DNA of 64,000 nucleotides from NCBI RefSeq assembly GCF_017744675.1, contig NZ_JAGIAV010000002.1, positions 558,001-622,000 of the forward strand. Direction: 5' to 3'. The notes below the pieces were generated by a model. That model was not told the DNA's origin. It saw only the letters and a list, made by a program, of their open reading frames with translations, and ran no database searches. The stretch's first letter is position 1; the number at the start of each line of letters is the position of its first letter. Origin of the DNA: Flavobacterium sp. (GTDB lineage: Bacteria > Bacteroidota > Bacteroidia > Flavobacteriales > Flavobacteriaceae). Position numbers and translations under genes: made by a program. Below, one piece after another: positions 1 through 64,000 of this stretch.

Positions 1-1
1 A

Positions 2-541
2 AAATCCGCTAGATATTGCAACGGGAATGTTCCCGAATTGATCAAAACCATCAAAAAAGTGGGTGTTTTTGTCAATCAAAGTCAGGAAGAAATTCTAGAA
101 AAAGTAGAAAAACACAACTTGCAAGCCGTTCAATTACACGGAGAAGAATCGGTTGAATTTTGTGCCACTTTAAAAGAAAAACTTCCAAAGAAAATCGAAA
201 TCATCAAAGTCTTTTCTGCCGATGAAAATTTTGATTTTGAAATTATAAAACCTTTTGAAAATGTCTGTGATTATTTTCTGTTTGACACAAAAGGCAAATT
301 ACCAGGCGGAAACGGAACAACTTTCGACTGGAGCATATTAAAAAAATACAATTCGAAAAAGCCTTTCTTCTTAAGTGGCGGAATTGGAATGAACGAGTTA
401 AAAGCCATTGAAGAAATTTCAAAAACGAAATTACCTATTTATGCTGTCGATGTAAATAGTAAATTTGAAATCGAACCAGGGCTAAAAAATAAAAACCTAT
501 TAAGCAATTTTAAACGCAAATTTGAAATTGTAAACATCTAA
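2..541 (+). CDS. trpF: Phosphoribosylanthranilate isomerase TrpF, 5' end cut by window edge
   Basis: Catalyses the Amadori isomerisation of phosphoribosylanthranilate in tryptophan synthesis, in the cytoplasm. The reading frame is open from the first bases (KSARYCNGNVPEL, resembling the usual FxxxSPRY segment), so the gene begins before the window; the TTG at 38 is not the true start. Visible TrpF features are GVFVN, the VQLHG strand, the FDTKG/LPGGNG loop with its catalytic-region aspartate, and the C-terminal LSGGIG phosphate-binding loop followed by VDVNSKFE. TrpF is usually about 200 residues and about 179 are present, so roughly 20-40 are missing. It lies 11 bases before trpB in the same orientation, so the two are surely co-transcribed. 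Confidence 0.95.
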   Translation, partial: KSARYCNGNVPELIKTIKKVGVFVNQSQEEILEKVEKHNLQAVQLHGEESVEFCATLKEKLPKKIEIIKVFSADENFDFEIIKPFENVCDYFLFDTKGKLPGGNGTTFDWSILKKYNSKKPFFLSGGIGMNELKAIEEISKTKLPIYAVDVNSKFEIEPGLKNKNLLSNFKRKFEIVNI

Positions 542-552
542 ACTTTAAAAAA

Positions 553-1734
553 ATGAGTTTTAACGTCAACGAAAAAGGATATTACGGAGAATTTGGAGGA
601 GCTTACATCCCTGAAATGCTATATCCAAATGTAGAAGAATTACGTCAGAAATATTTAAGCATAATGGATGAGCCTGATTTTAAGGCAGAGTTTAACCAAT
701 TGCTGAAAGATTATGTTGGACGCCCTAGTCCGCTGTATTTTGCCAAACGTTTATCGGAGAAATACAACGCCAAAGTTTACCTAAAAAGAGAAGATTTAAA
801 CCATACTGGAGCACACAAAGTAAACAATACAATCGGGCAAATCTTATTGGCCAAACGTCTAGGCAAAAAAAGAATTATTGCCGAAACTGGAGCTGGACAA
901 CACGGTGTGGCAACTGCAACAGTTTGTGCTTTAATGGGAATTGAATGCATCGTTTACATGGGTGAAATCGACATTGCACGCCAAGCACCAAATGTAGCTC
1001 GTATGAAAATGTTAGGCGCAGAAGTTCGCCCAGCGCTTTCGGGTTCAAGAACTTTAAAAGATGCTACAAACGAAGCAATACGCGATTGGATTAACAATCC
1101 TGTTGACACACATTATATTATCGGATCGGCAATTGGACCGCATCCTTATCCTGATATGGTAACGCGTTTTCAGAGTATTATTTCTGAGGAAATTAAATGG
1201 CAGTTAAAAGAAAAAGAAGGACGTGAAAATCCAGATTATGTAGTCGCTTGTATCGGTGGCGGAAGTAATGCTGCTGGAACTTACTATCATTTCCTACACG
1301 AACCAGAAGTGGGAATCATTGCTGTTGAAGCGGCAGGAAAAGGTGTAGATAGCGGACACAGCGCAGCAACAAGCAAATTAGGAAAAGTTGGTGTTATTCA
1401 CGGTTGTAAAACGCTTTTAATGCAAACTCCAGACGGACAAATTACAGAACCGTATTCTATTTCTGCAGGTTTAGATTATCCAGGTGTCGGGCCTTTACAT
1501 GCGCATTTGGCTCAAACTGGAAGAGGCGAGTTTTTCTCTGTTACCGATGATGATGCCATGAACGCGGGTCTACAATTAACAAAATTGGAAGGAATTATTC
1601 CTGCAATCGAAAGTGCACACGCTTTTGCGGTTTTAGATCAGAAGAAATTTAAGCCTACAGACATTGTTGTGATTAGCCTTTCGGGTCGTGGCGACAAAGA
1701 TTTAGATAATTATATTGAGTATTTTAAATTGTAA
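553..1734 (+). CDS. trpB: Tryptophan synthase beta subunit
   Basis: Condenses indole with serine using pyridoxal phosphate to give tryptophan. The 393-residue length is normal for TrpB1. The N-terminus has GYYGEFGGAYIPE, the PLP lysine is Lys89 in HTGAHKVNN, the AETGAGQHG substrate loop follows, and the phosphate-binding loop is CIGGGSNA. The start ATG lies 11 bases after the trpF stop. Its partner trpA is not next door: two unrelated small genes and hairpin repeats separate them by about 1.3 kb, which is unusual because trpB and trpA are normally adjacent or overlapping. Confidence 0.98.
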   Translation: MSFNVNEKGYYGEFGGAYIPEMLYPNVEELRQKYLSIMDEPDFKAEFNQLLKDYVGRPSPLYFAKRLSEKYNAKVYLKREDLNHTGAHKVNNTIGQILLAKRLGKKRIIAETGAGQHGVATATVCALMGIECIVYMGEIDIARQAPNVARMKMLGAEVRPALSGSRTLKDATNEAIRDWINNPVDTHYIIGSAIGPHPYPDMVTRFQSIISEEIKWQLKEKEGRENPDYVVACIGGGSNAAGTYYHFLHEPEVGIIAVEAAGKGVDSGHSAATSKLGKVGVIHGCKTLLMQTPDGQITEPYSISAGLDYPGVGPLHAHLAQTGRGEFFSVTDDDAMNAGLQLTKLEGIIPAIESAHAFAVLDQKKFKPTDIVVISLSGRGDKDLDNYIEYFKL

Positions 1735-1805
1735 TAAAAATTATACTTTTGGATATCGCTAAAGCGGTTTCTGAAACTAAACAACTAACGAGAAAAAAAA
1801 TAATT

Positions 1806-2126
1806 ATGGAAAAATTATTTTCATACGGAACATTACGATCTAAACAAATTCAGATGCAGATTTTCAATAAAGTATTAACGGGAACTGCCGATCAGCTTCT
1901 TGGATACAAACTAAAAAGCCTGCAGATAGAAGAAGAATTTGGAATGGCAGATTATGTTGTTGCAATACCTAGTGAAAATGCAGCTGAAACCATTCATGGT
2001 GTTGTTTTTAATGTTTCAAGCTCAGATTTAGCAAAAGTAGATTTATTTGAATCTAACTCGTATAGAAGAATTCAGGTCAAGTTGAAATCAGGAACAGTAG
2101 CTTGGGTTTATACCGAAAATAAATAA
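1806..2126 (+). CDS. AIG2-like gamma-glutamylcyclotransferase family protein
   Basis: A 106-residue protein starting MEKLFSYGTLRS. The [FY]-YGTL[RK] motif at the very N-terminus is the substrate-binding signature of the GGCT/AIG2 fold, and a late acidic residue (VDLFESNSYRR, the VxxFE motif) fits the catalytic glutamate. The frame is open 19 codons further upstream from a TTG at 1749, but the conserved fold starts at the ATG at 1806. Members of this fold cleave gamma-glutamyl amides or isopeptides; the substrate here cannot be told. It sits between trpB and trpA, followed after 4 bases by a nitrilase-family gene. Two amide-processing enzymes in a row may act together, but that is only inference. 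Confidence 0.8.
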   Translation: MEKLFSYGTLRSKQIQMQIFNKVLTGTADQLLGYKLKSLQIEEEFGMADYVVAIPSENAAETIHGVVFNVSSSDLAKVDLFESNSYRRIQVKLKSGTVAWVYTENK

Positions 2127-2130
2127 TAAA

Positions 2131-2868
2131 ATGATTTTAGCAGCGGCACAGACCAAACCCAAAAGAGGAAATATTGCTTCAAATTTATTAGACCATTATC
2201 GTTTTATTGAATTGGCTGCACAAAATGGAGCTCAATTAATTGTTTTTCCTGAAATGTCAATTACTGGATACGAAAGGGAAAACGCAATGGAATTGGCTTT
2301 CGCCCAAGATGATTACAGAATAAACCATCTAAAAGACTTAGCTACTGATAATAATATTGTTATTATTGCTGGCGCTCCTATTTTAATTGAAGATCAGTTA
2401 TTTATTGGCGAATTTATTATTGCTCCAAATGATTCGGTTTCTATTTATACCAAACAGTATCTGCATGAAGGCGAAGATGATTTTTTTCAGTCGGCATTTG
2501 ATTTTAATCCGATGATTATAATTGAAAATCAAAATATTTCATTTGCAATTTGTGCTGATATTGATAATCCGAAACATTCAGAAAGCGCTGCCAAAAATGA
2601 TACTGATATTTATATTGCCAGTATTTTCTTTTCTCCAAACGGAATTCCGAATGCCTATAGAGATTTGCAAAACTACGCTAAAAAACACAAAATGAATGTT
2701 TTGATGTCAAATTTCAGCGGAGAATCTTGGGGTTCGCCTTCTGCTGAACAAAGTGCATTCTGGAACAATAAAGGAGAATTAGTTGCTCAAATGAATGATT
2801 CGGATTCTGGATTATTGCTTGTTGAAAAACAAGGTGATGACTGGACGAGTAAAATCATTACAACATAA
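2131..2868 (+). CDS. Carbon-nitrogen hydrolase (nitrilase superfamily)
   Basis: A 245-residue cytoplasmic hydrolase of the nitrilase/amidase superfamily. All three catalytic positions are visible: glutamate in FPEMSITGYE, lysine in YTKQYLHEGE and cysteine in FAICADIDNP. The N-terminus (ILAAAQTKPKRGNI) is typical. The family splits amides or nitriles through a thioimidate/acyl-enzyme; the substrate is not evident. The GEDDFF segment after the lysine is common in small stand-alone bacterial members. It follows the GGCT-like gene by 4 bases, so translation is probably coupled. Its placement inside the trp cluster suggests co-expression with tryptophan synthesis but does not show a role in it. 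Confidence 0.88.
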   Translation: MILAAAQTKPKRGNIASNLLDHYRFIELAAQNGAQLIVFPEMSITGYERENAMELAFAQDDYRINHLKDLATDNNIVIIAGAPILIEDQLFIGEFIIAPNDSVSIYTKQYLHEGEDDFFQSAFDFNPMIIIENQNISFAICADIDNPKHSESAAKNDTDIYIASIFFSPNGIPNAYRDLQNYAKKHKMNVLMSNFSGESWGSPSAEQSAFWNNKGELVAQMNDSDSGLLLVEKQGDDWTSKIITT

Positions 2869-2872
2869 ATTC

Positions 2873-2951
2873 CTGCAAGGTTTTCAAGACCTTGTAGGTA
2901 TAAATAAATCACATAAAATAAGAAACCTACAAGGTCTTGAAAACCTTGCAG
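2873..2951. repeat. 27-bp perfect inverted repeat with 25-base loop
   Basis: The left arm (2873-2899) begins CTGCAAGGTTTTCAAGACC and the right arm (2925-2951) is its exact reverse complement. The transcript would fold into a very stable hairpin just after the nitrilase stop. No clean U-tract follows, so it is not an ordinary terminator. It looks like one of the palindromic repeat families scattered between flavobacterial genes. Confidence 0.9.
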
Positions 2952-2983
2952 ATGCAAAATAAATTACAACTAAACAAAAAATA

Positions 2984-3010
2984 CCTAACACGTTTTGAAA
3001 ACTTGTTAGG
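2984..3010. repeat. 27-base near-perfect palindrome before trpA
   Basis: The arms are CCTAACA and TGTTAGG with a GTTTT/AAAAC core; only one pair (C/T) is mismatched. It lies 33 bases after the longer inverted repeat and 16 bases before the trpA start, so it would form a second hairpin in the trpA leader. Its relation to the previous repeat is structural, not sequence identity. Confidence 0.75.
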
Positions 3011-3026
3011 ATAAAAAATATTAAAA

Positions 3027-3788
3027 ATGAACAGAATAACTCACAAATTACAAGAAGATAAAAAGATACTTTCTATTTATTTTTCTGCCGGATATCCGAA
3101 CTTAAACGATACGGTGCAGATTATTCAGGATTTAGAAAAAAACGGAGTGGATTTAATCGAAATCGGACTTCCGTTTAGTGATCCATTAGCAGACGGACCA
3201 ACGATTCAGGCTAGTTCTACGCAGGCACTTCATAACGGAATGACTACTCAGATTCTTTTCGATCAGCTGAAGAACATTCGCGAAAGCGTAAAAATTCCGT
3301 TGATCATTATGGGCTATTTTAATCCGATGTTACAATACGGAGTTGAAGCTTTCTGCCAGAAATGTGCAGAAATCGGAATTGACGGTTTAATTATTCCAGA
3401 TCTTCCAGTTGATGTTTATGCCGAAGAATACAAAGCAATTTTCGAAAAATATGGTTTAATCAATGTGTTTTTGATTACGCCTCAAACTTCAGAAGAACGC
3501 ATTCGTTTTATCGACAGTGTTTCAAACGGATTTATTTATATGGTAAGTTCTGCAAGTGTTACAGGTTCTCAAGCAGGTTTTGGAGACATTCAAGAAACAT
3601 ACTTCGAAAGAATTGCCAATATGGATTTGAAAAATCCTCAAATTGTTGGTTTCGGAATTTCAAATAAAGAAACTTTCAATCAAGCAACAAAATATGCAAA
3701 AGGTGCCATTATCGGAAGTGCTTTCATTAAACATTTAGCAGAAAAAGGAAGCAGAAAAATTGCTCAGTTTGTTGGGGAGATTCGATAG
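3027..3788 (+). CDS. trpA: Tryptophan synthase alpha subunit
   Basis: Cleaves indole-3-glycerol phosphate to indole and glyceraldehyde 3-phosphate, passing indole to TrpB. It is 253 residues, a normal length. The catalytic pair is Glu45 in DLIEIGLPFSDP and Asp56 in PLADGPTIQ. GYFNPMLQYG and the phosphate-binding GFGISN and GSAFIKHL segments are intact. The ATG start sits behind two hairpin repeats, and a strong intrinsic terminator follows at 3813, marking the end of the trp transcription unit. Confidence 0.98.
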   Translation: MNRITHKLQEDKKILSIYFSAGYPNLNDTVQIIQDLEKNGVDLIEIGLPFSDPLADGPTIQASSTQALHNGMTTQILFDQLKNIRESVKIPLIIMGYFNPMLQYGVEAFCQKCAEIGIDGLIIPDLPVDVYAEEYKAIFEKYGLINVFLITPQTSEERIRFIDSVSNGFIYMVSSASVTGSQAGFGDIQETYFERIANMDLKNPQIVGFGISNKETFNQATKYAKGAIIGSAFIKHLAEKGSRKIAQFVGEIR

Positions 3789-3812
3789 ATAACTTATATA
3801 AATTATTCGTAG

Positions 3813-3850
3813 ACGGTATTTAAAAACAATTTTTAAATACCGTTTTTTAA
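3813..3850 (+). terminator. Intrinsic terminator of the trp operon
   Basis: A 14-bp perfect stem (ACGGTATTTAAAAA at 3813-3826 with 3830-3843), a 3-base loop and a following T-rich tract, 24 bases after the trpA stop. Confidence 0.85.
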
Positions 3851-3889
3851 TTTTAAGAATCTGTAAACATAACCTTTTTAAATATTTTA

Positions 3890-3897
3890 TACCTTTG
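3890..3897 (+). promoter_or_regulatory. TAnnTTTG -7 box of the toxin-antitoxin pair
   Basis: TACCTTTG matches the Bacteroidota -7 consensus TAnnTTTG and stands 16 bases before the antitoxin ATG, just after the trp terminator. No clear -33 TTG was found at the right distance. Confidence 0.55.
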
Positions 3898-3913
3898 AAT
3901 AAAATCAATTATT

Positions 3914-4156
3914 ATGGATTTAGAAGCTCGTAAAATATCATTTGTACAAGAATTTCTTAGGTTACAAAATGAAGAAATAGTCAATCAACTCGAAAAATTG
4001 CTTCATGAGCAAAAAGTACAATTATTAGATTTGGAAATGAAGCCTATGAGTTTGGATCAATTTAATAATGAAATTGACAAATCTGTAGATGATGTTGCTA
4101 ATGGCCGAATTACCTCAGCCAAAGATTTAAAATCAAGAATTCAGAAATGGGATTAA
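3914..4156 (+). CDS. Probable antitoxin of a RelE/ParE-type module
   Basis: An 80-residue, charged, mainly helical protein (many Glu, Lys, Leu) with no signal peptide. It resembles the short antitoxins that precede ParE toxins in Bacteroidota. The N-terminal half (FVQEFLRLQNEEIVNQLEKLL) reads as a helix pair and the C-terminal half (MSLDQFNNEIDKSVDDVANG) as the likely toxin-wrapping segment. The gene overlaps the downstream toxin gene by 10 bases, the usual coupling for such pairs. No clear ribbon-helix-helix or Xre domain can be pointed to, so the family is unassigned and the call leans on the neighbour. Confidence 0.7.
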   Translation: MDLEARKISFVQEFLRLQNEEIVNQLEKLLHEQKVQLLDLEMKPMSLDQFNNEIDKSVDDVANGRITSAKDLKSRIQKWD

Positions 4157-4464
4157 CTGTTTATTGGACTCAATTTGCCGAGGACAAGCTTACAGATATT
4201 TTTGAATATTATAAATATAAAGCTGGAGTAAAAGTCGCAAAAGCACTAATAGATGGTTTAGTAGATTCTTCGCTTTCACTTGAATATAATGCTTATGGCG
4301 GTCAGAAAGAGGAACTTTTATCTGAAAGAATTCAGGATTTTAGATATTTAGTTTTTAAAAATTATAAAATTATTTACTGGATTGATGAATACAGAAATGT
4401 TGTTTATGTTACCAATGTATTTGATACCAGACAAAATCCTATCAAAATAAAATTAGACAAATAA
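4147..4464 (+). CDS. RelE/ParE family toxin
   Basis: A 105-residue protein of the RelE/ParE fold. It has the N-terminal helix VYWTQFAEDKLTDIFEYYKYKAG, the GxxxELLSERIQDFRYLVFKNYKIIYWID core strands and the terminal VYVTNVFDTRQNP strand typical of the family. RelE members cleave mRNA on the ribosome and ParE members poison gyrase; the arginine-containing end DTRQNP is seen in both, so the target is not decided here. It starts inside the antitoxin gene (10-base overlap) and is followed by its own terminator. Confidence 0.85.
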   Translation: MGLTVYWTQFAEDKLTDIFEYYKYKAGVKVAKALIDGLVDSSLSLEYNAYGGQKEELLSERIQDFRYLVFKNYKIIYWIDEYRNVVYVTNVFDTRQNPIKIKLDK

Positions 4465-4474
4465 ATCCTGTAAG

Positions 4475-4506
4475 AGCTGAAATACCTAGTGTTTCAGCTT
4501 TTTTTT
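4475..4506 (+). terminator. Intrinsic terminator of the toxin-antitoxin pair
   Basis: AGCTGAAA (4475-4482) pairs with TTTCAGCT (4492-4499) around a 9-base loop, followed by a run of T. Confidence 0.85.
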
Positions 4507-4556
4507 GCTCCCAAAATATCGAAACCGTTTTATGTTAATATTATGTTAAAATAAAA

Positions 4557-4594
4557 TTAAACAAGCGTTTAAATTAAACAAGTGTTTAATTTTG
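4557..4594 (+). promoter_or_regulatory. Tandem TetR operators overlapping a TAATTTTG promoter
   Basis: Two copies of TTAAACA-AG-TGTTTAA lie 17 bases apart start to start (4557-4572 and 4574-4589). The second is a perfect 7+7 palindrome; the first has one changed base (CGTTTAA). The second copy runs into TAATTTTG (4587-4594), a perfect -7 box, so a bound repressor would block the polymerase. The regulator gene begins 21 bases later, which points to autorepression and control of the efflux genes behind it. Confidence 0.75.
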
Positions 4595-4615
4595 CATTCG
4601 ATTAGAAACAATACC

Positions 4616-5245
4616 ATGTCAAACATCGAATTAAACGATAAAAAAATTCAGATTCTTAACGTTGCTGAAAAGCTGTTTTCTGAGAAAGGATTTGAAGGTA
4701 CATCGATACGAGATATCTCTAAAGAGGCAAAAATCAACATTGCCATGGTCTCGTATTATTTTGGTTCAAAAGAAAGGCTCTTAGAAGCTCTAATTTTCTA
4801 CAAAACTGTTGATTTAAAATTACAACTCGAAAATTTATTACAGGAAAATCTTCAACCGCTTGAAAAAGTCAATAAATTAATCGAAATTTACATTAACAGA
4901 ATTTGCCTTAACAAGGGGATTTACAGAGTGTTACATTTTGAACTTTACAATAAAAAGAGAGAAAAAAGCCTTCAAGCTTTTACAGAATTAAAAAAAGGAA
5001 ATTTAAAATCTGTTGAAAGCATCATCAACCAAGGACAAGCGCAAGGCGTTTTTAGAAAGGATATTAATATCCAACTTATTACACCAACGATTATTGGAAC
5101 CTTTTTTCACTTTCACATGAATCGCTCTTTCTTCGAAGAATTATTGGATTTAAAAACAGAAGAAAAGTTTAACAATTACATTAAAAACGATCTTACAAAG
5201 CACATTCAACAAACTATAAAAGCGCTACTTGTTTATGAAAATTAG
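4616..5245 (+). CDS. TetR/AcrR family repressor of the efflux operon
   Basis: A 209-residue cytoplasmic DNA-binding regulator. The N-terminal helix-turn-helix is plain: ILNVAEKLFSEKGFEGTS, then IRDISKEAKINIAMVSYYFGSKE (about residues 29-52). The C-terminal ligand-binding part is variable. I start it at the ATG at 4616; the frame extends 8 codons to a TTG at 4592, but that lies inside the promoter box. Its end overlaps the next gene by 11 bases, so it is the first gene of an operon with TolC, HlyD and MFS genes. Family knowledge plus the tandem palindromes upstream imply it represses the operon until a toxic ligand binds. Confidence 0.9.
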   Translation: MSNIELNDKKIQILNVAEKLFSEKGFEGTSIRDISKEAKINIAMVSYYFGSKERLLEALIFYKTVDLKLQLENLLQENLQPLEKVNKLIEIYINRICLNKGIYRVLHFELYNKKREKSLQAFTELKKGNLKSVESIINQGQAQGVFRKDINIQLITPTIIGTFFHFHMNRSFFEELLDLKTEEKFNNYIKNDLTKHIQQTIKALLVYEN

Positions 5246-6554
5246 TCAATTAATGCTCTTTGGAGTTTTCTTTATCGGAATATCTTCAGTAGAAGCACAA
5301 GAAAAAACAAGTTTAACCTTGGGCGAGGCCGTAAAAATGGCTTGGGAAAAGAGTAACGAAGTTACGCTTGCCAATACTAAGGTAAACACAAAAATGTACG
5401 AATTAAAAACCGTAAAAAATAATCAGTACCCAGACATTAAAGTTTCTGGCCAATACCAACGTTTAACAAAAGCCTCAATCGATCTTCCTAATCAAGGTCA
5501 AAGTGCTTCTTTAGCTTCGCCTGATAGAGCTATGATAGGAATGGCAAATTTAAGTCTGCCAATTTTTGCTGGATTTAAAATTCAAAACAGCATTGATGCT
5601 TACGACAGCATGTACGAAGCAGAAACTGCCAATGCTGCTAAAACTAAAGAAGATGTTACTTTAAAAGTAATCACTTATTATACGGCATTATATAAAGCTC
5701 AAAAAACTTTAGACGTTTTAAATGAGAACCAAAAAAGTGCTAAACAACGTGTTACTGATTTTACAGAGTTGGAGAAAAACGGAATTATTCCGAGAAATGA
5801 TTTATTAAAAGCGCAATTATTAGTTTCTAAAACACAATTATCTATTGATGAAGCTAATAATAACATTAATAACATCAATTACTACCTAACGACATTACTT
5901 AAATTAGATCCTAGTGTAAAAATTCAGGTAAACGAAGAAGATTTCTTTAATCTAAAAACAAGCAATTCTATTACATCTGATGCTGTTGCGCTTGAAAACA
6001 GAAAAGATTTGGAAGCAGTTAGATTACAAGGAAAAGCCTCTGAAGCAAATATTAAAGTAGCAAAAGCAGGATATTATCCATCAATCTCATTACTTGGCGG
6101 TTATACAGCGTTGGATCTTAAAGATATCATTACTGTAAAATACGCAATGAATTTCGGAATCGGATTATCTTATGATTTATCAGGAATTCTAAAAAACAAC
6201 GTGCATGTTAAAGAGGCAGAAAGCAGAGCTTTGGAAGTAAAAAACACTGAAGCTATTATGACGGACCGAATTAAAGTTGAAGTTCAAAAATCTATTGAAG
6301 ATTACGACTTAGCAATCAACCAAAGTGTGGTTTATGACGAAGCGCTTCAGCAAGCTGCAGAAAATTACAGATTAGTAAAAGATAAATTCGACAACGGTTT
6401 ATCTGACACTAATGATTTGGTAGAAGCCGATGTAGAACATTTAAATGCCAAAATTCAAACTGCTTTATCTAAAGCAACAATTATTCAAAAATATTACGAA
6501 TTACTTTCAGTATCAGGACAATTATCACAATCATTCAATCTTTCTAAAATATAA
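5235..6554 (+). CDS. TolC-family outer membrane efflux protein
   Basis: A 439-residue protein with a signal peptide ending near VEAQEK, followed by two long alpha-helical repeats typical of the outer membrane efflux protein family (LGEAVKMAWEKSNEV start; the DRAMIGMANLSLPIFAGFKI strand segment; SISLLGGYT later). It forms the trimeric exit duct for the inner-membrane pump encoded just downstream. The preferred start is the ATG at 5235, which overlaps the repressor gene by 11 bases; a TTG at 5229 is also in frame. The periplasmic adaptor begins 12 bases after its stop. Confidence 0.93.
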   Translation: MKISQLMLFGVFFIGISSVEAQEKTSLTLGEAVKMAWEKSNEVTLANTKVNTKMYELKTVKNNQYPDIKVSGQYQRLTKASIDLPNQGQSASLASPDRAMIGMANLSLPIFAGFKIQNSIDAYDSMYEAETANAAKTKEDVTLKVITYYTALYKAQKTLDVLNENQKSAKQRVTDFTELEKNGIIPRNDLLKAQLLVSKTQLSIDEANNNINNINYYLTTLLKLDPSVKIQVNEEDFFNLKTSNSITSDAVALENRKDLEAVRLQGKASEANIKVAKAGYYPSISLLGGYTALDLKDIITVKYAMNFGIGLSYDLSGILKNNVHVKEAESRALEVKNTEAIMTDRIKVEVQKSIEDYDLAINQSVVYDEALQQAAENYRLVKDKFDNGLSDTNDLVEADVEHLNAKIQTALSKATIIQKYYELLSVSGQLSQSFNLSKI

Positions 6555-6566
6555 TCGATAGCTCTC

Positions 6567-7646
6567 ATGGAAAAGAAAAAGACAAATAAAAAATTCATCA
6601 TCATACTAACCGTAATGGTATTATTGGGAGGAACTTACGGAATATCAAAATATTTACACGGTCAAGCTCACGAAGAAACAGATGATGCTCAGATCGAGAA
6701 AAAAATGAATCCAATTATCCCAAGAGTTTCTGGATACATCAGCAAAGTGTATGTGAAAGATAATGATTATGTAAAAAAAGGAGATACTTTATTTACTATC
6801 GACAAGAGAGATTATCAATTGAAGATTGATGAAGCTAATGCTGCTTTATTAGGAGCTGAAGGTCAATACGAAGCTGCAAAAGCTGATATCGGAAGTGCTT
6901 ATGCAAGTATTTCTGTTTCAGATGCTCAAATGAGATCGGCAAGCGGTTCTATCGAAAGTGCAAAAATTAGATTGAGACAGCTTACAAATGATTACAATCG
7001 TTACAATAACTTGTACAAAACTCATACAATTACAAAACAACAATATGAGCAAGCTTTAACAGCAAAAGAGGAAGCTGAAAACCAAGTTCGAGTTTTAGAG
7101 CAACAGCAAAAAGCGACTTCTTACCAAAAATCGGTTATTCAGTCAAAATCTAAAGTTTCAGACAAACAGACAGAAGTTGCCGCAGCCAATATCAAAAAAG
7201 CAAAAACAATGCTTGATGTTGCTCACTTAAACCTTTCTTATACTGTTGTTACTGCTGCAATTGACGGTCAGGTTTCTAAAGTTGATATTCAGCCAGGACA
7301 ATTGGTTCAGCCAGGACAATCTTTATTCTATATCATTAATAATAGCGAAGCTTGGGTTGTAGCTAACTTTAAAGAAACACAATTAAACAAAATGGTTGTG
7401 GGACAAAAAGTAAGCTTAAAAGTTGATGCTTATCCAAACTACGAATTTAAAGGAACTGTAACATCATTTTCTCCTGCAACAGGATCTCGTTTTTCATTAT
7501 TGCCTCCTGATAATGCAACAGGAAACTTCGTTAAAACAATTCAGAGATTACCAGTAAAAATTAGTATCGACCAATCAAACGATCCTGAAAAAGTAAAACT
7601 TTTAAGACCAGGGATGAATGTTGATGTAGATGTACATGTAAAATAA
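6567..7646 (+). CDS. HlyD/EmrA-type membrane fusion protein
   Basis: A 359-residue periplasmic adaptor anchored by one N-terminal membrane helix (FIIILTVMVLLGGTYGIS). A lipoyl-like half follows (IIPRVSGYISKVYVKDNDYVKKGDTL), then a long coiled-coil hairpin rich in Ala, Lys and Gln (about 90-210), the second lipoyl half (AAIDGQVSKVDIQPGQLVQPGQ) and a beta-barrel segment (GSRFSLLPPDNATGNFVKTIQRLPVKI) typical of EmrA. It links the MFS pump to the TolC-like duct. It lies 12 bases after the TolC gene and 4 before the pump gene. Confidence 0.93.
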   Translation: MEKKKTNKKFIIILTVMVLLGGTYGISKYLHGQAHEETDDAQIEKKMNPIIPRVSGYISKVYVKDNDYVKKGDTLFTIDKRDYQLKIDEANAALLGAEGQYEAAKADIGSAYASISVSDAQMRSASGSIESAKIRLRQLTNDYNRYNNLYKTHTITKQQYEQALTAKEEAENQVRVLEQQQKATSYQKSVIQSKSKVSDKQTEVAAANIKKAKTMLDVAHLNLSYTVVTAAIDGQVSKVDIQPGQLVQPGQSLFYIINNSEAWVVANFKETQLNKMVVGQKVSLKVDAYPNYEFKGTVTSFSPATGSRFSLLPPDNATGNFVKTIQRLPVKISIDQSNDPEKVKLLRPGMNVDVDVHVK

Positions 7647-7650
7647 ATAA

Positions 7651-9237
7651 ATGGCAACAGCAGTACAAGATGACGATTTAGTAGAATACGGTTTCAGACG
7701 TGTTGTCATTACGATTACGGCAGTACTTTGTGCATTGCTGGAAATTGTTGACACGACGATTGTAAACGTTGCACTAACAGACATGCGAGGAAGTCTTGGT
7801 GCTACCTTGACCGACGTTGCATGGGTAATTACAGCATACGCGATTGCGAATGTTATTGTAATTCCGATGACGAGCTGGCTATCGCAGCAATTTGGAAGAC
7901 GTAATTATTTTGTGGCTTCGATCATAATATTTACAGTCTGTTCCTTTTTGTGTGGTAATGCCACCAATATATGGGAACTAGTAGCTTTCCGATTCGTACA
8001 AGGTATGGGTGGTGGAGCGCTCCTAGTAACGGCACAAACGATTATTACAGAAAGTTACCCTGTAGCAAAACGTGGAATGGCGCAAGCGATTTACGGAATG
8101 GGTGTAATTGTTGGACCAACTCTTGGACCACCTTTAGGAGGTTATTTGGTTGATAATTATTCTTGGCCTTATATTTTCTACATTAATATTCCGTTAGGAA
8201 TTATTGCTACGATTTTGGCTTTAACTTTTGTTAGAAGTCCGAAATATGGAGAGAAATTAAAAGCAAATCAGGTTGACTGGTGGGGAATTATCTTATTGAG
8301 TACCTTTATTGGTTCTTTACAATTCGTACTAGAACACGGACAGCAAGACGATTGGTTTAACGATTCTTTAATCGTGACCTTAAGTGTTGTAACAGTTCTT
8401 GGATTGGTTTTATTTATCTGGAGAGAGCTTACTTATAAACATCCAATCGTGAACTTAAGTGTTTTAAAAGACGGAAACTTAAGAATTGGAACCGTAATGT
8501 GTTTTATTCTGGGTTTTGGTTTGTACGGATCGACATTGATTATCCCGATTTACACGCAGTCAATTTTAGGGTGGACTGCAACAGATGCTGGTTTATTATT
8601 GATTCCAGGATCTATTACCACAGCAATCATGATGCCATTTGTGGGTAATATGATTCAGAAAGGTGTTCCGCAAGGATATATGGTTGGAGTAGGATTTTTA
8701 ATTTTCTTCTTCTTTACCTTTATGATGTACAGCCGTATGACACCTGACACTGGAGTTGAGCACATGTATTGGCCATTGATCTTAAGAGGAATTGGTTTAG
8801 GATTGCTTTTCGTTCCTATTACAACACTTTCTCTTTCTACTTTGAAAGGAAAACAAATTGGTGAAGGAGCAGCATTTACAGGAATGATGCGTCAGTTAGG
8901 CGGATCTTTTGGTATTGCGATCATTACTACTTTCATCACACGTTTCAGCCAATCGCATAGAGTAGATTTAATTAATAACCTAGATCCTGCTAAGTTTGAC
9001 GTGCAGCAGCGTATTGCAGGAATGCAGCACTCTTTCATGGCAAAAGGATATAGCGCAGATGTTGCTTTAAAGAAAGCATATCAAGCCATAGAATATTCAG
9101 TAATGAAACAAAGTACTGTAATGGCTTATATGGATATTTTCCTTTATCTAGGAATTATGTTTTTATGTTGCATACCGATTATTCTCTTTATCAAAAAAGG
9201 GAAGAACAAAATTAGTGCAGCCGACGCAATGCATTAA
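7651..9237 (+). CDS. EmrB/QacA-type MFS drug exporter (DHA2, 14 membrane helices)
   Basis: A 528-residue proton-driven exporter. The length and hydrophobicity fit the 14-helix DHA2 family. Visible motifs are LEIVDTTIVNVALTDM in helix 1 (motif D1), the loop SQQFGRRNYF (motif A-like) and MGVIVGPTLGPPLGGYL in helix 5 (motif C, the antiporter signature). It is the last gene of the tetR-tolC-emrA-emrB operon, 4 bases after the adaptor, and a strong terminator follows. Together the three structural genes should form a tripartite pump carrying drugs from the cell to the outside; the substrate range cannot be read from sequence. Confidence 0.93.
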   Translation: MATAVQDDDLVEYGFRRVVITITAVLCALLEIVDTTIVNVALTDMRGSLGATLTDVAWVITAYAIANVIVIPMTSWLSQQFGRRNYFVASIIIFTVCSFLCGNATNIWELVAFRFVQGMGGGALLVTAQTIITESYPVAKRGMAQAIYGMGVIVGPTLGPPLGGYLVDNYSWPYIFYINIPLGIIATILALTFVRSPKYGEKLKANQVDWWGIILLSTFIGSLQFVLEHGQQDDWFNDSLIVTLSVVTVLGLVLFIWRELTYKHPIVNLSVLKDGNLRIGTVMCFILGFGLYGSTLIIPIYTQSILGWTATDAGLLLIPGSITTAIMMPFVGNMIQKGVPQGYMVGVGFLIFFFFTFMMYSRMTPDTGVEHMYWPLILRGIGLGLLFVPITTLSLSTLKGKQIGEGAAFTGMMRQLGGSFGIAIITTFITRFSQSHRVDLINNLDPAKFDVQQRIAGMQHSFMAKGYSADVALKKAYQAIEYSVMKQSTVMAYMDIFLYLGIMFLCCIPIILFIKKGKNKISAADAMH

Positions 9238-9262
9238 TAATAATAGATTTATAATACGCATA

Positions 9263-9300
9263 AACGCCGAATTCTTAATTGAATTCGGCGTTGTTTTTTA
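9263..9300 (+). terminator. Intrinsic terminator of the efflux operon
   Basis: A 12-bp perfect stem (AACGCCGAATTC, 9263-9274, with 9281-9292), a 6-base loop and GTTTTTTA after it. Confidence 0.9.
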
Positions 9301-9320
9301 TGATCGTTTTGATTATAAAC

Positions 9321-9370
9321 CTGCAGGGATTTAAATCCCTGCCTACAATATGTTTCGAGTCTACGACTCT
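9321..9370. repeat. Two-hairpin intergenic element, copy 1
   Basis: A 20-base perfect palindrome (GCAGGGATTTAAATCCCTGC, 9323-9342) is joined by CTACAATATG to a small hairpin GAGTC-TAC-GACTC. The same plan with different paired bases recurs at 13091 and 13161. Confidence 0.75.
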
Positions 9371-9379
9371 TTCAGAAAA

Positions 9380-9419
9380 ACTTAGAATCTTAGCAACTTA
9401 GAACCTTAGTATCTAAAAA
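9380..9419. repeat. CTTAG-rich low-complexity repeat
   Basis: Repeated ACTTAGAA/CCTTAG words of the family also found at about 17972, 18230, 36505 and 36915. No coding sense is seen. Confidence 0.6.
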
Positions 9420-9421
9420 AT

Positions 9422-10180
9422 CTATCTCGTAAAAACCAAATGATTTCCTTTCGAAAGATTCGCGTCAAATTGATAACCTTCGTAATTAAACCCTTTTAGA
9501 TCGTCAATAGTTTCTGCATTGGTATCGATAATATAACGAACCATCATACCTCTTGCCTTTTTAGCAAAAAAACTGATCATTTTTAATTTTCCGTCTTTGT
9601 AATCTTTAAAATCAGGCGTAATTACAGGTACTTTTAAAGCTTTTACATCAACCGCAGAAAAGTATTCATTACTTGCCAGATTAACAAATAATTCCCCTTT
9701 TTTTAATTCTTTGTTTAAAGCCTTTGTAACGGTCGGTTTCCAGAAATCATGCAGGCTTTTAGATTCGCCAACCGGCATTCTAGTTCCCATTTCCAAGCGG
9801 TACGCCTGCATTAAATCAAGCGGTTTTAAAAGTCCGTAAAGTCCAGATAAGATTCGAAGCTTCTCTTGCAGAACATCTAATTTATCTAACGGAATTGTGT
9901 AAGCATCCAAACCAGTATAAACGTCACCATCAAAAGTGTAAACCGCTGGGCGAGCATTTTCTGGAGTAAAAGGCGTTTTCCAATCTTGATTTCTTTTCCA
10001 GTTTAAATCGGCTAGTTTCTCTGAGATAGACATTAATTCTGATAATTCAGCTGGCTTTTTTTGTTTTACTACTTTATGAACCACTCGTGCTTCTTTTAAA
10101 AAAGAGGGTTCAGTATATTGAGATGTTGGCAATTCTTTTTCGAAATTCAATGATTTCGCTGGAGATATAACAATTTTCAT
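9422..10180 (-). CDS. yaaA: Peroxide stress protein YaaA (DUF328/UPF0246)
   Basis: A 252-residue cytoplasmic protein of the YaaA family, which in Escherichia coli lowers free iron and limits DNA damage during hydrogen peroxide stress. The N-terminus MKIVISPAKSLNFE and the internal blocks FDGDVYTGLDA, ILSGLYGLLKPLD, YRLEMG and NLASNEYFSAVD are the family hallmarks, and the length is normal. It is transcribed alone, convergent with the efflux operon. A TATTTTTG -7 box lies about 20 bases upstream of the start. Confidence 0.95.
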   Translation of the reverse strand: MKIVISPAKSLNFEKELPTSQYTEPSFLKEARVVHKVVKQKKPAELSELMSISEKLADLNWKRNQDWKTPFTPENARPAVYTFDGDVYTGLDAYTIPLDKLDVLQEKLRILSGLYGLLKPLDLMQAYRLEMGTRMPVGESKSLHDFWKPTVTKALNKELKKGELFVNLASNEYFSAVDVKALKVPVITPDFKDYKDGKLKMISFFAKKARGMMVRYIIDTNAETIDDLKGFNYEGYQFDANLSKGNHLVFTR

Positions 10181-10200
10181 TTGTGCGTTTTTGTATGATT

Positions 10201-10208
10201 CAAAAATA
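10201..10208 (-). promoter_or_regulatory. TAnnTTTG -7 box for yaaA
   Basis: On the minus strand this reads TATTTTTG, 20 bases before the yaaA ATG, a normal leader length for this phylum. Confidence 0.55.
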
Positions 10209-10273
10209 CAAATTGAATTTCTAAAAATAGATTATCGCAATTGATTTGTTCTATTGACGTATATTTTTTTTTC

Positions 10274-10383
10274 GCCACGAATTACACTAATTACACTAAT
10301 TTTTCTAGCCACAGATTTAAAGATTAAAATGATTATTTTTTTAATTAAAAAGAAAATTCGTCTTCATTCGTGTAATTCGTGGC
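10274..10383. repeat. Inverted repeat of the 'cacgaatt' family
   Basis: GCCACGAATTACAC (10274-10287) and its exact complement GTGTAATTCGTGGC (10370-10383) bound an AT-rich spacer. The same words form the nested array at 36567-36909. A 63-codon open frame over this stretch has no coding character and is left out. Confidence 0.75.
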
Positions 10384-10477
10384 AACCTATTTTAAACTTT
10401 CACAAAAATCAGCATGAAAAACTATTAAATTCTTCAAAAAAATGAGCGACAGATTATAATAGGCATTTTCTATGTTG

Positions 10478-10485
10478 TAAATTTG
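10478..10485 (+). promoter_or_regulatory. TAnnTTTG -7 box before the tRNA nucleotidyltransferase gene
   Basis: TAAATTTG lies 60 bases before the preferred GTG start (30 before an alternative TTG). Confidence 0.45.
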
Positions 10486-10544
10486 CGTGCATTTTATTTC
10501 GTCTGAAATCCAAATTGCATTTTTACTCAAAAATTACTGAATTC

Positions 10545-11978
10545 GTGGCTGTACAAACAAACTATAAATCTGCTTTACAAAACAAAATCTTCGATATCAT
10601 TTCGAAAGCTTCTCAGGAATTAAACGTTGACTCGTATGTGATCGGCGGATTTGTTCGTGATTTGCTTTTAAACCGAGGTTCTAAAAAAGATATCGACGTT
10701 GTAGCAGTTGGAAGCGGAATTGAATTGGCGCTTAAAGTTTCTGATTTGCTTCCAAACAAACCAAAAGTTCAAGTATTTAAAACTTACGGAACAGCAATGC
10801 TTCGTTTTGAAGATACAGATATTGAGTTTGTAGGTGCCCGAAAAGAATCTTACAACCGTGACAGCCGAAATCCGATTGTTGAAAACGGAACTCTACAAGA
10901 CGACCAAAACCGTCGTGATTTTACTATCAATGCATTGGCTTTATCGTTAAACGAAAATAATTTCGGAGATCTACTGGATCCGTTTGATGGTTTGGCAGAT
11001 TTAGAAAGCAAAACAATCAAAACACCGTTGGATCCAGATATTACCTATTCTGATGATCCTTTGCGTATGCTTCGCGCCATCCGTTTTGCCACACAGTTGA
11101 ACTTCGAAATTGAAGAAAATTCATTAAACGCGATCACTAAAAATGCAGAAAGAATCAAAATTATTTCTGGCGAAAGAATAGTTGACGAATTAAACAAAAT
11201 TCTCTTAACGGATAAACCTTCAACCGGATTTTTACTTTTATACAAAACGGGACTTTTGGATATTATTTTACCTGAATTAACAGCTTTGAATCAGGTAGAA
11301 GAAATTGAAGGTCATACGCATAAAAACAATTTTTACCATACGCTGGAAGTTGTCGATAATATTTGCCCAAATACAGATGACGTTTGGTTACGATGGTCAG
11401 CTTTATTGCACGATATTGGTAAAGCACCTACTAAACGTTTCACTAAAAAACAGGGATGGACTTTTCACGGACATGAATTCCTAGGCGGAAAAATGGCTAA
11501 GAAAATCTTCGAACGTTTGCACATGCCCTTAAACCATAAAATGAAATTCGTTCAGAAAATGGTTATCATGAGTTCTCGCCCGATTGTGTTGGCGCAAGAT
11601 ATTGTGACAGACAGTGCAGTTCGTCGTTTGGTTTTTGATGCTGGCGAAGATGTAGAAAACTTAATGACTTTATGTGAAGCGGATATCACAACCAAAAATC
11701 CGTCAAAATTTAAAAAGTATCACAAAAACTTTGAGCTTGTTCGCAAGAAAATCGTTGAAGTTGAAGAACGCGATCATGTTCGTAATTTCCAACCGCCAAT
11801 TACAGGAGAAGAAATTATGGAAATCTTTGATTTGAAGCCTTCACGCGAAATCGGAATTTTGAAAGAAGCGGTAAAAGAAGCTATTTTAGAAGGAGATATT
11901 CCAAACGAATATCAAGCCGCTTATGATTTTGTGATTAAAAGAGCTGAAAAATTAGGCTTAAAAAAAGTTGAGAAATAA
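10545..11978 (+). CDS. CCA-adding tRNA nucleotidyltransferase / poly(A) polymerase family with HD domain
   Basis: A class II nucleotidyltransferase that should add or repair the 3' CCA of tRNA. The N-terminal catalytic domain has GGFVRDLLLNR and KDIDVV (the DxD metal pair), then RRDFTINALALS and GLADLESKTI with DPLRMLRAIRFA. An HD phosphohydrolase domain follows (LRWSALLHDIGKAPT, FHGHEFLGG), as in many bacterial CCA enzymes. No ATG fits the N-terminus. The frame can start at GTG 10545 (chosen, closest to the conserved region) or TTG 10515. About 477 residues. The heme A synthase gene follows 16 bases later. Confidence 0.9.
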   Translation: MAVQTNYKSALQNKIFDIISKASQELNVDSYVIGGFVRDLLLNRGSKKDIDVVAVGSGIELALKVSDLLPNKPKVQVFKTYGTAMLRFEDTDIEFVGARKESYNRDSRNPIVENGTLQDDQNRRDFTINALALSLNENNFGDLLDPFDGLADLESKTIKTPLDPDITYSDDPLRMLRAIRFATQLNFEIEENSLNAITKNAERIKIISGERIVDELNKILLTDKPSTGFLLLYKTGLLDIILPELTALNQVEEIEGHTHKNNFYHTLEVVDNICPNTDDVWLRWSALLHDIGKAPTKRFTKKQGWTFHGHEFLGGKMAKKIFERLHMPLNHKMKFVQKMVIMSSRPIVLAQDIVTDSAVRRLVFDAGEDVENLMTLCEADITTKNPSKFKKYHKNFELVRKKIVEVEERDHVRNFQPPITGEEIMEIFDLKPSREIGILKEAVKEAILEGDIPNEYQAAYDFVIKRAEKLGLKKVEK

Positions 11979-11994
11979 GTAGTATTTAATAAAA

Positions 11995-13020
11995 ATGAAA
12001 AAAGAAAATAAATCAGTAATCATCTGGTTACTATCGGGTTGTGCTTTATTATTTTTAATGGTTGTCGTGGGCGGCATCACACGTTTAACCAATTCGGGTT
12101 TATCTATGACCGACTGGCATTTGGTAACCGACACCTTCCCGCCTCTAACAGAAGCCAAATGGCAAGCCGCTTTTGACGAATACAAGAAATTTCCAGAATA
12201 TCAGAAAATCAATATTCATAACGATTTTCAGTTAGCCGATTATAAATTTATTTATTTCTGGGAATGGTTTCACCGTTTCATTGGGCGTATTATTGGGTTG
12301 GTTTTCTTTGTACCGTTTGTTTACTTTTTAGCTAAAAAGAAATTAGATACAGACACAATCAAAAAATGCGTAGTGCTTTTAGGGATGGGAGCTTTCCAAG
12401 GATTCTTAGGATGGTTTATGGTAAGAAGCGGATTAATCGACAATCCAGATGTGAGCCACTTTAGACTTTCTTTGCACTTAACATTTGCCTTTATCACTTT
12501 TGCCTATACGCTTTGGGTTGCATTAGATTTAATTTACCCAGAAAGAAATATCAATAAGATTTTACCGCTTCGAAATATTGCACGTTATGCTTTGGCAGCA
12601 TTATTAATACAGATTATTTACGGTGGACTTGTTGCGGGTTTAAATGCAGGATTAATTCACAATCACTGGCCATTAATGAGCGATGGTGAATTTATTCACG
12701 AATCGGTTTTTATTGAACAGTCTTCTTTAGTAAAAAACTTAATTGAAGGAAAAAGCGGTGTTCAGTTTGTGCATAGAACCTTTGCTTACGTTGTTGTGGC
12801 AATGATTCTTTTCCTTTTCTTCAAAAGCAAAAAATATACGCTTACCCAAACTCAGGCAAACGGAATTAAAACTCTTGTAGTTTTTGTTTTCATTCAGTTT
12901 GCACTTGGCGTTTTCACTTTATTATACAGCGTTCCATTGGCTTTAGGATTAATTCACCAGATTATGGCGTTTTTCCTTTTAAGTGCCATGACGTATACTT
13001 TGCATAGATTGAGCAAATAA
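11995..13020 (+). CDS. ctaA: Heme A synthase (COX15/CtaA)
   Basis: A 341-residue integral membrane monooxygenase that oxidises the C8 methyl of heme O to make heme A for cytochrome oxidase. It has about eight hydrophobic helices and the family's paired histidines: EWFHRFIGR in the first half, HLTFAF next, then NHWPLM and VQFVHRTFAY, and the terminal GLIHQIMAFFLLS. GGITRLTNSGLSMTDWH near the N-terminus is diagnostic. It sits 16 bases after the CCA enzyme gene and ends in a terminator; no other heme or oxidase assembly gene is nearby. Confidence 0.95.
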   Translation: MKKENKSVIIWLLSGCALLFLMVVVGGITRLTNSGLSMTDWHLVTDTFPPLTEAKWQAAFDEYKKFPEYQKINIHNDFQLADYKFIYFWEWFHRFIGRIIGLVFFVPFVYFLAKKKLDTDTIKKCVVLLGMGAFQGFLGWFMVRSGLIDNPDVSHFRLSLHLTFAFITFAYTLWVALDLIYPERNINKILPLRNIARYALAALLIQIIYGGLVAGLNAGLIHNHWPLMSDGEFIHESVFIEQSSLVKNLIEGKSGVQFVHRTFAYVVVAMILFLFFKSKKYTLTQTQANGIKTLVVFVFIQFALGVFTLLYSVPLALGLIHQIMAFFLLSAMTYTLHRLSK

Positions 13021-13040
13021 AAATCAAATATTAAAACATA

Positions 13041-13067
13041 AAAAAAGAGCCAAATGGCTCTTTTTTT
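13041..13067 (+). terminator. Intrinsic terminator after ctaA
   Basis: AAAAAAGAGCC, a short AAAT loop, then GGCTCTTTTTTT, 20 bases after the stop. The A-rich left flank means it could also act in the other direction. Confidence 0.85.
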
Positions 13068-13090
13068 ATGTTTTAATATATAACCCGAAA

Positions 13091-13135
13091 CTGGATTGAA
13101 ATCCGGCCCTACAACATGACCGAGCCGATGGTTCT
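13091..13135. repeat. Two-hairpin intergenic element, copy 2
   Basis: GGATT-GA-AATCC hairpin, linker CCTACAACATG, then GAGCC-GAT-GGTTC. Same architecture as the copies at 9321 and 13161, with paired bases changed together. Confidence 0.7.
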
Positions 13136-13160
13136 CTAAATTCTAATTGCTATATTTTTT

Positions 13161-13214
13161 GGTCGGATTGAAATTCGACCCTACAATATTGGTCGAGCCG
13201 ATGGCTCTTTTTTT
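13161..13214. repeat. Two-hairpin intergenic element, copy 3, ending in a T-run
   Basis: GGTCGGATT-GA-AATTCGACC (one G-U pair in RNA), linker CCTACAATATT, then GAGCC-GAT-GGCTC followed by seven T. In this copy the second hairpin would work as an intrinsic terminator. The rest of the gap to 13370 shows nothing I can assign. Confidence 0.7.
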
Positions 13215-13370
13215 CAAACAAAAAGAAAATTCCGCAAGAATGGAATATATTCTAGCAACTCCGACAGCTATCAGGATTAATTCGTTGAATTATAAAAATA
13301 TGCATTTCACAAAGTTCTACGGGAACTGCACATTTTACATTTTACATCACACATTTCTCAAAAAAGAAAA

Positions 13371-14138
13371 CTACCCCAACCAACTTTTAAAATCCTGCAC
13401 TTTTTCTCGGCTCACAATAACCTCATCTTCTTTGTAAGTGGGTAAAATCACTTTTAAACGAGAATTGGTGTAGACCTGAATTTCTTTAATTGCTTTTAAC
13501 GGGACAATAAATTTTCTACTTACGCGAAAGAAATCCTTTTTGTCTAGTTCTTGTTCTAAAATTTCTAAAGTTGAATCGATCAAATAATCACGATTATCGT
13601 AAGTATGAATGTAAGTTCCTTTGTTTTCACTGAAAAAACATTCAATTTCTTCTGTTGTAATTACTTTCAAATGCTGACCAATTTTAACTGTAAACCTCTT
13701 TTTATAGGTTTTCTCAAAAGGATTAGACAACATTTGACGAATCTGTTCAAAATCCAATTGCAGGTTTGAAGTTTCGGCTGCAGCTTTTGGAAGACGCGAT
13801 TTGAATTTTGAAACCGCGGTTTCCAGGTCATCTTCATCAATTGGTTTCAGGAGATAATCGATACTATTTAATTTGAAAGCTTTTAAAGCATATTCGTCAT
13901 AAGCAGTTGTAAAAATGATAGCACTTTTTATATCTATCTTTTCAAAAATTTCAAACGACAAACCATCAGACAGCTGAATGTCTAGAAAAATCAAATCTGG
14001 ATGCGAATTGTTTTCAAACCATTGAATCGCTTCTTCTACAGAATGAAGCATGGTTTCTACTTTTACATCTAACTTTTCAAGCTTTCTCTGCAGCAATCTC
14101 GCCGCTGGTTTTTCGTCTTCTATAATTAATGTGATCAT
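13371..14138 (-). CDS. LytTR-family response regulator
   Basis: A 255-residue two-component regulator. The receiver domain has the acidic pocket IIEDEKPAARLL, the phospho-acceptor Asp53 in LIFLDIQLSDG, the TTAYDEYALKAF switch segment and the KPIDEDDL lysine. The C-terminal half (about 145-255) is a LytTR DNA-binding domain (FTVKIGQHLKVITTEEIECFFSENKGTYIHTYDNRDYLID, broken here only by reading order). It is the last gene of a minus-strand run: LytS-like kinase, four 2TM proteins, then this gene 40 bases later. It is the natural partner of that kinase and probably regulates its own cluster or the TonB receptor upstream. Confidence 0.95.
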   Translation of the reverse strand: MITLIIEDEKPAARLLQRKLEKLDVKVETMLHSVEEAIQWFENNSHPDLIFLDIQLSDGLSFEIFEKIDIKSAIIFTTAYDEYALKAFKLNSIDYLLKPIDEDDLETAVSKFKSRLPKAAAETSNLQLDFEQIRQMLSNPFEKTYKKRFTVKIGQHLKVITTEEIECFFSENKGTYIHTYDNRDYLIDSTLEILEQELDKKDFFRVSRKFIVPLKAIKEIQVYTNSRLKVILPTYKEDEVIVSREKVQDFKSWLG

Positions 14139-14178
14139 TTACTATATTGTAAAAAATTGAAAAAATATTAATTCAAAT

Positions 14179-14565
14179 TTACTCCCATTTATTTTTATTT
14201 TGGGCGTCTCTCTCCATATATTTCTGAATTTTCTTCTTTTCCCAATCATTACCGAAAAAAATATCACTTCCGAAAACAGATAATGCGTGCGCTAATAGAC
14301 CGATTCCCCAAAAAAATGCAGTAGAATAAGTGTGCCACTCTGTTAAACCACTTAAATCCATTACCATTAGACCAGCAGATCTATCTCGCGTCAAACTTGA
14401 TACAATGATGATAATATTCACAATAATGTAAATCTTAAGATGAGAGTAAAATCTCTTAAGTCTTTTTACTCTTCTATAAGCTGCATTATAATTTGGATCG
14501 TCTGTATACTCTCCAAAATGCTGTCGCGTGTAATCTTCGTACATTTCTCTTCTAAAACGTCCCAT
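14179..14565 (-). CDS. 2TM-domain membrane protein (fourth separate copy)
   Basis: A 128-residue protein with two membrane helices (IYIIVNIIIIVSSL and STAFFWGIGLLAHALSVFG). It carries the family frame: AAYRRVKRLKRFYSHL before helix 1, WGIGLLAHALSVF in helix 2, then DWEKKKIQKYMERD and a terminal tryptophan. The N-terminal extension MGRFRREMYEDYTRQHFGEY is unique among the copies. 2TM domains are found in Bacteroidota next to, or fused to, LytS/LytTR systems; their function is unknown. Lies 14 bases after the preceding 2TM gene and 40 before the regulator gene. Confidence 0.85.
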   Translation of the reverse strand: MGRFRREMYEDYTRQHFGEYTDDPNYNAAYRRVKRLKRFYSHLKIYIIVNIIIIVSSLTRDRSAGLMVMDLSGLTEWHTYSTAFFWGIGLLAHALSVFGSDIFFGNDWEKKKIQKYMERDAQNKNKWE

Positions 14566-14579
14566 AACTATGCTTTAAA

Positions 14580-14885
14580 TTATTTCCACTTGTTTTTATT
14601 CTGTTTTTCCTTTTCCATAAATTCTTTGATTTTTCTTTCTTCCCATTCTTTTCCCATTCCCGGAAAAACTTCAAAGACTTTTAATCCGTGAAAAACAACA
14701 CCAACTCCCCACCACAATAATGGCCAGAAAAACCATAAATAACTTGGTGATGTATATAAATTGATAAAAATTAAAATCGCGTTTACGAATACGAAAGCCA
14801 CTAGATTTCCATAAAATCCTTTAATATTTTCTACTTTCTTTTTGGCTTGAATATATTTTTCCTCTTCACTTAAATTCCTTTCCAT
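14580..14885 (-). CDS. 2TM-domain membrane protein (third separate copy)
   Basis: A protein of 101 residues if started at the ATG at 14885 (MERNLSEEEKYIQ), which matches the starts of its paralogues; an in-frame ATG at 14897 would overlap the upstream gene by 10 bases. It shows the full family pattern: AKKKVENIKGFYGNL, helix 1 (AFVFVNAILIFINLY), SYLWFFWPLLWWGVGVVFHGLKVF as helix 2, then EWEERKIKEFMEKEKQNKNKWK. Charged ends flank both helices, so both ends are probably on the cytoplasmic side. Role unknown; likely acts with the kinase encoded upstream. Confidence 0.85.
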   Translation of the reverse strand: MERNLSEEEKYIQAKKKVENIKGFYGNLVAFVFVNAILIFINLYTSPSYLWFFWPLLWWGVGVVFHGLKVFEVFPGMGKEWEERKIKEFMEKEKQNKNKWK

Positions 14886-14887
14886 AA

Positions 14888-15217
14888 TTATTCCCATTTT
14901 TGTTTTTTATACTTTTTTTCTAAAATGCTTCTTACTTTACGTTCTTCCCATTGATCACCAAAAATTTTATAAGAAGCAAACAAATCGATTGCAGAACCTA
15001 TCATTACAGCTGTCCAAAGAATCACAATTACCCAATTGATATATTTTATTGGAAAAATTTGCAATGGCAGATTGGTGTATTCTTTTAAAAGAAATAAAAT
15101 CACTGCAATGATGTAAAAAAACAAATGTTTGTAAAAAGATTTCAACTGAATTACTTTTTTACTTGCCAATTCCTGCAGTATTTTTTGTTCTTGATCGTTA
15201 TTCAAATTTGCTTCCAT
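14888..15217 (-). CDS. 2TM-domain membrane protein (second separate copy, most divergent)
   Basis: A 109-residue protein with the helix-1 entry ASKKVIQLKSFYKHLFFYIIAVILFLL and the tail DQWEERKVRSILEKKYKKQKWE. Helix 2 (YINWVIVILWTAVMIGSAIDLF) lacks the WGWG...H pattern of its relatives: the histidine is replaced (IGSAIDLFASYKIF). If that histidine matters, this copy is functionally different. Its start overlaps the previous gene by 20 bases. Confidence 0.83.
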   Translation of the reverse strand: MEANLNNDQEQKILQELASKKVIQLKSFYKHLFFYIIAVILFLLKEYTNLPLQIFPIKYINWVIVILWTAVMIGSAIDLFASYKIFGDQWEERKVRSILEKKYKKQKWE

Positions 15218-15530
15218 GATTGCTTGCTAATCGTTGTTTATTTTCTTTTTCTAGAATTTCCTGAATCTTTCTCTCTTCCCATTTCTTATTAAAGAAAGGC
15301 GGAAGGCTAAAGACTTTAAGTCCGTGTAAAATAATTGCAACACCCCACCCCATTACAGACCATATAAACCATAAGTATTCTGGACAAGTCATTAAGTTAA
15401 CCACAATCGCTATTGGGTTGCACAAAACATAAACGGTCAAATGCTCATAAAATCCTCTTATTTTTTTTACCTTTTTCTGAGCTTCATAATAACGGTCTGT
15501 CTCTATGAAATTATTTTCCACTATTTCCAC
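15198..15530 (-). CDS. 2TM-domain membrane protein (first separate copy)
   Basis: A 110-residue protein starting MEIVENNFIETDRYYEAQ, with KKVKKIRGFYEHLTVYVL leading into helix 1, EYLWFIWSVMGWGVAIILHGLKVF as helix 2, and KKWEERKIQEILEKENKQ at the end. It is closest in layout to the 2TM domain at the end of the kinase just upstream. Its start overlaps the kinase stop by 10 bases and its end overlaps the next 2TM gene by 20, so all are translated as a coupled series. Confidence 0.87.
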   Translation of the reverse strand: MEIVENNFIETDRYYEAQKKVKKIRGFYEHLTVYVLCNPIAIVVNLMTCPEYLWFIWSVMGWGVAIILHGLKVFSLPPFFNKKWEERKIQEILEKENKQRLASNHGSKFE

Positions 15531-16858
15531 GTCTTTTGCTTATTGTCTTTCTCTAAAATTTCTCGAATCTTTCTTTCTTCCCAATCTGAGCTATAACCAA
15601 AAACTTTAAAAGCATGCATGGCAACTCCAAATCCCCAGCCTAAAGCAGAAAACCAAAACCATTGAAATCCTGGTGAAAATCTTAGATTAATAAAAATCAA
15701 GAACGGAATGACACAACAGTAAGAAATTATGTTTCCATAAAAACCTTTTAGTTCTTCGACTCGCTTTTTGGCTCTATAGTAAGCCCTTGCTTCGTCTGTA
15801 TATTCTGCACTCGTTTCCATAACGGCAATTTGTTTGGTTAAAATCGGAATCCTAACGGTAAAATTCTTCTCATCCTCTTGAACTTTCACCTTTCTGTCGG
15901 TTATAATTCCGTATCGGTTTACAATATTCTGAAGTCCGACACCTTGTCTATCCTGCAAAACTTCTTTTTTCTGAAGATCATTCTGAATTGCCAGATAATC
16001 TCTATCAATAAATATTCTAATATGAAGTGGTTTTTGCTCGCTTACTACATTGTGTTTTACAGTATTCTCCAGCAAAAGCTGTAAAGAAAGCGGAACCACT
16101 TTGGCTTCTGGATTGATATTTTCTGTTGGCAATTCGTAAAACAAACTATTTTCAAAACGCATTTTCAGCAAATTCATATAGGTTTTTGCAAATGACAACT
16201 CATCTTCAACCGAAACCAATTCTTTATCTTTTTGCTCTAAAACATAGCGGTAAATTTTGGATAACGAAGTCGTAAAACGCTGTGCATTATCTGGATTTTC
16301 TTCAATTAAAGAACTTAAAACATTCAAGCTATTAAATAAAAAATGCGGATCGATCTGGTTTTTTAAACTCTCGAATTTGGCATTTGCCGTTCCTGCTATA
16401 ATCTTCTGTTGGGTAACCTTATTTTCTTGATAAAGTTTATAAAAATTAAGTCCGTGAAAAAACAGTAACACAATGAATGTCATTACTGCAGGTTCTATAT
16501 AATTTTCTGCTTTCTCATTGGCTAGAAAACCTATAATTGTCTTGTTATCGATTATTACACTTGTAAACAAACGCAACACTACAATTATAATCATCGATAC
16601 AAAAAACGAACTTACGAAGCCAATCAAAATCCTTTTTAACGAATACGGATTTGATCTGAAAACTCTATCTAAAAACTCAAAAAGAACGATATTTGCGATA
16701 TACAAAACCACACTGTAAAGCATGCAATACAAGAAATAGATAGAAAGATTCTTAGTAAAAACTGCTGTACCTATAGAAGCAAATCGAATTAGAAAAGAAA
16801 ATAAAAATACTATTGCTCCAACTAAACATGCTTTTAACAAATTTGGTTTTAATATCAT
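15521..16858 (-). CDS. LytS-like sensor histidine kinase fused to a C-terminal 2TM domain
   Basis: A 445-residue inner-membrane kinase. Residues 1-145 hold about four membrane helices. The His_kinase (LytS/YehU) segment is FESLKNQIDPHFLFNSLNVL with phospho-acceptor His172. The ATPase part has LQLLLENTVKHN (N box) and RQGVGLQNIVNRYG (G box). Related kinases end near TVRIPI (about residue 338); here a complete 2TM module continues to residue 445, beginning at Met347 (METSAEYTDEARAYYRAKKRV). That methionine, at base 15820, looks just like the starts of the separate 2TM genes, so a second product from an internal start is possible. Lies 20 bases after the TPR-like gene. Confidence 0.92.
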   Translation of the reverse strand: MILKPNLLKACLVGAIVFLFSFLIRFASIGTAVFTKNLSIYFLYCMLYSVVLYIANIVLFEFLDRVFRSNPYSLKRILIGFVSSFFVSMIIIVVLRLFTSVIIDNKTIIGFLANEKAENYIEPAVMTFIVLLFFHGLNFYKLYQENKVTQQKIIAGTANAKFESLKNQIDPHFLFNSLNVLSSLIEENPDNAQRFTTSLSKIYRYVLEQKDKELVSVEDELSFAKTYMNLLKMRFENSLFYELPTENINPEAKVVPLSLQLLLENTVKHNVVSEQKPLHIRIFIDRDYLAIQNDLQKKEVLQDRQGVGLQNIVNRYGIITDRKVKVQEDEKNFTVRIPILTKQIAVMETSAEYTDEARAYYRAKKRVEELKGFYGNIISYCCVIPFLIFINLRFSPGFQWFWFSALGWGFGVAMHAFKVFGYSSDWEERKIREILEKDNKQKTWK

Positions 16859-16878
16859 GGTGGCCTATAACGATTAAA

Positions 16879-17499
16879 TTATTTACAAGTTTTTTGGATT
16901 TCTAATGCTCGGTCCAATCCCCATTTTGGAGCATAAGGCGTTGCTGGTTTAAAAGTATTAAAAAGTTCAATAGATTTATCAACTTGCGCACATAAAGGTT
17001 TTGTGTCTACTCCTGTCCATTTTGCACCGCCTAACTGATAATCGGCTTCACCAAAAACCGCTCTCGGATTATTTGGATCTAATGCTTTTGCTTTTGCGTA
17101 AGCTTCCATTACTTTACTAGAATATTTCATTCCGTTTGTCATTGGGTCAGCTACAACATATCCGGTGTAAATTAAAGCCTGCATTACATACAATTCAGAA
17201 TTGGCTTGATCTTTTATCAATTCAACATCTAAGGCATCTTGCGCTTTTGTAAGCAGCAAATCTATTTTTGTTTTGTCTTTTTCTGTAAAAACAGCTGTTG
17301 CATTGATTAAAGCTACATAATAATTTGGCAGATAACTATTTTTCTCGGCACCAGCAATTCTTTCAAATAAAGCAGAAGCTTCTGCATTTTTTCCTTCTTT
17401 CCAAAGTCCGAACGCTTTGTTCATTCCTTGTTCAAATTGTGTTTGTGCTGAACTTATTGCTACTACTAATAATGCGATTAACGTGATGATTTTTTTCAT
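16879..17499 (-). CDS. Secreted or periplasmic TPR-like hypothetical protein
   Basis: A 206-residue protein with a clear signal peptide (MKKIITLIALLVVAISSAQT). The mature part is helical with TPR-like repeats (AFGLWKEGKNAEASALFERIAG, then AYAKAKALDPNNPRAVFGEADYQLGG) and two cysteines (PLCAQ, QKTCK) that could form a disulfide. No catalytic motif is seen. It lies between the DUF2141 gene (46 bases upstream) and the 2TM kinase gene (20 bases downstream), and is probably part of the same operon; it may help the kinase sense the periplasm, but this is inference. Confidence 0.8.
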   Translation of the reverse strand: MKKIITLIALLVVAISSAQTQFEQGMNKAFGLWKEGKNAEASALFERIAGAEKNSYLPNYYVALINATAVFTEKDKTKIDLLLTKAQDALDVELIKDQANSELYVMQALIYTGYVVADPMTNGMKYSSKVMEAYAKAKALDPNNPRAVFGEADYQLGGAKWTGVDTKPLCAQVDKSIELFNTFKPATPYAPKWGLDRALEIQKTCK

Positions 17500-17545
17500 T
17501 GTATAAGTTATTTAATGGTTTGTTATATGATTAGTTATTAATTTA

Positions 17546-17953
17546 TTAGAAGGTAATTTCGACTTTTGAATCTTTACTGACATCAAATTTAGCATCTTTA
17601 TACAAAGGAGGTCCCATAAATCCTTTTGCGTTGTTTGAAGCTGCGTATTCTTCTGATGGAATTCCCATTGCATTTCTGTCAAGCACTCCATTGCTGTTTT
17701 CATCATGATAAGTTGAAATTGCATATTCTCCAGCAGGAAGATTTTCAAAAGTTACAACCGCTTGATTGTTTTTAATTTCGGAAGCAAGACTTTTGTAAGT
17801 TGTTTTAAGAAAGGTTCCATCAGAATTGTATAATCCTACTTTCACAATTCCCGTATCGTTTTTTAAACCTGAAACAGCAACAGTTAATTTCACATTTTGT
17901 GCAGACATTAAGTTGCAGATAAATAAAATAGTTATTGTAATAATTTTGGTCAT
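17546..17953 (-). CDS. DUF2141 family exported protein
   Basis: A 135-residue protein with a signal peptide (MTKIITITILFICNLMSAQN). The mature part is the DUF2141 beta-sandwich: LTVAVSGLKNDTGIVKVGLYNS, the FENLPAGEYAISTYHDENSNGVLD core and the GIPSEEYAASNNAKGFMGPPLYKDAKFDV tail region. The family is common in Bacteroidota and Proteobacteria and its role is unknown; it is often found near TonB-dependent receptors and LytTR systems. It heads the run leading to the 2TM kinase and follows the TonB receptor gene after a 350-base repeat-rich gap. Confidence 0.88.
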   Translation of the reverse strand: MTKIITITILFICNLMSAQNVKLTVAVSGLKNDTGIVKVGLYNSDGTFLKTTYKSLASEIKNNQAVVTFENLPAGEYAISTYHDENSNGVLDRNAMGIPSEEYAASNNAKGFMGPPLYKDAKFDVSKDSKVEITF

Positions 17954-18304
17954 GATTTCTAATTTTTTAAGGTTCTGAGTTACTAAGGTTCTAAGATTCT
18001 AAGTTTTTTTTTTGATGATTAAAACTCTTTTTTAAAGGTTCAAAGTGACAGAGAAACAAAGTTGCAAAGATTTGATTTTCTAACTATTAAGGTTCTAAAC
18101 CTTTGAACCTATGCCGCTCTGTTTCTTTGTTCCATTTAATTTACACTTCAAAAGTATGCTGGTTTTTAGTCTTTTAAAATTAAATGATACTGAGTTGTTG
18201 ATTTTGGTTACTGAATTGTTTTTTTTAAAGATGCTAAGGTTCTTAGGGACTAAGGTTCTAAGCTTTTCCTTAGCACCTTAGTATCTTAGAACCTCAGAAC
18301 CTTT
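17954..18304. repeat. Repeat-rich gap between DUF2141 and TonB receptor genes
   Basis: The gap holds three patches of low-complexity repeats: GGTTCTAAG/CTTAG words (17972-18003 and 18228-18304, the latter in both orientations so it can fold back) and CAAAGTGACAGAG words (18037-18070, answered by CTTTGAACC and CTCTGTTTCTTTG at 18100-18133). A possible -7 box on the minus strand (TACTTTTG, complement of 18149-18156) could serve the DUF2141 gene. No gene is seen. Confidence 0.65.
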
Positions 18305-20470
18305 TTAAAGATTCTTCAACTGATTCTCATTCTTATTCTGGCTAATCGTCCAGAAGAAACCTACGAAGAAGAATCGATCTGCGGTTGGAACTACGGCTTG
18401 TCTTTGATACACTCCGCTTGGGTCTGGATTTTTGGCATAATCATATCCGAAAACATTTTTTGTTCCTAAAACATTCGAAACAGAGAAATAAAGGATTTTT
18501 TGTGTTGTCAATAAATACGCCCAGTTGAAACTCAAGCTATTGTATGATTTTGTTTTTCCGTTCATAAACTGTGTCTGGTTTGGATCATTGTACGGACGTC
18601 CTGTGCTGAAACTGTTTGTTAAACCAACTTGCGATTTCCAATCTGTAATGAAATATTTTGTTACGACAGATAAATTATGATTTGCAATAAAGTTTGGAGT
18701 TGCCATGTACGGAAAGTTTTTATACTGTCTTTCTGAATCGATATAAGAGTACGAAATCCAATATTCTAAGTTTTTGTACAAATTGCTGTCTCTCCAAAAC
18801 AAATCGATTCCTTTTGCATAACCCGATCCGTTGTTATTGAAAACCGAGTTGTACTGAATGTCTCTTGTATTGTACTGCACCAAATTGCTGTAATCTTTAT
18901 AATAAGCCTCTGCTCTTAGCGTTTGTCCAGGTCTTGTAAAAGTGTAATTTAAAATATAATGACTTGCTTTCTCGCTTTCGAACTGATGGTATTTAGAAAA
19001 TTTAATATAATCTACGACAGGTGTTTGTGTAAAGTCTCCATAAGCAAAAGAAAACTGACTGCTTTTTGAAGCTTTATATCCTAATGAAGCTCTCGGCGCA
19101 ATATTGTTTTCGTTTAATAAACTATTATTTGAATATCTTAAACCAACTTTTAAAGCTAATTTTTTAGAAAACATAATATCTCCTTCGGTATAAGCTGCAA
19201 AAATGTTTGAGTCGTAACCATTTGTAACATCAAGCGCAATATGATCTGCTACATTTTCGTCGTATTTTGTAATGAAATAATCGGTTCCAAAAGACAATTT
19301 AAAGTAGTTCGAGAATTTCTTGCTTAATTTTAATTTCAGTTGCGCTGCGTTTTCTTGACTGTCAACTCCTGTAATGTCGTATTTTAATTTGTTTTTGCTG
19401 TAACCGTAACTCACTCCAGAAGTTAATGTCCATCCTGTTCCAAAACTTCCTTTGTATGAAGAATTCAAATAGAAGTTATTATTATTCATATCTGTTCTGA
19501 TCGGATTTTCAAAATTGACGTTTTTCTGATTTAAATCGAATTTTTCAGAATCAAATGAAGCGTACAATTTGAAAATTCCATTTGTAAAATTGTATCTGTA
19601 AACCGTTTCGCCTCCAAGTGATTGATACGGATTATTCCAATCTACATTTTGCGGAATAATAGCTTGATATGGAGCCAAATTCACATACATCATGTTTACG
19701 CTTAAAGAACTTTTTTTGAATTTCTGCGTGTTTCCTAAACTCAAACCAACCGTCATTAATCCGATATCTGTTTTTTCGTGATCTTCTTCATCCTGCGTAT
19801 TCAAAAGCAAAACACTCGATAAAGCTTCACCATATTCTGCAGAATAACCTCCAGTAGAAAATGCGATTCCGCTAAATAAGAAAGGAGAAAAACGGCTTCT
19901 TGTTGGTAAATTATTTGTTGTTGCGCCATAAGGCTGTGCTACGCGAATTCCGTCTACAAAAGTCTGAGTTTCGCTTGCCTCACCTCCACGCACAAACAAA
20001 CGTCCGTCCTCGCCTACTGTTTGCGTTCCTGGCAAAGTTTGCAGAGCCGCAACTATATTTCCTGCCGAACCCGCTGTAGTCACAATATCTAAAGGTTTTA
20101 AAACAGAAACTCTAGCTTTGTCTCCAGATTCTAAAGTTCCAGCTGTAATCACAACGGCATCTAAAGCATTAACATTTTCTCTTAATTTTACGGTTTGCCC
20201 TTTAAAATTTGCCACATCAATTTCTTGTTTGAAAGTTTCGAAAAGCAGAAAACTAACCACTAAAAATTTGTTTCCTGTTTCGGTTGTTTCAAAAGAAAAA
20301 TCTCCAGTTTCAGAACTTGTTGCTCCATCATAAGTTCCATCAATATAAATGTTTGCGCCTGCAACTGGTTTTCCTTTTTGATCAACTACTTTTCCTGAAA
20401 TTGTATTTTGAGCAAAAATTAATGCGGTAAAAAATAAAAAGCTAACTGTAAAAAATAATTTGGTTTTCAT
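18305..20470 (-). CDS. TonB-dependent outer membrane receptor with carboxypeptidase-like domain
   Basis: About 721 residues from the ATG at 20470 (MKTKLFFTVSFLFFTALIFAQ signal peptide, shown here as a motif only); the frame runs 13 codons further upstream, but the signal peptide fixes the start. After it comes a CarboxypepD_reg-like domain (GKVVDQKGKPVAGANIYIDGT), then the plug (LQTLPGTQTVGEDGRLFVRGG, ETQTFVDGIRV) and a beta-barrel ending in an aromatic residue-rich strand (RFFFVGFFWTIS). It takes up a ligand across the outer membrane using TonB energy. No SusD partner is beside it, so siderophore, peptide or vitamin uptake is more likely than glycan uptake. A TACATTTG promoter box is about 22 bases upstream. 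Confidence 0.92.
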   Translation of the reverse strand: MKTKLFFTVSFLFFTALIFAQNTISGKVVDQKGKPVAGANIYIDGTYDGATSSETGDFSFETTETGNKFLVVSFLLFETFKQEIDVANFKGQTVKLRENVNALDAVVITAGTLESGDKARVSVLKPLDIVTTAGSAGNIVAALQTLPGTQTVGEDGRLFVRGGEASETQTFVDGIRVAQPYGATTNNLPTRSRFSPFLFSGIAFSTGGYSAEYGEALSSVLLLNTQDEEDHEKTDIGLMTVGLSLGNTQKFKKSSLSVNMMYVNLAPYQAIIPQNVDWNNPYQSLGGETVYRYNFTNGIFKLYASFDSEKFDLNQKNVNFENPIRTDMNNNNFYLNSSYKGSFGTGWTLTSGVSYGYSKNKLKYDITGVDSQENAAQLKLKLSKKFSNYFKLSFGTDYFITKYDENVADHIALDVTNGYDSNIFAAYTEGDIMFSKKLALKVGLRYSNNSLLNENNIAPRASLGYKASKSSQFSFAYGDFTQTPVVDYIKFSKYHQFESEKASHYILNYTFTRPGQTLRAEAYYKDYSNLVQYNTRDIQYNSVFNNNGSGYAKGIDLFWRDSNLYKNLEYWISYSYIDSERQYKNFPYMATPNFIANHNLSVVTKYFITDWKSQVGLTNSFSTGRPYNDPNQTQFMNGKTKSYNSLSFNWAYLLTTQKILYFSVSNVLGTKNVFGYDYAKNPDPSGVYQRQAVVPTADRFFFVGFFWTISQNKNENQLKNL

Positions 20471-20492
20471 ATCATCTTTGGTTTTGATGAGG

Positions 20493-20500
20493 CAAATGTA
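20493..20500 (-). promoter_or_regulatory. TAnnTTTG -7 box for the TonB receptor gene
   Basis: TACATTTG on the minus strand, 22 bases before the chosen ATG. Just upstream, TTTAAC and GTTAAA (within 20501-20520) form a spaced inverted repeat that could be an operator. Confidence 0.55.
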
Positions 20501-20610
20501 TTTTAACATTAAACGTTAAAAAATATATAATAACCCAATTGTAGAATTTCGAGGATGAGTTGTAAATGACTAATTTGTATATTAGCTAGGAAATCCAAAA
20601 TCACCATTTT

Positions 20611-21069
20611 ATGTCAGAAAGTAAACGAATTTCAAATTTATATCAATCCATTTACAATGGAAATCCTTGGCTAGAAGTCAATCTAGACAGCACTTTAAAG
20701 AATGTAACCGCAGAACAGGCATACCGAAAAATAAACCCTAATTTGAATACGATTTGGGAAATTGTCAATCATTTGATTCAATGGAGAAGAAATATTTTAG
20801 AGCGCATGCAAGGCGAAGTGATCGTTACTCCCGATCATAATTATTTTGTTCCTGTCTTAGACCCTTCTGAAGTGGCTTGGGAGCAATCGCTTCAGACATT
20901 GGCAAAAACTCAAGATTCGTGGAATGCTTTTTTTGAGAATTTCAATGATGAAGATTTAGCTAAAATTTATGTAAATAATGGCCATACGTATTACGAACAC
21001 ATTCACGGTATTATTCAGCACGATGTGTATCATTTAGGACAGATTGTTATTTTGAAGAAACTGCTTTAG
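20611..21069 (+). CDS. DinB-family four-helix protein
   Basis: A 152-residue cytoplasmic protein of the DinB/YfiT-like superfamily. It has the first metal histidine in WEIVNHLIQWRRN and the paired C-terminal histidines in IIQHDVYHLGQIVILKK, the usual 3-His metal site. Members include thiol transferases and many of unknown role; the name reflects Bacillus DinB, not DNA polymerase IV. The gene stands alone, divergent from the TonB receptor, and is followed by a hairpin repeat. Confidence 0.85.
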   Translation: MSESKRISNLYQSIYNGNPWLEVNLDSTLKNVTAEQAYRKINPNLNTIWEIVNHLIQWRRNILERMQGEVIVTPDHNYFVPVLDPSEVAWEQSLQTLAKTQDSWNAFFENFNDEDLAKIYVNNGHTYYEHIHGIIQHDVYHLGQIVILKKLL

Positions 21070-21096
21070 TTATAAAAATATTTTTCGCACAGTATT

Positions 21097-21223
21097 GTCA
21101 TTTCGACGAAGGAGACCCGAGCGATAGCGAACAGGTGAAGCAAATCACACGCGGGATTCCATACAGATTGGATAACTTTCTTTACGGAGTTTCTTGTGAA
21201 GATTTCTCCTTCGTCGAAATGAC
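21097..21223. repeat. Intergenic element bounded by 19-bp inverted repeats
   Basis: GTCATTTCGACGAAGGAGA (21097-21115) and its exact complement (21205-21223) bound a 127-base unit that is more GC-rich than its surroundings. It has no open frame and no terminator tail. This is a flavobacterial interspersed repeat type, possibly MITE-like. Confidence 0.8.
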
Positions 21224-21258
21224 AAAATTGAGGTTAATCTTTAAATTTAAATTATCAG

Positions 21259-21717
21259 ATGAAAAATTCAATACTTATTCTAGCATTTTTACTTTTTAGT
21301 ACAATCGCTTTTTCGCAAGAAACCGAAGCAAAATATGATGAAGCTTTAGCCAAATCACTTCATGCTGACGAATATGGAATGAAGAAATATGTTTTTTGCC
21401 TACTAAAATCAGGAAGCAATACCACCGTTTCTAAAGAAGAATCCAAAAAACTTTTTGAAGGACATATGGCTAATATTGGAAAATTAGCCAAAGAAGGAAA
21501 ACTGGTTGTGGCCGGACCTTTCATGAAAAATGATCGAAATTATCGCGGTATTTTTATTTTTAATGTCGAAACTATAGAAGAAGCCAAAACTCTTATTGCT
21601 ACTGATCCCGCAATAAAAGCCAATTTACTCGAAGCCGAATTAACGCCTTGGTATTGTACCGCAGCATTGCAGGAAATTCCGAAAATGCATGATAAAATTG
21701 CTAAGACGAAAATGTAA
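21259..21717 (+). CDS. Exported YCII-domain protein
   Basis: A 152-residue protein with a signal peptide (MKNSILILAFLLFSTIAFSQ) and a YCII-like ferredoxin-fold domain (KKYVFCLLKSGSN, LFEGHMANIGKLAKEGKLVVAGPF, IFNVETIEEAKTLIATDPAIKANLLEAEL). The HMxxxxxLxxEGKLxxAGPF segment with its histidine is the family centre. YCII proteins are thought to be small enzymes or dimeric binding proteins; being exported is a variant seen in Bacteroidota. It is 3 bases before the acetyltransferase gene. Confidence 0.87.
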   Translation: MKNSILILAFLLFSTIAFSQETEAKYDEALAKSLHADEYGMKKYVFCLLKSGSNTTVSKEESKKLFEGHMANIGKLAKEGKLVVAGPFMKNDRNYRGIFIFNVETIEEAKTLIATDPAIKANLLEAELTPWYCTAALQEIPKMHDKIAKTKM

Positions 21718-21720
21718 ATA

Positions 21721-22296
21721 ATGAAAACAGAAAAAGAAAAAATGATCTCTGGCGAATATTACAACGCCTTTGACCCTGAATTACTAAAAGGACGCCGCTC
21801 TGCAAAAAATCTTTTGCATAGCTTAAACGTAAAAGAATATAGAGTTACCAAAAAAGCAAAAGAGATCTTGAAAGAACTGATTCCGAATGCTGGAGCTGGT
21901 TTATATATAGAACCGCCTTTTCACTGTGATTATGGCTATAATATTTTCTGCGGAGAAAACGTTTATTTTAATGTGAATTGTGTTGTTCTGGACTGCGCGC
22001 CTGTAACTATTGGTTCGAATGTGTTTATTGCACCAAATGTTCAAATTTATACTGCTTCTCATCCGCTTGACGCTGAATTGAGAAAAACATTAGAAAATGC
22101 TTATCCTGTTACGATTGGAGACGATTGTTGGATTGGCGGAAATTCGGTTATATGTCCTGGCGTAACTATTGGAAAAGGTTGTGTTATTGGAGCTGGATCT
22201 GTAGTCACCAAAGACATTCCAGACAATTCGCTTGCAGTTGGAAATCCAGCAAAAGTAATTCGAAAATTAAATCAAGAACCTGAATCCAAAAAATAA
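21721..22296 (+). CDS. Maltose/galactoside O-acetyltransferase-like enzyme (LbH hexapeptide)
   Basis: A 191-residue acetyl-CoA-dependent sugar O-acetyltransferase. The N-terminal Mac domain is seen in EKMISGEYYNAFDPELLKGR. The left-handed beta-helix has PPFHCDYGYNIFCGENVYFN and repeated [LIV]Gxxx hexapeptides, the catalytic histidine in TASHPLD, and the closing GxxxVIGAGSVVTKDIPDNSLAVGNPAK loop. Length and all motifs are normal. It shares its stop with the start of the next gene (TAATG), so the YCII, acetyltransferase and VOC genes form a tight unit. Confidence 0.93.
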   Translation: MKTEKEKMISGEYYNAFDPELLKGRRSAKNLLHSLNVKEYRVTKKAKEILKELIPNAGAGLYIEPPFHCDYGYNIFCGENVYFNVNCVVLDCAPVTIGSNVFIAPNVQIYTASHPLDAELRKTLENAYPVTIGDDCWIGGNSVICPGVTIGKGCVIGAGSVVTKDIPDNSLAVGNPAKVIRKLNQEPESKK

Positions 22297-22685
22297 TGCT
22301 TACCCTTAATAAAGTCCATCATATTGCCATTTTATGTTCCGATTACGAAAAATCGAAATATTTCTATACTCAGATTTTAGGTTTGACCATAATTAGAGAA
22401 ATCTATCGCGAAGAACGCCAGTCTTATAAATTAGATTTGGCTTTAAATGGCACATATGTTATTGAGTTGTTTTCTTTTCCAAATCCTCCCCAAAGGCCTT
22501 CACGTCCAGAAGCTGTTGGTTTGCGCCATTTGGCTTTTGAAGTGATTAATCTGGAAGAAACCATCGCTTTTTTAACTTCAAAAAAAATAGAATCTGAACC
22601 GATTAGAATTGATGAAACTACTGAAAAACGTTTTACTTTTATTGCTGATCCAGATTTGCTTCCAATTGAGTTTTACGAAAGATAA
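22296..22685 (+). CDS. VOC (glyoxalase I-like) family metalloprotein
   Basis: A 129-residue protein of the vicinal-oxygen-chelate fold, closest in look to the YaeR/GloA2 group. The four metal ligands are visible: His in KVHHIAILCSDY, Glu in YVIELFSFPNPP, His in VGLRHLAFEV and Glu in LLPIEFYER. The FPNPPxRPSRPEAxGLRHLAFEV stretch is characteristic of that group. Substrate unknown. Its start overlaps the acetyltransferase stop by one base. Confidence 0.9.
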   Translation: MLTLNKVHHIAILCSDYEKSKYFYTQILGLTIIREIYREERQSYKLDLALNGTYVIELFSFPNPPQRPSRPEAVGLRHLAFEVINLEETIAFLTSKKIESEPIRIDETTEKRFTFIADPDLLPIEFYER

Positions 22686-22689
22686 ATAA

Positions 22690-22830
22690 AAGAAACAAAG
22701 GGACATAGTTGCAAAGTAACAGAGGTTTCCCTCACTTTATATCATACTATTCTTCAAACTACACGCATATTATTAATTAAAATAAAAAAACTTTGTCCCT
22801 TTGTAACTCTGTAACTTTGTCTCTTTTTTA
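22690..22830. repeat. Inverted pair of ACAAAG-type low-complexity repeats
   Basis: AAACAAAGGGACATAG and related words at 22690-22725 are answered by CTTTGTCCCTTTGTAACTC at 22790-22830, forming an imperfect long hairpin. Same family as 18037, 25661 and 26130. The right arm ends in a T-run and may stop transcription from the VOC gene. Confidence 0.65.
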
Positions 22831-22907
22831 ACGAAAGAATTTTCCTATTTATATCAGTTTTAACACACTAAAATGAACTTTTCTTAGAAAAAACCGAATA
22901 TCATGCT

Positions 22908-22915
22908 TAATTTTG
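22908..22915 (+). promoter_or_regulatory. TAnnTTTG -7 box for the ClC channel gene
   Basis: TAATTTTG, a perfect match. The predicted start of transcription (about 22920) leaves a 35-base leader to the ATG at 22956, which favours that start over the ATG at 22932. Confidence 0.6.
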
Positions 22916-22955
22916 TAACCCGCAGAAAAAAATGCGGATCTTCAAATTTAACGTG

Positions 22956-24236
22956 ATGAATAAAACGGCGCAAATCAAAAAAAATCATCAATTAATCAAA
23001 CTTCGAAAATTAGTTATTGTTTCTATTTTAATTGGTTTTCTTTCCGCTTTTCTCGGAATCTCACTCAAAAAAATAACAGAATATTACGAAGAAATCTTCT
23101 TTCACGAAGTATCCATTCACCCAATATTCTATATCGTATTTCCAGTTTTCGGATTGTCAGTAATTTATTTCTTAAGACAATATCTTTTCAAGAAAAAAGA
23201 AAACAAAGGAATCAAAGAAGTTTTTGAAAGTACAGCATCAAAATCTAAGAACCTTCCTTCTTATAAAATTCCATCTCACTTCATCAACGGATTATTAACG
23301 GTCATTTTTGGAGGTTCAACCGGAATCGAAGTTTCTACCGTTGTTGCCACAGCAACGATTGGTTCTGTTGCTCATGAAAAAGAAAATGTGTTCCGCCAAT
23401 ACAAAACAGAGTTAATCTGCGCGGGTGTTGCAGCCGGTGTTACCGCACTTTTCAGCAGTCCGATTGCGGGAGTTTTATTTGCTTACGAAGTAATTTCCAG
23501 AAAAGTTACTCGTGCATTTGTTATTTCAAACCTAATCGCAGTTTCTATCGCTTTTGGCTTATTAACCATTTTAAAAGAAGAACCTTTGTTTGCGGTTTCA
23601 ATCGCAACATGGCATTTGAAAGCAATTCCGTACTTTATTCTTTTAGGAATCTTAGCGGGAATGAATTCAGTTTACTTAACTCGTTGCGTTTTATTCTTTA
23701 AATCGCAATTTGCTAAAATCAATACACATTATTACAAAATCATTTTAGGCTCTATTGTTTTAAGCGCATCATTATTCTTTTTCCCTCAACTGTACGGAGA
23801 AGGATACCACGCTATAAAAGGAATTTTCGGTAACGCACCTCAAATGCAATTGACGATAACTTTAGCTTTAACATTTATTGGAATTTTAATTCTGAAACCT
23901 ATTGTTACTTCCATAACATTGGCTTCTGGAGGCGATGGCGGTGTTTTTGCACCTAGTTTATTTATCGGAGCATTTTTAGGATTACTATTAGCTTCGGTTT
24001 TAAACAGCTTTTTTCACGTCAATGTAATTCCAGTTAACTTTATGATTATCGGAATGGCTGCAGTTTTAAGTGCTAGTATTCACGCGCCTTTTACAGCGAT
24101 ATTCTTAGTTTGCGGCTTAACAAACGATTATACTTTGTTTTTACCGATTCTTGTAGTTTGTTTGATTTCAAAATATACTGCAAAAACAATTTATCCGTAT
24201 ACTGTTTACAGTTATTCGCCGAGTTTAGTTAAATAA
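22956..24236 (+). CDS. ClC-family chloride channel or H+/Cl- exchanger
   Basis: A multi-helix membrane protein (426 residues from 22956; an upstream ATG at 22932 adds 8). It has the ClC signatures FGGSTGIEVSTVVATATIGS, with the gating-type glutamate in GIE, a second re-entrant block AGVTALFSSPIAGVLFAYEV, and GGDGGVFAPSLFIGAFLG later. No C-terminal CBS pair is present. ClC proteins move chloride or fluoride, often in exchange for protons; ion choice is not certain here. The HPP gene follows 84 bases later in the same direction. Confidence 0.92.
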   Translation: MNKTAQIKKNHQLIKLRKLVIVSILIGFLSAFLGISLKKITEYYEEIFFHEVSIHPIFYIVFPVFGLSVIYFLRQYLFKKKENKGIKEVFESTASKSKNLPSYKIPSHFINGLLTVIFGGSTGIEVSTVVATATIGSVAHEKENVFRQYKTELICAGVAAGVTALFSSPIAGVLFAYEVISRKVTRAFVISNLIAVSIAFGLLTILKEEPLFAVSIATWHLKAIPYFILLGILAGMNSVYLTRCVLFFKSQFAKINTHYYKIILGSIVLSASLFFFPQLYGEGYHAIKGIFGNAPQMQLTITLALTFIGILILKPIVTSITLASGGDGGVFAPSLFIGAFLGLLLASVLNSFFHVNVIPVNFMIIGMAAVLSASIHAPFTAIFLVCGLTNDYTLFLPILVVCLISKYTAKTIYPYTVYSYSPSLVK

Positions 24237-24320
24237 TTTCAGACTAGTATATAATCTAAAGATAGAATATACAGCAAAGTATATTTAAAAACATAACGAG
24301 TAAATTATAATACCACAATA

Positions 24321-24920
24321 ATGCCAACTGAAAAAATAAAAAGAAGCTATCGCAAAACACGCTACATCCTTTACAAAGAGACTTTAATTGATTACAAAGA
24401 ACACTTTTGGTCGTTTCTAGGTTCTTTTGTCGGAATTGGAATATTAGCCTATCTAGAATCTTCACAATTTACAGGAAGCGATGTTGTTTATTTAATTGGC
24501 TCTTTTGGCGCTTCGAGTGTTTTGATTTATGGAATTATACAAAGTCCGTTTTCACAACCCAGAAATTTAATTGGTGGCCATCTTATTTCAGCCTTTATAG
24601 GAGTTAGCATAAACAAACTAGTACCAGATATTGTCTATATTTCTGCTCCTCTTGCTGTTTCTCTTTCCATTATTTTCATGCAGATTACCAAAACATTGCA
24701 TCCGCCAGGAGGTGCAACAGCTCTAATTGCGGTTACAGGTTCTGCCCAAATAAAAGCTTTAGGCTATATGTATGTAATTTCGCCCGTTCTAATTGGCGTT
24801 TTAATCTTATTTTTAACCGCTTTGATTTTTAATAATATGACTTCTAGCAGAAGTTATCCAAGTCATAGTACGTATCACAAACATTATCATAAGATTCGAA
24901 AAAGATTGGCGAGAAAATAA
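24321..24920 (+). CDS. HPP-family integral membrane protein
   Basis: A 199-residue protein with four or five membrane helices and the name-giving motif in TLHPPGGATALIAVTG. The N-terminal motif FGASSVLIYGIIQSPFSQPRNLIGGH is also diagnostic. Plant and cyanobacterial members take part in nitrite transport; in other bacteria the role is unknown. It follows the ClC gene and may share its transcript. The basic C-terminus (HKIRKRLARK) suggests a cytoplasmic end. Confidence 0.9.
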   Translation: MPTEKIKRSYRKTRYILYKETLIDYKEHFWSFLGSFVGIGILAYLESSQFTGSDVVYLIGSFGASSVLIYGIIQSPFSQPRNLIGGHLISAFIGVSINKLVPDIVYISAPLAVSLSIIFMQITKTLHPPGGATALIAVTGSAQIKALGYMYVISPVLIGVLILFLTALIFNNMTSSRSYPSHSTYHKHYHKIRKRLARK

Positions 24921-24936
24921 GTTTTTCTTTATCGAA

Positions 24937-25003
24937 TGTCACCCAGAGCGAAGTCGAAGGGCGCTCCAATCGGAAAAGGGCTTCGACTCCGCTCAGCCTG
25001 ACA
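24937..25003. repeat. Imperfect inverted repeat with CTTCGACTC arms
   Basis: TGTCACCCAGAGCGAAGTCGAAGG-type left arm (starting 24937) and GGGCTTCGACTCCGCTCAG-type right arm (ending 25003) pair with a few mismatches. The element is GC-rich against its surroundings and non-coding. A distinct family from the one at 21097. Confidence 0.7.
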
Positions 25004-25079
25004 AACTAATTGACAATCAATTTTTTAAAATCTTTTCAACAAATCACGATTCGTAATTCGTATTTCGTTTTTTATATTT

Positions 25080-25087
25080 TACCTTTG
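25080..25087 (+). promoter_or_regulatory. TAnnTTTG -7 box
   Basis: TACCTTTG, 23 bases before the ATG of the pRiA4b ORF-3-like gene. Confidence 0.55.
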
Positions 25088-25110
25088 ACCTCTCAATAAA
25101 AACAAAGATT

Positions 25111-25653
25111 ATGGTTTATAAATTTAGAGTTATTCTAGACGCCGAAGAAGATATTTTTAGAGACATCGCTATTCTTGAAGATGATACTCTTGAGGATTTA
25201 CACAATGCAATCTTCAACTCTTTTGGCTTTGACGGATCAGAAGTGGCTTCATTTTATACTTGTGATGATACTTGGAATCAAGAAGATGAAATTCCGCTTT
25301 TCGATACAGGAGATGTTCCTGGCGAAATAAGAACCATGAACGATTATCCGTTATCTAGTATTTTAGACAAACAAAATACAAAGATTATCTACGTTTATGA
25401 CTTCATCAGCATGTGGACTTTCTTAGTTGAATTGGCTGCTGTAGAAGATGAACAAGTTGGAGTTACTTACCCAGAAACTTTATATTCTCACGGTGAAATG
25501 CCAGCAGACGCCATCGAAAAAAACTTTGAAGCTGATGACATGCACGACGACATCTATGGAGAATTTGAAGACGACCTAGACGAAGACGATCTAGACATGT
25601 TCGAAGGAGACGATAGTTTTGAGGATTATGGGTTTGAGGAGAATTGGAATTAG
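25111..25653 (+). CDS. Plasmid pRiA4b ORF-3-like (IS1096 TnpR-type) protein
   Basis: A 180-residue protein whose first 110 residues match the pRiA4b ORF-3 fold: YKFRVILDAEEDIFRDIAILEDDTLEDLHNAIFNSFGFD, then FYTCDDTW and IIYVYDFISMWTFLVELA. Despite the names given to this family, it is usually a chromosomal single-copy gene of unknown role in Bacteroidota; no transposase or IS ends are nearby. The C-terminus is strikingly acidic (EFEDDLDEDDLDMFEGDD), possibly a protein-binding or DNA-mimic tail. Confidence 0.85.
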   Translation: MVYKFRVILDAEEDIFRDIAILEDDTLEDLHNAIFNSFGFDGSEVASFYTCDDTWNQEDEIPLFDTGDVPGEIRTMNDYPLSSILDKQNTKIIYVYDFISMWTFLVELAAVEDEQVGVTYPETLYSHGEMPADAIEKNFEADDMHDDIYGEFEDDLDEDDLDMFEGDDSFEDYGFEENWN

Positions 25654-25660
25654 TTTTTGA

Positions 25661-25693
25661 GGGACAAAGATTCAAAGTGACAAAGTAACAAAG
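25661..25693. repeat. ACAAAG-type repeat, left of the four-helix-bundle gene
   Basis: GGGACAAAGATTCAAAGTGA and following words. Its inverted counterpart lies at 26130-26156, so the pair flanks the gene between them. Confidence 0.65.
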
Positions 25694-25742
25694 ATTTTCT
25701 CTTAAGAGCCAACACTTTATTTTGTGAGTTTTTTCTTAATTT

Positions 25743-25750
25743 TATATTTG
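25743..25750 (+). promoter_or_regulatory. TAnnTTTG -7 box
   Basis: TATATTTG, 18 bases before the four-helix-bundle ATG. Confidence 0.5.
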
Positions 25751-25768
25751 ATTTTTTTAATATAAAAT

Positions 25769-26128
25769 ATGAAAACTTTTCGCGACCTTTTGATCTGGCA
25801 AAAATCTATGAATTTGGTAACTGAGGTTTACCAAATAACAAATTCATTTCCCAAAGAAGAAATTTATGGATTATCTTCTCAAATTAGAAGAAGTTCAATA
25901 TCAATACCAAGCAATATTGCAGAAGGATATGGCAGAAATGGAAATACTGAATTACTAAGATTCTTAAATATTTCTATATCATCCTTATTTGAAATGCAGA
26001 CTCAACTTGAAATTTCATTCAATTTAAAATATATAACCGAGTACCAATTCAGTAAAATAAATGGTGAAAGCAGGGAATTAGAGCGAATGTTAAGCGCTTT
26101 TATAAAAAAATTAAAAGAGCGCAGATAA
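25769..26128 (+). CDS. Four-helix-bundle protein (S23 / 23S rRNA intervening-sequence family)
   Basis: A 119-residue protein with the family layout FRDLLIWQKSMNLVTEVYQIT, the IYGLSSQIRRSSISIPSNIAEGYGR core and a C-terminal helix LERMLSAFIKKLKERR. Members occur inside 23S rRNA intervening sequences, as Avd partners in diversity-generating retroelements, and as free-standing genes; none has a settled function when alone. Here no rRNA, reverse transcriptase or variable repeat is near. It is flanked on both sides by inverted copies of the same ACAAAG-type repeat, which suggests the gene and its repeats may have moved as a unit. Confidence 0.9.
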   Translation: MKTFRDLLIWQKSMNLVTEVYQITNSFPKEEIYGLSSQIRRSSISIPSNIAEGYGRNGNTELLRFLNISISSLFEMQTQLEISFNLKYITEYQFSKINGESRELERMLSAFIKKLKERR

Positions 26129-26129
26129 A

Positions 26130-26156
26130 CTTTGTTTCTTTGTCACTCTGTCACTC
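26130..26156. repeat. ACAAAG-type repeat, right of the four-helix-bundle gene (inverted)
   Basis: CTTTGTTTCTTTGTCACTC and following CTGTCACT, the opposite orientation to the copy at 25661. Confidence 0.65.
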
Positions 26157-26170
26157 CAAACTTAAAATAA

Positions 26171-27229
26171 ATGATCAACCTATTCAACACCCACATCGAT
26201 ACCCTTGCGATACATCGCGTAGGAAACAAGAGCCGTAACGAAGCTATTTTTTTATCAGAGCAGCCGTTTAATCTAAATGACGAGATTGTGCCTTTGATTA
26301 AAGAATTCTTTTTTAAGCCTTTTAGAGAAAAAGAAGAAAACTATTATCAGTTTGCACATGAAGTGGACTTGGACTACAACGACATGTTTAAATTTGCAAC
26401 TGAGATTTTTGCTAATCCGGCGAGTGTTCATGAGGTTTCTAAAAAAATCACTAAACATTTATACGAGCAGTCAAATCACCCGCACATTAAAAACGGAGAG
26501 GTTTATGTAACCTATTTGACAAACCTTAGTATTGACAACAATGTTGTGGATGCAATTGGGATTTTTAAAAGCGAATTGCAAGCCGACTTTTTACAGTTTG
26601 AAGAAAACGGAAGCAACCTTGAAATGATTTTACAGCAAGGAATCAACTTGAGTAAATTGGATAAAGGATGTTTGATTTTCAACTATAAAAAAGAAGAGGG
26701 ATATAAAATCCTAACTGTAGATAGCAACCGTTACGACGCGCGTTACTGGTTAGAGCACTTTTTATCTGTTGATGCTTTTGAGGATGAAAATTTCATCACT
26801 AAAAAATATTTAAAATTCTGTCAAAACTTCGCAAAAGACGTTGTTTTGCCAGCAGAAGACAAGAAAGAGGAAGTAATGTTTATGAACCGATCTGTGAATT
26901 ATTTCGCTAAAAATGATCAGTTTGAAGAACAGAATTTCTTGAATGAAGTACTAGACAATCCTGATTTGATTCCTGAATTTAAAAACTATAAAGTTGATAA
27001 AGGAGAAAAATACAGCATCGAAGATGTTACCTCATTCCCTATTGCCAATGCAGCAGTTTCTGACGCTAGAAAATCGATTAAAAACGTAATTAATTTGGAT
27101 ACTCATATTCAGATTAAAATGGATTTCATCAATCCTGAAAGTGCAGAAAAATTTGTTGAAAAAGGCTGGGATGAAGAAAAACAAATGTATTACTACTTAG
27201 TTTACTTCAACAAAGAAGAGAAAAGCTAA
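26171..27229 (+). CDS. Nucleoid-associated protein (NA37/YejK family)
   Basis: A 352-residue cytoplasmic protein of the 37-kDa nucleoid-associated family. The N-terminal block is INLFNTHIDTLAIHRVGNKSRNEAI, followed by FFFKPFREKEENYYQFAHEVDLDYN and YVTYLTNLSIDNNVVDAIGIFKSE; a LDKGCLIFNY block and YDARYWLEHFL come later, as in flavobacterial members. Family proteins bind double-stranded DNA and their role in the nucleoid is poorly defined. The gene has its own terminator and stands alone. Confidence 0.85.
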   Translation: MINLFNTHIDTLAIHRVGNKSRNEAIFLSEQPFNLNDEIVPLIKEFFFKPFREKEENYYQFAHEVDLDYNDMFKFATEIFANPASVHEVSKKITKHLYEQSNHPHIKNGEVYVTYLTNLSIDNNVVDAIGIFKSELQADFLQFEENGSNLEMILQQGINLSKLDKGCLIFNYKKEEGYKILTVDSNRYDARYWLEHFLSVDAFEDENFITKKYLKFCQNFAKDVVLPAEDKKEEVMFMNRSVNYFAKNDQFEEQNFLNEVLDNPDLIPEFKNYKVDKGEKYSIEDVTSFPIANAAVSDARKSIKNVINLDTHIQIKMDFINPESAEKFVEKGWDEEKQMYYYLVYFNKEEKS

Positions 27230-27264
27230 GGGTTTTCATTTTCTATTACTTACTTATAATACAG

Positions 27265-27301
27265 AAAACGGCAGCTACAATTGTAACTGCCGTTTTTTTT
27301 A
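27265..27301 (+). terminator. Intrinsic terminator after the nucleoid-associated protein gene
   Basis: AAAACGGCAG...CTGCCGTTTT stem (16 positions each side, one mismatch) followed by a run of T. It lies between convergent genes. Confidence 0.85.
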
Positions 27302-27315
27302 TTGCAATTGATTTT

Positions 27316-27897
27316 CTAAAACAAAGCGAAAATCGATTTTAGAATATCATCGTAAACTTGTTTGTCGCGTTCACCTGCTCTTGCCAAAACTCGAATTCCC
27401 GAATAATTGTTAAAGATAAATCGAGCCAAAGATCGAGCTTCTTGTTTATCGGAAATCTGTCCGTTCTCCTGCCCTTTTTTTATGGCTTCACAAAAAATAT
27501 CTTCGACTATTTTCTGATTTTCGTGAACGATCTTTCCAATTTCAGGATCATGCATCGCCAGTTCAACCGAAGAATTTACCATAAAACAGCCTTTTGTAAT
27601 TCGGTCCTGAAGACTTTCTACAACCGCCTGTTTAAAAATTTCAGTAAAAGCCGTTTTTATATTTTCAGCATTCCCTAATAAATCTTTAAGAATCTCATGG
27701 TTTTGCTGCTGATATCGTTTCAATGCCTTTACAAAAAGCTTTTGCTTGTCTCCAAAAGTATCATACAAACTAGAACGGCTTAATCCTAAATGATTAACCA
27801 AATCTTGAGCCGAAGTTCCGTTGTAACCTTTGTGCCAAAAAATCTCAATAGCTTTATCTAAAGCCTGATCTTCATTAAATTCTTTCGTTCTAGCCAT
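27316..27897 (-). CDS. TetR/AcrR family regulator of the neighbouring SDR gene
   Basis: About 193 residues from the ATG at 27897 (MARTKEFNEDQALDKAIEIF). The frame extends 22 codons further, but those would cross the promoter and operator. The helix-turn-helix is NGTSAQDLVNHLGLSRSSLYDTFGDKQKLF, and the C-terminal half resembles the TetR_C_16-like group (GCFMVNSSVELAMHDPEIGKIV). The SDR gene ends 72 bases upstream on the same strand. Two matching palindromes, one before each gene, indicate that it represses both. Confidence 0.9.
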   Translation of the reverse strand: MARTKEFNEDQALDKAIEIFWHKGYNGTSAQDLVNHLGLSRSSLYDTFGDKQKLFVKALKRYQQQNHEILKDLLGNAENIKTAFTEIFKQAVVESLQDRITKGCFMVNSSVELAMHDPEIGKIVHENQKIVEDIFCEAIKKGQENGQISDKQEARSLARFIFNNYSGIRVLARAGERDKQVYDDILKSIFALF

Positions 27898-27922
27898 GAC
27901 ATCTAAATTAAAATTCAACACA

Positions 27923-27953
27923 AAGATACAAAAATACGGAACAATCGTTCCTG
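27923..27953 (-). promoter_or_regulatory. Promoter and operator of the tetR gene
   Basis: A TATCTTTG -7 box (complement of 27923-27930) with GGAAC-AATC-GTTCC just upstream (27940-27953), a one-mismatch version of the perfect operator before the SDR gene. Confidence 0.75.
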
Positions 27954-27968
27954 AATTAGTCAAAAAAA

Positions 27969-28721
27969 TTATACAACGGCATTTACAGTAAGTCCACCAT
28001 CAACTACAATTTCACTTCCTGTAATAAACGATGCATCTTCAGAAGCAAGGAAACTAACCGTTTTTGCAATTTCAGAAGCTTGTCCAAAACGCTTCAATAG
28101 AATTTTTTCTCCCAACACGGCACCAAAACCTTCAACTTCAGCTTGTTCTAAACCTAATTTACCATAAATTGGTGTTTCAATAGGTCCAGGAGAAACAGCA
28201 TTTACTCTAATTTTTCTTGGTGCCAATTCTGTTGCAAATACTTTGCTTAATGATAATACTGCCGCTTTACTTGCTGCGTAAACACTTGAATTTGGCATTC
28301 CAACGTGAGCATTTATAGAAGTATTAAGAATTATTGAGCCTCCATCGTTTAAAATTGGCAATACTTTTTGAACGGTAAAATAAACGCCTTTCACATTTAC
28401 ATTCATAATACTGTCATAATGATCTTCTGAAGCTAAATCTACTGGAGCAAAAGCTGCAATTCCGGCATTTAAGAATAAAATATCCACTTTTCCGAATTTT
28501 GCTTTTACTTCTTCAACCAAATTATCAATTGATTTTAAATCAGATTGGTCTGCTACGATTCCAGTAACGTTCAATTCTTTTTCTGCTTTCGCTAAAGCCT
28601 CTTTGTTTCTTCCTGTTACAATTACTTGTGCTCCTTTTGAGACTAAATCAGCTGCTGTTGCATATCCAATTCCACTGTTTCCACCTGTTACTATCGCAAC
28701 TTTGTTTTCTAAATTTTTCAT
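27969..28721 (-). CDS. Short-chain dehydrogenase/reductase (classical SDR)
   Basis: A 250-residue NAD(P)H-dependent oxidoreductase. The Rossmann nucleotide loop is TGGNSGIG near residue 13, the NAG strand motif is LFLNAGIA, the catalytic serine is in LNTSINAHVG, and the YxxxK pair is in VYAASKAAV. The PGPIETPI turn and the C-terminal DGGLTVNAV end are normal. Substrate unknown. Expression looks inducible: the gene is preceded by a perfect palindromic operator and followed by the gene for a TetR regulator, the usual plan for an enzyme that handles a toxic aldehyde, ketone or quinone. Confidence 0.94.
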   Translation of the reverse strand: MKNLENKVAIVTGGNSGIGYATAADLVSKGAQVIVTGRNKEALAKAEKELNVTGIVADQSDLKSIDNLVEEVKAKFGKVDILFLNAGIAAFAPVDLASEDHYDSIMNVNVKGVYFTVQKVLPILNDGGSIILNTSINAHVGMPNSSVYAASKAAVLSLSKVFATELAPRKIRVNAVSPGPIETPIYGKLGLEQAEVEGFGAVLGEKILLKRFGQASEIAKTVSFLASEDASFITGSEIVVDGGLTVNAVV

Positions 28722-28762
28722 TTTATTGTTTTTAAGTTATTGATTATTCAATTATTACGGTA

Positions 28763-28797
28763 CAAAGATATAATAACGGAACGATCGTTCCGTTATT
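28763..28797 (-). promoter_or_regulatory. Promoter with 26-bp perfect palindromic TetR operator
   Basis: TATCTTTG -7 box (complement of 28763-28770) with a perfect palindrome at 28772-28797 immediately upstream; half-site AATAACGGAACGA. The core GGAACGATCGTTCC recurs with one mismatch before the tetR gene. Confidence 0.85.
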
Positions 28798-28920
28798 CAA
28801 TATGTTAATTTTTAGTTAAAATAAAATTCTACCTACTTTAAACCTTTAATTATAAGGGAAACAACTATTTAACAATAGAGGAAAGAAATTATAAAATAGC
28901 GTTCTTTCTTAATTTATGCT

Positions 28921-28928
28921 TAATTTTG
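28921..28928 (+). promoter_or_regulatory. TAnnTTTG -7 box for the GAF protein gene
   Basis: TAATTTTG, 18 bases before the ATG. Confidence 0.6.
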
Positions 28929-28946
28929 CATTAAAAATTACTACAG

Positions 28947-31316
28947 ATGGATATTCAATTTTTCAAAGAAAGTCCTTTTACCACTATAATTTCATTCCAA
29001 AAGCTAATTGAATCTTTTGAAGAAATTGCCTTGTCAGACGTTGATTATAGATCCAATTATGCCAAAGCAATTTTAAAACAGATTGATTTAATTCCAGAAC
29101 TGAGAACTGGAATTCAAGATTATTCTGTTATTAAAGAGAATGAAGCTTTAATCAAAAATATTTTGGCCGATTTATTTCCAACTGCATTGACGCACAACGA
29201 AATAAAAGCTGTTACTATTCCATTTCAAAATATCTCCTTCAATTATACGGAACGTTTCAAAAAAATCCTTAAAAATGCAGGAGATGAATTTTATATGGAA
29301 ATTCGTGATTTTAGCGAACATCAATTCTATATTAACAACTGCTGCCTTATTCTTAGCTATTACTACAATCAGCGTATTGATTTTAATCAGCCTTTTTTCT
29401 ACGATATTCCAGATGAAAATGGTGTAGAGAAACATTATAGAATTTTATATAACGCTGATTTCATGGAAGTTATTCCGACTGAAAATTCTGTTCCGTTAAC
29501 GCAAGAAGATATCGACCAATTAATTGATAATTATAACGATATTGATTTATGGAAATCTAAATTCCCAAAAGGAAGCTGGATTTTAAGAGGTTTCGGAATT
29601 GTCTCCTTGTTTGACGCCACAACAGAAAGTGCCATATCGATCTTAAAGAGCAGTCTGTTGAAACCAGGACCAAAAACGGTAGCGACAGATGAAGAAGTTT
29701 CTAGCATTTTTCAGTCGATTTTTAACCTTCCAAATTTAAAAGTCGGATTTATCATTTATAATGCTGAAGAAGAGAAATTTATAAGACCAGCGAGATACGA
29801 AAATCAGATGAAGAGCTTTTTGCTTTCTGCCGATCAGGAAGTAGATTGTAAAAATGCGTTTTTTGGATGTTCATTCGAAAATTTAGTAGACAATAGAGAA
29901 CCTTTTGTTATTTCAAATGTTAGCAAATTCACAGAAAACTCAAGCAATAAAAGACTGGGCGAACATTTGCTTTCACAGGGAATTCAAAGCTGTATTTTTG
30001 CGCCTGTTATCAAAAACGGACATTTATTGGGCGTTGTTGAGTTGGTTTCTCAAAATCCTAGAGATTTAAACAGCGTTAATGCTACCAAACTTGATTTGGT
30101 TCTTCCGTATTTAACAGATACTATTGATCGCTACAATACCGATATGCAACATCAGATTGAAGCGATTATTCAGCGAGAATACACCACAATTCACCCGAGC
30201 GTTTATTGGAAATTCAAGAGAGAATCGCAGAATTATTTTCAGAATATGAATCATACTAAAGATTACATTTTTAAAGAAATCGTTTTTAAAAATGTCTATC
30301 CGCTGTATGGTCAAATCGATATTAAAGGTTCGTCTGAGCACCGAAACGAAACGGTAAAAATTGATTTAAAGAATCAGCTTACGGCTCTTTTGGAAATTTT
30401 TGACAATCAAGAATCCAATTCTAACCTTGTGCTTTTGGAACAAAGAAAATTTGAATTGGAATCGCTTAGAAGTGAATTGGATTTTCCTTTAAAAGCAGAT
30501 ACAGAGCAACATGTTCAGCGCTATATTGAAGAAGAAATTCATCCGATTTTAAAAAATACCAAGAGCAGTGCAAAAAGCGAAAAGCTAGAAGCATTGTATT
30601 TTGAAAACCTGGATGAAAAAACAGGAATGTTTTATCAGGAAAGAAAAAAATTCGACAACGCCATGTCGATTATCAATAAAAGACTGGCAAGCGTTTTAGA
30701 TAGAAAACAAATTGAAGCACAGCAGATTTATCCACATTACTACGAACGTTTTAAAACAGATGGCGTAGAGCATAATTTGTATATCGGAGCTTCAATTTCG
30801 CCAACAAAACCATTTGATATCATGTATCTGCACAACCTTCGTTTATGGCAATTGCAGACTTTATGCGAAATGGAATTGGAACACCACGATCTTAAGGCCT
30901 CTTTGCCTTATGAACTGGATGTTACTTCATTAATTTTAGTTTTCAGTTCGCCTCTTTCAATCCGTTTTAGAATGGATGAAAAACGTTTTGATGTTGACGG
31001 AACTTACAATGCCAGATACGAAGTCGTTAAGAAACGAATTGACAAATCGCATATTAAAGGAACAAGCGAAAGAATTACTGAGAAAGAGAAAATCACAATT
31101 GTATATTCTCAAAACAGTGAAGAAGCAGAATATTTAAAATACATTAAATACCTGCAGCACAAAAAAATTCTTGAACCTTCAATAGAACAATTTGAAGTAG
31201 AAGATCTTCAAGGGGTTTCTGGTCTGAGAGCAATTCGTGTAAAAGTAATAAACAACGAATCTAATTCAGAAATTAAAAAAATAACCTATCAGGATTTACT
31301 AGATGAGCTCAACTAA
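28947..31316 (+). CDS. Large GAF-domain protein of unknown role
   Basis: A 789-residue soluble protein without signal peptide or membrane helices. A GAF-like sensor domain is seen around residues 240-400 (IFQSIFNLPNLKVGFIIYNAEEEKF, then LLSQGIQSCIFAPVIKNGHLLGVVELVSQNP). The N-terminal 230 residues and the C-terminal 390 residues show no enzyme motif I recognise; no kinase, cyclase, GGDEF or DNA-binding domain is visible. It is conserved in type among Flavobacteria as far as I recall, but the function is unknown. It is convergent with the HD-PycTM gene and ends in its own terminator. Confidence 0.8.
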   Translation: MDIQFFKESPFTTIISFQKLIESFEEIALSDVDYRSNYAKAILKQIDLIPELRTGIQDYSVIKENEALIKNILADLFPTALTHNEIKAVTIPFQNISFNYTERFKKILKNAGDEFYMEIRDFSEHQFYINNCCLILSYYYNQRIDFNQPFFYDIPDENGVEKHYRILYNADFMEVIPTENSVPLTQEDIDQLIDNYNDIDLWKSKFPKGSWILRGFGIVSLFDATTESAISILKSSLLKPGPKTVATDEEVSSIFQSIFNLPNLKVGFIIYNAEEEKFIRPARYENQMKSFLLSADQEVDCKNAFFGCSFENLVDNREPFVISNVSKFTENSSNKRLGEHLLSQGIQSCIFAPVIKNGHLLGVVELVSQNPRDLNSVNATKLDLVLPYLTDTIDRYNTDMQHQIEAIIQREYTTIHPSVYWKFKRESQNYFQNMNHTKDYIFKEIVFKNVYPLYGQIDIKGSSEHRNETVKIDLKNQLTALLEIFDNQESNSNLVLLEQRKFELESLRSELDFPLKADTEQHVQRYIEEEIHPILKNTKSSAKSEKLEALYFENLDEKTGMFYQERKKFDNAMSIINKRLASVLDRKQIEAQQIYPHYYERFKTDGVEHNLYIGASISPTKPFDIMYLHNLRLWQLQTLCEMELEHHDLKASLPYELDVTSLILVFSSPLSIRFRMDEKRFDVDGTYNARYEVVKKRIDKSHIKGTSERITEKEKITIVYSQNSEEAEYLKYIKYLQHKKILEPSIEQFEVEDLQGVSGLRAIRVKVINNESNSEIKKITYQDLLDELN

Positions 31317-31334
31317 TTGGTTGAGCTTTTTTTT
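31306..31334 (+). terminator. Intrinsic terminator overlapping the GAF gene stop codon
   Basis: AGCTCAAC (31306-31313) pairs with GTTGAGCT (31320-31327), then a T-run. The left arm contains the last codons and abuts the TAA. Confidence 0.85.
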
Positions 31335-31361
31335 GACTTTATTTATTGAATAACTTACTGA

Positions 31362-31410
31362 ACGCGGATGACACGGATTCGCTATCGCGAAGACGCGGAT
31401 AAAAACGGAT
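31362..31410. repeat. ACGCGGAT-type intergenic repeat
   Basis: AACGCGGATGACACGGATTC and GACGCGGATAAAAACGG flank a GCTATCGCGAA core; the words resemble another common flavobacterial interspersed family. Non-coding. Confidence 0.5.
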
Positions 31411-31430
31411 TTTTATTTTTTTTGAATAAA

Positions 31431-31473
31431 CTAAAAAAAGCTTTGTCGAAGTTTAGAACTTTGACAAAGCTTT
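31431..31473 (-). terminator. Intrinsic terminator of the HD-PycTM gene
   Basis: AAAGCTTTGTC (31437-31447) pairs with GACAAAGCTTT (31463-31473); on the minus strand the stem is followed by a run of T. Confidence 0.75.
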
Positions 31474-31566
31474 CTGCATTTTGAACTATGTGTTAGAAAC
31501 AAGTTTCTTTCTTTATTCTTTTTGATTTAGAAAAATCTATCTTTCTATGTGTTTAAAATTTTAAAA

Positions 31567-32745
31567 TTAAATCGATTTAAAAGCAATCACAAAAGCAATA
31601 ACCGTTATAATAATTCCGAACATAAAGAAGTTATACGCAATTCGGAGCAGATTGTATTTTCGCTGTAAAACCAATCCTAAATAATACAAATCCTTAATCA
31701 TGGTTGAATAAAGATAATCTCTATCTTTCATCATTTCATTCATTGCCCAATCGTAATCTTCGAGAGGCATTTTATAGAAATTTCCAAAAAACATTAAATT
31801 GACTTTTTTATCCTCAACATCATTTCGGGTAAAAAATCCTGAAGTTACTTTTGGACGTGTAGAAAGAATGGCAAAAATAATGGTAATTACGCTCGACATC
31901 AGCATAATAAAAGTTGGAACCACGAGATGAGCATTTTTCGGACTATCCAATTTAGGAATAATCGACGAAAGAGCAATCGAAATAATAATTGCATTTACAG
32001 ACAATAAGATATTGGCTTTACTATCGGCAATGCCACTTAAGCGGGTATGATTTCCAAGCGTAACACGAAATAGAGTGTCAATTCCGCGATCTGGTTTTTC
32101 TGCTTTATCTTTCTTTTTGTTTTCTTCTTCGAGTGCCGCTGCAGCTTTCAATTCCTGTTTATTGATTTTTTTCTGAATTAATAAAAGGTTTTTCTCTTTC
32201 AGAGGCTGCCATTTTCTTAAAGCATAATCGGTATAAAATCGGTGTTTATTCAGCAAGAAATTCAAATTTTCTCTCGTCCATTCGGCATTAGAAAAATTCA
32301 CTATTCCCGTATTTTTCAATTCTAGGCGAAGCAACTCGCAAGTTGTCACATATTCAGTTCCCATTAAATGAGCGTAATCTGCATCTCGAATAATTTTCTC
32401 CAAATGTGTTTTAGGTTCATATTCTTTAACGGTCGCCAAAATCAAACTTGACACCAAGGCTATAAATTCTTCCGATTTTCCTTTTTCGCGCAAAAATTCA
32501 GCCGCAATTTCAGTACTTTTCTTTTCATGATTTTCATATCCTTTAATATATCCCGTATCATGAAACCATGCGGCAACCAAAAGCGCTTCCTTATCCTCAC
32601 CTTCTACGTCTTCTTTTTTACACAGTTCTTTTACCGCCGTAACCACTGTAAAAGTATGATTAAAATTATGGTAAGAATATAAATTAGAAAGTTTATCTTT
32701 GAGTAAATTACCAACAAAATCCTCGGATTGTTCTATTAGATTCAT
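31567..32745 (-). CDS. HD-domain phosphohydrolase fused to a Pycsar-type transmembrane effector domain (PycTM/DUF5706)
   Basis: A 392-residue inner-membrane protein. Residues 1-190 form an HD domain: HNFNHTFTVV, the metal pair in AAWFHDTGYIKGYENHEKKS, and IRDADYAHLMG. A charged linker (about 195-225) follows. The C-terminal part is the PycTM/DUF5706 module: FRVTLGNHTRLSGIADSKAN, where ADSKANILL is the signature, then about three membrane helices (ILLSVNAIIISIALSSI, VPTFIMLMSSVITIIFAIL, AYNFFMFGIIITVIAFVIAF). PycTM proteins are the membrane-damaging effectors of Pycsar anti-phage systems, triggered by cyclic CMP or UMP. Here no pyrimidine cyclase gene is adjacent. The HD domain may destroy the same kind of signal; this is inference. 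Confidence 0.88.
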   Translation of the reverse strand: MNLIEQSEDFVGNLLKDKLSNLYSYHNFNHTFTVVTAVKELCKKEDVEGEDKEALLVAAWFHDTGYIKGYENHEKKSTEIAAEFLREKGKSEEFIALVSSLILATVKEYEPKTHLEKIIRDADYAHLMGTEYVTTCELLRLELKNTGIVNFSNAEWTRENLNFLLNKHRFYTDYALRKWQPLKEKNLLLIQKKINKQELKAAAALEEENKKKDKAEKPDRGIDTLFRVTLGNHTRLSGIADSKANILLSVNAIIISIALSSIIPKLDSPKNAHLVVPTFIMLMSSVITIIFAILSTRPKVTSGFFTRNDVEDKKVNLMFFGNFYKMPLEDYDWAMNEMMKDRDYLYSTMIKDLYYLGLVLQRKYNLLRIAYNFFMFGIIITVIAFVIAFKSI

Positions 32746-32771
32746 AAAGAATATTTTTATACCACTAAATT

Positions 32772-35700
32772 ATGAAATTGTTTTTGGATAATCATTTTAT
32801 TGCTAAGATTAAAAACTATTCTTTAGCAATTATGGCCCTATTCATCGTGTACTCTTGTTCGACGCGTAAACCGCAGTACGGAAAAAATGTTAGTGCCAAT
32901 GAAACAGAAAACGCTACCGATACTATAAAAATTGCACATACTTTTTTTCTTGTTGGCGATGCAGGAAATGCAGACGAAGAACAAGCACAACAAACACTCG
33001 AGCTTTTGCACCAAAAGCTGAAAAAAGCAAGCAAAAAGTCGACGCTTCTTTTCTTAGGAGATAATATCTATCCAAAAGGTTTCCCTAGTAACAAACACCC
33101 TGAAGATAAAGCTTTAGCAGAAACAAAACTGACTAACCAATTAAAATTAACCGAAGGTTTTAAAGGAAAAACAGTCGTAATTCCTGGAAATCATGATTGG
33201 TACAGCGGCATTAAAGGTTTGGAACGTCAAGCTGATTTTGTGACGAAATATTTGAACGATAAAAAAAGTTTTCTTCCTAGAAAATCATGCCCAATTGAAA
33301 GTGTAAAAATCGATAGCACCACAACTTTGATAGCTGTTGATAGTGAATGGTTTTTGGAAGATTGGAACGATCATCCAACTATAAATGATGATTGTGAAAT
33401 TAAAACTAGAGAAGCTTTTTTTGAAGAATTAGAAGGGCTTTTAAACAAAAATCAAGAGAAAACAGTTGTTTTGGCAATTCATCATCCGTTATTGAGCAAC
33501 GGAACACACGGCGGACAATTTTCGTTAGAAAAACAATTATTTCCTTTAGAACAAAAAATTCCTCTTCCTGTTATTGGTTCATTCATCAATTTAGTGCGAA
33601 AAACAGGCGGAGTTAGTCCGCAGGATATTCAAAACAAACAATATACCATTTACGCTAAAAGAATTAAAACACTTTTGCAAAAGCAGAAAAATGTAATTGT
33701 GGTTTCTGGACACGATCATAATCTACAATACATCAGTAAAGAAAATATTCAGCAGATTATCAGCGGTGCCGGATCAAAATCGGAAGCGGCAAGAGCTATT
33801 AATCCTTACGATTTTTCGTATGGCGGAAATGGTTATGCCACACTAACTATGTATAAAAGTGGTGATGCAAAAGTTTCTTTTTATGGAAATGAAAATAATA
33901 AAGAAAAACTGCTTTTTGAACGCGAAATTATCAAAGCCAAAGAAATCAATTGGGCTTCAGATATTCCGAATAAATTTCCTGCAACGGTAACCACTTCGAT
34001 TTATTCGCCAAAAATGACTCAAAAAAGTGCATTTCATAGATTTTTGTTTGGCCAACACTATAGAAAATATTACAGTCTTCCTATTGAAGCGACCACTGCA
34101 ACTGTAGATACTTTAAAAGGCGGTTTAAAACCCATTCGCGAAGGCGGCGGACATCAATCGGTTTCATTAAGAATGTCTGATCCTCAGGGGCGTGAGTTTG
34201 TTATGCGTGCCATGAAAAAAAGTGCTACTACCTTTTTACAATCAGTTGCTTTTAAGGATCAATATATCGTAAATGATTTTGAAAAAACGTATGTAGAAGA
34301 TTTCTTGTTTGATTTTTATACTTCATCGCACCCTTATGCTTCTTTTGCTATTGGCGGAATGTCCGATCAAATTGGTTTGAGACATACGAATCCTATTTTA
34401 TATTATATTCCGAAACAAAATGGTTTGGGCGAATTTAATGCCAGTTTTGGAGATCAATTGTATATGGTCGAAGAAAGACCAGCCGACAATCATTTGGATG
34501 GAAAAAATTTCGGAAAACCAGACAATATTATTGGAACCGATGACATGATGCTGAATCTTCATAAAGATGAAAAATATGTTGTTGATGAAAAAGAATATAT
34601 AAAAGCGCGTTTGTTTGATATTCTTTTAGGAGATTGGGACAGACATAGCGATCAGTGGCGTTGGGCTGAATATAAAGAAAATGGAAAGGTAATTTACAGA
34701 CCAATTCCAAGAGATCGTGATCAGGCGTTTGTAAAATATGATGGCGCTTTGCTTTCTCTTATCATGAATATGCCACCGCTACGTCATATGCGAACTTTTA
34801 AAGGTGATAGAATCAATGTAAAATGGCTTGGAAGAGAACCTTACCCAATGGATTTGGCGTTTTTAAAAACCGCTACAGAGAAAGAATGGGTCGAAGAGGC
34901 TAAATACATTCAAGAGAATCTAACCGATGCCGATATAGATGAGGCTTTCAAGAACATGCCAAAAGAGGTTCAGGATGAAACGGTAGATGAAATTAAGTAT
35001 AAATTAAAACAAAGAAAAAAAGATCTTCAAAAGTATGCTCGCGAATATTCTGATGTTTTAAGCAGAACCGTTATGATTGCTGGAACAGACAAAAAGGACA
35101 AGTTTGTTTTGAATCATAATGTAAAAAAAGGAATTGAAATTCAGGTTTTTAGAATTAAAAAAGAAGGCGATGAATTGGTTTACACAAAAAATGTAACCGA
35201 TGATAAAACCAAAAATCTTTGGATTTACGGATTGGACGATAATGACACTTTTGAAGTAAAAGGAGACCAGAAATCTAGCATAAAAATTCGTTTGATTGGC
35301 GGACAGAATAATGATACGTATAATATTGAAAACGGCAGAAAGGTTATTGTTTACGATTTTAAATCAAAAGAGAATACTTATAATTTGGATTCTAAAACAC
35401 AGACACAGTTAACCGATGATTACGATGTTAATCTATACAATTATGAGAGGCCAAAATACAATGTAATTGCGGGACTTCCTACCATTGGATATAACCCTGA
35501 TGATGGTGTAAAAATAGGAGCGAACGTAAATTATACTGTCAATAATTTTAAACAAAACCCTTATACGCAAAGACATATTTTTAATGCTTTTTATTATTTT
35601 GCTACTGGCGGTTTAGAATTTAATTATGCCGCACATTTCCCAGGTTTATTAGGCAAATGGGTTATTGACGTAGAATCGCTGTATACAACTCCAAATTTTG

Positions 35701-36503
35701 CCATGAACTATTTCGGTTATGGGAATGAAGCACAATACAATGACGATTTAGGAATGGATTACAATCGTGTGCGTATCAGAAAATTTAATGCTTCGGGCGC
35801 GATTAGACACGTTGGAAGATTTGGAAGCGAATTTAGCATACAGCCAATTTTCCAGAGAATGACAGTTGAAGAAACCGAAAACCGATACATTAATATTCCG
35901 GGAATTGTAAATCCGGATGTTTTTGACAGCCAAAATTTTGGAAGCTTGAAGGTTAAATATGTATTTAAGAATTCCGATTTTGCTGCGAAACCAACTTTAG
36001 GAATGCACTTTATGATTGCGGGAACATGGACAGCAAATTTGGATGAAACCAAAAAGAATTTCCCAACACTTGAAAGTATCTTAGGTTTTACCCATAGAAT
36101 TGATCACAACGGAAAACTTATTCTGGCAACTTACTTTAAAGGAAAAGTTATTTTCAATAATAACTACGAATTTTACCAAGGTGCTTCATTGGGTGGCGAC
36201 ACCGATTTGCGCGGTTTTAGAAATGAGCGTTTCTTAGGAAATTCTTATTTTTCTCAAAGTTCAGACTTACGTTTAAGTATTGGCAAAATCCGAAAAACCA
36301 TAGTTCCTTTTACGTATGGAATTTTAGGTGGTTTCGATTACGGAAGGGTTTGGCTTGATGGCGAAGAGTCTAGAAAATGGCATCAAGATTACGGCGGTGG
36401 ACTTTGGTTGAATGCCATAAATGTTATTACCGCAAGAATCTCTTATTTTAAATCTCCTGACGAAATTGGAAGATTGATTTTTGGAGCAGCGTATAGTTTT
36501 TAA
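32772..36503 (+). CDS. Lipoprotein with calcineurin-like phosphoesterase, possible kinase-like middle and Omp85-type barrel
   Basis: A 1243-residue envelope protein. It has a lipoprotein signal with lipobox VYSC (Cys29). The metallophosphoesterase domain (about 55-390) shows the five family blocks: LVGDAGNADEE, LLFLGDNIYPKG, VIPGNHDWYSG, LAIHHPLLSNGTHGG and VVSGHDHNLQYI. The middle (about 440-780) has FVMRAMKK, then LLGDWDRHSDQWRW (about 620) and RPIPRDRDQAFVKYDG, which recall the DRH and D-containing metal motifs of Fam20/CotH/HipA-like kinases; this is a suggestion only. The end (about 890-1243) is a 16-strand-type barrel with the Omp85 motif GGDTDLRGFRNERFLG. Divergent from the HD-PycTM gene, only 26 bases apart. 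Confidence 0.9.
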   Translation: MKLFLDNHFIAKIKNYSLAIMALFIVYSCSTRKPQYGKNVSANETENATDTIKIAHTFFLVGDAGNADEEQAQQTLELLHQKLKKASKKSTLLFLGDNIYPKGFPSNKHPEDKALAETKLTNQLKLTEGFKGKTVVIPGNHDWYSGIKGLERQADFVTKYLNDKKSFLPRKSCPIESVKIDSTTTLIAVDSEWFLEDWNDHPTINDDCEIKTREAFFEELEGLLNKNQEKTVVLAIHHPLLSNGTHGGQFSLEKQLFPLEQKIPLPVIGSFINLVRKTGGVSPQDIQNKQYTIYAKRIKTLLQKQKNVIVVSGHDHNLQYISKENIQQIISGAGSKSEAARAINPYDFSYGGNGYATLTMYKSGDAKVSFYGNENNKEKLLFEREIIKAKEINWASDIPNKFPATVTTSIYSPKMTQKSAFHRFLFGQHYRKYYSLPIEATTATVDTLKGGLKPIREGGGHQSVSLRMSDPQGREFVMRAMKKSATTFLQSVAFKDQYIVNDFEKTYVEDFLFDFYTSSHPYASFAIGGMSDQIGLRHTNPILYYIPKQNGLGEFNASFGDQLYMVEERPADNHLDGKNFGKPDNIIGTDDMMLNLHKDEKYVVDEKEYIKARLFDILLGDWDRHSDQWRWAEYKENGKVIYRPIPRDRDQAFVKYDGALLSLIMNMPPLRHMRTFKGDRINVKWLGREPYPMDLAFLKTATEKEWVEEAKYIQENLTDADIDEAFKNMPKEVQDETVDEIKYKLKQRKKDLQKYAREYSDVLSRTVMIAGTDKKDKFVLNHNVKKGIEIQVFRIKKEGDELVYTKNVTDDKTKNLWIYGLDDNDTFEVKGDQKSSIKIRLIGGQNNDTYNIENGRKVIVYDFKSKENTYNLDSKTQTQLTDDYDVNLYNYERPKYNVIAGLPTIGYNPDDGVKIGANVNYTVNNFKQNPYTQRHIFNAFYYFATGGLEFNYAAHFPGLLGKWVIDVESLYTTPNFAMNYFGYGNEAQYNDDLGMDYNRVRIRKFNASGAIRHVGRFGSEFSIQPIFQRMTVEETENRYINIPGIVNPDVFDSQNFGSLKVKYVFKNSDFAAKPTLGMHFMIAGTWTANLDETKKNFPTLESILGFTHRIDHNGKLILATYFKGKVIFNNNYEFYQGASLGGDTDLRGFRNERFLGNSYFSQSSDLRLSIGKIRKTIVPFTYGILGGFDYGRVWLDGEESRKWHQDYGGGLWLNAINVITARISYFKSPDEIGRLIFGAAYSF

Positions 36504-36934
36504 AAAAGGTTCTAAGGTCTGAGATGCTAAGGTTCTAAGTTTTTCCCTTAACCTGAATTAAAAAATAGCCACGAATTCACGAATTTAATTATAAAACTTG
36601 TGAAATCGTGGCTGTTTTTTTTTTTGCCACGAATTACACAAATCTACACGAATTAAATTTTTATTCTGTAATAAAAAATTGCAGAAATTAGTGAACGTAG
36701 CAAACTATAAAAAAATTTAGCCATGAATTCACGAATGATTTTAAATAAAATTCGTGAATTCGTGGCTATTCTTTTTATTAATTAGGCGAATTATTTTTTT
36801 ATTCTTCAAATAAAAATTAGCGGAAATTTGTGGAATTTGTGGCAATCTATAAAAAATTTTAGCCACAGATTCACGAATGATTTTAAATAAAATTCGTGAA
36901 TTCGTGGCTAACTTTTTCTTAGAAACTTAGAAGC
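36504..36934. repeat. Nested hairpin repeat array (gene-free, 431 bases)
   Basis: CTTAG-type words at 36505-36550 and 36915-36956 bound the array. Inside are three 47-49-base hairpins of the AGCCACGAATTCACGAAT family (36567-36613, 36719-36767, 36861-36909); the last two are nearly identical. A further pair, GCCACGAATTACAC-like at about 36625 and TTGTGGAATTTGTGGCAA-like ending near 36845, encloses the middle hairpin, as if one repeat had entered another. No gene is seen. Confidence 0.75.
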
Positions 36935-37801
36935 TTAGTGACTTAGAAGCTTAAATTCATAAACCTTTCCTCCTATTTTATTTGTTTTTTCGTCGGCGAT
37001 TAATAATGTGTTGTTGTCTTTAAAAACGATAGCTTCTTTTTGTGAGAAGTGATTTAGATTTAATTCTGTTTGTGTTCCTTTATGGAATAAATCTCCCTTA
37101 AAATCTTTAAACAAAAGCACTTTATCATGGCTTAATAAAGCAACTTTTTTACCATCAGGACTTATTGTCGCACTTGTCAGTACGCAATGATTGTAATTGC
37201 TGCAAGTTTTAAATTCTCCTATTTTTACTGCTTTCTGAGTTCCTGCTGCATTTTTTATTTTGTAGATAAAAGCAGTTCCGTCAAAACCTTTACTTCTATT
37301 TTTGGTAAAAAGGTAGAAATAGCCGTCTCTCTCAAAAAAGCCTTCAACATCATAAAACATTTCTTTTTTCTTTGGCGGAAATTCTTTCTGTTCTGGATAC
37401 GAAAATGAGATTTTATATTCGGCTTTTGCCAAATCATTTTGCAGCTGATTTTTTGCCACTTTATAGATGCACAAATCCCTTCTTTCGTTATTATTGTTTC
37501 CAAAATCTCCAATGTAGACATTTCCAGATTTGTCTTTTGTAATATCTTCCCAATCGACATTTGTAGCGTTTGAAATCGTAATTGTTTTGGCCAATTTCCC
37601 TTTAGAATCAATTGCATATATAGCATTTTTATTTCCGCTGTCTTCCAAAGTATAAAGTGTATTGGTTTCAGGAAAATACGCAATACCCGAAACTTCCTTT
37701 AATTTTTTCGGAAGCGAATAAAGTTCTTTCAAATCAGAACCAGACTGCTTTTGGCACGCTAATAAAACAATTGAACAGATAACTAAAAAAGGCTTTTTCA
37801 T
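36935..37801 (-). CDS. Lipoprotein with predicted beta-propeller (SdiA-regulated/phytase-like)
   Basis: About 288 residues from the ATG at 37801 (MKKPFLVICSIVLLACQK), a lipoprotein signal with lipobox LLAC; an upstream ATG at 37825 would add 8 residues and fall inside a repeat. The mature part reads as repeated beta blades: LKEVSGIAYFPETNTLYTLEDSG, VDWEDITKDKSGNVYIGDFGNN, FFERDGYFYLFTKN, LTSATISPDGKKVALLSHD. VSGIAY...LEDSG and the DWEDI/GDFGNN blocks are typical of the SdiA-regulated and esterase-like phytase propellers. Catalytic activity cannot be judged. It stands alone between two repeat elements. Confidence 0.78.
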   Translation of the reverse strand: MKKPFLVICSIVLLACQKQSGSDLKELYSLPKKLKEVSGIAYFPETNTLYTLEDSGNKNAIYAIDSKGKLAKTITISNATNVDWEDITKDKSGNVYIGDFGNNNNERRDLCIYKVAKNQLQNDLAKAEYKISFSYPEQKEFPPKKKEMFYDVEGFFERDGYFYLFTKNRSKGFDGTAFIYKIKNAAGTQKAVKIGEFKTCSNYNHCVLTSATISPDGKKVALLSHDKVLLFKDFKGDLFHKGTQTELNLNHFSQKEAIVFKDNNTLLIADEKTNKIGGKVYEFKLLSH

Positions 37802-37820
37802 AAAATCTATTTTTTTTGAA

Positions 37821-37885
37821 ACCATATAAGTCCTATAAGTAATTTAAAAAGCAATGCATAATTGAACTTATAGGACTTATATGGT
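37821..37885. repeat. 20-bp perfect inverted repeat
   Basis: ACCATATAAGTCCTATAAGT (37821-37840) and its exact complement (37866-37885) around a 25-base spacer, between two minus-strand genes. No T-run follows in either direction. Confidence 0.85.
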
Positions 37886-37892
37886 AAAACTT

Positions 37893-38945
37893 TTAAACTA
37901 AATTAGTGTTTTTAAAATTACGCGTGATAAACTCAAATGCGGCCTGCATAATATGCCCCATCGATTTTGCGTTTTTAAATTTCATATCGTTCGTATAACG
38001 GTACAATTCCATTTTTAATTGCATCAGATGTTCATGGGTCGAAATCGTATCATGACACATAATATTGAGCAGTTTTTTAATTCTCGTTTCGGCTGAATGA
38101 ATACGTTTTGCCAAAATCGCTCTTTCTTCATCTTTATACTGGATAATCGAACGTTCTTCCAATTTCTCTTTGATTAATTGAATCATCGGAAAATTTTCCT
38201 TGAAAAACTGCGGACGATATACTTTAAAATTCCCTTCGTAACATTGCTGATCAAAGTCGATCGGACGAATTTTATAGACAACCTGATCAAAATCGTGAAT
38301 TGGCACAATTACATAATTGTAAGCGCGCATATCTCCTAAAAGGCGAATCATACAGCGCTCGTTAAATTTCACAAACTCTTTTGCAATCTGTGCTTTTTCC
38401 ATCTCGCTGCATTTGTCAAGCAATGTATCCATGAAAACATCACCAGGAATTCCGATTATATGCTCTTCAATCAAAGTATCTTTATAAACCAAAAAGTTGA
38501 TTTTATCTGGCGAAAGAATATCTTCCAATTCAAGTCCATAAATGCGCGAAGCATCTGCTTTTTTGATGTAAAAATGCACGTAGTTATCGTTGAGAATATT
38601 TCGAACTTTAATTCTAAAAGGTTTCGAATTTCCAAAAGTGCAATAGTCAATAGCGTCGACATTCAGGTACTGAATAATTTCATTATTTCCATCAGAATGC
38701 AGCAGCGAATAAATTTTCTTTAAATTTAAATCAATTTCATTGCGTTCAAATTCACTGTAATATACTCGTATCCAAAGCGTATCGGTATCATGTTTGTCAT
38801 AAACATTTATTGAGCCCGAAAAACGAAGCAAGTCATCATAAAACACAGAAACTTTAGAAATACGTTCGTATCGCTCTAAATAACTTAAAAGTGGCTGTGT
38901 TAAAGGATAAGACGGTTTTTTTAAAACCATTAAAGGCTCGCTCAT
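37893..38945 (-). CDS. Conserved hypothetical protein, possible kinase-like fold
   Basis: A 350-residue soluble protein without signal peptide. I do not recognise the family. Visible features are LWIRVYYSEF, a FRIKVRNILNDNYVHFYIKKADASRIYGLELE strand-rich block, and VKFNERCMIRLLGDMRAYNYVIVP followed by YKIRPIDFDQQCYEGN. That last pair, a GDM-containing segment then IDFDQQ, looks a little like the catalytic and metal-binding loops of atypical kinases. The C-terminal 100 residues are helical. It has its own promoter box and is divergent from the ABC exporter genes. Confidence 0.75.
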   Translation of the reverse strand: MSEPLMVLKKPSYPLTQPLLSYLERYERISKVSVFYDDLLRFSGSINVYDKHDTDTLWIRVYYSEFERNEIDLNLKKIYSLLHSDGNNEIIQYLNVDAIDYCTFGNSKPFRIKVRNILNDNYVHFYIKKADASRIYGLELEDILSPDKINFLVYKDTLIEEHIIGIPGDVFMDTLLDKCSEMEKAQIAKEFVKFNERCMIRLLGDMRAYNYVIVPIHDFDQVVYKIRPIDFDQQCYEGNFKVYRPQFFKENFPMIQLIKEKLEERSIIQYKDEERAILAKRIHSAETRIKKLLNIMCHDTISTHEHLMQLKMELYRYTNDMKFKNAKSMGHIMQAAFEFITRNFKNTNLV

Positions 38946-38962
38946 TTTGAATATCTTTATTA

Positions 38963-38970
38963 CAAATTTA
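38963..38970 (-). promoter_or_regulatory. TAnnTTTG -7 box for the conserved hypothetical gene
   Basis: TAAATTTG on the minus strand, 17 bases before the ATG at 38945. Confidence 0.55.
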
Positions 38971-39051
38971 CATCAATACGATTTAAAGTTAGAATTTAAA
39001 GTAACAAAAATCAACTTGGCTCGTCATACTAAAAACTAAAACCAGAAAAAT

Positions 39052-39963
39052 TTGGAAACCATATTAACCATTGAGAATTTAAGCAAAAGATACGGCCGAA
39101 TTCAGGCTCTGAAAAATGTATCTTTTCAAATACAAAAAGGTCGTGTTTATGGCATTCTAGGGCCAAACGGCAGCGGAAAATCGACTACATTAGGAATTGT
39201 TTTGAGTGTTGTAAACAAATCGTCTGGCAACTATCGCTGGTTTGACGGCAATGTAGAAACCCACGAAGCTTTAAAAAAAGTGGGCGCTATCATAGAAAGA
39301 CCCAATTTTTATCCGTACATGACGGCCGAACAAAACTTGAAATTGGTTTGCAAAATAAAAAACATCAACTATTCTAAAGTAGATGAAAAACTAGAATTGG
39401 TTGGTTTAATTGAACGAAAAGACAGCAAATTCAGTACTTTTTCTTTAGGAATGAAACAGCGTCTGGCTATTGCATCGGCACTTTTAAACGATCCTGAGAT
39501 TTTAATTTTAGATGAACCAACCAACGGATTAGATCCGCAGGGAATTCATCAGATTCGAGATATCATTAAAAAAATTGCATCTCAAGGAACCACTATCTTG
39601 CTGGCATCCCATTTATTGGATGAAGTAGAAAAAGTCTGTTCTCAAGTAATTGTTTTAAGAAAAGGCGAAGTTTTATATTCTGGCCCTGTGGATGGAATGT
39701 CTTCTAACGAAGGATTTTTCGAGTTACAAGCCGATGATAATTTAGTTCTAAAAACAGTTTTAGAAGAACATCCTGCTGTTGACAGAATTTCTGAAGAAGA
39801 CGGAAAAGTTATCATTTACCTTAATTCGGATTTATCTGCTTCAGAATTAAACCAGTTTTTATTTTCTAAAAATATTGTTCTAAGCCATTTAGTAAAGCGT
39901 AAAAACAGTTTAGAAGCTCAATTTTTAGAATTAACCAAAAATGCCATCGCCCAAAAAAACTAA
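39052..39963 (+). CDS. ABC transporter ATP-binding protein
   Basis: A 303-residue ATPase of the DrrA/NatA/CcmA-like export group. Walker A is GPNGSGKST (37-45), the Q-loop region lies near ERPNFYPYMTAEQNL, the signature is FSLGMKQRLAIASALL, Walker B is LILDEPTNGLDP, and the H-loop is ILLASHLLDEVEK. The conserved N-terminus METILTIENLSKRYG begins at a TTG, and there is no ATG until deep in the domain, so TTG is the likely start. The permease gene follows after 3 bases. Substrate unknown; such pairs in Bacteroidota often resemble bacitracin or Na+ exporters. Confidence 0.93.
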   Translation: METILTIENLSKRYGRIQALKNVSFQIQKGRVYGILGPNGSGKSTTLGIVLSVVNKSSGNYRWFDGNVETHEALKKVGAIIERPNFYPYMTAEQNLKLVCKIKNINYSKVDEKLELVGLIERKDSKFSTFSLGMKQRLAIASALLNDPEILILDEPTNGLDPQGIHQIRDIIKKIASQGTTILLASHLLDEVEKVCSQVIVLRKGEVLYSGPVDGMSSNEGFFELQADDNLVLKTVLEEHPAVDRISEEDGKVIIYLNSDLSASELNQFLFSKNIVLSHLVKRKNSLEAQFLELTKNAIAQKN

Positions 39964-39966
39964 ACC

Positions 39967-40803
39967 ATGAAAAGACTTCTCTCTATAGAATTGCAAAAAA
40001 TCTGGATGAACAAAGCCAGCCGCATATTAACCCTAACTTATTTTATATTACTTTCTTTTATAGCTCTAATTGCTGCCATAAAATTTGACATTGGAGTTTT
40101 TAAATTTCATTTGGCCGAAATGGGAATTTTCAATTTTCCATTTATTTGGCATTTTAATACTTATGTTGCCGCTTGGATGAAATTCTTTTTGGCTATTGTA
40201 ATCGTTTCTATGATGGCCAATGAATATAGCTACGGAACTTTAAAACAAAATTTAATTGACGGCCTTAGTAAAAAAGAATTTATTCTATCCAAATTCTTAA
40301 CGGTAGTTTTATTTGCTTTTGTCTCTACCGTTTTTGTTTTTTTAATGAGTTTAATTCTAGGATATTCTTTTTCATCCTATACTGAATTTGGAATCGTTTT
40401 TTCTGACTTAGACTACCTTTTAGCCTTTTTTGTAAAACTAACTGGTTTCTTCTCGTTCTGTTTGTTTCTAGGAATCTTAGTAAAACGTTCTGCATTTGCT
40501 CTTGGTTTTCTTTTGGTTTGGAGCATCATTGAGGCAATCATAAGAGGCGTTTTAGCTTTTAAAATTTTCCCAAACAGCGATATTGATAAAAAGTTTACCC
40601 AGTTTTTGCCTTTAGAATCAATGTCAAATTTAATAGTGAATCCAGGACCGAGATTATCGGTAATTAAAAACATTGGTTCACAAATGGGAATTGAAACAGG
40701 AGGTGATTATAGTGTAGATTATACGGCTGTTGTAATCGTTCTAACGTGGACTTTTATTTTTATTTATTTTTCTTACAAATTATTAAAAAATAGAGATTTG
40801 TAG
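39967..40803 (+). CDS. ABC-2 type transporter permease
   Basis: A 278-residue membrane protein with six predicted helices, pairing with the ATPase encoded 3 bases upstream. The layout (MKRLLSIELQKIWMNKASRILTLTYFIL start, EYSYGTLKQNLIDGLSKKEFILSKF after helix 2) is the usual ABC-2 plan, where the ...YGTLKQNLIDGLSR-like loop is the common consensus. A YxxGT-type coupling segment is present. Which molecule is moved cannot be told. The next gene begins only 14 bases later but has its own promoter box. Confidence 0.9.
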   Translation: MKRLLSIELQKIWMNKASRILTLTYFILLSFIALIAAIKFDIGVFKFHLAEMGIFNFPFIWHFNTYVAAWMKFFLAIVIVSMMANEYSYGTLKQNLIDGLSKKEFILSKFLTVVLFAFVSTVFVFLMSLILGYSFSSYTEFGIVFSDLDYLLAFFVKLTGFFSFCLFLGILVKRSAFALGFLLVWSIIEAIIRGVLAFKIFPNSDIDKKFTQFLPLESMSNLIVNPGPRLSVIKNIGSQMGIETGGDYSVDYTAVVIVLTWTFIFIYFSYKLLKNRDL

Positions 40804-40811
40804 TATATTTG
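40804..40811 (+). promoter_or_regulatory. TAnnTTTG -7 box placed 5 bases before an ATG
   Basis: TATATTTG ends 5 bases before the ATG at 40817, so transcription would start at or next to the A of ATG, giving a leaderless message. Confidence 0.45.
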
Positions 40812-40816
40812 CTACT

Positions 40817-43165
40817 ATGAGTCAACTACGAACTTTTCTAATTTTACTTTTGTGCTGTTTTTGTCATAAAATCAGTGCCCAGAATATATCTGTTGACGAC
40901 ACAGCCACGCCAACAGATTTAATTCAAAATGTTTTAATTAATAGTTCGTGCATTGATGTAGAAAGTGTAAGTGCTTCGGGAAATCCAACTCCTAATCAGC
41001 AGAGTTACGGTACTTTTACCGCTGGCACAAACTTTCCTTTTTCTAGTGGAATAGTCTTAAGCACTTCTCCCAGCAAAAAGGCAGAAGGGCCATATAACCA
41101 ACAAGGTTCTAAAGGTACACAAGTTCCAAATTGGAATGGCGATACCGATTTGAATACGGCATTAGGCATTAACAATAGCACCCAAGCAACTGTTTTAGAA
41201 TTTGATTTTATAGCACTGACTAATTCAATAAGCTTTAATTATATTTTTGCTTCGAATGAATATCAAAACAATTTTCCTTGTATTTATTCAGATGGCTTTG
41301 CTTTCTTAATTAAAGAAGTTGGAAGCAGCGATAATTATAAAAATCTCGCTGTCTTGCCCAATACCAATACAGCAGTTTCGGCAACAACGGTTCATCCTAA
41401 AATAAACACCGTAAATGGCAGTGACGGAAAACCTTTAATTGGTTGTGAAGCCGTAAATGAGATTTATTTTAATGGCTACAATACAACAGCAAGCCCTGTT
41501 GATTATGCAGGTCAAACTGTAGTAATGAATGCATATTCGGATGTAATTCCTGGTAAAAATTACCACTTAAAATTAGTCGTAGCCGATGATGCCACTAGAC
41601 AATACAATTCGGCAGTTTTTATTCAATCTGGTAGTTTTGAAACTAAAATAAATTTTGGCGAAGACAGAACTATAGCAAATAACAATCCTATTTGTTTTGG
41701 AGAAAGTTTTGTATTGGATACCCATTTAGATCCAGCTACTTATAATTTTAAATGGTTTAAAAAAGATACTTCTAATAATTTTGTTCAAATTCCGGGCGCA
41801 ACATCTTCTACATACTCTGTAACTGCATCTGGAGCCTACAAAGTTGAAGCTTCTTTGAGCACCACAATGTGTTTATCTGTTGGAGAAATCACAATTGAGT
41901 TTGCTCCTGAAATTCAGTCAACCAATACCTCTTTATTACAATGTGATGACGATGCAGATGGTATAACCATTTTTGATTTGACTAAAGTGGCCAACATTGT
42001 AAAAAATAACAATCCACAAATTGCCAATCAAGGCTATTACGAAACATTGGCAGACGCGCAAGCTAAAACCAATTCAATTGCAAATCCGCAGCGTTATACA
42101 AACAAAGCTCCAAGTCAAATTGTTTTTGCTAGGATTGAAAACTCTTTTGGTTGCTATGCAATAGCTCAAATCACACTCAATGTTTCTAATACCGTAATTC
42201 CAGATCAAGCTCCAATTGCCAAGTGCGATGAAGATGGAATACAAGATGGTTTATATCAATTTGATTTAGCATCAGAAGTAACTCCTCAAATTTTAATGGG
42301 CTTGCCTCCTGGACTTGTAGTTAATTATTTTTTGACAGCTTCAGATGCTGTTACAGAAACAAATTCGTTACCCAATATTTTCAAAAATACAACTCCAAAT
42401 AGTCAGACCATTTATGCACGCGCTGCAAATGGCTCCGATTGTTACGACATTACTCCTATTCAGTTAATTGTTCATACATTCGATCCTCCAAATTTTGAAG
42501 ATGAAACTCAGTACTTATGCAAAGGAGACGAAATAACAATATCTGTTGCCACTGGGTTTAGTAGTTACGCATGGTCTAATGGAAGCGCTACAAATTCGAC
42601 AGTAATTACTACTGCTGGTGATTACTCGGTAACGGTAACTGATGCGAATGGCTGTAAAAAAACGAAGAACTTCAAAATAATTTTATCTGAACCAGCTACG
42701 ATTACAGGAGCAGATGTTAAAGATTTTTCTGAGAATGACAATACTGTGCAAATTCAATATACTGGTGCTGGAAACTACGAATTTTCTCTGGACGGAATTG
42801 TTTTTCAAGACAGTTCAACTTTTACGCAAGTAAGTCCAGGTATTTATAATGCAATTGCCAAAGACAAAAACGGCTGCGGTTTCTCTAATACATTTCAAGT
42901 GTATGTTTTAGATTATCCACGTTTTTTTACTCCAAATGGCGATGGATTTAACGATTTATGGGTAATTAAAAACATTGATCAGATGCCCGATTATACCATT
43001 TCTATTTTTGATCGCTACGGAAAATTGCTAAAACAAATGAATCAAAATGGTGCGGGCTGGAACGGAATTTTCAACGGACGAGAAATGCCTTCAGATGATT
43101 ATTGGTTTACTCTTCTTTTTGTAAATGGAAAAAATGTTAAAGGGCATTTTAGTTTGAAAAGATAA
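40817..43165 (+). CDS. T9SS-secreted choice-of-anchor L protein with gliding-motility-type C-terminal domain
   Basis: A 782-residue secreted protein. After the signal peptide (FLILLLCCFCHKISAQN) comes a choice-of-anchor L domain (about 40-270; LIQNVLINSSCIDVESVSASGNP, FNYIFASNEYQNNFPC, SDGFAFLIKEVGS, ...YDATRQYNSAVFIQ-like end). Ig-like and repeat segments follow (QCDDDADGITIFDLT; KCDEDGIQDGLYQFDL, paired repeats). The type-B sorting domain at the end is FFTPNGDGFNDLWVIKNID...FDRYGKLLKQM...WNG.FNG..MPSDDYWF (TIGR04131-like), which directs type IX secretion to the surface. A role in adhesion is likely but unproven. Confidence 0.92.
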   Translation: MSQLRTFLILLLCCFCHKISAQNISVDDTATPTDLIQNVLINSSCIDVESVSASGNPTPNQQSYGTFTAGTNFPFSSGIVLSTSPSKKAEGPYNQQGSKGTQVPNWNGDTDLNTALGINNSTQATVLEFDFIALTNSISFNYIFASNEYQNNFPCIYSDGFAFLIKEVGSSDNYKNLAVLPNTNTAVSATTVHPKINTVNGSDGKPLIGCEAVNEIYFNGYNTTASPVDYAGQTVVMNAYSDVIPGKNYHLKLVVADDATRQYNSAVFIQSGSFETKINFGEDRTIANNNPICFGESFVLDTHLDPATYNFKWFKKDTSNNFVQIPGATSSTYSVTASGAYKVEASLSTTMCLSVGEITIEFAPEIQSTNTSLLQCDDDADGITIFDLTKVANIVKNNNPQIANQGYYETLADAQAKTNSIANPQRYTNKAPSQIVFARIENSFGCYAIAQITLNVSNTVIPDQAPIAKCDEDGIQDGLYQFDLASEVTPQILMGLPPGLVVNYFLTASDAVTETNSLPNIFKNTTPNSQTIYARAANGSDCYDITPIQLIVHTFDPPNFEDETQYLCKGDEITISVATGFSSYAWSNGSATNSTVITTAGDYSVTVTDANGCKKTKNFKIILSEPATITGADVKDFSENDNTVQIQYTGAGNYEFSLDGIVFQDSSTFTQVSPGIYNAIAKDKNGCGFSNTFQVYVLDYPRFFTPNGDGFNDLWVIKNIDQMPDYTISIFDRYGKLLKQMNQNGAGWNGIFNGREMPSDDYWFTLLFVNGKNVKGHFSLKR

Positions 43166-43175
43166 TTTTTTTTAA

Positions 43176-43262
43176 AATTCCAAATCTTAAATTCCAAATT
43201 CCAATCTCTGAAACTTTTAGTTCTGAAATCCTAATCTCTGAAATTCCAAGTTCCAATCTTTG
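43176..43262. repeat. AATTCCAAAT-type low-complexity repeat
   Basis: Multiple ATTCCAAATT, TCTCTGAAA and CCAATCT words. Related words recur at 47424-47570. Confidence 0.55.
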
Positions 43263-43282
43263 AGAATAATTTTATCAAAAAA

Positions 43283-43318
43283 AATCCCAAACTCCATACT
43301 GGAATTTGGGATTTTTAT
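43283..43318. terminator. Bidirectional intrinsic terminator
   Basis: AATCCCAAA (43283-43291) pairs with TTTGGGATT (43305-43313), with an extra TCCA/TGGA inner stem. A-rich and T-rich flanks on opposite sides let it serve both the plus-strand T9SS gene and the minus-strand typA gene. Confidence 0.8.
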
Positions 43319-43335
43319 ATTGAAAATTAATCGAA

Positions 43336-45132
43336 TTAGATTTTATATCTTTTTCTATCAGTTTCACTTAAGTAAATCTTTCTTAAACGAAGAGATTTTG
43401 GAGTAACTTCAACATACTCATCTTTTTGGATGTACTCTAAAGCTTCCTCTAAAGAGAATTTGATAGCTGGAATAATTCTAGCTTTATCATCAGCTCCAGA
43501 AGAACGTACGTTAGAAAGTTTTTTCGTTTTAGTAACGTTAACTGTCATATCGTCGCTACGAGTGTTTTCTCCAATAACTTGACCTTCATAGATATCTTCG
43601 TTAGGATCAACGAAGAATTTACCACGATCTTGTAATTTATCGATAGAGTAAGGAATAGCTTTTCCGTTTTCCATAGAGATTAACGAACCGTTGTTACGCC
43701 CAGGAATTTCTCCTTTGTATGGCTCATATCCAATAAAACGGTGTGCCATAATAGCTTCACCAGCAGTAGCAGTAAGCAATTGATTTCTTAAACCAATGAT
43801 TCCACGAGATGGAATGTTGAATTTAATGATCATACGCTCTCCTTTACCTTCCATAGAAAGCATTTCTCCTTTACGGATAGTAACGAATTCAACTGCTCTA
43901 CCTGAAAGGTTTTCTGGCAAGTCGATAGTTAATTCCTCAATTGGCTCACATTTAACACCATCAATTTCTTTGATAATAACTTGCGGCTGACCAATTTGAA
44001 GCTCATACCCTTCTCTTCTCATTGTTTCAATAAGAACAGATAAGTGAAGTACACCACGACCAAAAACCATAAATTTATCAGCAGAATCAGTTTCACCAAC
44101 TTTCATCGCTAAGTTTTTCTCAAGCTCTTTTGTCAATCTTTCACGAATATGTCTAGAAGTAACAAATTTACCTTCTTTACCAAAGAAAGGAGAATCGTTA
44201 ATTGTAAACAACATACTCATTGTTGGCTCATCGATAGCGATAGTTTGTAAAGCTTCTGGATTTTCAAAATCAGCGATAGTATCACCAATTTCAAAACCTT
44301 CAATACCTACAACAGCACAAATATCACCAGCAACGACTTGCTCTACTTTTCTACGGCCTAAACCTTCAAAAGTGTGTAATTCTTTAATTCTAGATTTGAT
44401 GATTTTTCCATCTCTTTTTACCAAAGAAATAGGCATTCCTTCTTTCAAAACACCTCTTTCAAGACGACCAATAGCGATACGACCTGTAAAAGAAGAGAAA
44501 TCTAAAGAAGTAATCAACATTTGTGGAGTACCTTCAGAAACTTTTGGAGCAGGAACATTCGCAATAACCATGTCTAATAATGGCTCAATGTTTTGCGTTT
44601 GAACTTTCCAGTCATCAGACATCCAGTTGTTTTTTGCAGAACCATAAACCGCTGGGAAATCTAATTGTTCCTCAGTAGCTCCTAATTCAAACATTAGATC
44701 AAAAACTTTCTCGTGAACTTCTTCTGGAGTACAGTTTTCTTTATCTACTTTATTGATAACCACGCAAGGTTTCAATCCTAAATCGATCGCTTTTTGCAAA
44801 ACGAAACGAGTTTGTGGCATTGGTCCTTCGAAAGCATCAACTAATAAACATACACCATCGGCCATGTTCAATACACGTTCAACTTCACCTCCAAAATCGG
44901 CGTGGCCTGGAGTATCGATAATATTGATTTTTGTTCCTTTATATTGAACAGAAACGTTTTTAGAAGTAATTGTAATACCTCTCTCACGCTCTAAATCGTT
45001 ATTATCTAAGATTAAATCACCTGTGTTCTCGTTTTCACGAAATAACTGACAGTGATACATAATTTTATCAACCAAAGTGGTTTTACCGTGATCGACGTGG
45101 GCAATAATTGCAATGTTTCTAATAGATTCCAT
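43336..45132 (-). CDS. typA: Ribosome-associated GTPase TypA/BipA
   Basis: A 598-residue translational GTPase that helps large-subunit assembly, notably in cold or stress. The G motifs are G1 [11 protein letters not shown]2 region [13 protein letters not shown]3 [16 protein letters not shown] and G4 NKVDKE. Domain II, the EF-G-like domains and the BipA-specific C-terminus ([43 protein letters not shown]) are complete, and the length is normal. A TACCTTTG promoter box lies about 20 bases upstream. Confidence 0.98.
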
Positions 45133-45150
45133 CTGTGATTTTTAATGGGC

Positions 45151-45158
45151 GCAAAGGT
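45151..45158 (-). promoter_or_regulatory. TAnnTTTG -7 box for typA
   Basis: TACCTTTG on the minus strand, 18 bases before the ATG. Confidence 0.55.
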
Positions 45159-45287
45159 ACACTTTATTTTCTAAAAAAAAACGTTTCTATCATAGTTTGC
45201 GTATATACAACCAATTAGTTAATATAAAACAGCAAAATATAGGTTTCAAAATGGCATTAACATACGTTTAATTATAGTTAAATTAAC

Positions 45288-45295
45288 TATATTTG
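45288..45295 (+). promoter_or_regulatory. TAnnTTTG -7 box placed 5 bases before an ATG
   Basis: TATATTTG ends 5 bases before the ATG at 45301 (2 before the GTG at 45298). Same spacing as at 40804; predicts a leaderless or near-leaderless transcript. Confidence 0.45.
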
Positions 45296-45300
45296 AGGTG

Positions 45301-47010
45301 ATGAAAAGTAAAACTCTCCAAATTACTCTTATTTATACCATCATCTCGATAATTATGGCGGTTTTATGTCATAAATTACTCACAGCCTACTTTTCTTCAT
45401 CAGAATATTTATATCTATCTTTTATAAAAGACATTGTTTTTATTCTAATTACAGGACTGGTTTTCAGGTTTATACTTTCAAAAAACGAAAAAAGAAACAT
45501 AACCATCTTTGAAAAATTAAACCAAACCAACGAAGAAATAAAAGAATCAAATGAGAAATATGACATTGTAGCAAAAGCAACAAGCGACACTATTTGGGAT
45601 TGGAAAATTCAAGAGGACAGTATTAATTGGAACAAAGGAATTGAAGGTGTTTTTGGTTATAACCCACAAGACGTGGGAAAAACTTCTAAATGGTGGTTTG
45701 ATAAAATCCATCCGGAAGACAGCATCCGAATGTCAATAAAATTATATTCGTTTATAGAACAAAAAACCGAAAAGTGGCAAGATCAATACCGTTTTAGATG
45801 CGCAGACGGTTCGTATAAATATGTTTTGGATAGAGGTTTTTTATTAAAAGATGAAAATGGAAGAGCCATCAGAATGATTGGTGCAATCCAAGACATTACA
45901 AAACAGAAAGAAGAAGAACAAAGGTTAAAACTTTTAGAAACTGTAATTACACAATCTAAAGATTCTATTTTAATTACTGAAGCCAACTCTTCTGAAAGAA
46001 AAATACCGAAAATAGTGTATGTAAATCCTGCGTTCTCACAAATGTCAGGATATCAGTCTAATGAAATTATTGGAAAATCTCCAAACATTTTCAAAGGTCC
46101 TAAATCGGATTCTGAAGAATTGAAAAAGCTTTTAAGAGCCATAAAAAATGAAGAAGAATGCTTAATTGAAACCATTACTTACACCAAAAGCAAAGAAGAA
46201 TATTGGGTGCGTTTTTCTATGATCCCTATTTTTAATAATGAAGGCGTGATCTCACACTGGATTTCGATACAAAGAGATATAACAGACGAGAAAAAGTTAG
46301 AAACAGAAAAAGAGCATTTAATTCGAGAATTAACACAAAACAATAAGGATTTAAAGCAGTTTTCTTACATCACATCGCATAATCTAAGAGCGCCACTTTC
46401 TAATTTAATCGGACTTTTAAATTTAATAGAAGACATTCCAATAGAAAATGAAGAGCTCCAAGAAATACTAGCCGGATTTACAAAATCAACTCATTTGCTA
46501 AATGAAACCATCAATGATTTGGTAAAAGTGATTATTATTAAAGACAATCCTTCAATGCAGAAGGAAGAAGTATCTTTAAAAGATGTTTTTGAAAACGTTT
46601 TTAGCCAGCTCTCTTTTCAGATCGAATTACACAAACCAATAATTAAGCTTAAATTTGATAAAGTTCCTGAACTTATTACAAACAAAGCATACATTGAAAG
46701 CATTTTGCTAAACCTGCTTACTAATTCTATAAAATACAAATCGGAGAACAGAAAACTAAAAATATCTATAATAGCAGAGCAAATAGACCACAGAACCATC
46801 TTGACCTTTAAAGACAACGGAATAGGAATCGATCTGGAAAGAAATCGTGACAAAGTTTTTGGCCTTTATCAAAGATTCCATAATTACCCAGACAGTAAAG
46901 GCTTAGGACTATATCTTGTAAAATCGCAGGTAGAAACAATGGGCGGAACAATCTCAATCGACAGTGAAGTCAATAAAGGCACTACATTTACAATAACATT
47001 TAAAAATTAA
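45301..47010 (+). CDS. PAS-domain sensor histidine kinase
   Basis: About 569 residues. Two N-terminal membrane helices (ITLIYTIISIIMAVLCHKLL and DIVFILITGLVFRFIL) precede a first PAS/PAC domain of the PAS-3 type (ATSDTIWDWKIQEDSINWNKG, DRGFLLKDENGRAIRMIGAIQDIT) and a second PAS (SILITEANSSERKIPKIVYVNPAF, SPNIFKGPKSD, WVRFSMIPIF). The kinase core has the H box FSYITSHNLRAPLSNLIG (H of SHNLRAP), N box SILLNLLTNSIKYKS, and G boxes DNGIGIDL and GLGLYLVKSQVE. The ATG at 45301 and a GTG at 45298 are both possible starts. It is 5 bases before a receiver gene, its likely partner. Confidence 0.93.
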   Translation: MKSKTLQITLIYTIISIIMAVLCHKLLTAYFSSSEYLYLSFIKDIVFILITGLVFRFILSKNEKRNITIFEKLNQTNEEIKESNEKYDIVAKATSDTIWDWKIQEDSINWNKGIEGVFGYNPQDVGKTSKWWFDKIHPEDSIRMSIKLYSFIEQKTEKWQDQYRFRCADGSYKYVLDRGFLLKDENGRAIRMIGAIQDITKQKEEEQRLKLLETVITQSKDSILITEANSSERKIPKIVYVNPAFSQMSGYQSNEIIGKSPNIFKGPKSDSEELKKLLRAIKNEEECLIETITYTKSKEEYWVRFSMIPIFNNEGVISHWISIQRDITDEKKLETEKEHLIRELTQNNKDLKQFSYITSHNLRAPLSNLIGLLNLIEDIPIENEELQEILAGFTKSTHLLNETINDLVKVIIIKDNPSMQKEEVSLKDVFENVFSQLSFQIELHKPIIKLKFDKVPELITNKAYIESILLNLLTNSIKYKSENRKLKISIIAEQIDHRTILTFKDNGIGIDLERNRDKVFGLYQRFHNYPDSKGLGLYLVKSQVETMGGTISIDSEVNKGTTFTITFKN

Positions 47011-47015
47011 TCATT

Positions 47016-47423
47016 ATGCTTGAGCAAATTTTATGCATCGATGATGACCCTATCACGTTGATGCTATGCAAAAAAGTAATTTCAAAATCTTCATTTTCAC
47101 ATGAAGTGGTTACAGCTCAAAACGGTGAAGAAGCCCTTCATCATTTCAATGTATTGAAATACACTAATGATAAAGCAAAAAAAAGGCCTGAATTAATTTT
47201 TTTAGATTTAAACATGCCTATTATGGGAGGATGGGAGTTTTTAGATCATTTTACTTCTGCAGATTATAAAGAATTTAATACCGTTCCTGTAATCGTATTA
47301 TCTTCAACCATCGACCCTGAAGACCTTGCAAAAGCAAAAAAATACTCTATTATAATTGATTTTCTTTCTAAACCAATTACACAGCCAATGCTGGAATACC
47401 TTAAAAAGAAAATAGACTTATAA
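47016..47423 (+). CDS. Single-domain response regulator
   Basis: A 135-residue receiver with no output domain. The acidic pocket is CIDDDPITLM, the phospho-acceptor aspartate is in LIFLDLNMPIMGGWEF, and the switch serine and lysine are in VIVLSSTIDPED and FLSKPITQ. It should be phosphorylated by the PAS kinase encoded 5 bases upstream and act through protein contact, as CheY-like proteins do; the target is unknown. Confidence 0.94.
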   Translation: MLEQILCIDDDPITLMLCKKVISKSSFSHEVVTAQNGEEALHHFNVLKYTNDKAKKRPELIFLDLNMPIMGGWEFLDHFTSADYKEFNTVPVIVLSSTIDPEDLAKAKKYSIIIDFLSKPITQPMLEYLKKKIDL

Positions 47424-47570
47424 TATTCAAATTTTAAATTCCAATCTTTACCAAGAAGACCCCTATAGATTCAAACTTTGAATCTCTTAAAGATAAATTC
47501 CAAATTCCATTTTATAAAAATTGGCATTTGGAATTTGTTTTTTTTTTTGAATTTGGAATTTCCTTCAGAT
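47424..47570. repeat. AATTCCAAAT-type repeats between receiver gene and rpsT
   Basis: TTAAATTCCAATC, AAATTCCAAATTCC and the inverted GGAATTTG/TTTGGAATTTCC words; same family as 43176-43262. The opposing words could fold into a hairpin. Confidence 0.55.
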
Positions 47571-47577
47571 TGCATCA

Positions 47578-47608
47578 TAAAAAAAGCCCTCTAAAAAGAG
47601 GGCTTTTG
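47578..47608 (-). terminator. Intrinsic terminator of rpsT
   Basis: AAAAGCCCTCT (47582-47592) pairs with AGAGGGCTTTT (47597-47607), with a T-run on the minus strand, 22 bases past the rpsT stop. Confidence 0.9.
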
Positions 47609-47629
47609 TATATCTAACAAATTGTATGA

Positions 47630-47881
47630 TTACAATTTAGCAACGTGTTTCGTTAATTTAGACTTCAAGTTAGAAGCTTTATTATCGTGAATGATGTTCT
47701 TTTTAGCTAATTTATCAATCATAGAAATTACAGTTGATAATTTTGCAGTAGCATCAGCTTTATCAGTAGCTAATCTTAACGCTTTAATAGCATTACGAGT
47801 AGTTTTATGCTGATATCTGTTAAGAACTCTTCTTTTTTCGTTGCTTCTGATTCTTTTTAATGCTGACTTATGATTTGCCAT
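47630..47881 (-). CDS. rpsT: 30S ribosomal protein S20
   Basis: An 83-residue basic helical protein of the small ribosomal subunit that binds 16S rRNA. It has [24 protein letters not shown] at the N-terminus, then [11 protein letters not shown] and the C-terminal [24 protein letters not shown]. Length is typical. The two tRNA-Glu genes upstream are on the same strand but separated by about 150 bases. Confidence 0.97.
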
Positions 47882-48035
47882 TTTCTTTTAATTTTAGATG
47901 TAATAATTATTATAAATACTAGTTAAAAAAGAAAAACCTCCCACAACTGCCGAGGCAATCACTTTGGTTTTAACTAATAAAACAAAAACCGAGACACCAA
48001 TTTTTGTTTTACAAAACTTATTTACAACTAATTTG

Positions 48036-48107
48036 TAGTCCGTAGGGGAATCGAACCCCTGTTACCAGGATGAAAACCTGGCGTCCTAACCCCTAGACGA
48101 ACGGACC
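48036..48107 (-). tRNA. tRNA-Glu (anticodon UUC), copy 1
   Basis: A 72-base cloverleaf on the minus strand: acceptor GGTCCGT pairing with ACGGACT (first pair G-U), D arm GTCTAGGGGTTAGGAC, anticodon arm CCAGG-TTTTCAT-CCTGG (anticodon TTC) and T arm AGGGG-TTCGATT-CCCCT. CCA is not encoded, in keeping with the CCA-adding enzyme in this window. Confidence 0.95.
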
Positions 48108-48152
48108 TCAATTCTCCTAGTTTGGAAACTTTTCAATATGTATTATAACTTG

Positions 48153-48224
48153 TAGTCCGTGGGGGAATCGAACCCCCCTTACCAGGATGAAAACCTGGCG
48201 TCCTAACCGATAGACGAACGGACC
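48153..48224 (-). tRNA. tRNA-Glu (anticodon UUC), copy 2
   Basis: A 72-base cloverleaf, 45 bases upstream of copy 1 in the direction of transcription and sharing the same acceptor and anticodon arms. It differs in the D arm (GTCTATCGGTTAGGAC) and T stem (GGGGG/CCCCC), so it is not a fresh duplicate. Confidence 0.95.
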
Positions 48225-48302
48225 GTGCTTCTGTATTGCGGATGCAAAGATACATCTAATTTTTATTTACGCAACACCTAATGCAAAAAAATATATATTT
48301 TT

Positions 48303-49781
48303 TTAATAAGCCTTTGCAAAAAGCACTCTCTTAGTAGAAGGTTTCCCAGTAAACACGCAGGTTCCCGCCTCTTCTACAGCATCCAAAGGAATACAGCGAA
48401 TCGTCGCTTTTGTCAATTCTTTTATCTTCTCTTCTGTCTCAGCAGTTCCGTCCCAATGAGCCGATAAAAAGCCTCCTTTACCTTCTAAAACTTCTTTAAA
48501 TTCCTCAAAATTATTTACTTCCGTAATATGCGTATTACGATAATCTAATGCTTTCGTAAATAAGTCTGCTTGAATCTGTTCTAAAAGATCATTTACGTGA
48601 TCCACGATTTTTTCGCTAGAAACAACCTCTTTTGTCAAATTATCGCGTCTTGCCACCTCAAAAGTTCCGTTTTCTAAATCTTTTGGACCAACAGCAATTC
48701 TAACAGGAACTCCTTTTAATTCCCATTCCGCAAATTTAAATCCTGGTTTTTGAGTTGTTCTATCGTCAAACTTAACCGTGATTCTCAATTTTCTCAATTT
48801 AGCTGTCAATTCATTAACTGCTTCTGTAATTTGAACCAATTGTTCGTCTGTCTTATATATAGGTACAATTACTACTTGTATTGGAGCCAAATTTGGAGGC
48901 AATACCAATCCTTGGTCATCAGAGTGTGTCATAATTAACGCCCCCATCAAACGAGTAGAAACTCCCCAAGAAGTTCCCCAAACATGTTCTTGCTTTCCTT
49001 CAGCATTAGCAAACTTAACATCAAATGCTTTTGCAAAATTTTGCCCTAAGAAGTGAGATGTACCAGCTTGCAACGCTTTTCCGTCTTGCATTAAGGCTTC
49101 GATACAATAAGTCTCATCTGCTCCGGCAAAACGTTCTGTTTCGGTTTTAAAACCTTTCACTACAGGAATTGCCATGAAGTTTTCAGCAAAATCTGCATAT
49201 ACGTTCATCATTTTCTCAGACTCTTCAATAGCTTCATCTTTTGTAGCATGAGCAGTATGCCCTTCTTGCCATAAAAACTCAGCCGTTCTTAAGAACAAAC
49301 GCGTACGCATTTCCCAACGAACCACATTAGCCCACTGATTAATTAATAAAGGCAAATCTCTATAAGATTGCACCCAACCTTTATATGTAGACCAAATAAT
49401 AGCTTCACTTGTTGGACGAACAATAAGCTCCTCCTCTAATCTTGCATTCGGATCAACCATTAATTTACCTGGTCTTTCCTCATCATTTTTTAATCTATAG
49501 TGCGTTACAACCGCGCATTCTTTTGCAAATCCTTCTGCATTTTTCTCTTCCGCTTCAAACATGCTTTTTGGTACAAACAAAGGAAAATAAGCATTTTGAT
49601 GTCCCGTTTCTTTGAACATGCGATCTAACTCAGCTTGCATTTTTTCCCATATAGCATATCCGTATGGTTTTATTACCATACATCCTCTAACTCCTGAATT
49701 TTCAGCTAGATCTGCTTTTACAACCAGTTCGTTATACCATTTTGAATAATCTTCTGATCTTGTAGTAAGGTTCTTACTCAT
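48303..49781 (-). CDS. proS: Prolyl-tRNA synthetase (archaeal/eukaryotic-type class II)
   Basis: A 492-residue enzyme that charges tRNA-Pro. It is the short ProRS form without the bacterial editing insertion, common in Bacteroidota. Class II motif 1 lies in [27 protein letters not shown], motif 2 in [34 protein letters not shown] (shown as landmarks), and motif 3 in [19 protein letters not shown]. The anticodon domain and the ProRS C-terminal part ([34 protein letters not shown]) are present. Divergent from the YGWGYP lipoprotein gene. Confidence 0.97.
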
Positions 49782-49835
49782 ATTATATATTTTGGCACAA
49801 ATTTTGTTTTATACAATTTTAACTAAATAGTTTGA

Positions 49836-49853
49836 CAAAACTAACTAATTTTG
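49836..49853. promoter_or_regulatory. Back-to-back TAnnTTTG boxes for proS and the YGWGYP lipoprotein gene
   Basis: TAGTTTTG on the minus strand (complement of 49836-49843) faces proS; TAATTTTG on the plus strand (49846-49853) faces the gene at 49884. The boxes are only 2 bases apart, so polymerase could occupy one or the other. Confidence 0.55.
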
Positions 49854-49883
49854 TAATGTGCAACAATAAAAAACACCACAGAT

Positions 49884-50897
49884 ATGAAAACTTCACTTTC
49901 ACTCCGCCAAAACTCTAATCATTTTTACTTAATTGGATTACTGAGTTTATTGCTAGCATCATGTGGTTCTTACCAAAATTCCTCTTATTACGATAATGAT
50001 GGCGTTTATGGTGGTACATCAAATAAATATGTAGCAACTGGTACAAATAACCAGTACAAAGAATATTTCAGATCATTACAAGACGACAATCAGCCTACTG
50101 AAATATTTACAGACGTTGACAATTACACCAATTATTCAGACAGCACTCAAACTGCCTCAGTAGGCTATCCTGCATGGGGAAGCAGCGCAAGTTCTGAAGT
50201 TTCTGTAAATTATTACTCTACTCCAACATGGTCATTTGGCTTTGGATGGGGTTATCCTTATTATGGTTATGGCTATTACGGATGGGGCTATCCTTATTAC
50301 GGATGGGGTTATCCAGGATGGGGCTACCCAGGCTGGGGTTATCCGGGTTGGGGATATCCATACTATGGCTACAACTACTCTTACAACTATGGAAGAAGAG
50401 GTTCTGCTGCTTATTACGGAGACAGAAACTATGCTTACAACAGAAATTACAGCACTGGTAGAGGATACACAACTAGCAGAGGCTATGCAACCGATAGAAA
50501 TTACACTACCAATAGAGGAAGCTATACCACAAATAGAAATTATACCACAAATAGATCTAACAGCTATACTGACTTCAGAAGCTCTAATTTAAACAGAACA
50601 ACAAGTCCGACATTTACAAATAGAAGATCTTACAGCAATGGTTCTGACTACAATAATAGTACGTATAGCAACAGAAGATCCTATAACAACTACAACAACA
50701 GCGGAACTACAAACAGAAGTTACACACCAAGCTATAATGGCGGTTCATCAAGAAGCTACACTCCTAGCAATAGCGCTCCATCAAGAAGCTACAGCCCTAG
50801 CAATGGTGGCGGAGGAAGCATGAGATCATACAGCGGCGGCGGTGGCGGCGGTGGCGGAATGAGATCTGGCGGCGGTGGCGGTGGAGGAAGAAGATAA
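49884..50897 (+). CDS. Low-complexity lipoprotein with YGWGYP repeats
   Basis: A 337-residue lipoprotein (lipobox LASC, LLLASCGSYQNS). After a polar N-terminal region come tandem YYGWGYP/GWGYP repeats (about 115-170; the DNA is a 15-base tandem repeat GGATGGGGYTAYCCA-like), an Asn/Arg/Tyr/Thr-rich section (RNYTTNRNYTTNRS), a Ser/Arg/Tyr section and a glycine tail (about 20 Gly). Similar proteins are known from Flavobacterium next to proS; the function is unknown. Aromatic-glycine repeats like these often self-associate. The second part would be highly basic. Confidence 0.85.
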   Translation: MKTSLSLRQNSNHFYLIGLLSLLLASCGSYQNSSYYDNDGVYGGTSNKYVATGTNNQYKEYFRSLQDDNQPTEIFTDVDNYTNYSDSTQTASVGYPAWGSSASSEVSVNYYSTPTWSFGFGWGYPYYGYGYYGWGYPYYGWGYPGWGYPGWGYPGWGYPYYGYNYSYNYGRRGSAAYYGDRNYAYNRNYSTGRGYTTSRGYATDRNYTTNRGSYTTNRNYTTNRSNSYTDFRSSNLNRTTSPTFTNRRSYSNGSDYNNSTYSNRRSYNNYNNSGTTNRSYTPSYNGGSSRSYTPSNSAPSRSYSPSNGGGGSMRSYSGGGGGGGGMRSGGGGGGGRR

Positions 50898-50937
50898 TTT
50901 TTCCTCACCCAAATTTTTCTAACTAAAACTCATCAAA

Positions 50938-52521
50938 ATGAAAAAAATACTTTTCCTATTTATATCAGGACTAGCTGTCAGCGCGTCATATTCTCAAGAA
51001 GTTTCAGATGCACTACGTTATTCGCAAGAAAATCTTACTGGAACTGCACGTTATAGAGCAATGAGCGGGGCTTTTGGAGCTGTTGGAGGAGACATTTCGG
51101 CATTAAGCGTTAACCCAGCAGGGTCTGCTATTTTCAACAGTAATCAAGTTGGCATTTCGTTCAGCAATCAGAACATCAAAAACAATTCTAATTATTTCGG
51201 CACCCAGACTTCAGACAAAGAAAATTCCTTTATCCTAAATCAGGCTGGCGGTGTTTTTGTATTTAAAAACAATAACCCAAATGTTGGCTGGAACAAAATA
51301 TCAATTGGCGCAACGTACGAAAACACTAATAATTTTAATAATCAAGTTTTTTCAGCTGGAACCAATCCAACCAATTCAGTTGATGCTTATTTCTTAGATT
51401 ATGCAAACTACAGCAACGGTGGCGCTCCTGTTCCTCATGCATTAGTTAACACGCAAGGTAACGAAACTATAACCGACTTATATCAGGATCTAGGATCCAA
51501 TTTTCCAAATGGCCAATATCCTAACTTGTCTGGTTTTTCAGCTCAACAAGCATTCTTAGGCTATCAAGGATACATTATAAACATTGATGACGTAAACAAT
51601 CCTAATAGCACTTATTCGACAAACGTTCCAAAAGGCAATAACACCAACTATTATCAAACTAATGATATTTACTCAAGAGGCTATAATAGCAAGGCAAGTT
51701 TTAACATAGCAACGTCTTATAAAGACCGTCTATATTTAGGAGCAAACTTAAATGTACATATTACAGATTATAGAAGATCAACAAGTTTTTACGAAAGTAA
51801 TAATGGCGATCTACAATCAAACCCAACCATATCGACCATAAGATTTAATAACGATTTATATACTTACGGGAACGGATTCTCTTTCCAACTGGGAGCAATT
51901 GGAAAAGTAACGGATAACTTCAGACTTGGTATAGCATACGAATCTAATACTTGGTATGAGTTATACGATGAGCTTTCACAAAGTGTCTACACTACAAGAC
52001 AAGCTGCAAATGGGCCAATTTTGAATGCAAATGTAGCTCCTAATGTTGTAAACGTATATGAATCTTACACTTTACAAACCCCAGACAGATGGACTTTTAG
52101 TGCGGCATATGTTTTTGGAAAATCAGGATTATTAAGTATTGATTACGGCATAAGAAATTACGGAAACGCTAAATTCAAACCAAGTAGTGCGGGTTTTGGC
52201 GGTCTTAATAATGAAATTGACAATACTCTTACTAGTACAGGCGAACTTCGTATTGGTGGAGAATACAAAATCAAACAACTAAGCTTGCGAGGTGGATACC
52301 GCTATGAGGGAAGTCCATACAAAGACGGAATAACGGTTGGAGATTTAAACAGTTACTCTGGCGGTTTAGGATATAATTTCGGATCTACTAAGCTAGATCT
52401 AGCTTATTCTTACTTAGAAAGAAAATCAAATCAAGGTTTCTTTACAAGAGGGTTCACAGATGGAGCTAATATTACTTCGAAATTAAACAATGTTACTATG
52501 ACTTTATTATTTGAATTGTAA
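50938..52521 (+). CDS. OmpP1/FadL-type outer membrane channel
   Basis: A 527-residue outer membrane protein with signal peptide (KKILFLFISGLAVSASYSQE). The N-terminal hatch has ALRYSQENLTGTARYRAMSGAFGAVGGDISALSVNPAG, which is the FadL/TodX family pattern in Bacteroidota (SGAFGAVGGDxSAxxxNPAG). Many aromatic-rich strands follow (LRIGGEYKIKQLSLRGGYRYEGSPY), and the end (NVTMTLLFEL) is a C-terminal strand. Such proteins carry hydrophobic molecules across the outer membrane. It follows the lipoprotein gene by 40 bases, probably in one transcript, and ends at a G-U-rich terminator. Confidence 0.9.
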   Translation: MKKILFLFISGLAVSASYSQEVSDALRYSQENLTGTARYRAMSGAFGAVGGDISALSVNPAGSAIFNSNQVGISFSNQNIKNNSNYFGTQTSDKENSFILNQAGGVFVFKNNNPNVGWNKISIGATYENTNNFNNQVFSAGTNPTNSVDAYFLDYANYSNGGAPVPHALVNTQGNETITDLYQDLGSNFPNGQYPNLSGFSAQQAFLGYQGYIINIDDVNNPNSTYSTNVPKGNNTNYYQTNDIYSRGYNSKASFNIATSYKDRLYLGANLNVHITDYRRSTSFYESNNGDLQSNPTISTIRFNNDLYTYGNGFSFQLGAIGKVTDNFRLGIAYESNTWYELYDELSQSVYTTRQAANGPILNANVAPNVVNVYESYTLQTPDRWTFSAAYVFGKSGLLSIDYGIRNYGNAKFKPSSAGFGGLNNEIDNTLTSTGELRIGGEYKIKQLSLRGGYRYEGSPYKDGITVGDLNSYSGGLGYNFGSTKLDLAYSYLERKSNQGFFTRGFTDGANITSKLNNVTMTLLFEL

Positions 52522-52549
52522 TTAAAAATCAAAATAGATGATTGAAAAT

Positions 52550-52579
52550 TCCGTCAGGTTTTACTTGGCGGATTTTTTT
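52550..52579 (+). terminator. Intrinsic terminator with G-U pairs
   Basis: TCCGTCAGG (52550-52558) pairs with CTTGGCGGA (52564-52572), allowing G-U, then a T-run. A near twin follows the next gene (54543-54575). Confidence 0.75.
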
Positions 52580-52655
52580 AAATTTTTTCTTACAAATAAT
52601 TATTAATTGTAGGTTTTTATACCTATATTAGGCGGTTAATTTTAAATTATTTGTC

Positions 52656-54521
52656 ATGATTAAATTTAACTATCTAATTTTCTTATTGCTTTTGAATTTC
52701 ACATTAATTTCAGCCAATAATAAATCAAATTCCGATCCAGATATCACTATCGAATTATTAAATGTAACCACCAATGGACAAATACTTCCGAATAACACTA
52801 TTAACTTTAATGGAGTGGACGATTTGGTATTAGAATTTGACTTACGCACATCTTATACAGGAACAGTGGCTAAGTATTGTGAAGGCACAAGTTATGCTGC
52901 TTTTTACGAACCGAACGAATTCGATAATGAAACCGCTCAACATTATAATAATGGTGTTGAACCAATACAGCTTATTTGGTATCCTATAAAACTAGAGCAT
53001 ATAAATAACAATCATTATAGCTACACTTATAGAAAGAAATTGCTTTTTAAAAAAAGTACAGTATATAGTACAGGCTGCTCTATTGTTTTTACATATGGCC
53101 CCACAAAATTAACCTATAAAATTATTGGTGGCACTAAGACAGGAAAAGAGCCATATAGCCCATCTGTTGCAAATATCAAATTAACATCCCTTTCTTATAG
53201 TGATGGCTCACCTATAATAAATAATAAAATAATTGTTCCTGACTATGTCGGTAATGAAATTGGCACTCAAAGCATTAATTTGTCATTCGACTTTGATGTA
53301 AAATATGGTTCCCAATTTTCACAGGGATATTACCCGTCTTATATAATACAAATTAGACACGATGAAGGATACTCAACAAGTTTAATACCTCTATTTGAAA
53401 AAATAATAAGTACCGATAAAGGCACTGTAACAATAAAAAATTTGGTAATCAAATCTTCCGATTTAAGACCCAACGATCATTTAAGAATCTTATTTAATTT
53501 TCAAGAAGCAAGAGTTAATCTAGATTGGGCATTAATTAAGGGAAATAATGAAAAGCCAATCTTAAATAACATCATATCAGATAATCAAACGATAGCATAT
53601 GGTCAAATTTGCAAACCTTTCACAACTCCATCTGCTCCATACATTGATTATTCAATTATATGCGATCGAAATGTAAGGACATGCCAAACATTGTATGATT
53701 ATAGATATATAACTTCATTTCAATGGCAAACCAGAACACAAGGAACTAATTGGACAAACATTTCTGGAGCTACAGCAAAAGATTACTCTCCAAATAAACC
53801 TTTTACCGAAAACACCTACTATCGTAGATTAGCATACTTTGGCAATGAGCAATACAGCATAAGCAATACAACAGCAGTAATAATACAAGATACAAGTATT
53901 AGCAACAATATTTGTTGCGACCAGTCTTTACAATTTAAAAATAGTCAACCGCAACCGATAAATGGAAGTGCTATAAACACTGACTCATATACATATCAGT
54001 GGCAATATTCTAAAAACTTTAGAAGAAACGAATTTTTACCTTGGAATGACATTCTTGGAGCTACAAATCAAAATTATAATCATAACTTTACGGAAGATGC
54101 TATAACAAATGATGAAAAAACTCAATTTAGAAGAATCATAAAACTTAATTCCTTACCTATAAACATAAGTAATTCGGTTGTAGTTTCAAGATACTCAGTA
54201 CTTGATTACACTCCAACACCATCTAGAAGATCTAGTTTACAATCACAATCATCAAACAATTTAGATCTTACAAACTTAAACGAGTTTGACATAAACAACT
54301 TATCAATCTATCCAAATCCAGCTTCAGATATTTTATCTATTGATGGACCTGTCAACATAGAACTTATAAAGCTATACGATTCTTATGGCACAAAATTAGA
54401 CATCAACAAACATCAAAAATCTGCAAATCTAATTGAGGTAAATACTTCAAAATTACAACCAGGAGTTTATATCCTAAAAATTGACAACACGACTTATTCA
54501 AAAACCATATTAAAAAACTAG
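52656..54521 (+). CDS. T9SS-secreted protein with type-A sorting domain
   Basis: A 621-residue secreted protein (signal LIFLLLLNFTLISAN). The mature part has paired beta-rich repeats of an Ig/PKD-like kind (SFQWQTRTQGTNWTNISGATAKDYSP and later YQWQYSKNFRRNEFLPWNDILGATNQNY, the ...WQ...W..I.GAT..-type repeat). The last 80 residues are a Por-secretion C-terminal domain (LSIYPNPASDILSI, IKLYDSYGTKL, LQPGVYILKI), the type-A signal for type IX export. The passenger function is unknown. No promoter box of the TAnnTTTG kind is evident before it. Confidence 0.88.
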   Translation: MIKFNYLIFLLLLNFTLISANNKSNSDPDITIELLNVTTNGQILPNNTINFNGVDDLVLEFDLRTSYTGTVAKYCEGTSYAAFYEPNEFDNETAQHYNNGVEPIQLIWYPIKLEHINNNHYSYTYRKKLLFKKSTVYSTGCSIVFTYGPTKLTYKIIGGTKTGKEPYSPSVANIKLTSLSYSDGSPIINNKIIVPDYVGNEIGTQSINLSFDFDVKYGSQFSQGYYPSYIIQIRHDEGYSTSLIPLFEKIISTDKGTVTIKNLVIKSSDLRPNDHLRILFNFQEARVNLDWALIKGNNEKPILNNIISDNQTIAYGQICKPFTTPSAPYIDYSIICDRNVRTCQTLYDYRYITSFQWQTRTQGTNWTNISGATAKDYSPNKPFTENTYYRRLAYFGNEQYSISNTTAVIIQDTSISNNICCDQSLQFKNSQPQPINGSAINTDSYTYQWQYSKNFRRNEFLPWNDILGATNQNYNHNFTEDAITNDEKTQFRRIIKLNSLPINISNSVVVSRYSVLDYTPTPSRRSSLQSQSSNNLDLTNLNEFDINNLSIYPNPASDILSIDGPVNIELIKLYDSYGTKLDINKHQKSANLIEVNTSKLQPGVYILKIDNTTYSKTILKN

Positions 54522-54542
54522 CTTATATTAATTTAGCAAAAA

Positions 54543-54575
54543 AATCCGTCAGGTTAGACTTGGTGGATTTTTTTT
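54543..54575 (+). terminator. Intrinsic terminator with G-U pairs
   Basis: AATCCGTCAGG (54543-54553) pairs with CTTGGTGGATT (54559-54569), with four G-U pairs, then a T-run. Twin of 52550-52579. Confidence 0.8.
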
Positions 54576-54696
54576 ATCCTTTAAAAAATCTTTATTTTCT
54601 AATTCAAATTAAGATTATTAAGACATAAGCGGTGATAGCTTCACAAAAAACAGCCAAAACAAACCGCAAACTAGTGTGGTTTGAATAAAAAAAGTG

Positions 54697-54704
54697 TAAT
54701 TTTG
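54697..54704 (+). promoter_or_regulatory. TAnnTTTG -7 box for rimO
   Basis: TAATTTTG, 19 bases before the ATG at 54724. A TTTG at 54680 is too close to be a standard -33 element. Confidence 0.55.
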
Positions 54705-54723
54705 CACTCCAATTTATAAAAGT

Positions 54724-56037
54724 ATGAGAACCAAGTCTTTAAAAAAGAACAAAATTAACGTAATCACTCTTGGGTGTTCAAAAAATGTTTATGACAGTGA
54801 AGTCCTTATGGGGCAGCTGCGTGCCAATGGAAAAGAAGTTGAACATGAGGCTCCTGCAGAAAAAGAAGGAAACATTATTGTAATTAATACTTGCGGGTTT
54901 ATTGATAATGCAAAAGCAGAATCAGTAAACATGATTTTGGAATATGCAGATAAAAAAGACAGAGGACTTGTAGACAAGGTTTTTGTAACAGGATGTTTGT
55001 CTGAGCGTTACAGACCAGATTTAGAAAAAGAAATTCCGAACGTTGACCAATATTTTGGAACAACAGAATTACCGCAATTATTAAAAGCTCTTGGAGCCGA
55101 TTATAAACACGAATTGCTTGGAGAGCGTTTAACTACAACTCCAAAAAATTATGCTTATTTAAAAATCGCTGAAGGATGCGACAGACCTTGCAGTTTTTGC
55201 GCTATTCCTTTAATGAGAGGTTCTCACGTTTCTCAACCAATTGAAAAATTAGTTAAAGAAGCTCAGGGTCTTGCTAAAAATGGAGTTAAAGAATTAATCT
55301 TAATTGCTCAAGACTTAACGTATTACGGTCTTGATCTTTATAAAAAAAGAAATCTAGCTGAATTACTAGAGGCTTTAGCTGCTGTAGAAGGAATTGAGTG
55401 GATTCGTTTGCATTATGCTTACCCAACTGGTTTTCCAATGGACGTTTTAGAATTAATGAAACGCGAACCGAAAATCTGCAATTATATTGATATTCCATTA
55501 CAGCATATTTCAGATTCTATTCTAAAATCTATGCGTCGTGGTACAACTCAGGCTAAAACAACTCAACTATTAAAAGATTTCCGCGCTGCTGTTCCAGGAA
55601 TGGCAATTAGAACCACTTTAATTGTAGGTTATCCAGGAGAAACTCAGGAAGATTTCGAAATTTTGAAAGATTTTGTTCAAGAAATGAAATTTGACAGAAT
55701 GGGATGTTTTGCTTATTCTCATGAAGAAAATACTCATGCCTATTTATTGGAAGACGACGTTCCAGACGATGTAAAACAAGCAAGAGCAAATGAAATCATG
55801 GAACTGCAATCTCAAATTTCTTGGGACTTGAATCAAGAAAAAGTGGGTAAAGTTTTCAGATGTATTATTGACAGAAAAGAAGGTGCTCATTTTGTGGGAC
55901 GTACCGAATTTGACAGTCCAGATGTTGACAATGAAGTTCTAATTGATGCCTCTAAGCATTATGTAAAAACAGGTGAATTTGTTAATATAAAAATAATTGA
56001 AGCAACAGAATTTGATTTATACGGAGAACCTGCTTAA
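54724..56037 (+). CDS. rimO: Ribosomal protein S12 methylthiotransferase RimO
   Basis: A 437-residue radical-SAM enzyme that adds a methylthio group to an aspartate of ribosomal protein S12. The N-terminal domain has its three cluster cysteines in TLGCSKN, NTCGF and TGCLS. The radical-SAM triad is CDRPCSFC. The C-terminal TRAM domain (KVFRCIIDRKEGAHFVGRTEFDSPDVDNEVLI) favours RimO over MiaB. Length is normal. Confidence 0.96.
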   Translation: MRTKSLKKNKINVITLGCSKNVYDSEVLMGQLRANGKEVEHEAPAEKEGNIIVINTCGFIDNAKAESVNMILEYADKKDRGLVDKVFVTGCLSERYRPDLEKEIPNVDQYFGTTELPQLLKALGADYKHELLGERLTTTPKNYAYLKIAEGCDRPCSFCAIPLMRGSHVSQPIEKLVKEAQGLAKNGVKELILIAQDLTYYGLDLYKKRNLAELLEALAAVEGIEWIRLHYAYPTGFPMDVLELMKREPKICNYIDIPLQHISDSILKSMRRGTTQAKTTQLLKDFRAAVPGMAIRTTLIVGYPGETQEDFEILKDFVQEMKFDRMGCFAYSHEENTHAYLLEDDVPDDVKQARANEIMELQSQISWDLNQEKVGKVFRCIIDRKEGAHFVGRTEFDSPDVDNEVLIDASKHYVKTGEFVNIKIIEATEFDLYGEPA

Positions 56038-56078
56038 ATTTACACTGCGCTATTGCAAATTTTAGACAAAATACTTTT

Positions 56079-56642
56079 ATGAAACCTACTCTTAACCTAA
56101 TCGTTTTCGTTTTTACTTTATTCTGTTTCAACACTGTTTCTGCCCAATATGGCGGATATAATAATGGTTACGGTTATGGCAATGGCTATGGTGGTGGCTA
56201 CGGAAGAGGTGGCGGAATGGGTATGGATAGAAGTATGATGGCTGGTCCGTCTCAAGGCACGCAAAGCAAACCAAAAGAAACACCTCCTGAAGAAATTGCT
56301 GCGTTGATCATTGAACAAATGAAACCGCAAGTAAATCTAGATGAGCTACAAGCAATTGCTATTTCAAATGTTTTAGCAGAAAGCATTAGAGAGCAAGGTA
56401 TTTTATTGAAAAACGAAAGCAGCAGTCAAGATCAGAAAATTGAGCAGATTAAAGCTTTAAAAGAAAGTACAGATAAAAAAATCAGCGCTTTTTTAAATCC
56501 TGATCAAATTGAAAAGTATAAAACTTTCATGGATACTTTTAAAGACATGAAAAAATCTAAATCAAAGAAGAAAAAAGATAAAGATTCTAAAGAAGACTCA
56601 AAAGAAGTAAAAGACGCCACAGATACGAAAATTTCAGAATAA
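56079..56642 (+). CDS. Secreted Gly/Tyr-rich protein with helical C-terminal part
   Basis: A 187-residue protein with signal peptide (NLIVFVFTLFCFNTVSAQ), then a flexible YGGYNNGYGYGNGYGGGYGRG segment that resembles short glycine-tyrosine repeats, and a helical domain with a LTxxQ/Spy-like motif (SAFLNPDQIEKYKTFMD). The C-terminus is a run of Lys, Asp and Ser (KSKSKKKKDKDSKEDSKE). Spy-like domains act as periplasmic chaperones or metal sensors; the motif is weak here. It lies between rimO and the amidase gene, 28 bases before the latter, and is probably co-transcribed with it. Confidence 0.75.
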   Translation: MKPTLNLIVFVFTLFCFNTVSAQYGGYNNGYGYGNGYGGGYGRGGGMGMDRSMMAGPSQGTQSKPKETPPEEIAALIIEQMKPQVNLDELQAIAISNVLAESIREQGILLKNESSSQDQKIEQIKALKESTDKKISAFLNPDQIEKYKTFMDTFKDMKKSKSKKKKDKDSKEDSKEVKDATDTKISE

Positions 56643-56670
56643 TCGTTATTAACTTATAAAACAACGAATT

Positions 56671-57576
56671 ATGACAAAAAAACTTTTTTGTTATCTGATT
56701 TTAGCTATTGCAATCAGTGCTTGTTCGACAAATCCGTACAAGAATACTGAAAAAGCTTATGATCAGCAGCTGAAAACTTTAGAAAACCAAATTACCAGCA
56801 AAGAAGCCAAAACAATTCCTGCAGTTTCGCCTGTTGTTATTGATACTTCCTATGCACAGCAGCTGAGAATTGTAAAAGATACTTTATCAAAAACAAACTC
56901 TACGTACTTACAGAACGGAATTAACACCGAATGGATTGGTACAGTAAATTTCAATTTAAGAAAACCAAGCTTTGTTATTATTCATCATACTGCTCAGGAT
57001 TCGCTGCAGCAGACGATTAATACGTTTACAAAGACCAAAACTCAAGTAAGCGCGCATTATATTATTTCTGAAAACGGAAAAGTGGTTCAGATGCTTAATG
57101 ATTACTTGAGAGCATGGCACGCTGGAAATTCTACTTGGGGAAAAACAACAGATTTAAACTCTTGTTCTATTGGTATTGAATTAGACAATAACGGTTTTAA
57201 ACCTTTTACAGAAGCACAGATTAGCAGTTTAGTAGCTTTACTTACCAAATTAAAGAAGGATTACAACATTCCGACACAAAACTTTTTAGGGCATGCTGAT
57301 ATTGCACCAGGAAGAAAACAAGATCCGAGCGCTTTGTTTCCATGGAAAACCTTAGCAGAGAAAGGTTTCGGAATCTGGCCAGACGAAGTTCTAGAACCGG
57401 CTCCGTTTGATTTTAAAATTGAACCAGCCCTTAGAATAATTGGTTATAACACCAAAAACTTAACCGCAGCAATTCAGGCTTTTAAATTACATTATATTCA
57501 AACTGATGCTACTTCAGTTTTAGATAGAAAAACAATCGATACGATTTATTCGATATACAAAAAACAGGTTCAATAA
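56671..57576 (+). CDS. N-acetylmuramoyl-L-alanine amidase lipoprotein (Amidase_2/AmpD fold)
   Basis: A 301-residue lipoprotein (lipobox ISAC, AISACSTNP). The amidase domain has the first zinc histidine in FVIIHHTAQDS, the AWHAGNSTWG histidine region and the last zinc ligands in FLGHADIAPGRKQDPSALFPW (His and Asp; the lysine in RKQDP is the usual active-site residue). The C-terminal part (about 225-300) fits a small peptidoglycan-binding helical domain (LRIIGYNTKNLTAAIQAFKLHYIQ). It cuts the bond between muramic acid and the stem peptide, acting at the outer membrane inner leaflet or the surface. Confidence 0.93.
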   Translation: MTKKLFCYLILAIAISACSTNPYKNTEKAYDQQLKTLENQITSKEAKTIPAVSPVVIDTSYAQQLRIVKDTLSKTNSTYLQNGINTEWIGTVNFNLRKPSFVIIHHTAQDSLQQTINTFTKTKTQVSAHYIISENGKVVQMLNDYLRAWHAGNSTWGKTTDLNSCSIGIELDNNGFKPFTEAQISSLVALLTKLKKDYNIPTQNFLGHADIAPGRKQDPSALFPWKTLAEKGFGIWPDEVLEPAPFDFKIEPALRIIGYNTKNLTAAIQAFKLHYIQTDATSVLDRKTIDTIYSIYKKQVQ

Positions 57577-57600
57577 AAACCTCATCAACTTAAAATAAAA

Positions 57601-57638
57601 AAGCGTTTCCTGATAAAATTCGGAAACGCTTTTTTTAT
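57601..57638 (+). terminator. Intrinsic terminator after the amidase gene
   Basis: AAGCGTTTCC (57601-57610) pairs with GGAAACGCTT (57622-57631), followed by a T-run. Confidence 0.9.
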
Positions 57639-57749
57639 TTCCATAGGGATATTCTTTTATAATGAGAAGACGCACTGCGCTGCGCCTCTATATAGAACTA
57701 GGATGGAGAGATATGAATAATGTAAGATTTAAGATCCCTCATAAAGAAT

Positions 57750-57883
57750 AAAGAATATAGAACAAAGAATATAGAACAAAGAATATAGAACAAAGAATAT
57801 AGAATCACAAACCTGAAACTTGACATTTGAGACCTACAGCTTCAAACTTGAAACTTGAAACTTGAAACTTGAAAACTTGAAAC
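57750..57883. repeat. Tandem repeats: 14-base unit x4, then 7-base CTTGAAA unit
   Basis: AAAGAATATAGAAC occurs four times head to tail (57750-57805, last copy slightly changed). After 40 bases, CTTGAAA/ACTTGAA repeats five or six times (57843-57883). The 57577-57957 gap also has a GACGCACTGCGCTGCGCC palindrome-like patch near 57668 and no gene. Such tandem runs may vary in copy number by slippage. Confidence 0.8.
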
Positions 57884-57884
57884 A

Positions 57885-57924
57885 AATAAAAAAGCTGCCA
57901 AAACATTAGAATGTTTCGACAGCT
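57885..57924 (-). terminator. Terminator of the porin gene
   Basis: AGCTGCCAAAACATT (57893-57907) pairs with 57910-57924 with two mismatches; on the minus strand the stem is followed by a T-rich tract. A 16-base A run (57927-57942) lies on the other side. Confidence 0.7.
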
Positions 57925-57957
57925 CCAAAAAAAAAAAAAAAATATCAATCTTTATCT

Positions 57958-59046
57958 CTAGAAAGAGTATGTTGTTGCAACCAAGGCAAAGAAGCTTCCG
58001 CCAGTTGGCAATGCGTTTTTATCTAAAAATATATCCTCAGATGCTGCGTCGTATCTTAGCTCAGGAATTATAGTCAATTTTCCAACTTTATAGTTTAAAG
58101 AAATGGTGTTGGCAAATACATTTGATCCTGCCAAAGTTCCTAAACTTGGAGCTGCATCTTTTGCATCAAAGTATTCCATTCTGTAAGCTAAAAGCAATGA
58201 TGGTTTGAAAGTATAAGTAGCATATCCTACCAAAGAAAACCAGTCTCCATCTAAATTACTATCAAAATCGTTTGTTGTTTTAGCATATGTTGCATTTAAT
58301 CCAAGCGCAAAACTATCACTAATTGTTTTAGACGCTGTTAAATCAAACTGCGTTTTATTTTCGTCTGAAACTGGAATCGTACTTCCCGGAATTGGGTTTG
58401 TACTTCCTGTTGTAAAATTCAAATAAGCGCTTCCTGTATCTCCGATATATCCTACTTGTCCGATGAACGTTTTTTGGTAAGATCCTGCATCCATAGCCGA
58501 TTTAAAATCTGTTGGGTTGGTTACTCCTAACATTGCTGTGAATTTACCTGAAGTATATTGCGCTTTAACTCCAGTATTAAAAAATGGTCCGTAAGAAAAG
58601 GCATAAGACATGCTGTAGTTTTTATTATCTACTGCATCTAATACCTCATATCCGATATGGGTTCCGAAACTACCCGCTACCACTTTAAATTCATCAGTCA
58701 AATTGTATGTAAAATACAATTGCTTAATCATAAATTTTGAACTTGCATCTTTATCTGGCGTCTCATTATATGAAAACTCTGCTGCTCTTTTTCCGAAACC
58801 TAAGTCAACAAAAACAGATGCTTTTCCAAAAGTATGGCCTGCTTCAATCGATGCCATTCCTAATTCGAATGAATTCTGTGAGTTGGTAAAGCTCGTTAAT
58901 CCATTCATTTGTTTTGAAAAATCATATTTATAGTACGCATCTGCAGAACCTCCCCATGTGGTTGCTGGAGTAGCGGTTTCTTCTTCTTGGGCAAAGGCAA
59001 AAGAACTTGTTAACATCGCGGCTAAAATGTGAAATGCTTTTTTCAT
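57958..59046 (-). CDS. Outer membrane beta-barrel porin (BBP2/OmpL-like)
   Basis: A 362-residue outer membrane protein with signal peptide (AFHILAAMLTSSFAFAQEEE). The mature part is a beta-barrel of the putative porin-2 type: GSADAYYKYDFSKQM, NSFELGMASIEAGHTFGKASVFVDLGFG, IKQLYFTYNLTDEFKVVAGSFGTHIGYEVLDAVDN, and alternating aromatic strands to the C-terminal FALVATTYSF. FG.G.r.. and NYS.sy.f.yGPF segments (KNYSMSYAFSYGPFFNTG) match the BBP2 plan. It could let small solutes through. Monocistronic, with a 600-base region upstream. Confidence 0.88.
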   Translation of the reverse strand: MKKAFHILAAMLTSSFAFAQEEETATPATTWGGSADAYYKYDFSKQMNGLTSFTNSQNSFELGMASIEAGHTFGKASVFVDLGFGKRAAEFSYNETPDKDASSKFMIKQLYFTYNLTDEFKVVAGSFGTHIGYEVLDAVDNKNYSMSYAFSYGPFFNTGVKAQYTSGKFTAMLGVTNPTDFKSAMDAGSYQKTFIGQVGYIGDTGSAYLNFTTGSTNPIPGSTIPVSDENKTQFDLTASKTISDSFALGLNATYAKTTNDFDSNLDGDWFSLVGYATYTFKPSLLLAYRMEYFDAKDAAPSLGTLAGSNVFANTISLNYKVGKLTIIPELRYDAASEDIFLDKNALPTGGSFFALVATTYSF

Positions 59047-59595
59047 GTTTTAATTTGGTTTTTAGTTATTAATTGATTCTGGTTAGTTAATCTTTTATAT
59101 ATCTATTTAATAGCATAAGTCATTTCTAAAACCTTCATGTGCCCCTCAAATCATCATCATTTTCATTAGCGAATTTATTAACTTTTGTATGAGTAGAACA
59201 ATTCAAAAGGGCTTTTTTGACGTTTTAGGCGAAGAATTACGGATTACAAAAATTAAATCGCCTATAATCAAAATATGATATTTATCGATATTTTTTTTTG
59301 AAAATTCAATAACGCATTTTCATCAAAAACTCAAAATTTAAACAGGTATTTCAAAAACAAAACAGATAAAAACTACAAAAATCAGCCAAAAAATAACTTA
59401 AAATAAATATCACCCCCTAAAATTTTAGGGGGTAACAATAAAACAAAATAAAAACAACACATACAAAGGCTTGTTGATACAATTTCAAAACGCATTTTCA
59501 AGCAAGTAAATTATTCCTACAAAAAACAACCTCAAGTAGCAGTAGCCGAGCATTAATTCTAACTCTATATTTACACCTTATAATAAGTATGTAAA
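59047..59595. other. Gene-free region between the porin and GH5 genes
   Basis: About 550 AT-rich bases with no open frame of coding character. It holds the 22-bp palindrome at 59412-59433 and A-rich patches; no TAnnTTTG box for the porin gene was found. This is the longest unexplained gap in the window and the likely upstream control region of the minus-strand porin gene. Confidence 0.6.
59412..59433. promoter_or_regulatory. 22-bp perfect palindrome with C5/G5 ends
   Basis: Half-site ACCCCCTAAAA with its exact complement. It is GC-ended in a very AT-rich setting, has no T-run in either direction, and lies 366 bases upstream of the porin start. An operator for a dimeric regulator is plausible. 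Confidence 0.5.
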
Positions 59596-59636
59596 AAACA
59601 AAGAAGCCTGTTCAAAATGAACAGGCTTCTTTGTTT
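59596..59636 (-). terminator. Intrinsic terminator at the end of the glycan utilisation locus
   Basis: A 19-bp perfect stem (59596-59614 with 59618-59636, core AAGAAGCCTGTTCA), 3-base loop, A-rich left flank giving a T-run on the minus strand, 19 bases after the GH5 stop. Confidence 0.92.
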
Positions 59637-59654
59637 TGTTAACTATAAAATAGG

Positions 59655-60623
59655 CTATTCTTCTGTATTATATTTTCTTAAATATTCACGGACTTTAATT
59701 CCAGATTCTTTTAAATCTTCATCTTTCCACTTTCCTTCAGATTTTGCTGATTTTTTCAGAATAGAACAAGTCTCATCTTTATCTGATACCGACCAAGTAA
59801 TCCAGCTTAATTTTCGCGCTTCCATCCAATCTATATATTCCTGCCAGGCTTTATAATTTAGAGGTCCGTCTCCAGAAGCTTCCATTCCAGCCGATTCTGA
59901 AATAAAAACTGGCAATCCGCTTTTTATTGCCCTATCGGTTCTATCTCTTAATTCTTTTCCGTGTGTCGCGGCATAAAAATGCATGGTATACATTATATTG
60001 GTATAACCTCTTATCGGATCTTCGGCAGGCAGATCAATATCTTGATCCCAATGCGGACAGCCGACTAATATTATATTGTTTGGGTCATTCTCTCGAATAA
60101 CTTTAATAACTTCTTCAGCATAGTTTTTCACTTCCCACCAAGTTTCATAATCTGGCTCATTGAAGACTTCATATATTATATTAGGATACTTGGCATACTT
60201 TTTTGACATCTCTGCAAAAAACGCTGTAGCTTCTTTGAGGTTTACATTATGACTATGCCAATCTATAATTACATAGATATCCGACTTTATAGCTCCATTT
60301 ACGACAGCCTCTATTTTTTCTTTAGAAAACTGCGGATCCTTTATATAGGAGTAATCTCCCAATTCGATTCCCATGGCGGCGCGAACTACATTACAATTAA
60401 AATCCTTTTTTAACCAGCTTACTGCTTTTTCATTATAAAACCTCGGCCACATGCTATGCCATCCAAAACTTAAGCCACGCAGCACAATTGGATTATTTTC
60501 TTTATCTACAAGCTGAGTTCCTAGAACACTTAATTGCCCATGTTTTTTCACAAATTGTGCTTTTGAAACATTTACAGATAGCAAAAGAAGAAAAGCAGCA
60601 TACCAAACTTTTGATTTCATCAT
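59655..60623 (-). CDS. Glycoside hydrolase family 5 (probable beta-mannanase or endoglucanase)
   Basis: A 322-residue secreted enzyme (signal ends near NVSKAQ). The catalytic acid/base is Glu156 in IIYEVFNEPDYETW and the nucleophile Glu243 in PVFISESAGMEASG; RGLSFGWHSM and YVIIDWHSHN are the other GH5 landmarks. Sequence alone fits a beta-1,4-glucanase or a beta-1,4-mannanase. With a GH27 alpha-galactosidase 9 bases upstream in the same operon, galactomannan or glucomannan is the best guess. It is the last gene of the locus. Two ATGs (60623, 60620) are possible starts. Confidence 0.92.
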   Translation of the reverse strand: MMKSKVWYAAFLLLLSVNVSKAQFVKKHGQLSVLGTQLVDKENNPIVLRGLSFGWHSMWPRFYNEKAVSWLKKDFNCNVVRAAMGIELGDYSYIKDPQFSKEKIEAVVNGAIKSDIYVIIDWHSHNVNLKEATAFFAEMSKKYAKYPNIIYEVFNEPDYETWWEVKNYAEEVIKVIRENDPNNIILVGCPHWDQDIDLPAEDPIRGYTNIMYTMHFYAATHGKELRDRTDRAIKSGLPVFISESAGMEASGDGPLNYKAWQEYIDWMEARKLSWITWSVSDKDETCSILKKSAKSEGKWKDEDLKESGIKVREYLRKYNTEE

Positions 60624-60632
60624 GTATACGGT

Positions 60633-61865
60633 TTAAGGAATTAATTTTAAGGTCACAACATCGTGAGAAGCTATTTCGGTCGTAAAAACTTTTTTAGTAT
60701 TTCCGATTTCTTTGTTTTTCCAAAGATCCTTTATTTTATAAATGGTTTTACTAAAATCGGCTTCATATCCAAAATCGGCATCTTTGATATTATTTTTCTT
60801 CCAATCGAAATTAACCTTTTTTGAAGTTTCGGTCCTATTTACAAAACTCACTGCCCAAGCTCCATCAGAAAGTGGTTTTACCCACACTTCTACTCCATCT
60901 AATATAGTGTATTTAAATCCTTGGATTCCCAATTTATCCTGATTTACCGAAAGCAATTCTTTATTAGTTAAAATTGCCAAGGTTTCTTTAGACATTTTAC
61001 GGTAATCGTTTCCTGTAAATAAAGGCGACGAAAGCATGCACCACATTGCAAAATGCGTTTTATCTTCGGTATCGTTCATTTCGTTTCCAACTTCCATCAT
61101 ATCAAAATCATTCCAATGATCTGGTCCAGAATATTTACGAATATCTTTTCTCATATCGGCAATTTTCATAAATCCCCAAGAAGACCAATTTTCTGGATGT
61201 TTAAATTCGCAATCAAAACACGGATAAATATCTCCCGAAATCCTCCAAAGATTTCCAACAGGTTTCCCCCACTCCCACGGCTGATTATCTCCCCATTCGC
61301 AAAGACTAAAAACAATTGGCCTTCCAGCAGTTTTTAATGCATTACTCATTGTTGTGTAGGCTTCTTTGGCCGTAATTCCTTCTGTATTGCACCAATCGTA
61401 TTTTAGGAAATCAATTCCGAGCTTTGCATAAAACCTAGCGTCCTGATATTCGTAACCTCTCGTTCCAGGATAGCCTGCGCAAGTTCTGGTTCCTGCACAA
61501 TTGTATAGTCCGAATTTTAAACCTTTACTATGCACATAATCTATAAGCGCTTTCATTCCGCTTGGAAATTTCCCTGGATCAGGCACTAGATCGCCGTTTG
61601 CATCGCGCTCGTGCGTCATCCATCCATCATCTAAAACAATATAATTATAACCTGCCGCTGCTAATCCAGACGAAACCATAATATCGGCGGTTTCTTTTAC
61701 CAATTTTTCATTGATATCTGTTGCAAAAGTATTCCATGAATTCCATCCCATAGGTGGCGTCATGGCAAGACCTTCAAATTTTCCTCCTTGTTGTTTGTGA
61801 GTATTTCCTTGGCTGAAACTTAAAACTGAAAAGCACAGAGAAAACAATAAAATTATTCTTTTCAT
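60633..61865 (-). CDS. Alpha-galactosidase, glycoside hydrolase family 27
   Basis: About 410 residues from the ATG at 61865 (MKRIILLFSLCFSVLSFSQG, a signal peptide); the frame extends 11 codons further. GH27 landmarks are TPPMGWNSWNTF, VLDDGWMTHERDANGDLVPD, KFGLYNCAGTRTCAGYPG, the nucleophile Asp157 in DFLKYDWCN and the acid/base Asp212 in WRISGDIYP. The C-terminal beta-sandwich is present. It removes terminal alpha-1,6-galactose, as on galactomannan. It lies between the surface-binding lipoprotein gene and the GH5 gene; an internal hairpin terminator precedes it. Confidence 0.95.
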   Translation of the reverse strand: MKRIILLFSLCFSVLSFSQGNTHKQQGGKFEGLAMTPPMGWNSWNTFATDINEKLVKETADIMVSSGLAAAGYNYIVLDDGWMTHERDANGDLVPDPGKFPSGMKALIDYVHSKGLKFGLYNCAGTRTCAGYPGTRGYEYQDARFYAKLGIDFLKYDWCNTEGITAKEAYTTMSNALKTAGRPIVFSLCEWGDNQPWEWGKPVGNLWRISGDIYPCFDCEFKHPENWSSWGFMKIADMRKDIRKYSGPDHWNDFDMMEVGNEMNDTEDKTHFAMWCMLSSPLFTGNDYRKMSKETLAILTNKELLSVNQDKLGIQGFKYTILDGVEVWVKPLSDGAWAVSFVNRTETSKKVNFDWKKNNIKDADFGYEADFSKTIYKIKDLWKNKEIGNTKKVFTTEIASHDVVTLKLIP

Positions 61866-61888
61866 AAAATTAAATTTAAATATATTAC

Positions 61889-61923
61889 AAAAAAGCATTC
61901 CCTAATTGAGTAGATTAGGGAAT
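61889..61923 (-). terminator. Hairpin terminator or attenuator inside the glycan locus
   Basis: ATTCCCTAAT (61897-61906) pairs perfectly with ATTAGGGAAT (61914-61923) around a 7-base loop; on the minus strand GCTTTTTTG follows. It lies between the binding-lipoprotein gene and the GH27 gene, all on the minus strand. Confidence 0.75.
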
Positions 61924-61964
61924 ACTTGAAACAAAACTAAAACTAAAACCAATCCTAAGATTTT

Positions 61965-63002
61965 TTATTTTAAAACAAATCCCATGTCATCCATAAGAAT
62001 TGTATTTCCTCCAAAATTTCCAGATTCCTGAAGTGTCAGCTGATCAAAGGTTGTTGGATTTCCAATGTCAGAAAACGGAATCTCAATTGTAGTCCATTTG
62101 TTAGTTAATGGCTTTTTAATTTGATAAGCCCATCCACCAAAAACAAATATGACACTGGCATCTGCATTTGTAGAAACACTTTTTACTTTTACTCTAAAGG
62201 CTTTGTATTTAGAAACATCTCGCGAGTTAAATTTCATATCAGCGCCATTCCATCCACCAAAAACAAATTTAATTGCTGCTTGCCCCTGTACGACATCATC
62301 TTTAAAGTTAGTATCAAAAGTATCGCTTCCGCTCCACATCCAATGTCCAGCATCACCTTGAATAACATCATCATACAATGCTGATCCAACTGCCTCTTCA
62401 GATGTAGTAGTTCCTGAAATATTAGTAACGCTTACATATTTATCCGCAGAATTTGCCGGCATTTTAAATTTAATCTCTGTTAATGATGACGAAACTATCT
62501 CTGCCTCTGCAGTTCCAACCTTAACTACAGGATCAAGGAAATAATCTCCATAAATGGTAACAACATCACCGTCTGCTGCATTTATAGGATTATAACTTCC
62601 AAATTTAGGTGTTGGAGGCGCTATAACAAAATCGTATAAAACGGTTCCTTGTTTTGTAACCAGTTTCAGTTTATTGCTTGCATCTGCATACGGAGTCTTT
62701 TCATCTATTAGAACAAAAATCGCTGTATCGGTAACCAGCGTCGGGTTAAAATAGGTATCAAAATCATTAAAGTAGATTTTTGTTACACCAGAAAGTCCTT
62801 TTCCTTGAATAATATAATAGTTTTTAGGATCTCCAACTGTAACCGGAACCAAATCGCCTTCAACAGATTTTGCCACACTTGTAATGACTGGCGCTCCAGA
62901 ACTTCCAGAAGAATCATCATTATCACAAGAAGAAAACACTCCCAGTACCATAAATGCCATTGCAATGAGAGGCAAAAGGTAATTTATTTTTATATTTTTC
63001 AT
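61965..63002 (-). CDS. IPT/TIG-domain surface glycan-binding lipoprotein
   Basis: A 345-residue surface lipoprotein (lipobox FSSC, Cys26, followed by Asp-rich DNDDSSG, a surface-export type signal). Two IPT/TIG-type domains (APVITSVAKSVEGDLVPVTVGD, then PPTPKFGSYNPINAADGDVVTIYGDYFLDPVVKVG with KFKMPANSADKYVSVTN) precede a C-terminal carbohydrate-binding-like region (NTILMDDMGFVLK end). SGBPs of this type, next to SusD, hold polysaccharide at the cell surface. It is 19 bases after the susD-like gene. Confidence 0.88.
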   Translation of the reverse strand: MKNIKINYLLPLIAMAFMVLGVFSSCDNDDSSGSSGAPVITSVAKSVEGDLVPVTVGDPKNYYIIQGKGLSGVTKIYFNDFDTYFNPTLVTDTAIFVLIDEKTPYADASNKLKLVTKQGTVLYDFVIAPPTPKFGSYNPINAADGDVVTIYGDYFLDPVVKVGTAEAEIVSSSLTEIKFKMPANSADKYVSVTNISGTTTSEEAVGSALYDDVIQGDAGHWMWSGSDTFDTNFKDDVVQGQAAIKFVFGGWNGADMKFNSRDVSKYKAFRVKVKSVSTNADASVIFVFGGWAYQIKKPLTNKWTTIEIPFSDIGNPTTFDQLTLQESGNFGGNTILMDDMGFVLK

Positions 63003-63021
63003 ATTAGTCTAATTTTAGGAA

Positions 63022-64000
63022 TTACTTAAAAGTATATGGAACTGGAGCCTGCAATAACTTAGGGTTTTTAGCCACTTCGTTATCTGGATAGTCCATATAG
63101 AAATCATTTGTTGCGTGATCTTCACTATAAACTGGCGTATAGTAGCGCTCTCCATATCTGTCTCCTCTATTTTGCGCCGACATAATAGCGATTGCTTTCG
63201 CTTTGTCTATACGCCCTAGATCAAACCAATAATCTCCTTCAAAACATAATTCTTTTCTTCTTTCCAAAAATATATCATCAAAAGTAATTGAAGTTAAAGC
63301 GGCTAAACCAGCTCTCTTTCTTACTGCATTGATTGAACTTAAAGCAGACGCATCTGAAGTGCTTGCCCCTCCCGCTAAAACTGCTTCAGCATGAATTAAA
63401 AGCAATTCTGCATAACGCATTACATACGTATTATTATCCATCATTGCCCATGCATCTGCCTGACCTGTTACATTTCCGTTAACCACGCCAATACAATATT
63501 TTTTAATTGCACCGCCAGATGCCTGAGCAAGATCTTTACCTGATGGAACAGTAAATCCTATTCCTTGTGTAGTTTTAATATTTGGATAAGTGTCACCTCC
63601 AACCATTACAGTTTCATGCTTTCTTAAATCTCCGGCATCATATAAAGAAAGTATAACTTCTTGGCTTGGCCCAAAAACTCCTGCATAGGATGCATTTGAA
63701 GTTGACAATGTGCCGTCTTGGAATCCGAATTGCGTGTTACAGTTATTTGCAGAACCATAAGCTCCGTCTCCTTTCCATTGAAGAGCAAAAATCGATTCTT
63801 CATTATTATTGTTTGCATATGTAAACAAATCTCCAAAACTTTTTTCTGGAAGCTGGTCTCCTCCTAAAAGCTTGAACTCCCCGCTATTGATAACATCTTC
63901 TGCCATTGCCCTTGCTTTTGCATAATCTTTTTGATACAAATACACTTTTGCCAGCATTGCTTTTGCAGAACCTTTAGAAACATGTCCGTTATTTGCATAA
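63022..64000 (-). CDS. SusD/RagB-like glycan-binding lipoprotein, N-terminal part beyond the window
   Basis: The C-terminal 325 or so residues of a SusD-family protein. The frame stays open to the window end (...YANNGHVSKGSAKAMLAKVYLYQKDYAKARA), so the methionine at 63957 is internal and the gene starts outside. Family features are the TPR-like helix KGSAKAMLAKVYL, the IFALQWKGDG...sN segment, RYAELLLIHAEAVLAGG, AVRKRAGL and the FLERRKELCFEGDYWFDLGR signature, ending in LLQAPVPYTFK. It delivers oligosaccharides to a SusC-type TonB receptor, presumably encoded just outside the window. Confidence 0.95.
   Translation of the reverse strand, partial: YANNGHVSKGSAKAMLAKVYLYQKDYAKARAMAEDVINSGEFKLLGGDQLPEKSFGDLFTYANNNNEESIFALQWKGDGAYGSANNCNTQFGFQDGTLSTSNASYAGVFGPSQEVILSLYDAGDLRKHETVMVGGDTYPNIKTTQGIGFTVPSGKDLAQASGGAIKKYCIGVVNGNVTGQADAWAMMDNNTYVMRYAELLLIHAEAVLAGGASTSDASALSSINAVRKRAGLAALTSITFDDIFLERRKELCFEGDYWFDLGRIDKAKAIAIMSAQNRGDRYGERYYTPVYSEDHATNDFYMDYPDNEVAKNPKLLQAPVPYTFK

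Follow-up and report, generated by a model that had tools for sequence, protein, structure and literature searches.

LytS proper has a 5TMR-LYT sensor, and we know of no role assigned to the 2TM domain (PF13239), a widespread small membrane domain. BtsS/BtsR and YpdA/YpdB of E. coli, as described in the part of PMC10653868 available to us, combine a PF06580 kinase bearing a multi-helix membrane sensor with a receiver-LytTR regulator, and are linked to transport genes. In the LytTR Regulatory Systems (LRS) of Streptococcus mutans, on the portion of PMC6193735 used here, two proteins act without a kinase: the membrane protein (HdrM or BrsM) restrains the regulator (HdrR or BrsR). The membrane-protein gene lies beside the LytTR gene, and autoregulation involves direct repeats of 9 bp with a 12-bp spacer, immediately 5′ of the promoter. 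MgrB, which acts on PhoQ, is a 47-aa membrane protein under the control of the system's own regulator (PMC8404706, in excerpt). A coevolution study of F. johnsoniae (extracts of PMC10197871) also lists a mutated LytTR/kinase pair, which is probably different from the system described here since its locus tags are adjacent.

We analyzed a 64,000-nucleotide stretch of Flavobacterium sp. DNA (the window) containing a LytS-type/LytTR gene run that shares features with the first two and may resemble the third. Unlike BtsS/BtsR and YpdA/YpdB, its kinase ends in a 2TM domain and has an apparently exchangeable sensor, separate 2TM genes lie between kinase and regulator, and an adjoining gene for a TonB-dependent receptor carries the same kind of predicted site. 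Unlike HdrRM and BrsRM, whose membrane proteins are unrelated, a kinase is present in the same gene run and shares its domain with the small proteins. Small 2TM proteins that are probably controlled by the system's own regulator and that, as we propose, feed back on the kinase via membrane helices would resemble MgrB on PhoQ, although MgrB is unrelated to 2TM proteins, and the kinase described here itself carries the domain of its proposed partners, which come as several copies in a set order.

The gene run and its 2TM domains

Open reading frames and profile matches confirmed the original prediction: on the minus strand, a kinase gene is followed in series by four stand-alone 2TM genes and then by a LytTR regulator gene. 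The kinase gene (15521..16858; 445 aa) encodes PF06580 at residues 160-239 (89.8 bits) and PF13239 at residues 362-435 (15554..15775; 92.3 bits). It is followed by slot 1 (15198..15530; 110 aa, GTG start, 97.7 bits to PF13239), the divergent slot 2 (14888..15217; 109 aa, 44.7 bits), slot 3, the most conserved small copy (14580..14897; 105 aa, 105.3 bits), slot 4, which adjoins the regulator (14179..14565; 128 aa, 90.5 bits), and the response regulator itself (13371..14138), with a receiver (PF00072, 58.2 bits) and a LytTR DNA-binding domain (PF04397, 79.3 bits). The series had been described as a single overlapping one, and this holds for three of the five junctions, i.e., kinase/slot 1 (10 nt), slot 1/slot 2 (20 nt) and slot 2/slot 3 (10 nt), but not for slot 3/slot 4 and slot 4/regulator, where there are gaps of 14 and 40 nt. 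Across loci with a fused kinase, 165 of 349 kinase/2TM junctions overlap and a further 131 are separated by 0-30 bp, which fits coupled synthesis.

We class the system as LytS-type/LytTR, based on a PF06580 kinase in which the phospho-acceptor histidine (H172) and the N box (LLEN..KHN) are invariant in 18 aligned kinases, and a receiver-LytTR regulator with an acceptor aspartate read from the translation (D53 in FLDIQLSDG). It is distinct from LytS proper, in that no sensor family was found in the kinase N terminus at E ≤ 1, apart from a weak, below-cut-off similarity to Abhydrolase_9_N, and an AF2 model (pLDDT 82.0; pTM 0.45, with domain placement unreliable) instead has four long N-terminal helices (3-29, 36-66, 74-103 and 118-166) before the kinase fold and three more after it (353-394, 401-420 and 423-441). 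The nearest solved structure is the GanS kinase domain, 6swj.

All five 2TM modules scored above the curated PF13239 cut-off of 24.8 bits. The motifs said to unite them were overstated: FY is present in all five, but WGxG...H..KVF is exact only in the kinase tail and slot 3, and WEERKI in three of five, slot 2 having WEERKV and slot 4 WEKKKI. In helix 2, slot 1 has WGVA and slot 4 ends in SVF; slot 2 keeps the tryptophan and has lost the glycines and the histidine, and a slot-2 consensus from 11 four-copy loci shows the same divergent form. The AF2 model of slot 3 (pLDDT 82.7, pTM 0.57) has helices at 5-49, 57-74 and 79-103. A PDB fold search with the 2TM model returned no match at E ≤ 0.001 (best E 2.6), no solved chain reached an E value below 0.92 with the 2TM profile, and no NCBIfam family scored above its cut-off with the small proteins. 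Our literature search found no paper on PF13239; in the papers on a "2TM domain-containing protein", as far as our partial coverage of them goes, the term means glycine zipper 2TM, a family with a different name.

Three further minus-strand genes lie upstream. The first, 20 bp 5′ of the kinase gene, encodes a 206-aa protein (16879..17499) that has a signal-peptide-like start by eye, only sub-threshold TPR similarity and no family above cut-off; it is followed upstream by a DUF2141 gene (17546..17953; PF09912, 115.2 bits) and the TonB-dependent receptor gene (18305..20509; PF00593, PF07715 and PF13715), the true start of which is probably an internal ATG at 20470. Among the fused loci of the two collections described below (68 and 78 loci, respectively), 54 and 70 have the 206-aa gene immediately 5′ of the kinase, 18 and 15 have the DUF2141 gene, and 46 and 48 have a same-strand TonB-dependent receptor gene upstream. 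The original prediction mentioned neither these genes nor the pair of probable regulator sites and the apparent sensor exchange described below.

Conservation of the array and apparent exchange of the sensor

Our survey covered 146 fused-kinase loci from two overlapping collections (68 and 78 loci, with species common to both), and at least one separate small 2TM gene lies behind the kinase in 143 of them (66 of 68 and 77 of 78), with 1 to 6 small copies per locus. Two of the three exceptions, L117 and L162, stop where a contig ends (the genome of L117 carries an array on a different contig, L118), and the third (L076) has a 123-aa open reading frame in the array position with a very weak 2TM score. 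The association of 2TM genes with kinase and regulator thus holds in relatives' loci, and in two loci (L074 and L179) kinase and 2TM are present with the regulator absent from the stretch examined.

The nearest relative belonged to the same slot class at a different locus for 129 of 158 small domains (1000 shuffles gave a mean of 58.7 and a maximum of 82), and in a quick tree built from short sequences it was found within the same locus for just 2 of 249 2TM domains. Against four relatives, slots 1-4 have Ka/Ks values of approximately 0.03-0.2, with a Ka for slot 3 of 0.023-0.066. By these comparisons the slots form a fixed series of orthologous positions kept by purifying selection, and the near-constant pairing of fused kinase and 2TM array across the surveyed loci marks the arrangement as old. 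An old, kept expansion had been predicted and is borne out; the description of the subunits as interchangeable is not, since the positions are orthologous. The idea that single-copy loci retain the regulator-adjacent slot was rejected, as this holds for only 6 of 11, and in two 6-copy loci (L151 and L152) the additional 122-aa copies are adjacent to each other.

The 2TM domain occurs on 1 of the 15 LytS-type kinases of this genome, i.e., the one described here, and the fused open reading frame is missing from 11 of 36 sampled same-genus genomes, some of which are incomplete drafts. A sixth 2TM domain in the genome lies before a DHFR gene. Outside the order (30 loci in 30 genomes, 1.5-kb flanks), a LytS/LytTR pair is beside the 2TM gene at one locus and a regulator-like partial open reading frame lies one gene away at a second (L243); the other 28 have neither LytS kinase nor LytTR-type regulator beside the 2TM gene, whereas both are present here. 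The DHFR neighbor and these loci show that 2TM need not signify signaling. In a different family of the class (genome G103, L133), a separate 2TM gene directly precedes an unfused kinase and a regulator, and the best match of that kinase in the window's genome is the kinase described here (157.7 bits; next 135.4), which points to fusion or fission of a kinase/2TM pair.

Comparison with three relatives (L150, L073 and L100) located a transition within the kinase gene: DNA identity is 33-60% in 60-nt bins from 16860 to 16441, then 53-71% in the following bin, and reaches 81-85% in the one beginning at 16380. The sensor part (residues 1-145; 16424..16858) is 16-17% identical in protein sequence, beside a core that is 95-96% identical. 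Within one sensor class, the sensors of the window and of L104 and L145 are 67% and 57% identical, with cores at 97% and 96%; the sensor is therefore the fastest-changing part even within a class, and part of the contrast with the core is fast change. Nevertheless, the presence of two discrete sensor classes suggests exchange: the membrane sensor has apparently been swapped several times between two old classes (roughly 8 changes on the core tree, likewise a quick tree of short sequences), with core, tail and array constant. We also considered that slots might track sensor class, and rejected this, as slot divergence was not greater when the sensor class differed (14 four-slot arrays, 91 pairs).

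Predicted regulator sites

TAnnTTTG is a -7-like promoter element of Bacteroidota. A LytTR-type direct repeat, ACAACTCAT-12 bp-ACAATTGGG, lies 5′ of the receptor gene (20534..20563, minus strand), with the -7-like element TACATTTG 33 bp past it (20493..20500), and is kept in 14 aligned Flavobacterium promoters. A second, ACAATTCAG-12 bp-ACAACTCAG, lies 5′ of the run from the DUF2141 gene to the regulator (18190..18219, minus strand), with TACTTTTG 33 bp past it (18149..18156), and is present in relatives too. Both have the form of LRS repeats (about 9 bp, 11-13 bp apart, before the operon promoter), and they are the only two occurrences in the window of the full element, i.e., repeat, 33 bp and TAnnTTTG (at 20563 and 18219). 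No strict -33/-7 promoter pair was detected at the locus.

Using a site consensus that was loosened after sites had been seen, the matrix test given next being the fairer one, we found TAnnTTTG exactly 33 bp beyond 89 of the 174 matches in the vicinity of these genes (111 of 2900 random 70-mers hold it anywhere); the full element was counted 88 times, spread over 57 of 147 loci, and never in reversed sequences, and a consensus site is present upstream in 123 of 145 loci and absent in 22. The best matrix site of the locus fell within 400 bp upstream of the receptor, DUF2141, 206-aa or kinase gene in 113 of 124 loci excluded from matrix training, against approximately 6 expected; these are homologous operons, some of them from species that are represented in the training set or close to it (L106 and L145 are, by length and place, a single contig), so that the test gauges conservation and not independent events. 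In the 29 loci titled other than Flavobacterium, the exact 33-bp spacing was not found, and the best matrix site was upstream in 28, four with negative scores. Scanning the window's own genome gave five matches including the locus with a strict pattern (control 0) and five including the locus with a degenerate one (control 1), and none of the eight other genome matches has TAnnTTTG 33 bp on. A wider regulon was set aside, as the genes at three other sites (L223, L228 and L229) share no common theme, and our claim concerns the two local sites. The predicted site before the kinase run suggests that the system probably regulates itself, with the regulator likely to induce the entire gene set.

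Models for the small 2TM proteins

A membrane signaling complex of the kinase and 2TM proteins is plausible, and we put at about even the chances that this is a self-regulating two-component system in which the small 2TM proteins act as accessory subunits in the membrane, joining the kinase tail and tuning the kinase. The kinase would be anchored in the membrane by its four-helix sensor, its catalytic part lying in the cytoplasm together with the two ends of the 2TM tail; separate 2TM proteins would bind the tail, like with like, forming a small membrane collar around the kinase dimer, and their cytoplasmic helices would fix the kinase/phosphatase balance. On stimulation of the sensor, the kinase would phosphorylate the regulator, which would occupy both direct repeats, raising receptor expression and, from the second promoter, expression of the DUF2141 protein, the 206-aa protein, the kinase, the 2TM proteins and itself. 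Newly made 2TM proteins would then act back on the kinase, more probably to damp than to boost it. Since the 2TM slots track the catalytic core and not sensor class, such a collar would tune the output half, and the sensor could be replaced while the collar stayed as it was. We favor accessory subunits because the kinase tail and the small proteins are the same domain and because a separate 2TM gene so regularly accompanies the fused kinase; the slot order, the predicted sites, the unfused pair at L133, the constant core and tail beside differing sensors and the tight gene junctions also speak for this reading. The variation in copy number counts against it, since a complex of fixed stoichiometry would not predict it, as do the many 2TM genes with no LytS/LytTR pair beside them, the same-genus genomes lacking the fused open reading frame, the two loci with no regulator in the stretch examined, and the loci that lack a consensus site or the 33-bp spacing.

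The same fusion and regular company tell against an unlikely reversal of roles, in which the 2TM proteins are output, i.e., the system induces envelope proteins with effects on the membrane (receptor, DUF2141, 206-aa and 2TM proteins), and the tail does no more than let the kinase sense the state of these proteins. Such a role would suit 2TM genes within a probably autoregulated run and the many kinase-free contexts of 2TM, and the best matrix site lies between the kinase and the first small 2TM gene at four loci (L096, L102, L108 and L216), and at four more (L087, L105, L111 and L119) it separates the second 2TM gene from an ICMT-like gene or one of equal size, with scores of 25.1 for L108, 12.8 for L216 and at most 4.2 for the remainder. 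The array is, however, placed between kinase and regulator and not behind both. That placement, with membrane-protein genes directly adjoining the LytTR gene, also recalls LRS-like inhibition, in which the small proteins would tether the regulator at the membrane until overridden by the kinase, and the 9-bp repeats with a 12-bp spacer, approximately 10 bp before the expected -33, have the geometry given in the consulted part of PMC6193735. We regard this as quite improbable: the LRS described there lack a kinase, which is complete here, the regulator has a receiver with an acceptor aspartate, and it is the kinase, not the regulator, that carries a fused 2TM domain. Neutral or selfish tandem copies with no signaling role of their own would account for 1 to 6 copies per locus and the side-by-side extra copies at two 6-copy loci, yet every slot has a Ka/Ks far below 1, the order is fixed and nearest relatives almost never share a locus; conserved order and sequence already speak against neutral copies for the old slots, and we consider this explanation very improbable.

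Accessory subunits could be taken further, to a modular kinase with a swappable sensor cassette and a hetero-oligomeric 2TM collar nucleated by the kinase tail, in which the number and kind of subunits set the gain. We hold this extension to be tentative and rather doubtful. If true, it would give the 2TM family a first assigned role and add a multi-subunit class to the known histidine kinases. The predicted sites suggest that the TonB-dependent receptor and two secreted-looking proteins are likely parts of the response, and since a kinase, a regulator and a pair of predicted DNA sites accompany the 2TM domain here, its action would be measurable by reporter. The apparent natural exchanges of sensor in an otherwise constant locus would be ready chimeras for sensor-core coupling in LytS-type kinases, and the small 2TM partners look like an unstudied mode of bacterial sensor tuning.

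Composition and conservation of the kinase-2TM-regulator run

Reading the minus-strand open reading frames at 13371-16858, we observe a histidine kinase (445 aa; 15521-16858), four small genes (slots 1-4 at 15198-15530, 14888-15217, 14580-14897 and 14179-14565) and a response regulator (13371-14138). Pfam profiles place PF06580 at residues 160-239 and PF13239 (2TM) at residues 362-435 of the kinase, and a receiver and a LytTR domain in the regulator. All four small proteins pass the PF13239 cut-off, slot 2 being the lowest at 44.7 bits. This confirms the original prediction of five 2TM modules in one run (kinase tail plus four small proteins), while the motifs it described as common to all five hold in part: FY occurs in 5 of 5, with exact WGxG...H..KVF in 2 of 5 and exact WEERKI in 3 of 5. 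The kinase and regulator are ordinary LytS-type and LytTR parts. The window's genome has 15 LytS-type kinase matches, 19 LytTR matches and six 2TM matches, five of them at this locus; judged from positions, none of the other 14 LytS-type kinases has a 2TM match nearby.

Our literature search, mostly outside subscription journals, found no paper on the 2TM array. In PMC9425974, the one paper found to combine the phrase “2TM domain” and Flavobacteri-, it refers to another protein, DUF4191. Table 2 of PMC10197871 lists mutations in the LytTR regulator FJOH_RS09515 or in FJOH_RS09520, the histidine kinase next to it, for all 5 of 5 F. johnsoniae lines that had coevolved with Burkholderia thailandensis; its authors call the LytTR contribution unknown, and this pair is probably not the 2TM system.

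We annotated open reading frames of relatives with profile models built for this analysis, in two overlapping collections: 69 stretches (the window, L063-L129 and L140), 68 with a fused kinase, and 80 named contigs (L143-L222), 78 with a fused kinase, whose titles include Flavobacterium, Winogradskyella, Mariniflexile, Christiangramia, Bizionia, Algibacter and others. The regulator lies behind the array at 66/68 and 74/78 fused-kinase loci, i.e., kinase and regulator do stand alongside the 2TM genes in relatives; four of the six exceptions are contig ends, and two (L074 and L179) are not. Upstream in the window, 20 bp before the kinase, a gene encodes a 206-aa protein whose start resembles a signal peptide; it is preceded by a DUF2141 gene and, across a 351-bp gap, by a TonB-dependent receptor gene. 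The 206-aa gene is directly 5′ of the fused kinase at 54/68 and 70/78 loci, with the receptor gene upstream at 46/68 and 48/78 and DUF2141 present at 18/68 and 15/78.

Additional genes were also seen. Some genomes, from another family of the order, carry an ICMT/PEMT-like methyltransferase gene within or directly after the array, identified by Pfam in L087 and L123 and by size alone in L088, L105, L111, L112 and L119. Other loci have extra genes ahead of the regulator (L065, a PMT_2 glycosyltransferase; L110, a DUF2306 membrane protein; L092, L146, L147, L170, L208 and L209), and in L222 the insertion is inside the array itself.

Ordered 2TM slots and a probably exchanged sensor

Counting the small 2TM genes that separate the kinase from the regulator, we found 0, 1, 2, 3, 4 and 5 copies at 2, 10, 22, 21, 11 and 2 loci of the first collection (n = 68), and 0 to 6 copies at 1, 21, 29, 16, 6, 2 and 3 loci of the second (n = 78). 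Two zero-copy loci (L117 and L162) are contig ends, and the third (L076) has a 123-aa open reading frame in place with a very weak 2TM score. In L114, a single 233-aa open reading frame with two 2TM units occupies the place of two slots. We built a quick tree of 249 2TM domains and asked where the nearest relative of each lies. For kinase-fused domains it was likewise fused in 67/68 cases, for last slots (counting single copies) it was also a last slot in 56/66, and for first slots also a first slot in 44/55; 2 of the 249 domains had it within their own locus. Same-slot matches numbered 129/158, vs 58.7 when slot labels were permuted within loci (sd 8.3, maximum 82, 1000 shuffles). Slot 2 has a distinct conserved form of its own in four-copy loci, and Ka/Ks for slots 1-4 was about 0.03 to 0.2 against L143, L144, L145 and L150.

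The kinase sensor (residues 1-145) behaves differently from the rest of the protein. Compared with L150, the window's kinase is 96% identical in the core, 90% in the tail and 16% in the sensor; with L073, these values are 95%, 95% and 17%. Among 1104 kinase pairs with cores at least 85% identical, 511 had sensors below 35% identity (mean 18%), with tails at 78%. Compared as DNA with L150, L073 and L100, the window shows 33-60% identity across the bins between 16860 and 16441 and is back at 81-85% in the bin that starts at 16380; the gene before the sensor region and the array behind it remain similar. L143, of the window's own sensor class, keeps 83-90% DNA identity over this region, and L104, of the same class, falls to 61-73%, so the sensor is also fast-changing inside a class. 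Two main classes account for 108 and 34 of 146 sensors, with about 8 class changes on a quick core tree. Since the rarer class is also present in another family (L087), both classes look old, and sensors have probably been exchanged by recombination at a syntenic locus. Across 14 four-slot arrays, no slot was more diverged between sensor classes once 206-aa protein identity was allowed for.

Two LytTR-type sites upstream of the run

At 14 Flavobacterium loci, the conserved block before the receptor gene comprises a pair of 9-bp direct repeats with a 12-bp spacer, followed by TACATTTG. In the window, site 1 before the receptor gene is ACAACTCAT-12 bp-ACAATTGGG (20563-20534), then TACATTTG at 20500-20493; its half-sites agree at 7/9 and 8/9 positions with what we take to be the LytTR consensus. 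Site 2, between receptor and DUF2141, is ACAATTCAG-12 bp-ACAACTCAG (18219-18190), then TACTTTTG at 18156-18149, and precedes the gene run leading to the kinase, 2TM genes and regulator. The distance from repeat to TAnnTTTG is 33 bp at both sites, placing the repeat about 10 bp ahead of the expected -33 position. Both resemble, in repeat length and spacing, the LytTR autoregulation sites described in PMC6193735, which lie mostly 10 bp before the -35.

A site matrix trained on 21 loci was applied to 124 others, over the whole locus and both strands. The best site lay at most 400 bp upstream of the receptor, DUF2141, 206-aa or kinase gene in 113/124 loci (50/54 and 63/70), with about 6 expected, and in 28/29 of those with non-Flavobacterium titles, four of these scoring negative. 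The 11 misses are three loci whose contig begins too late (L075, L088 and L168) and eight whose best site, mostly weak, is ahead of small 2TM genes. With a consensus that we relaxed, 123/145 loci had an upstream site (64 before the receptor, 107 before DUF2141, the 206-aa gene, kinase or 2TM, and 48 both), and TAnnTTTG followed exactly 33 bp on at 89/174 sites. The full element (repeat plus TAnnTTTG) occurred 88 times in 57/147 loci, 0 times in reversed sequences and, within the 64-kb window, only at the two sites. It was found in 0/29 loci with titles other than Flavobacterium, so either this exact spacing is peculiar to Flavobacterium or the -7 differs in those loci.

Site 2 is flanked by intergenic period-8 repeats, (CTTAGnnn)n and (CTTTGnnn)n, which also occur elsewhere in the window and its genome (in the window at 17983-18003, 18250-18289, 9381-9409, 36527-36946 and 25665-25693). 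Window matches number 12 vs 0.08 expected for the former and 6 vs 0.37 for the latter; the genome has 43 copies of CTTAGAACCTTAG and 0 of its reversed control. Copies pair as long hairpins (-38 kcal/mol, z -6.8; a second, -30, z -3.4), and relatives have CTAAG or CAAAG units at the corresponding spot.

Distribution and possible origin of the 2TM association

A fused kinase open reading frame is present in 25/36 same-genus genomes; the other 11 have one 2TM match (seven genomes), none (two), three (G019) or two (G021). Across the phylum, 92/395 sampled genomes have any 2TM match. The sixth 2TM gene of the window's genome (L130:6010-6354; C10:1042078-1042323) is followed after 10 bp by a dihydrofolate reductase gene (PF00186), with a thymidylate-synthase-like open reading frame, by eye, further upstream. 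In L138, L141 and L142, 2TM is again ahead of a DHFR-like open reading frame, by eye, and in one genome (L139) the two form a single 305-aa open reading frame (PF13239, 79.9 bits; PF00186, 201.5 bits); a DHFR tethered to the membrane would be odd.

Outside the order, among 30 loci read with 1.5-kb flanks, a kinase and regulator adjoin 2TM in one genome (G103), and in another locus (L243) a regulator-like partial open reading frame is one gene off. G103 encodes 2TM separately from its kinase, which lacks the fusion and which, among the kinases of the window's genome, is closest to the fused one. The fused domain, the regular separate copies and this split form are together a textbook signature of proteins in contact, and on these genomic grounds we propose contact between the kinase and 2TM proteins, with both 2TM ends predicted from the kinase tail to face the cytoplasm. 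Given the split form and the rarity of a LytS/LytTR pair beside 2TM outside the order, the association looks like the recruitment of a general membrane module to a LytS system.
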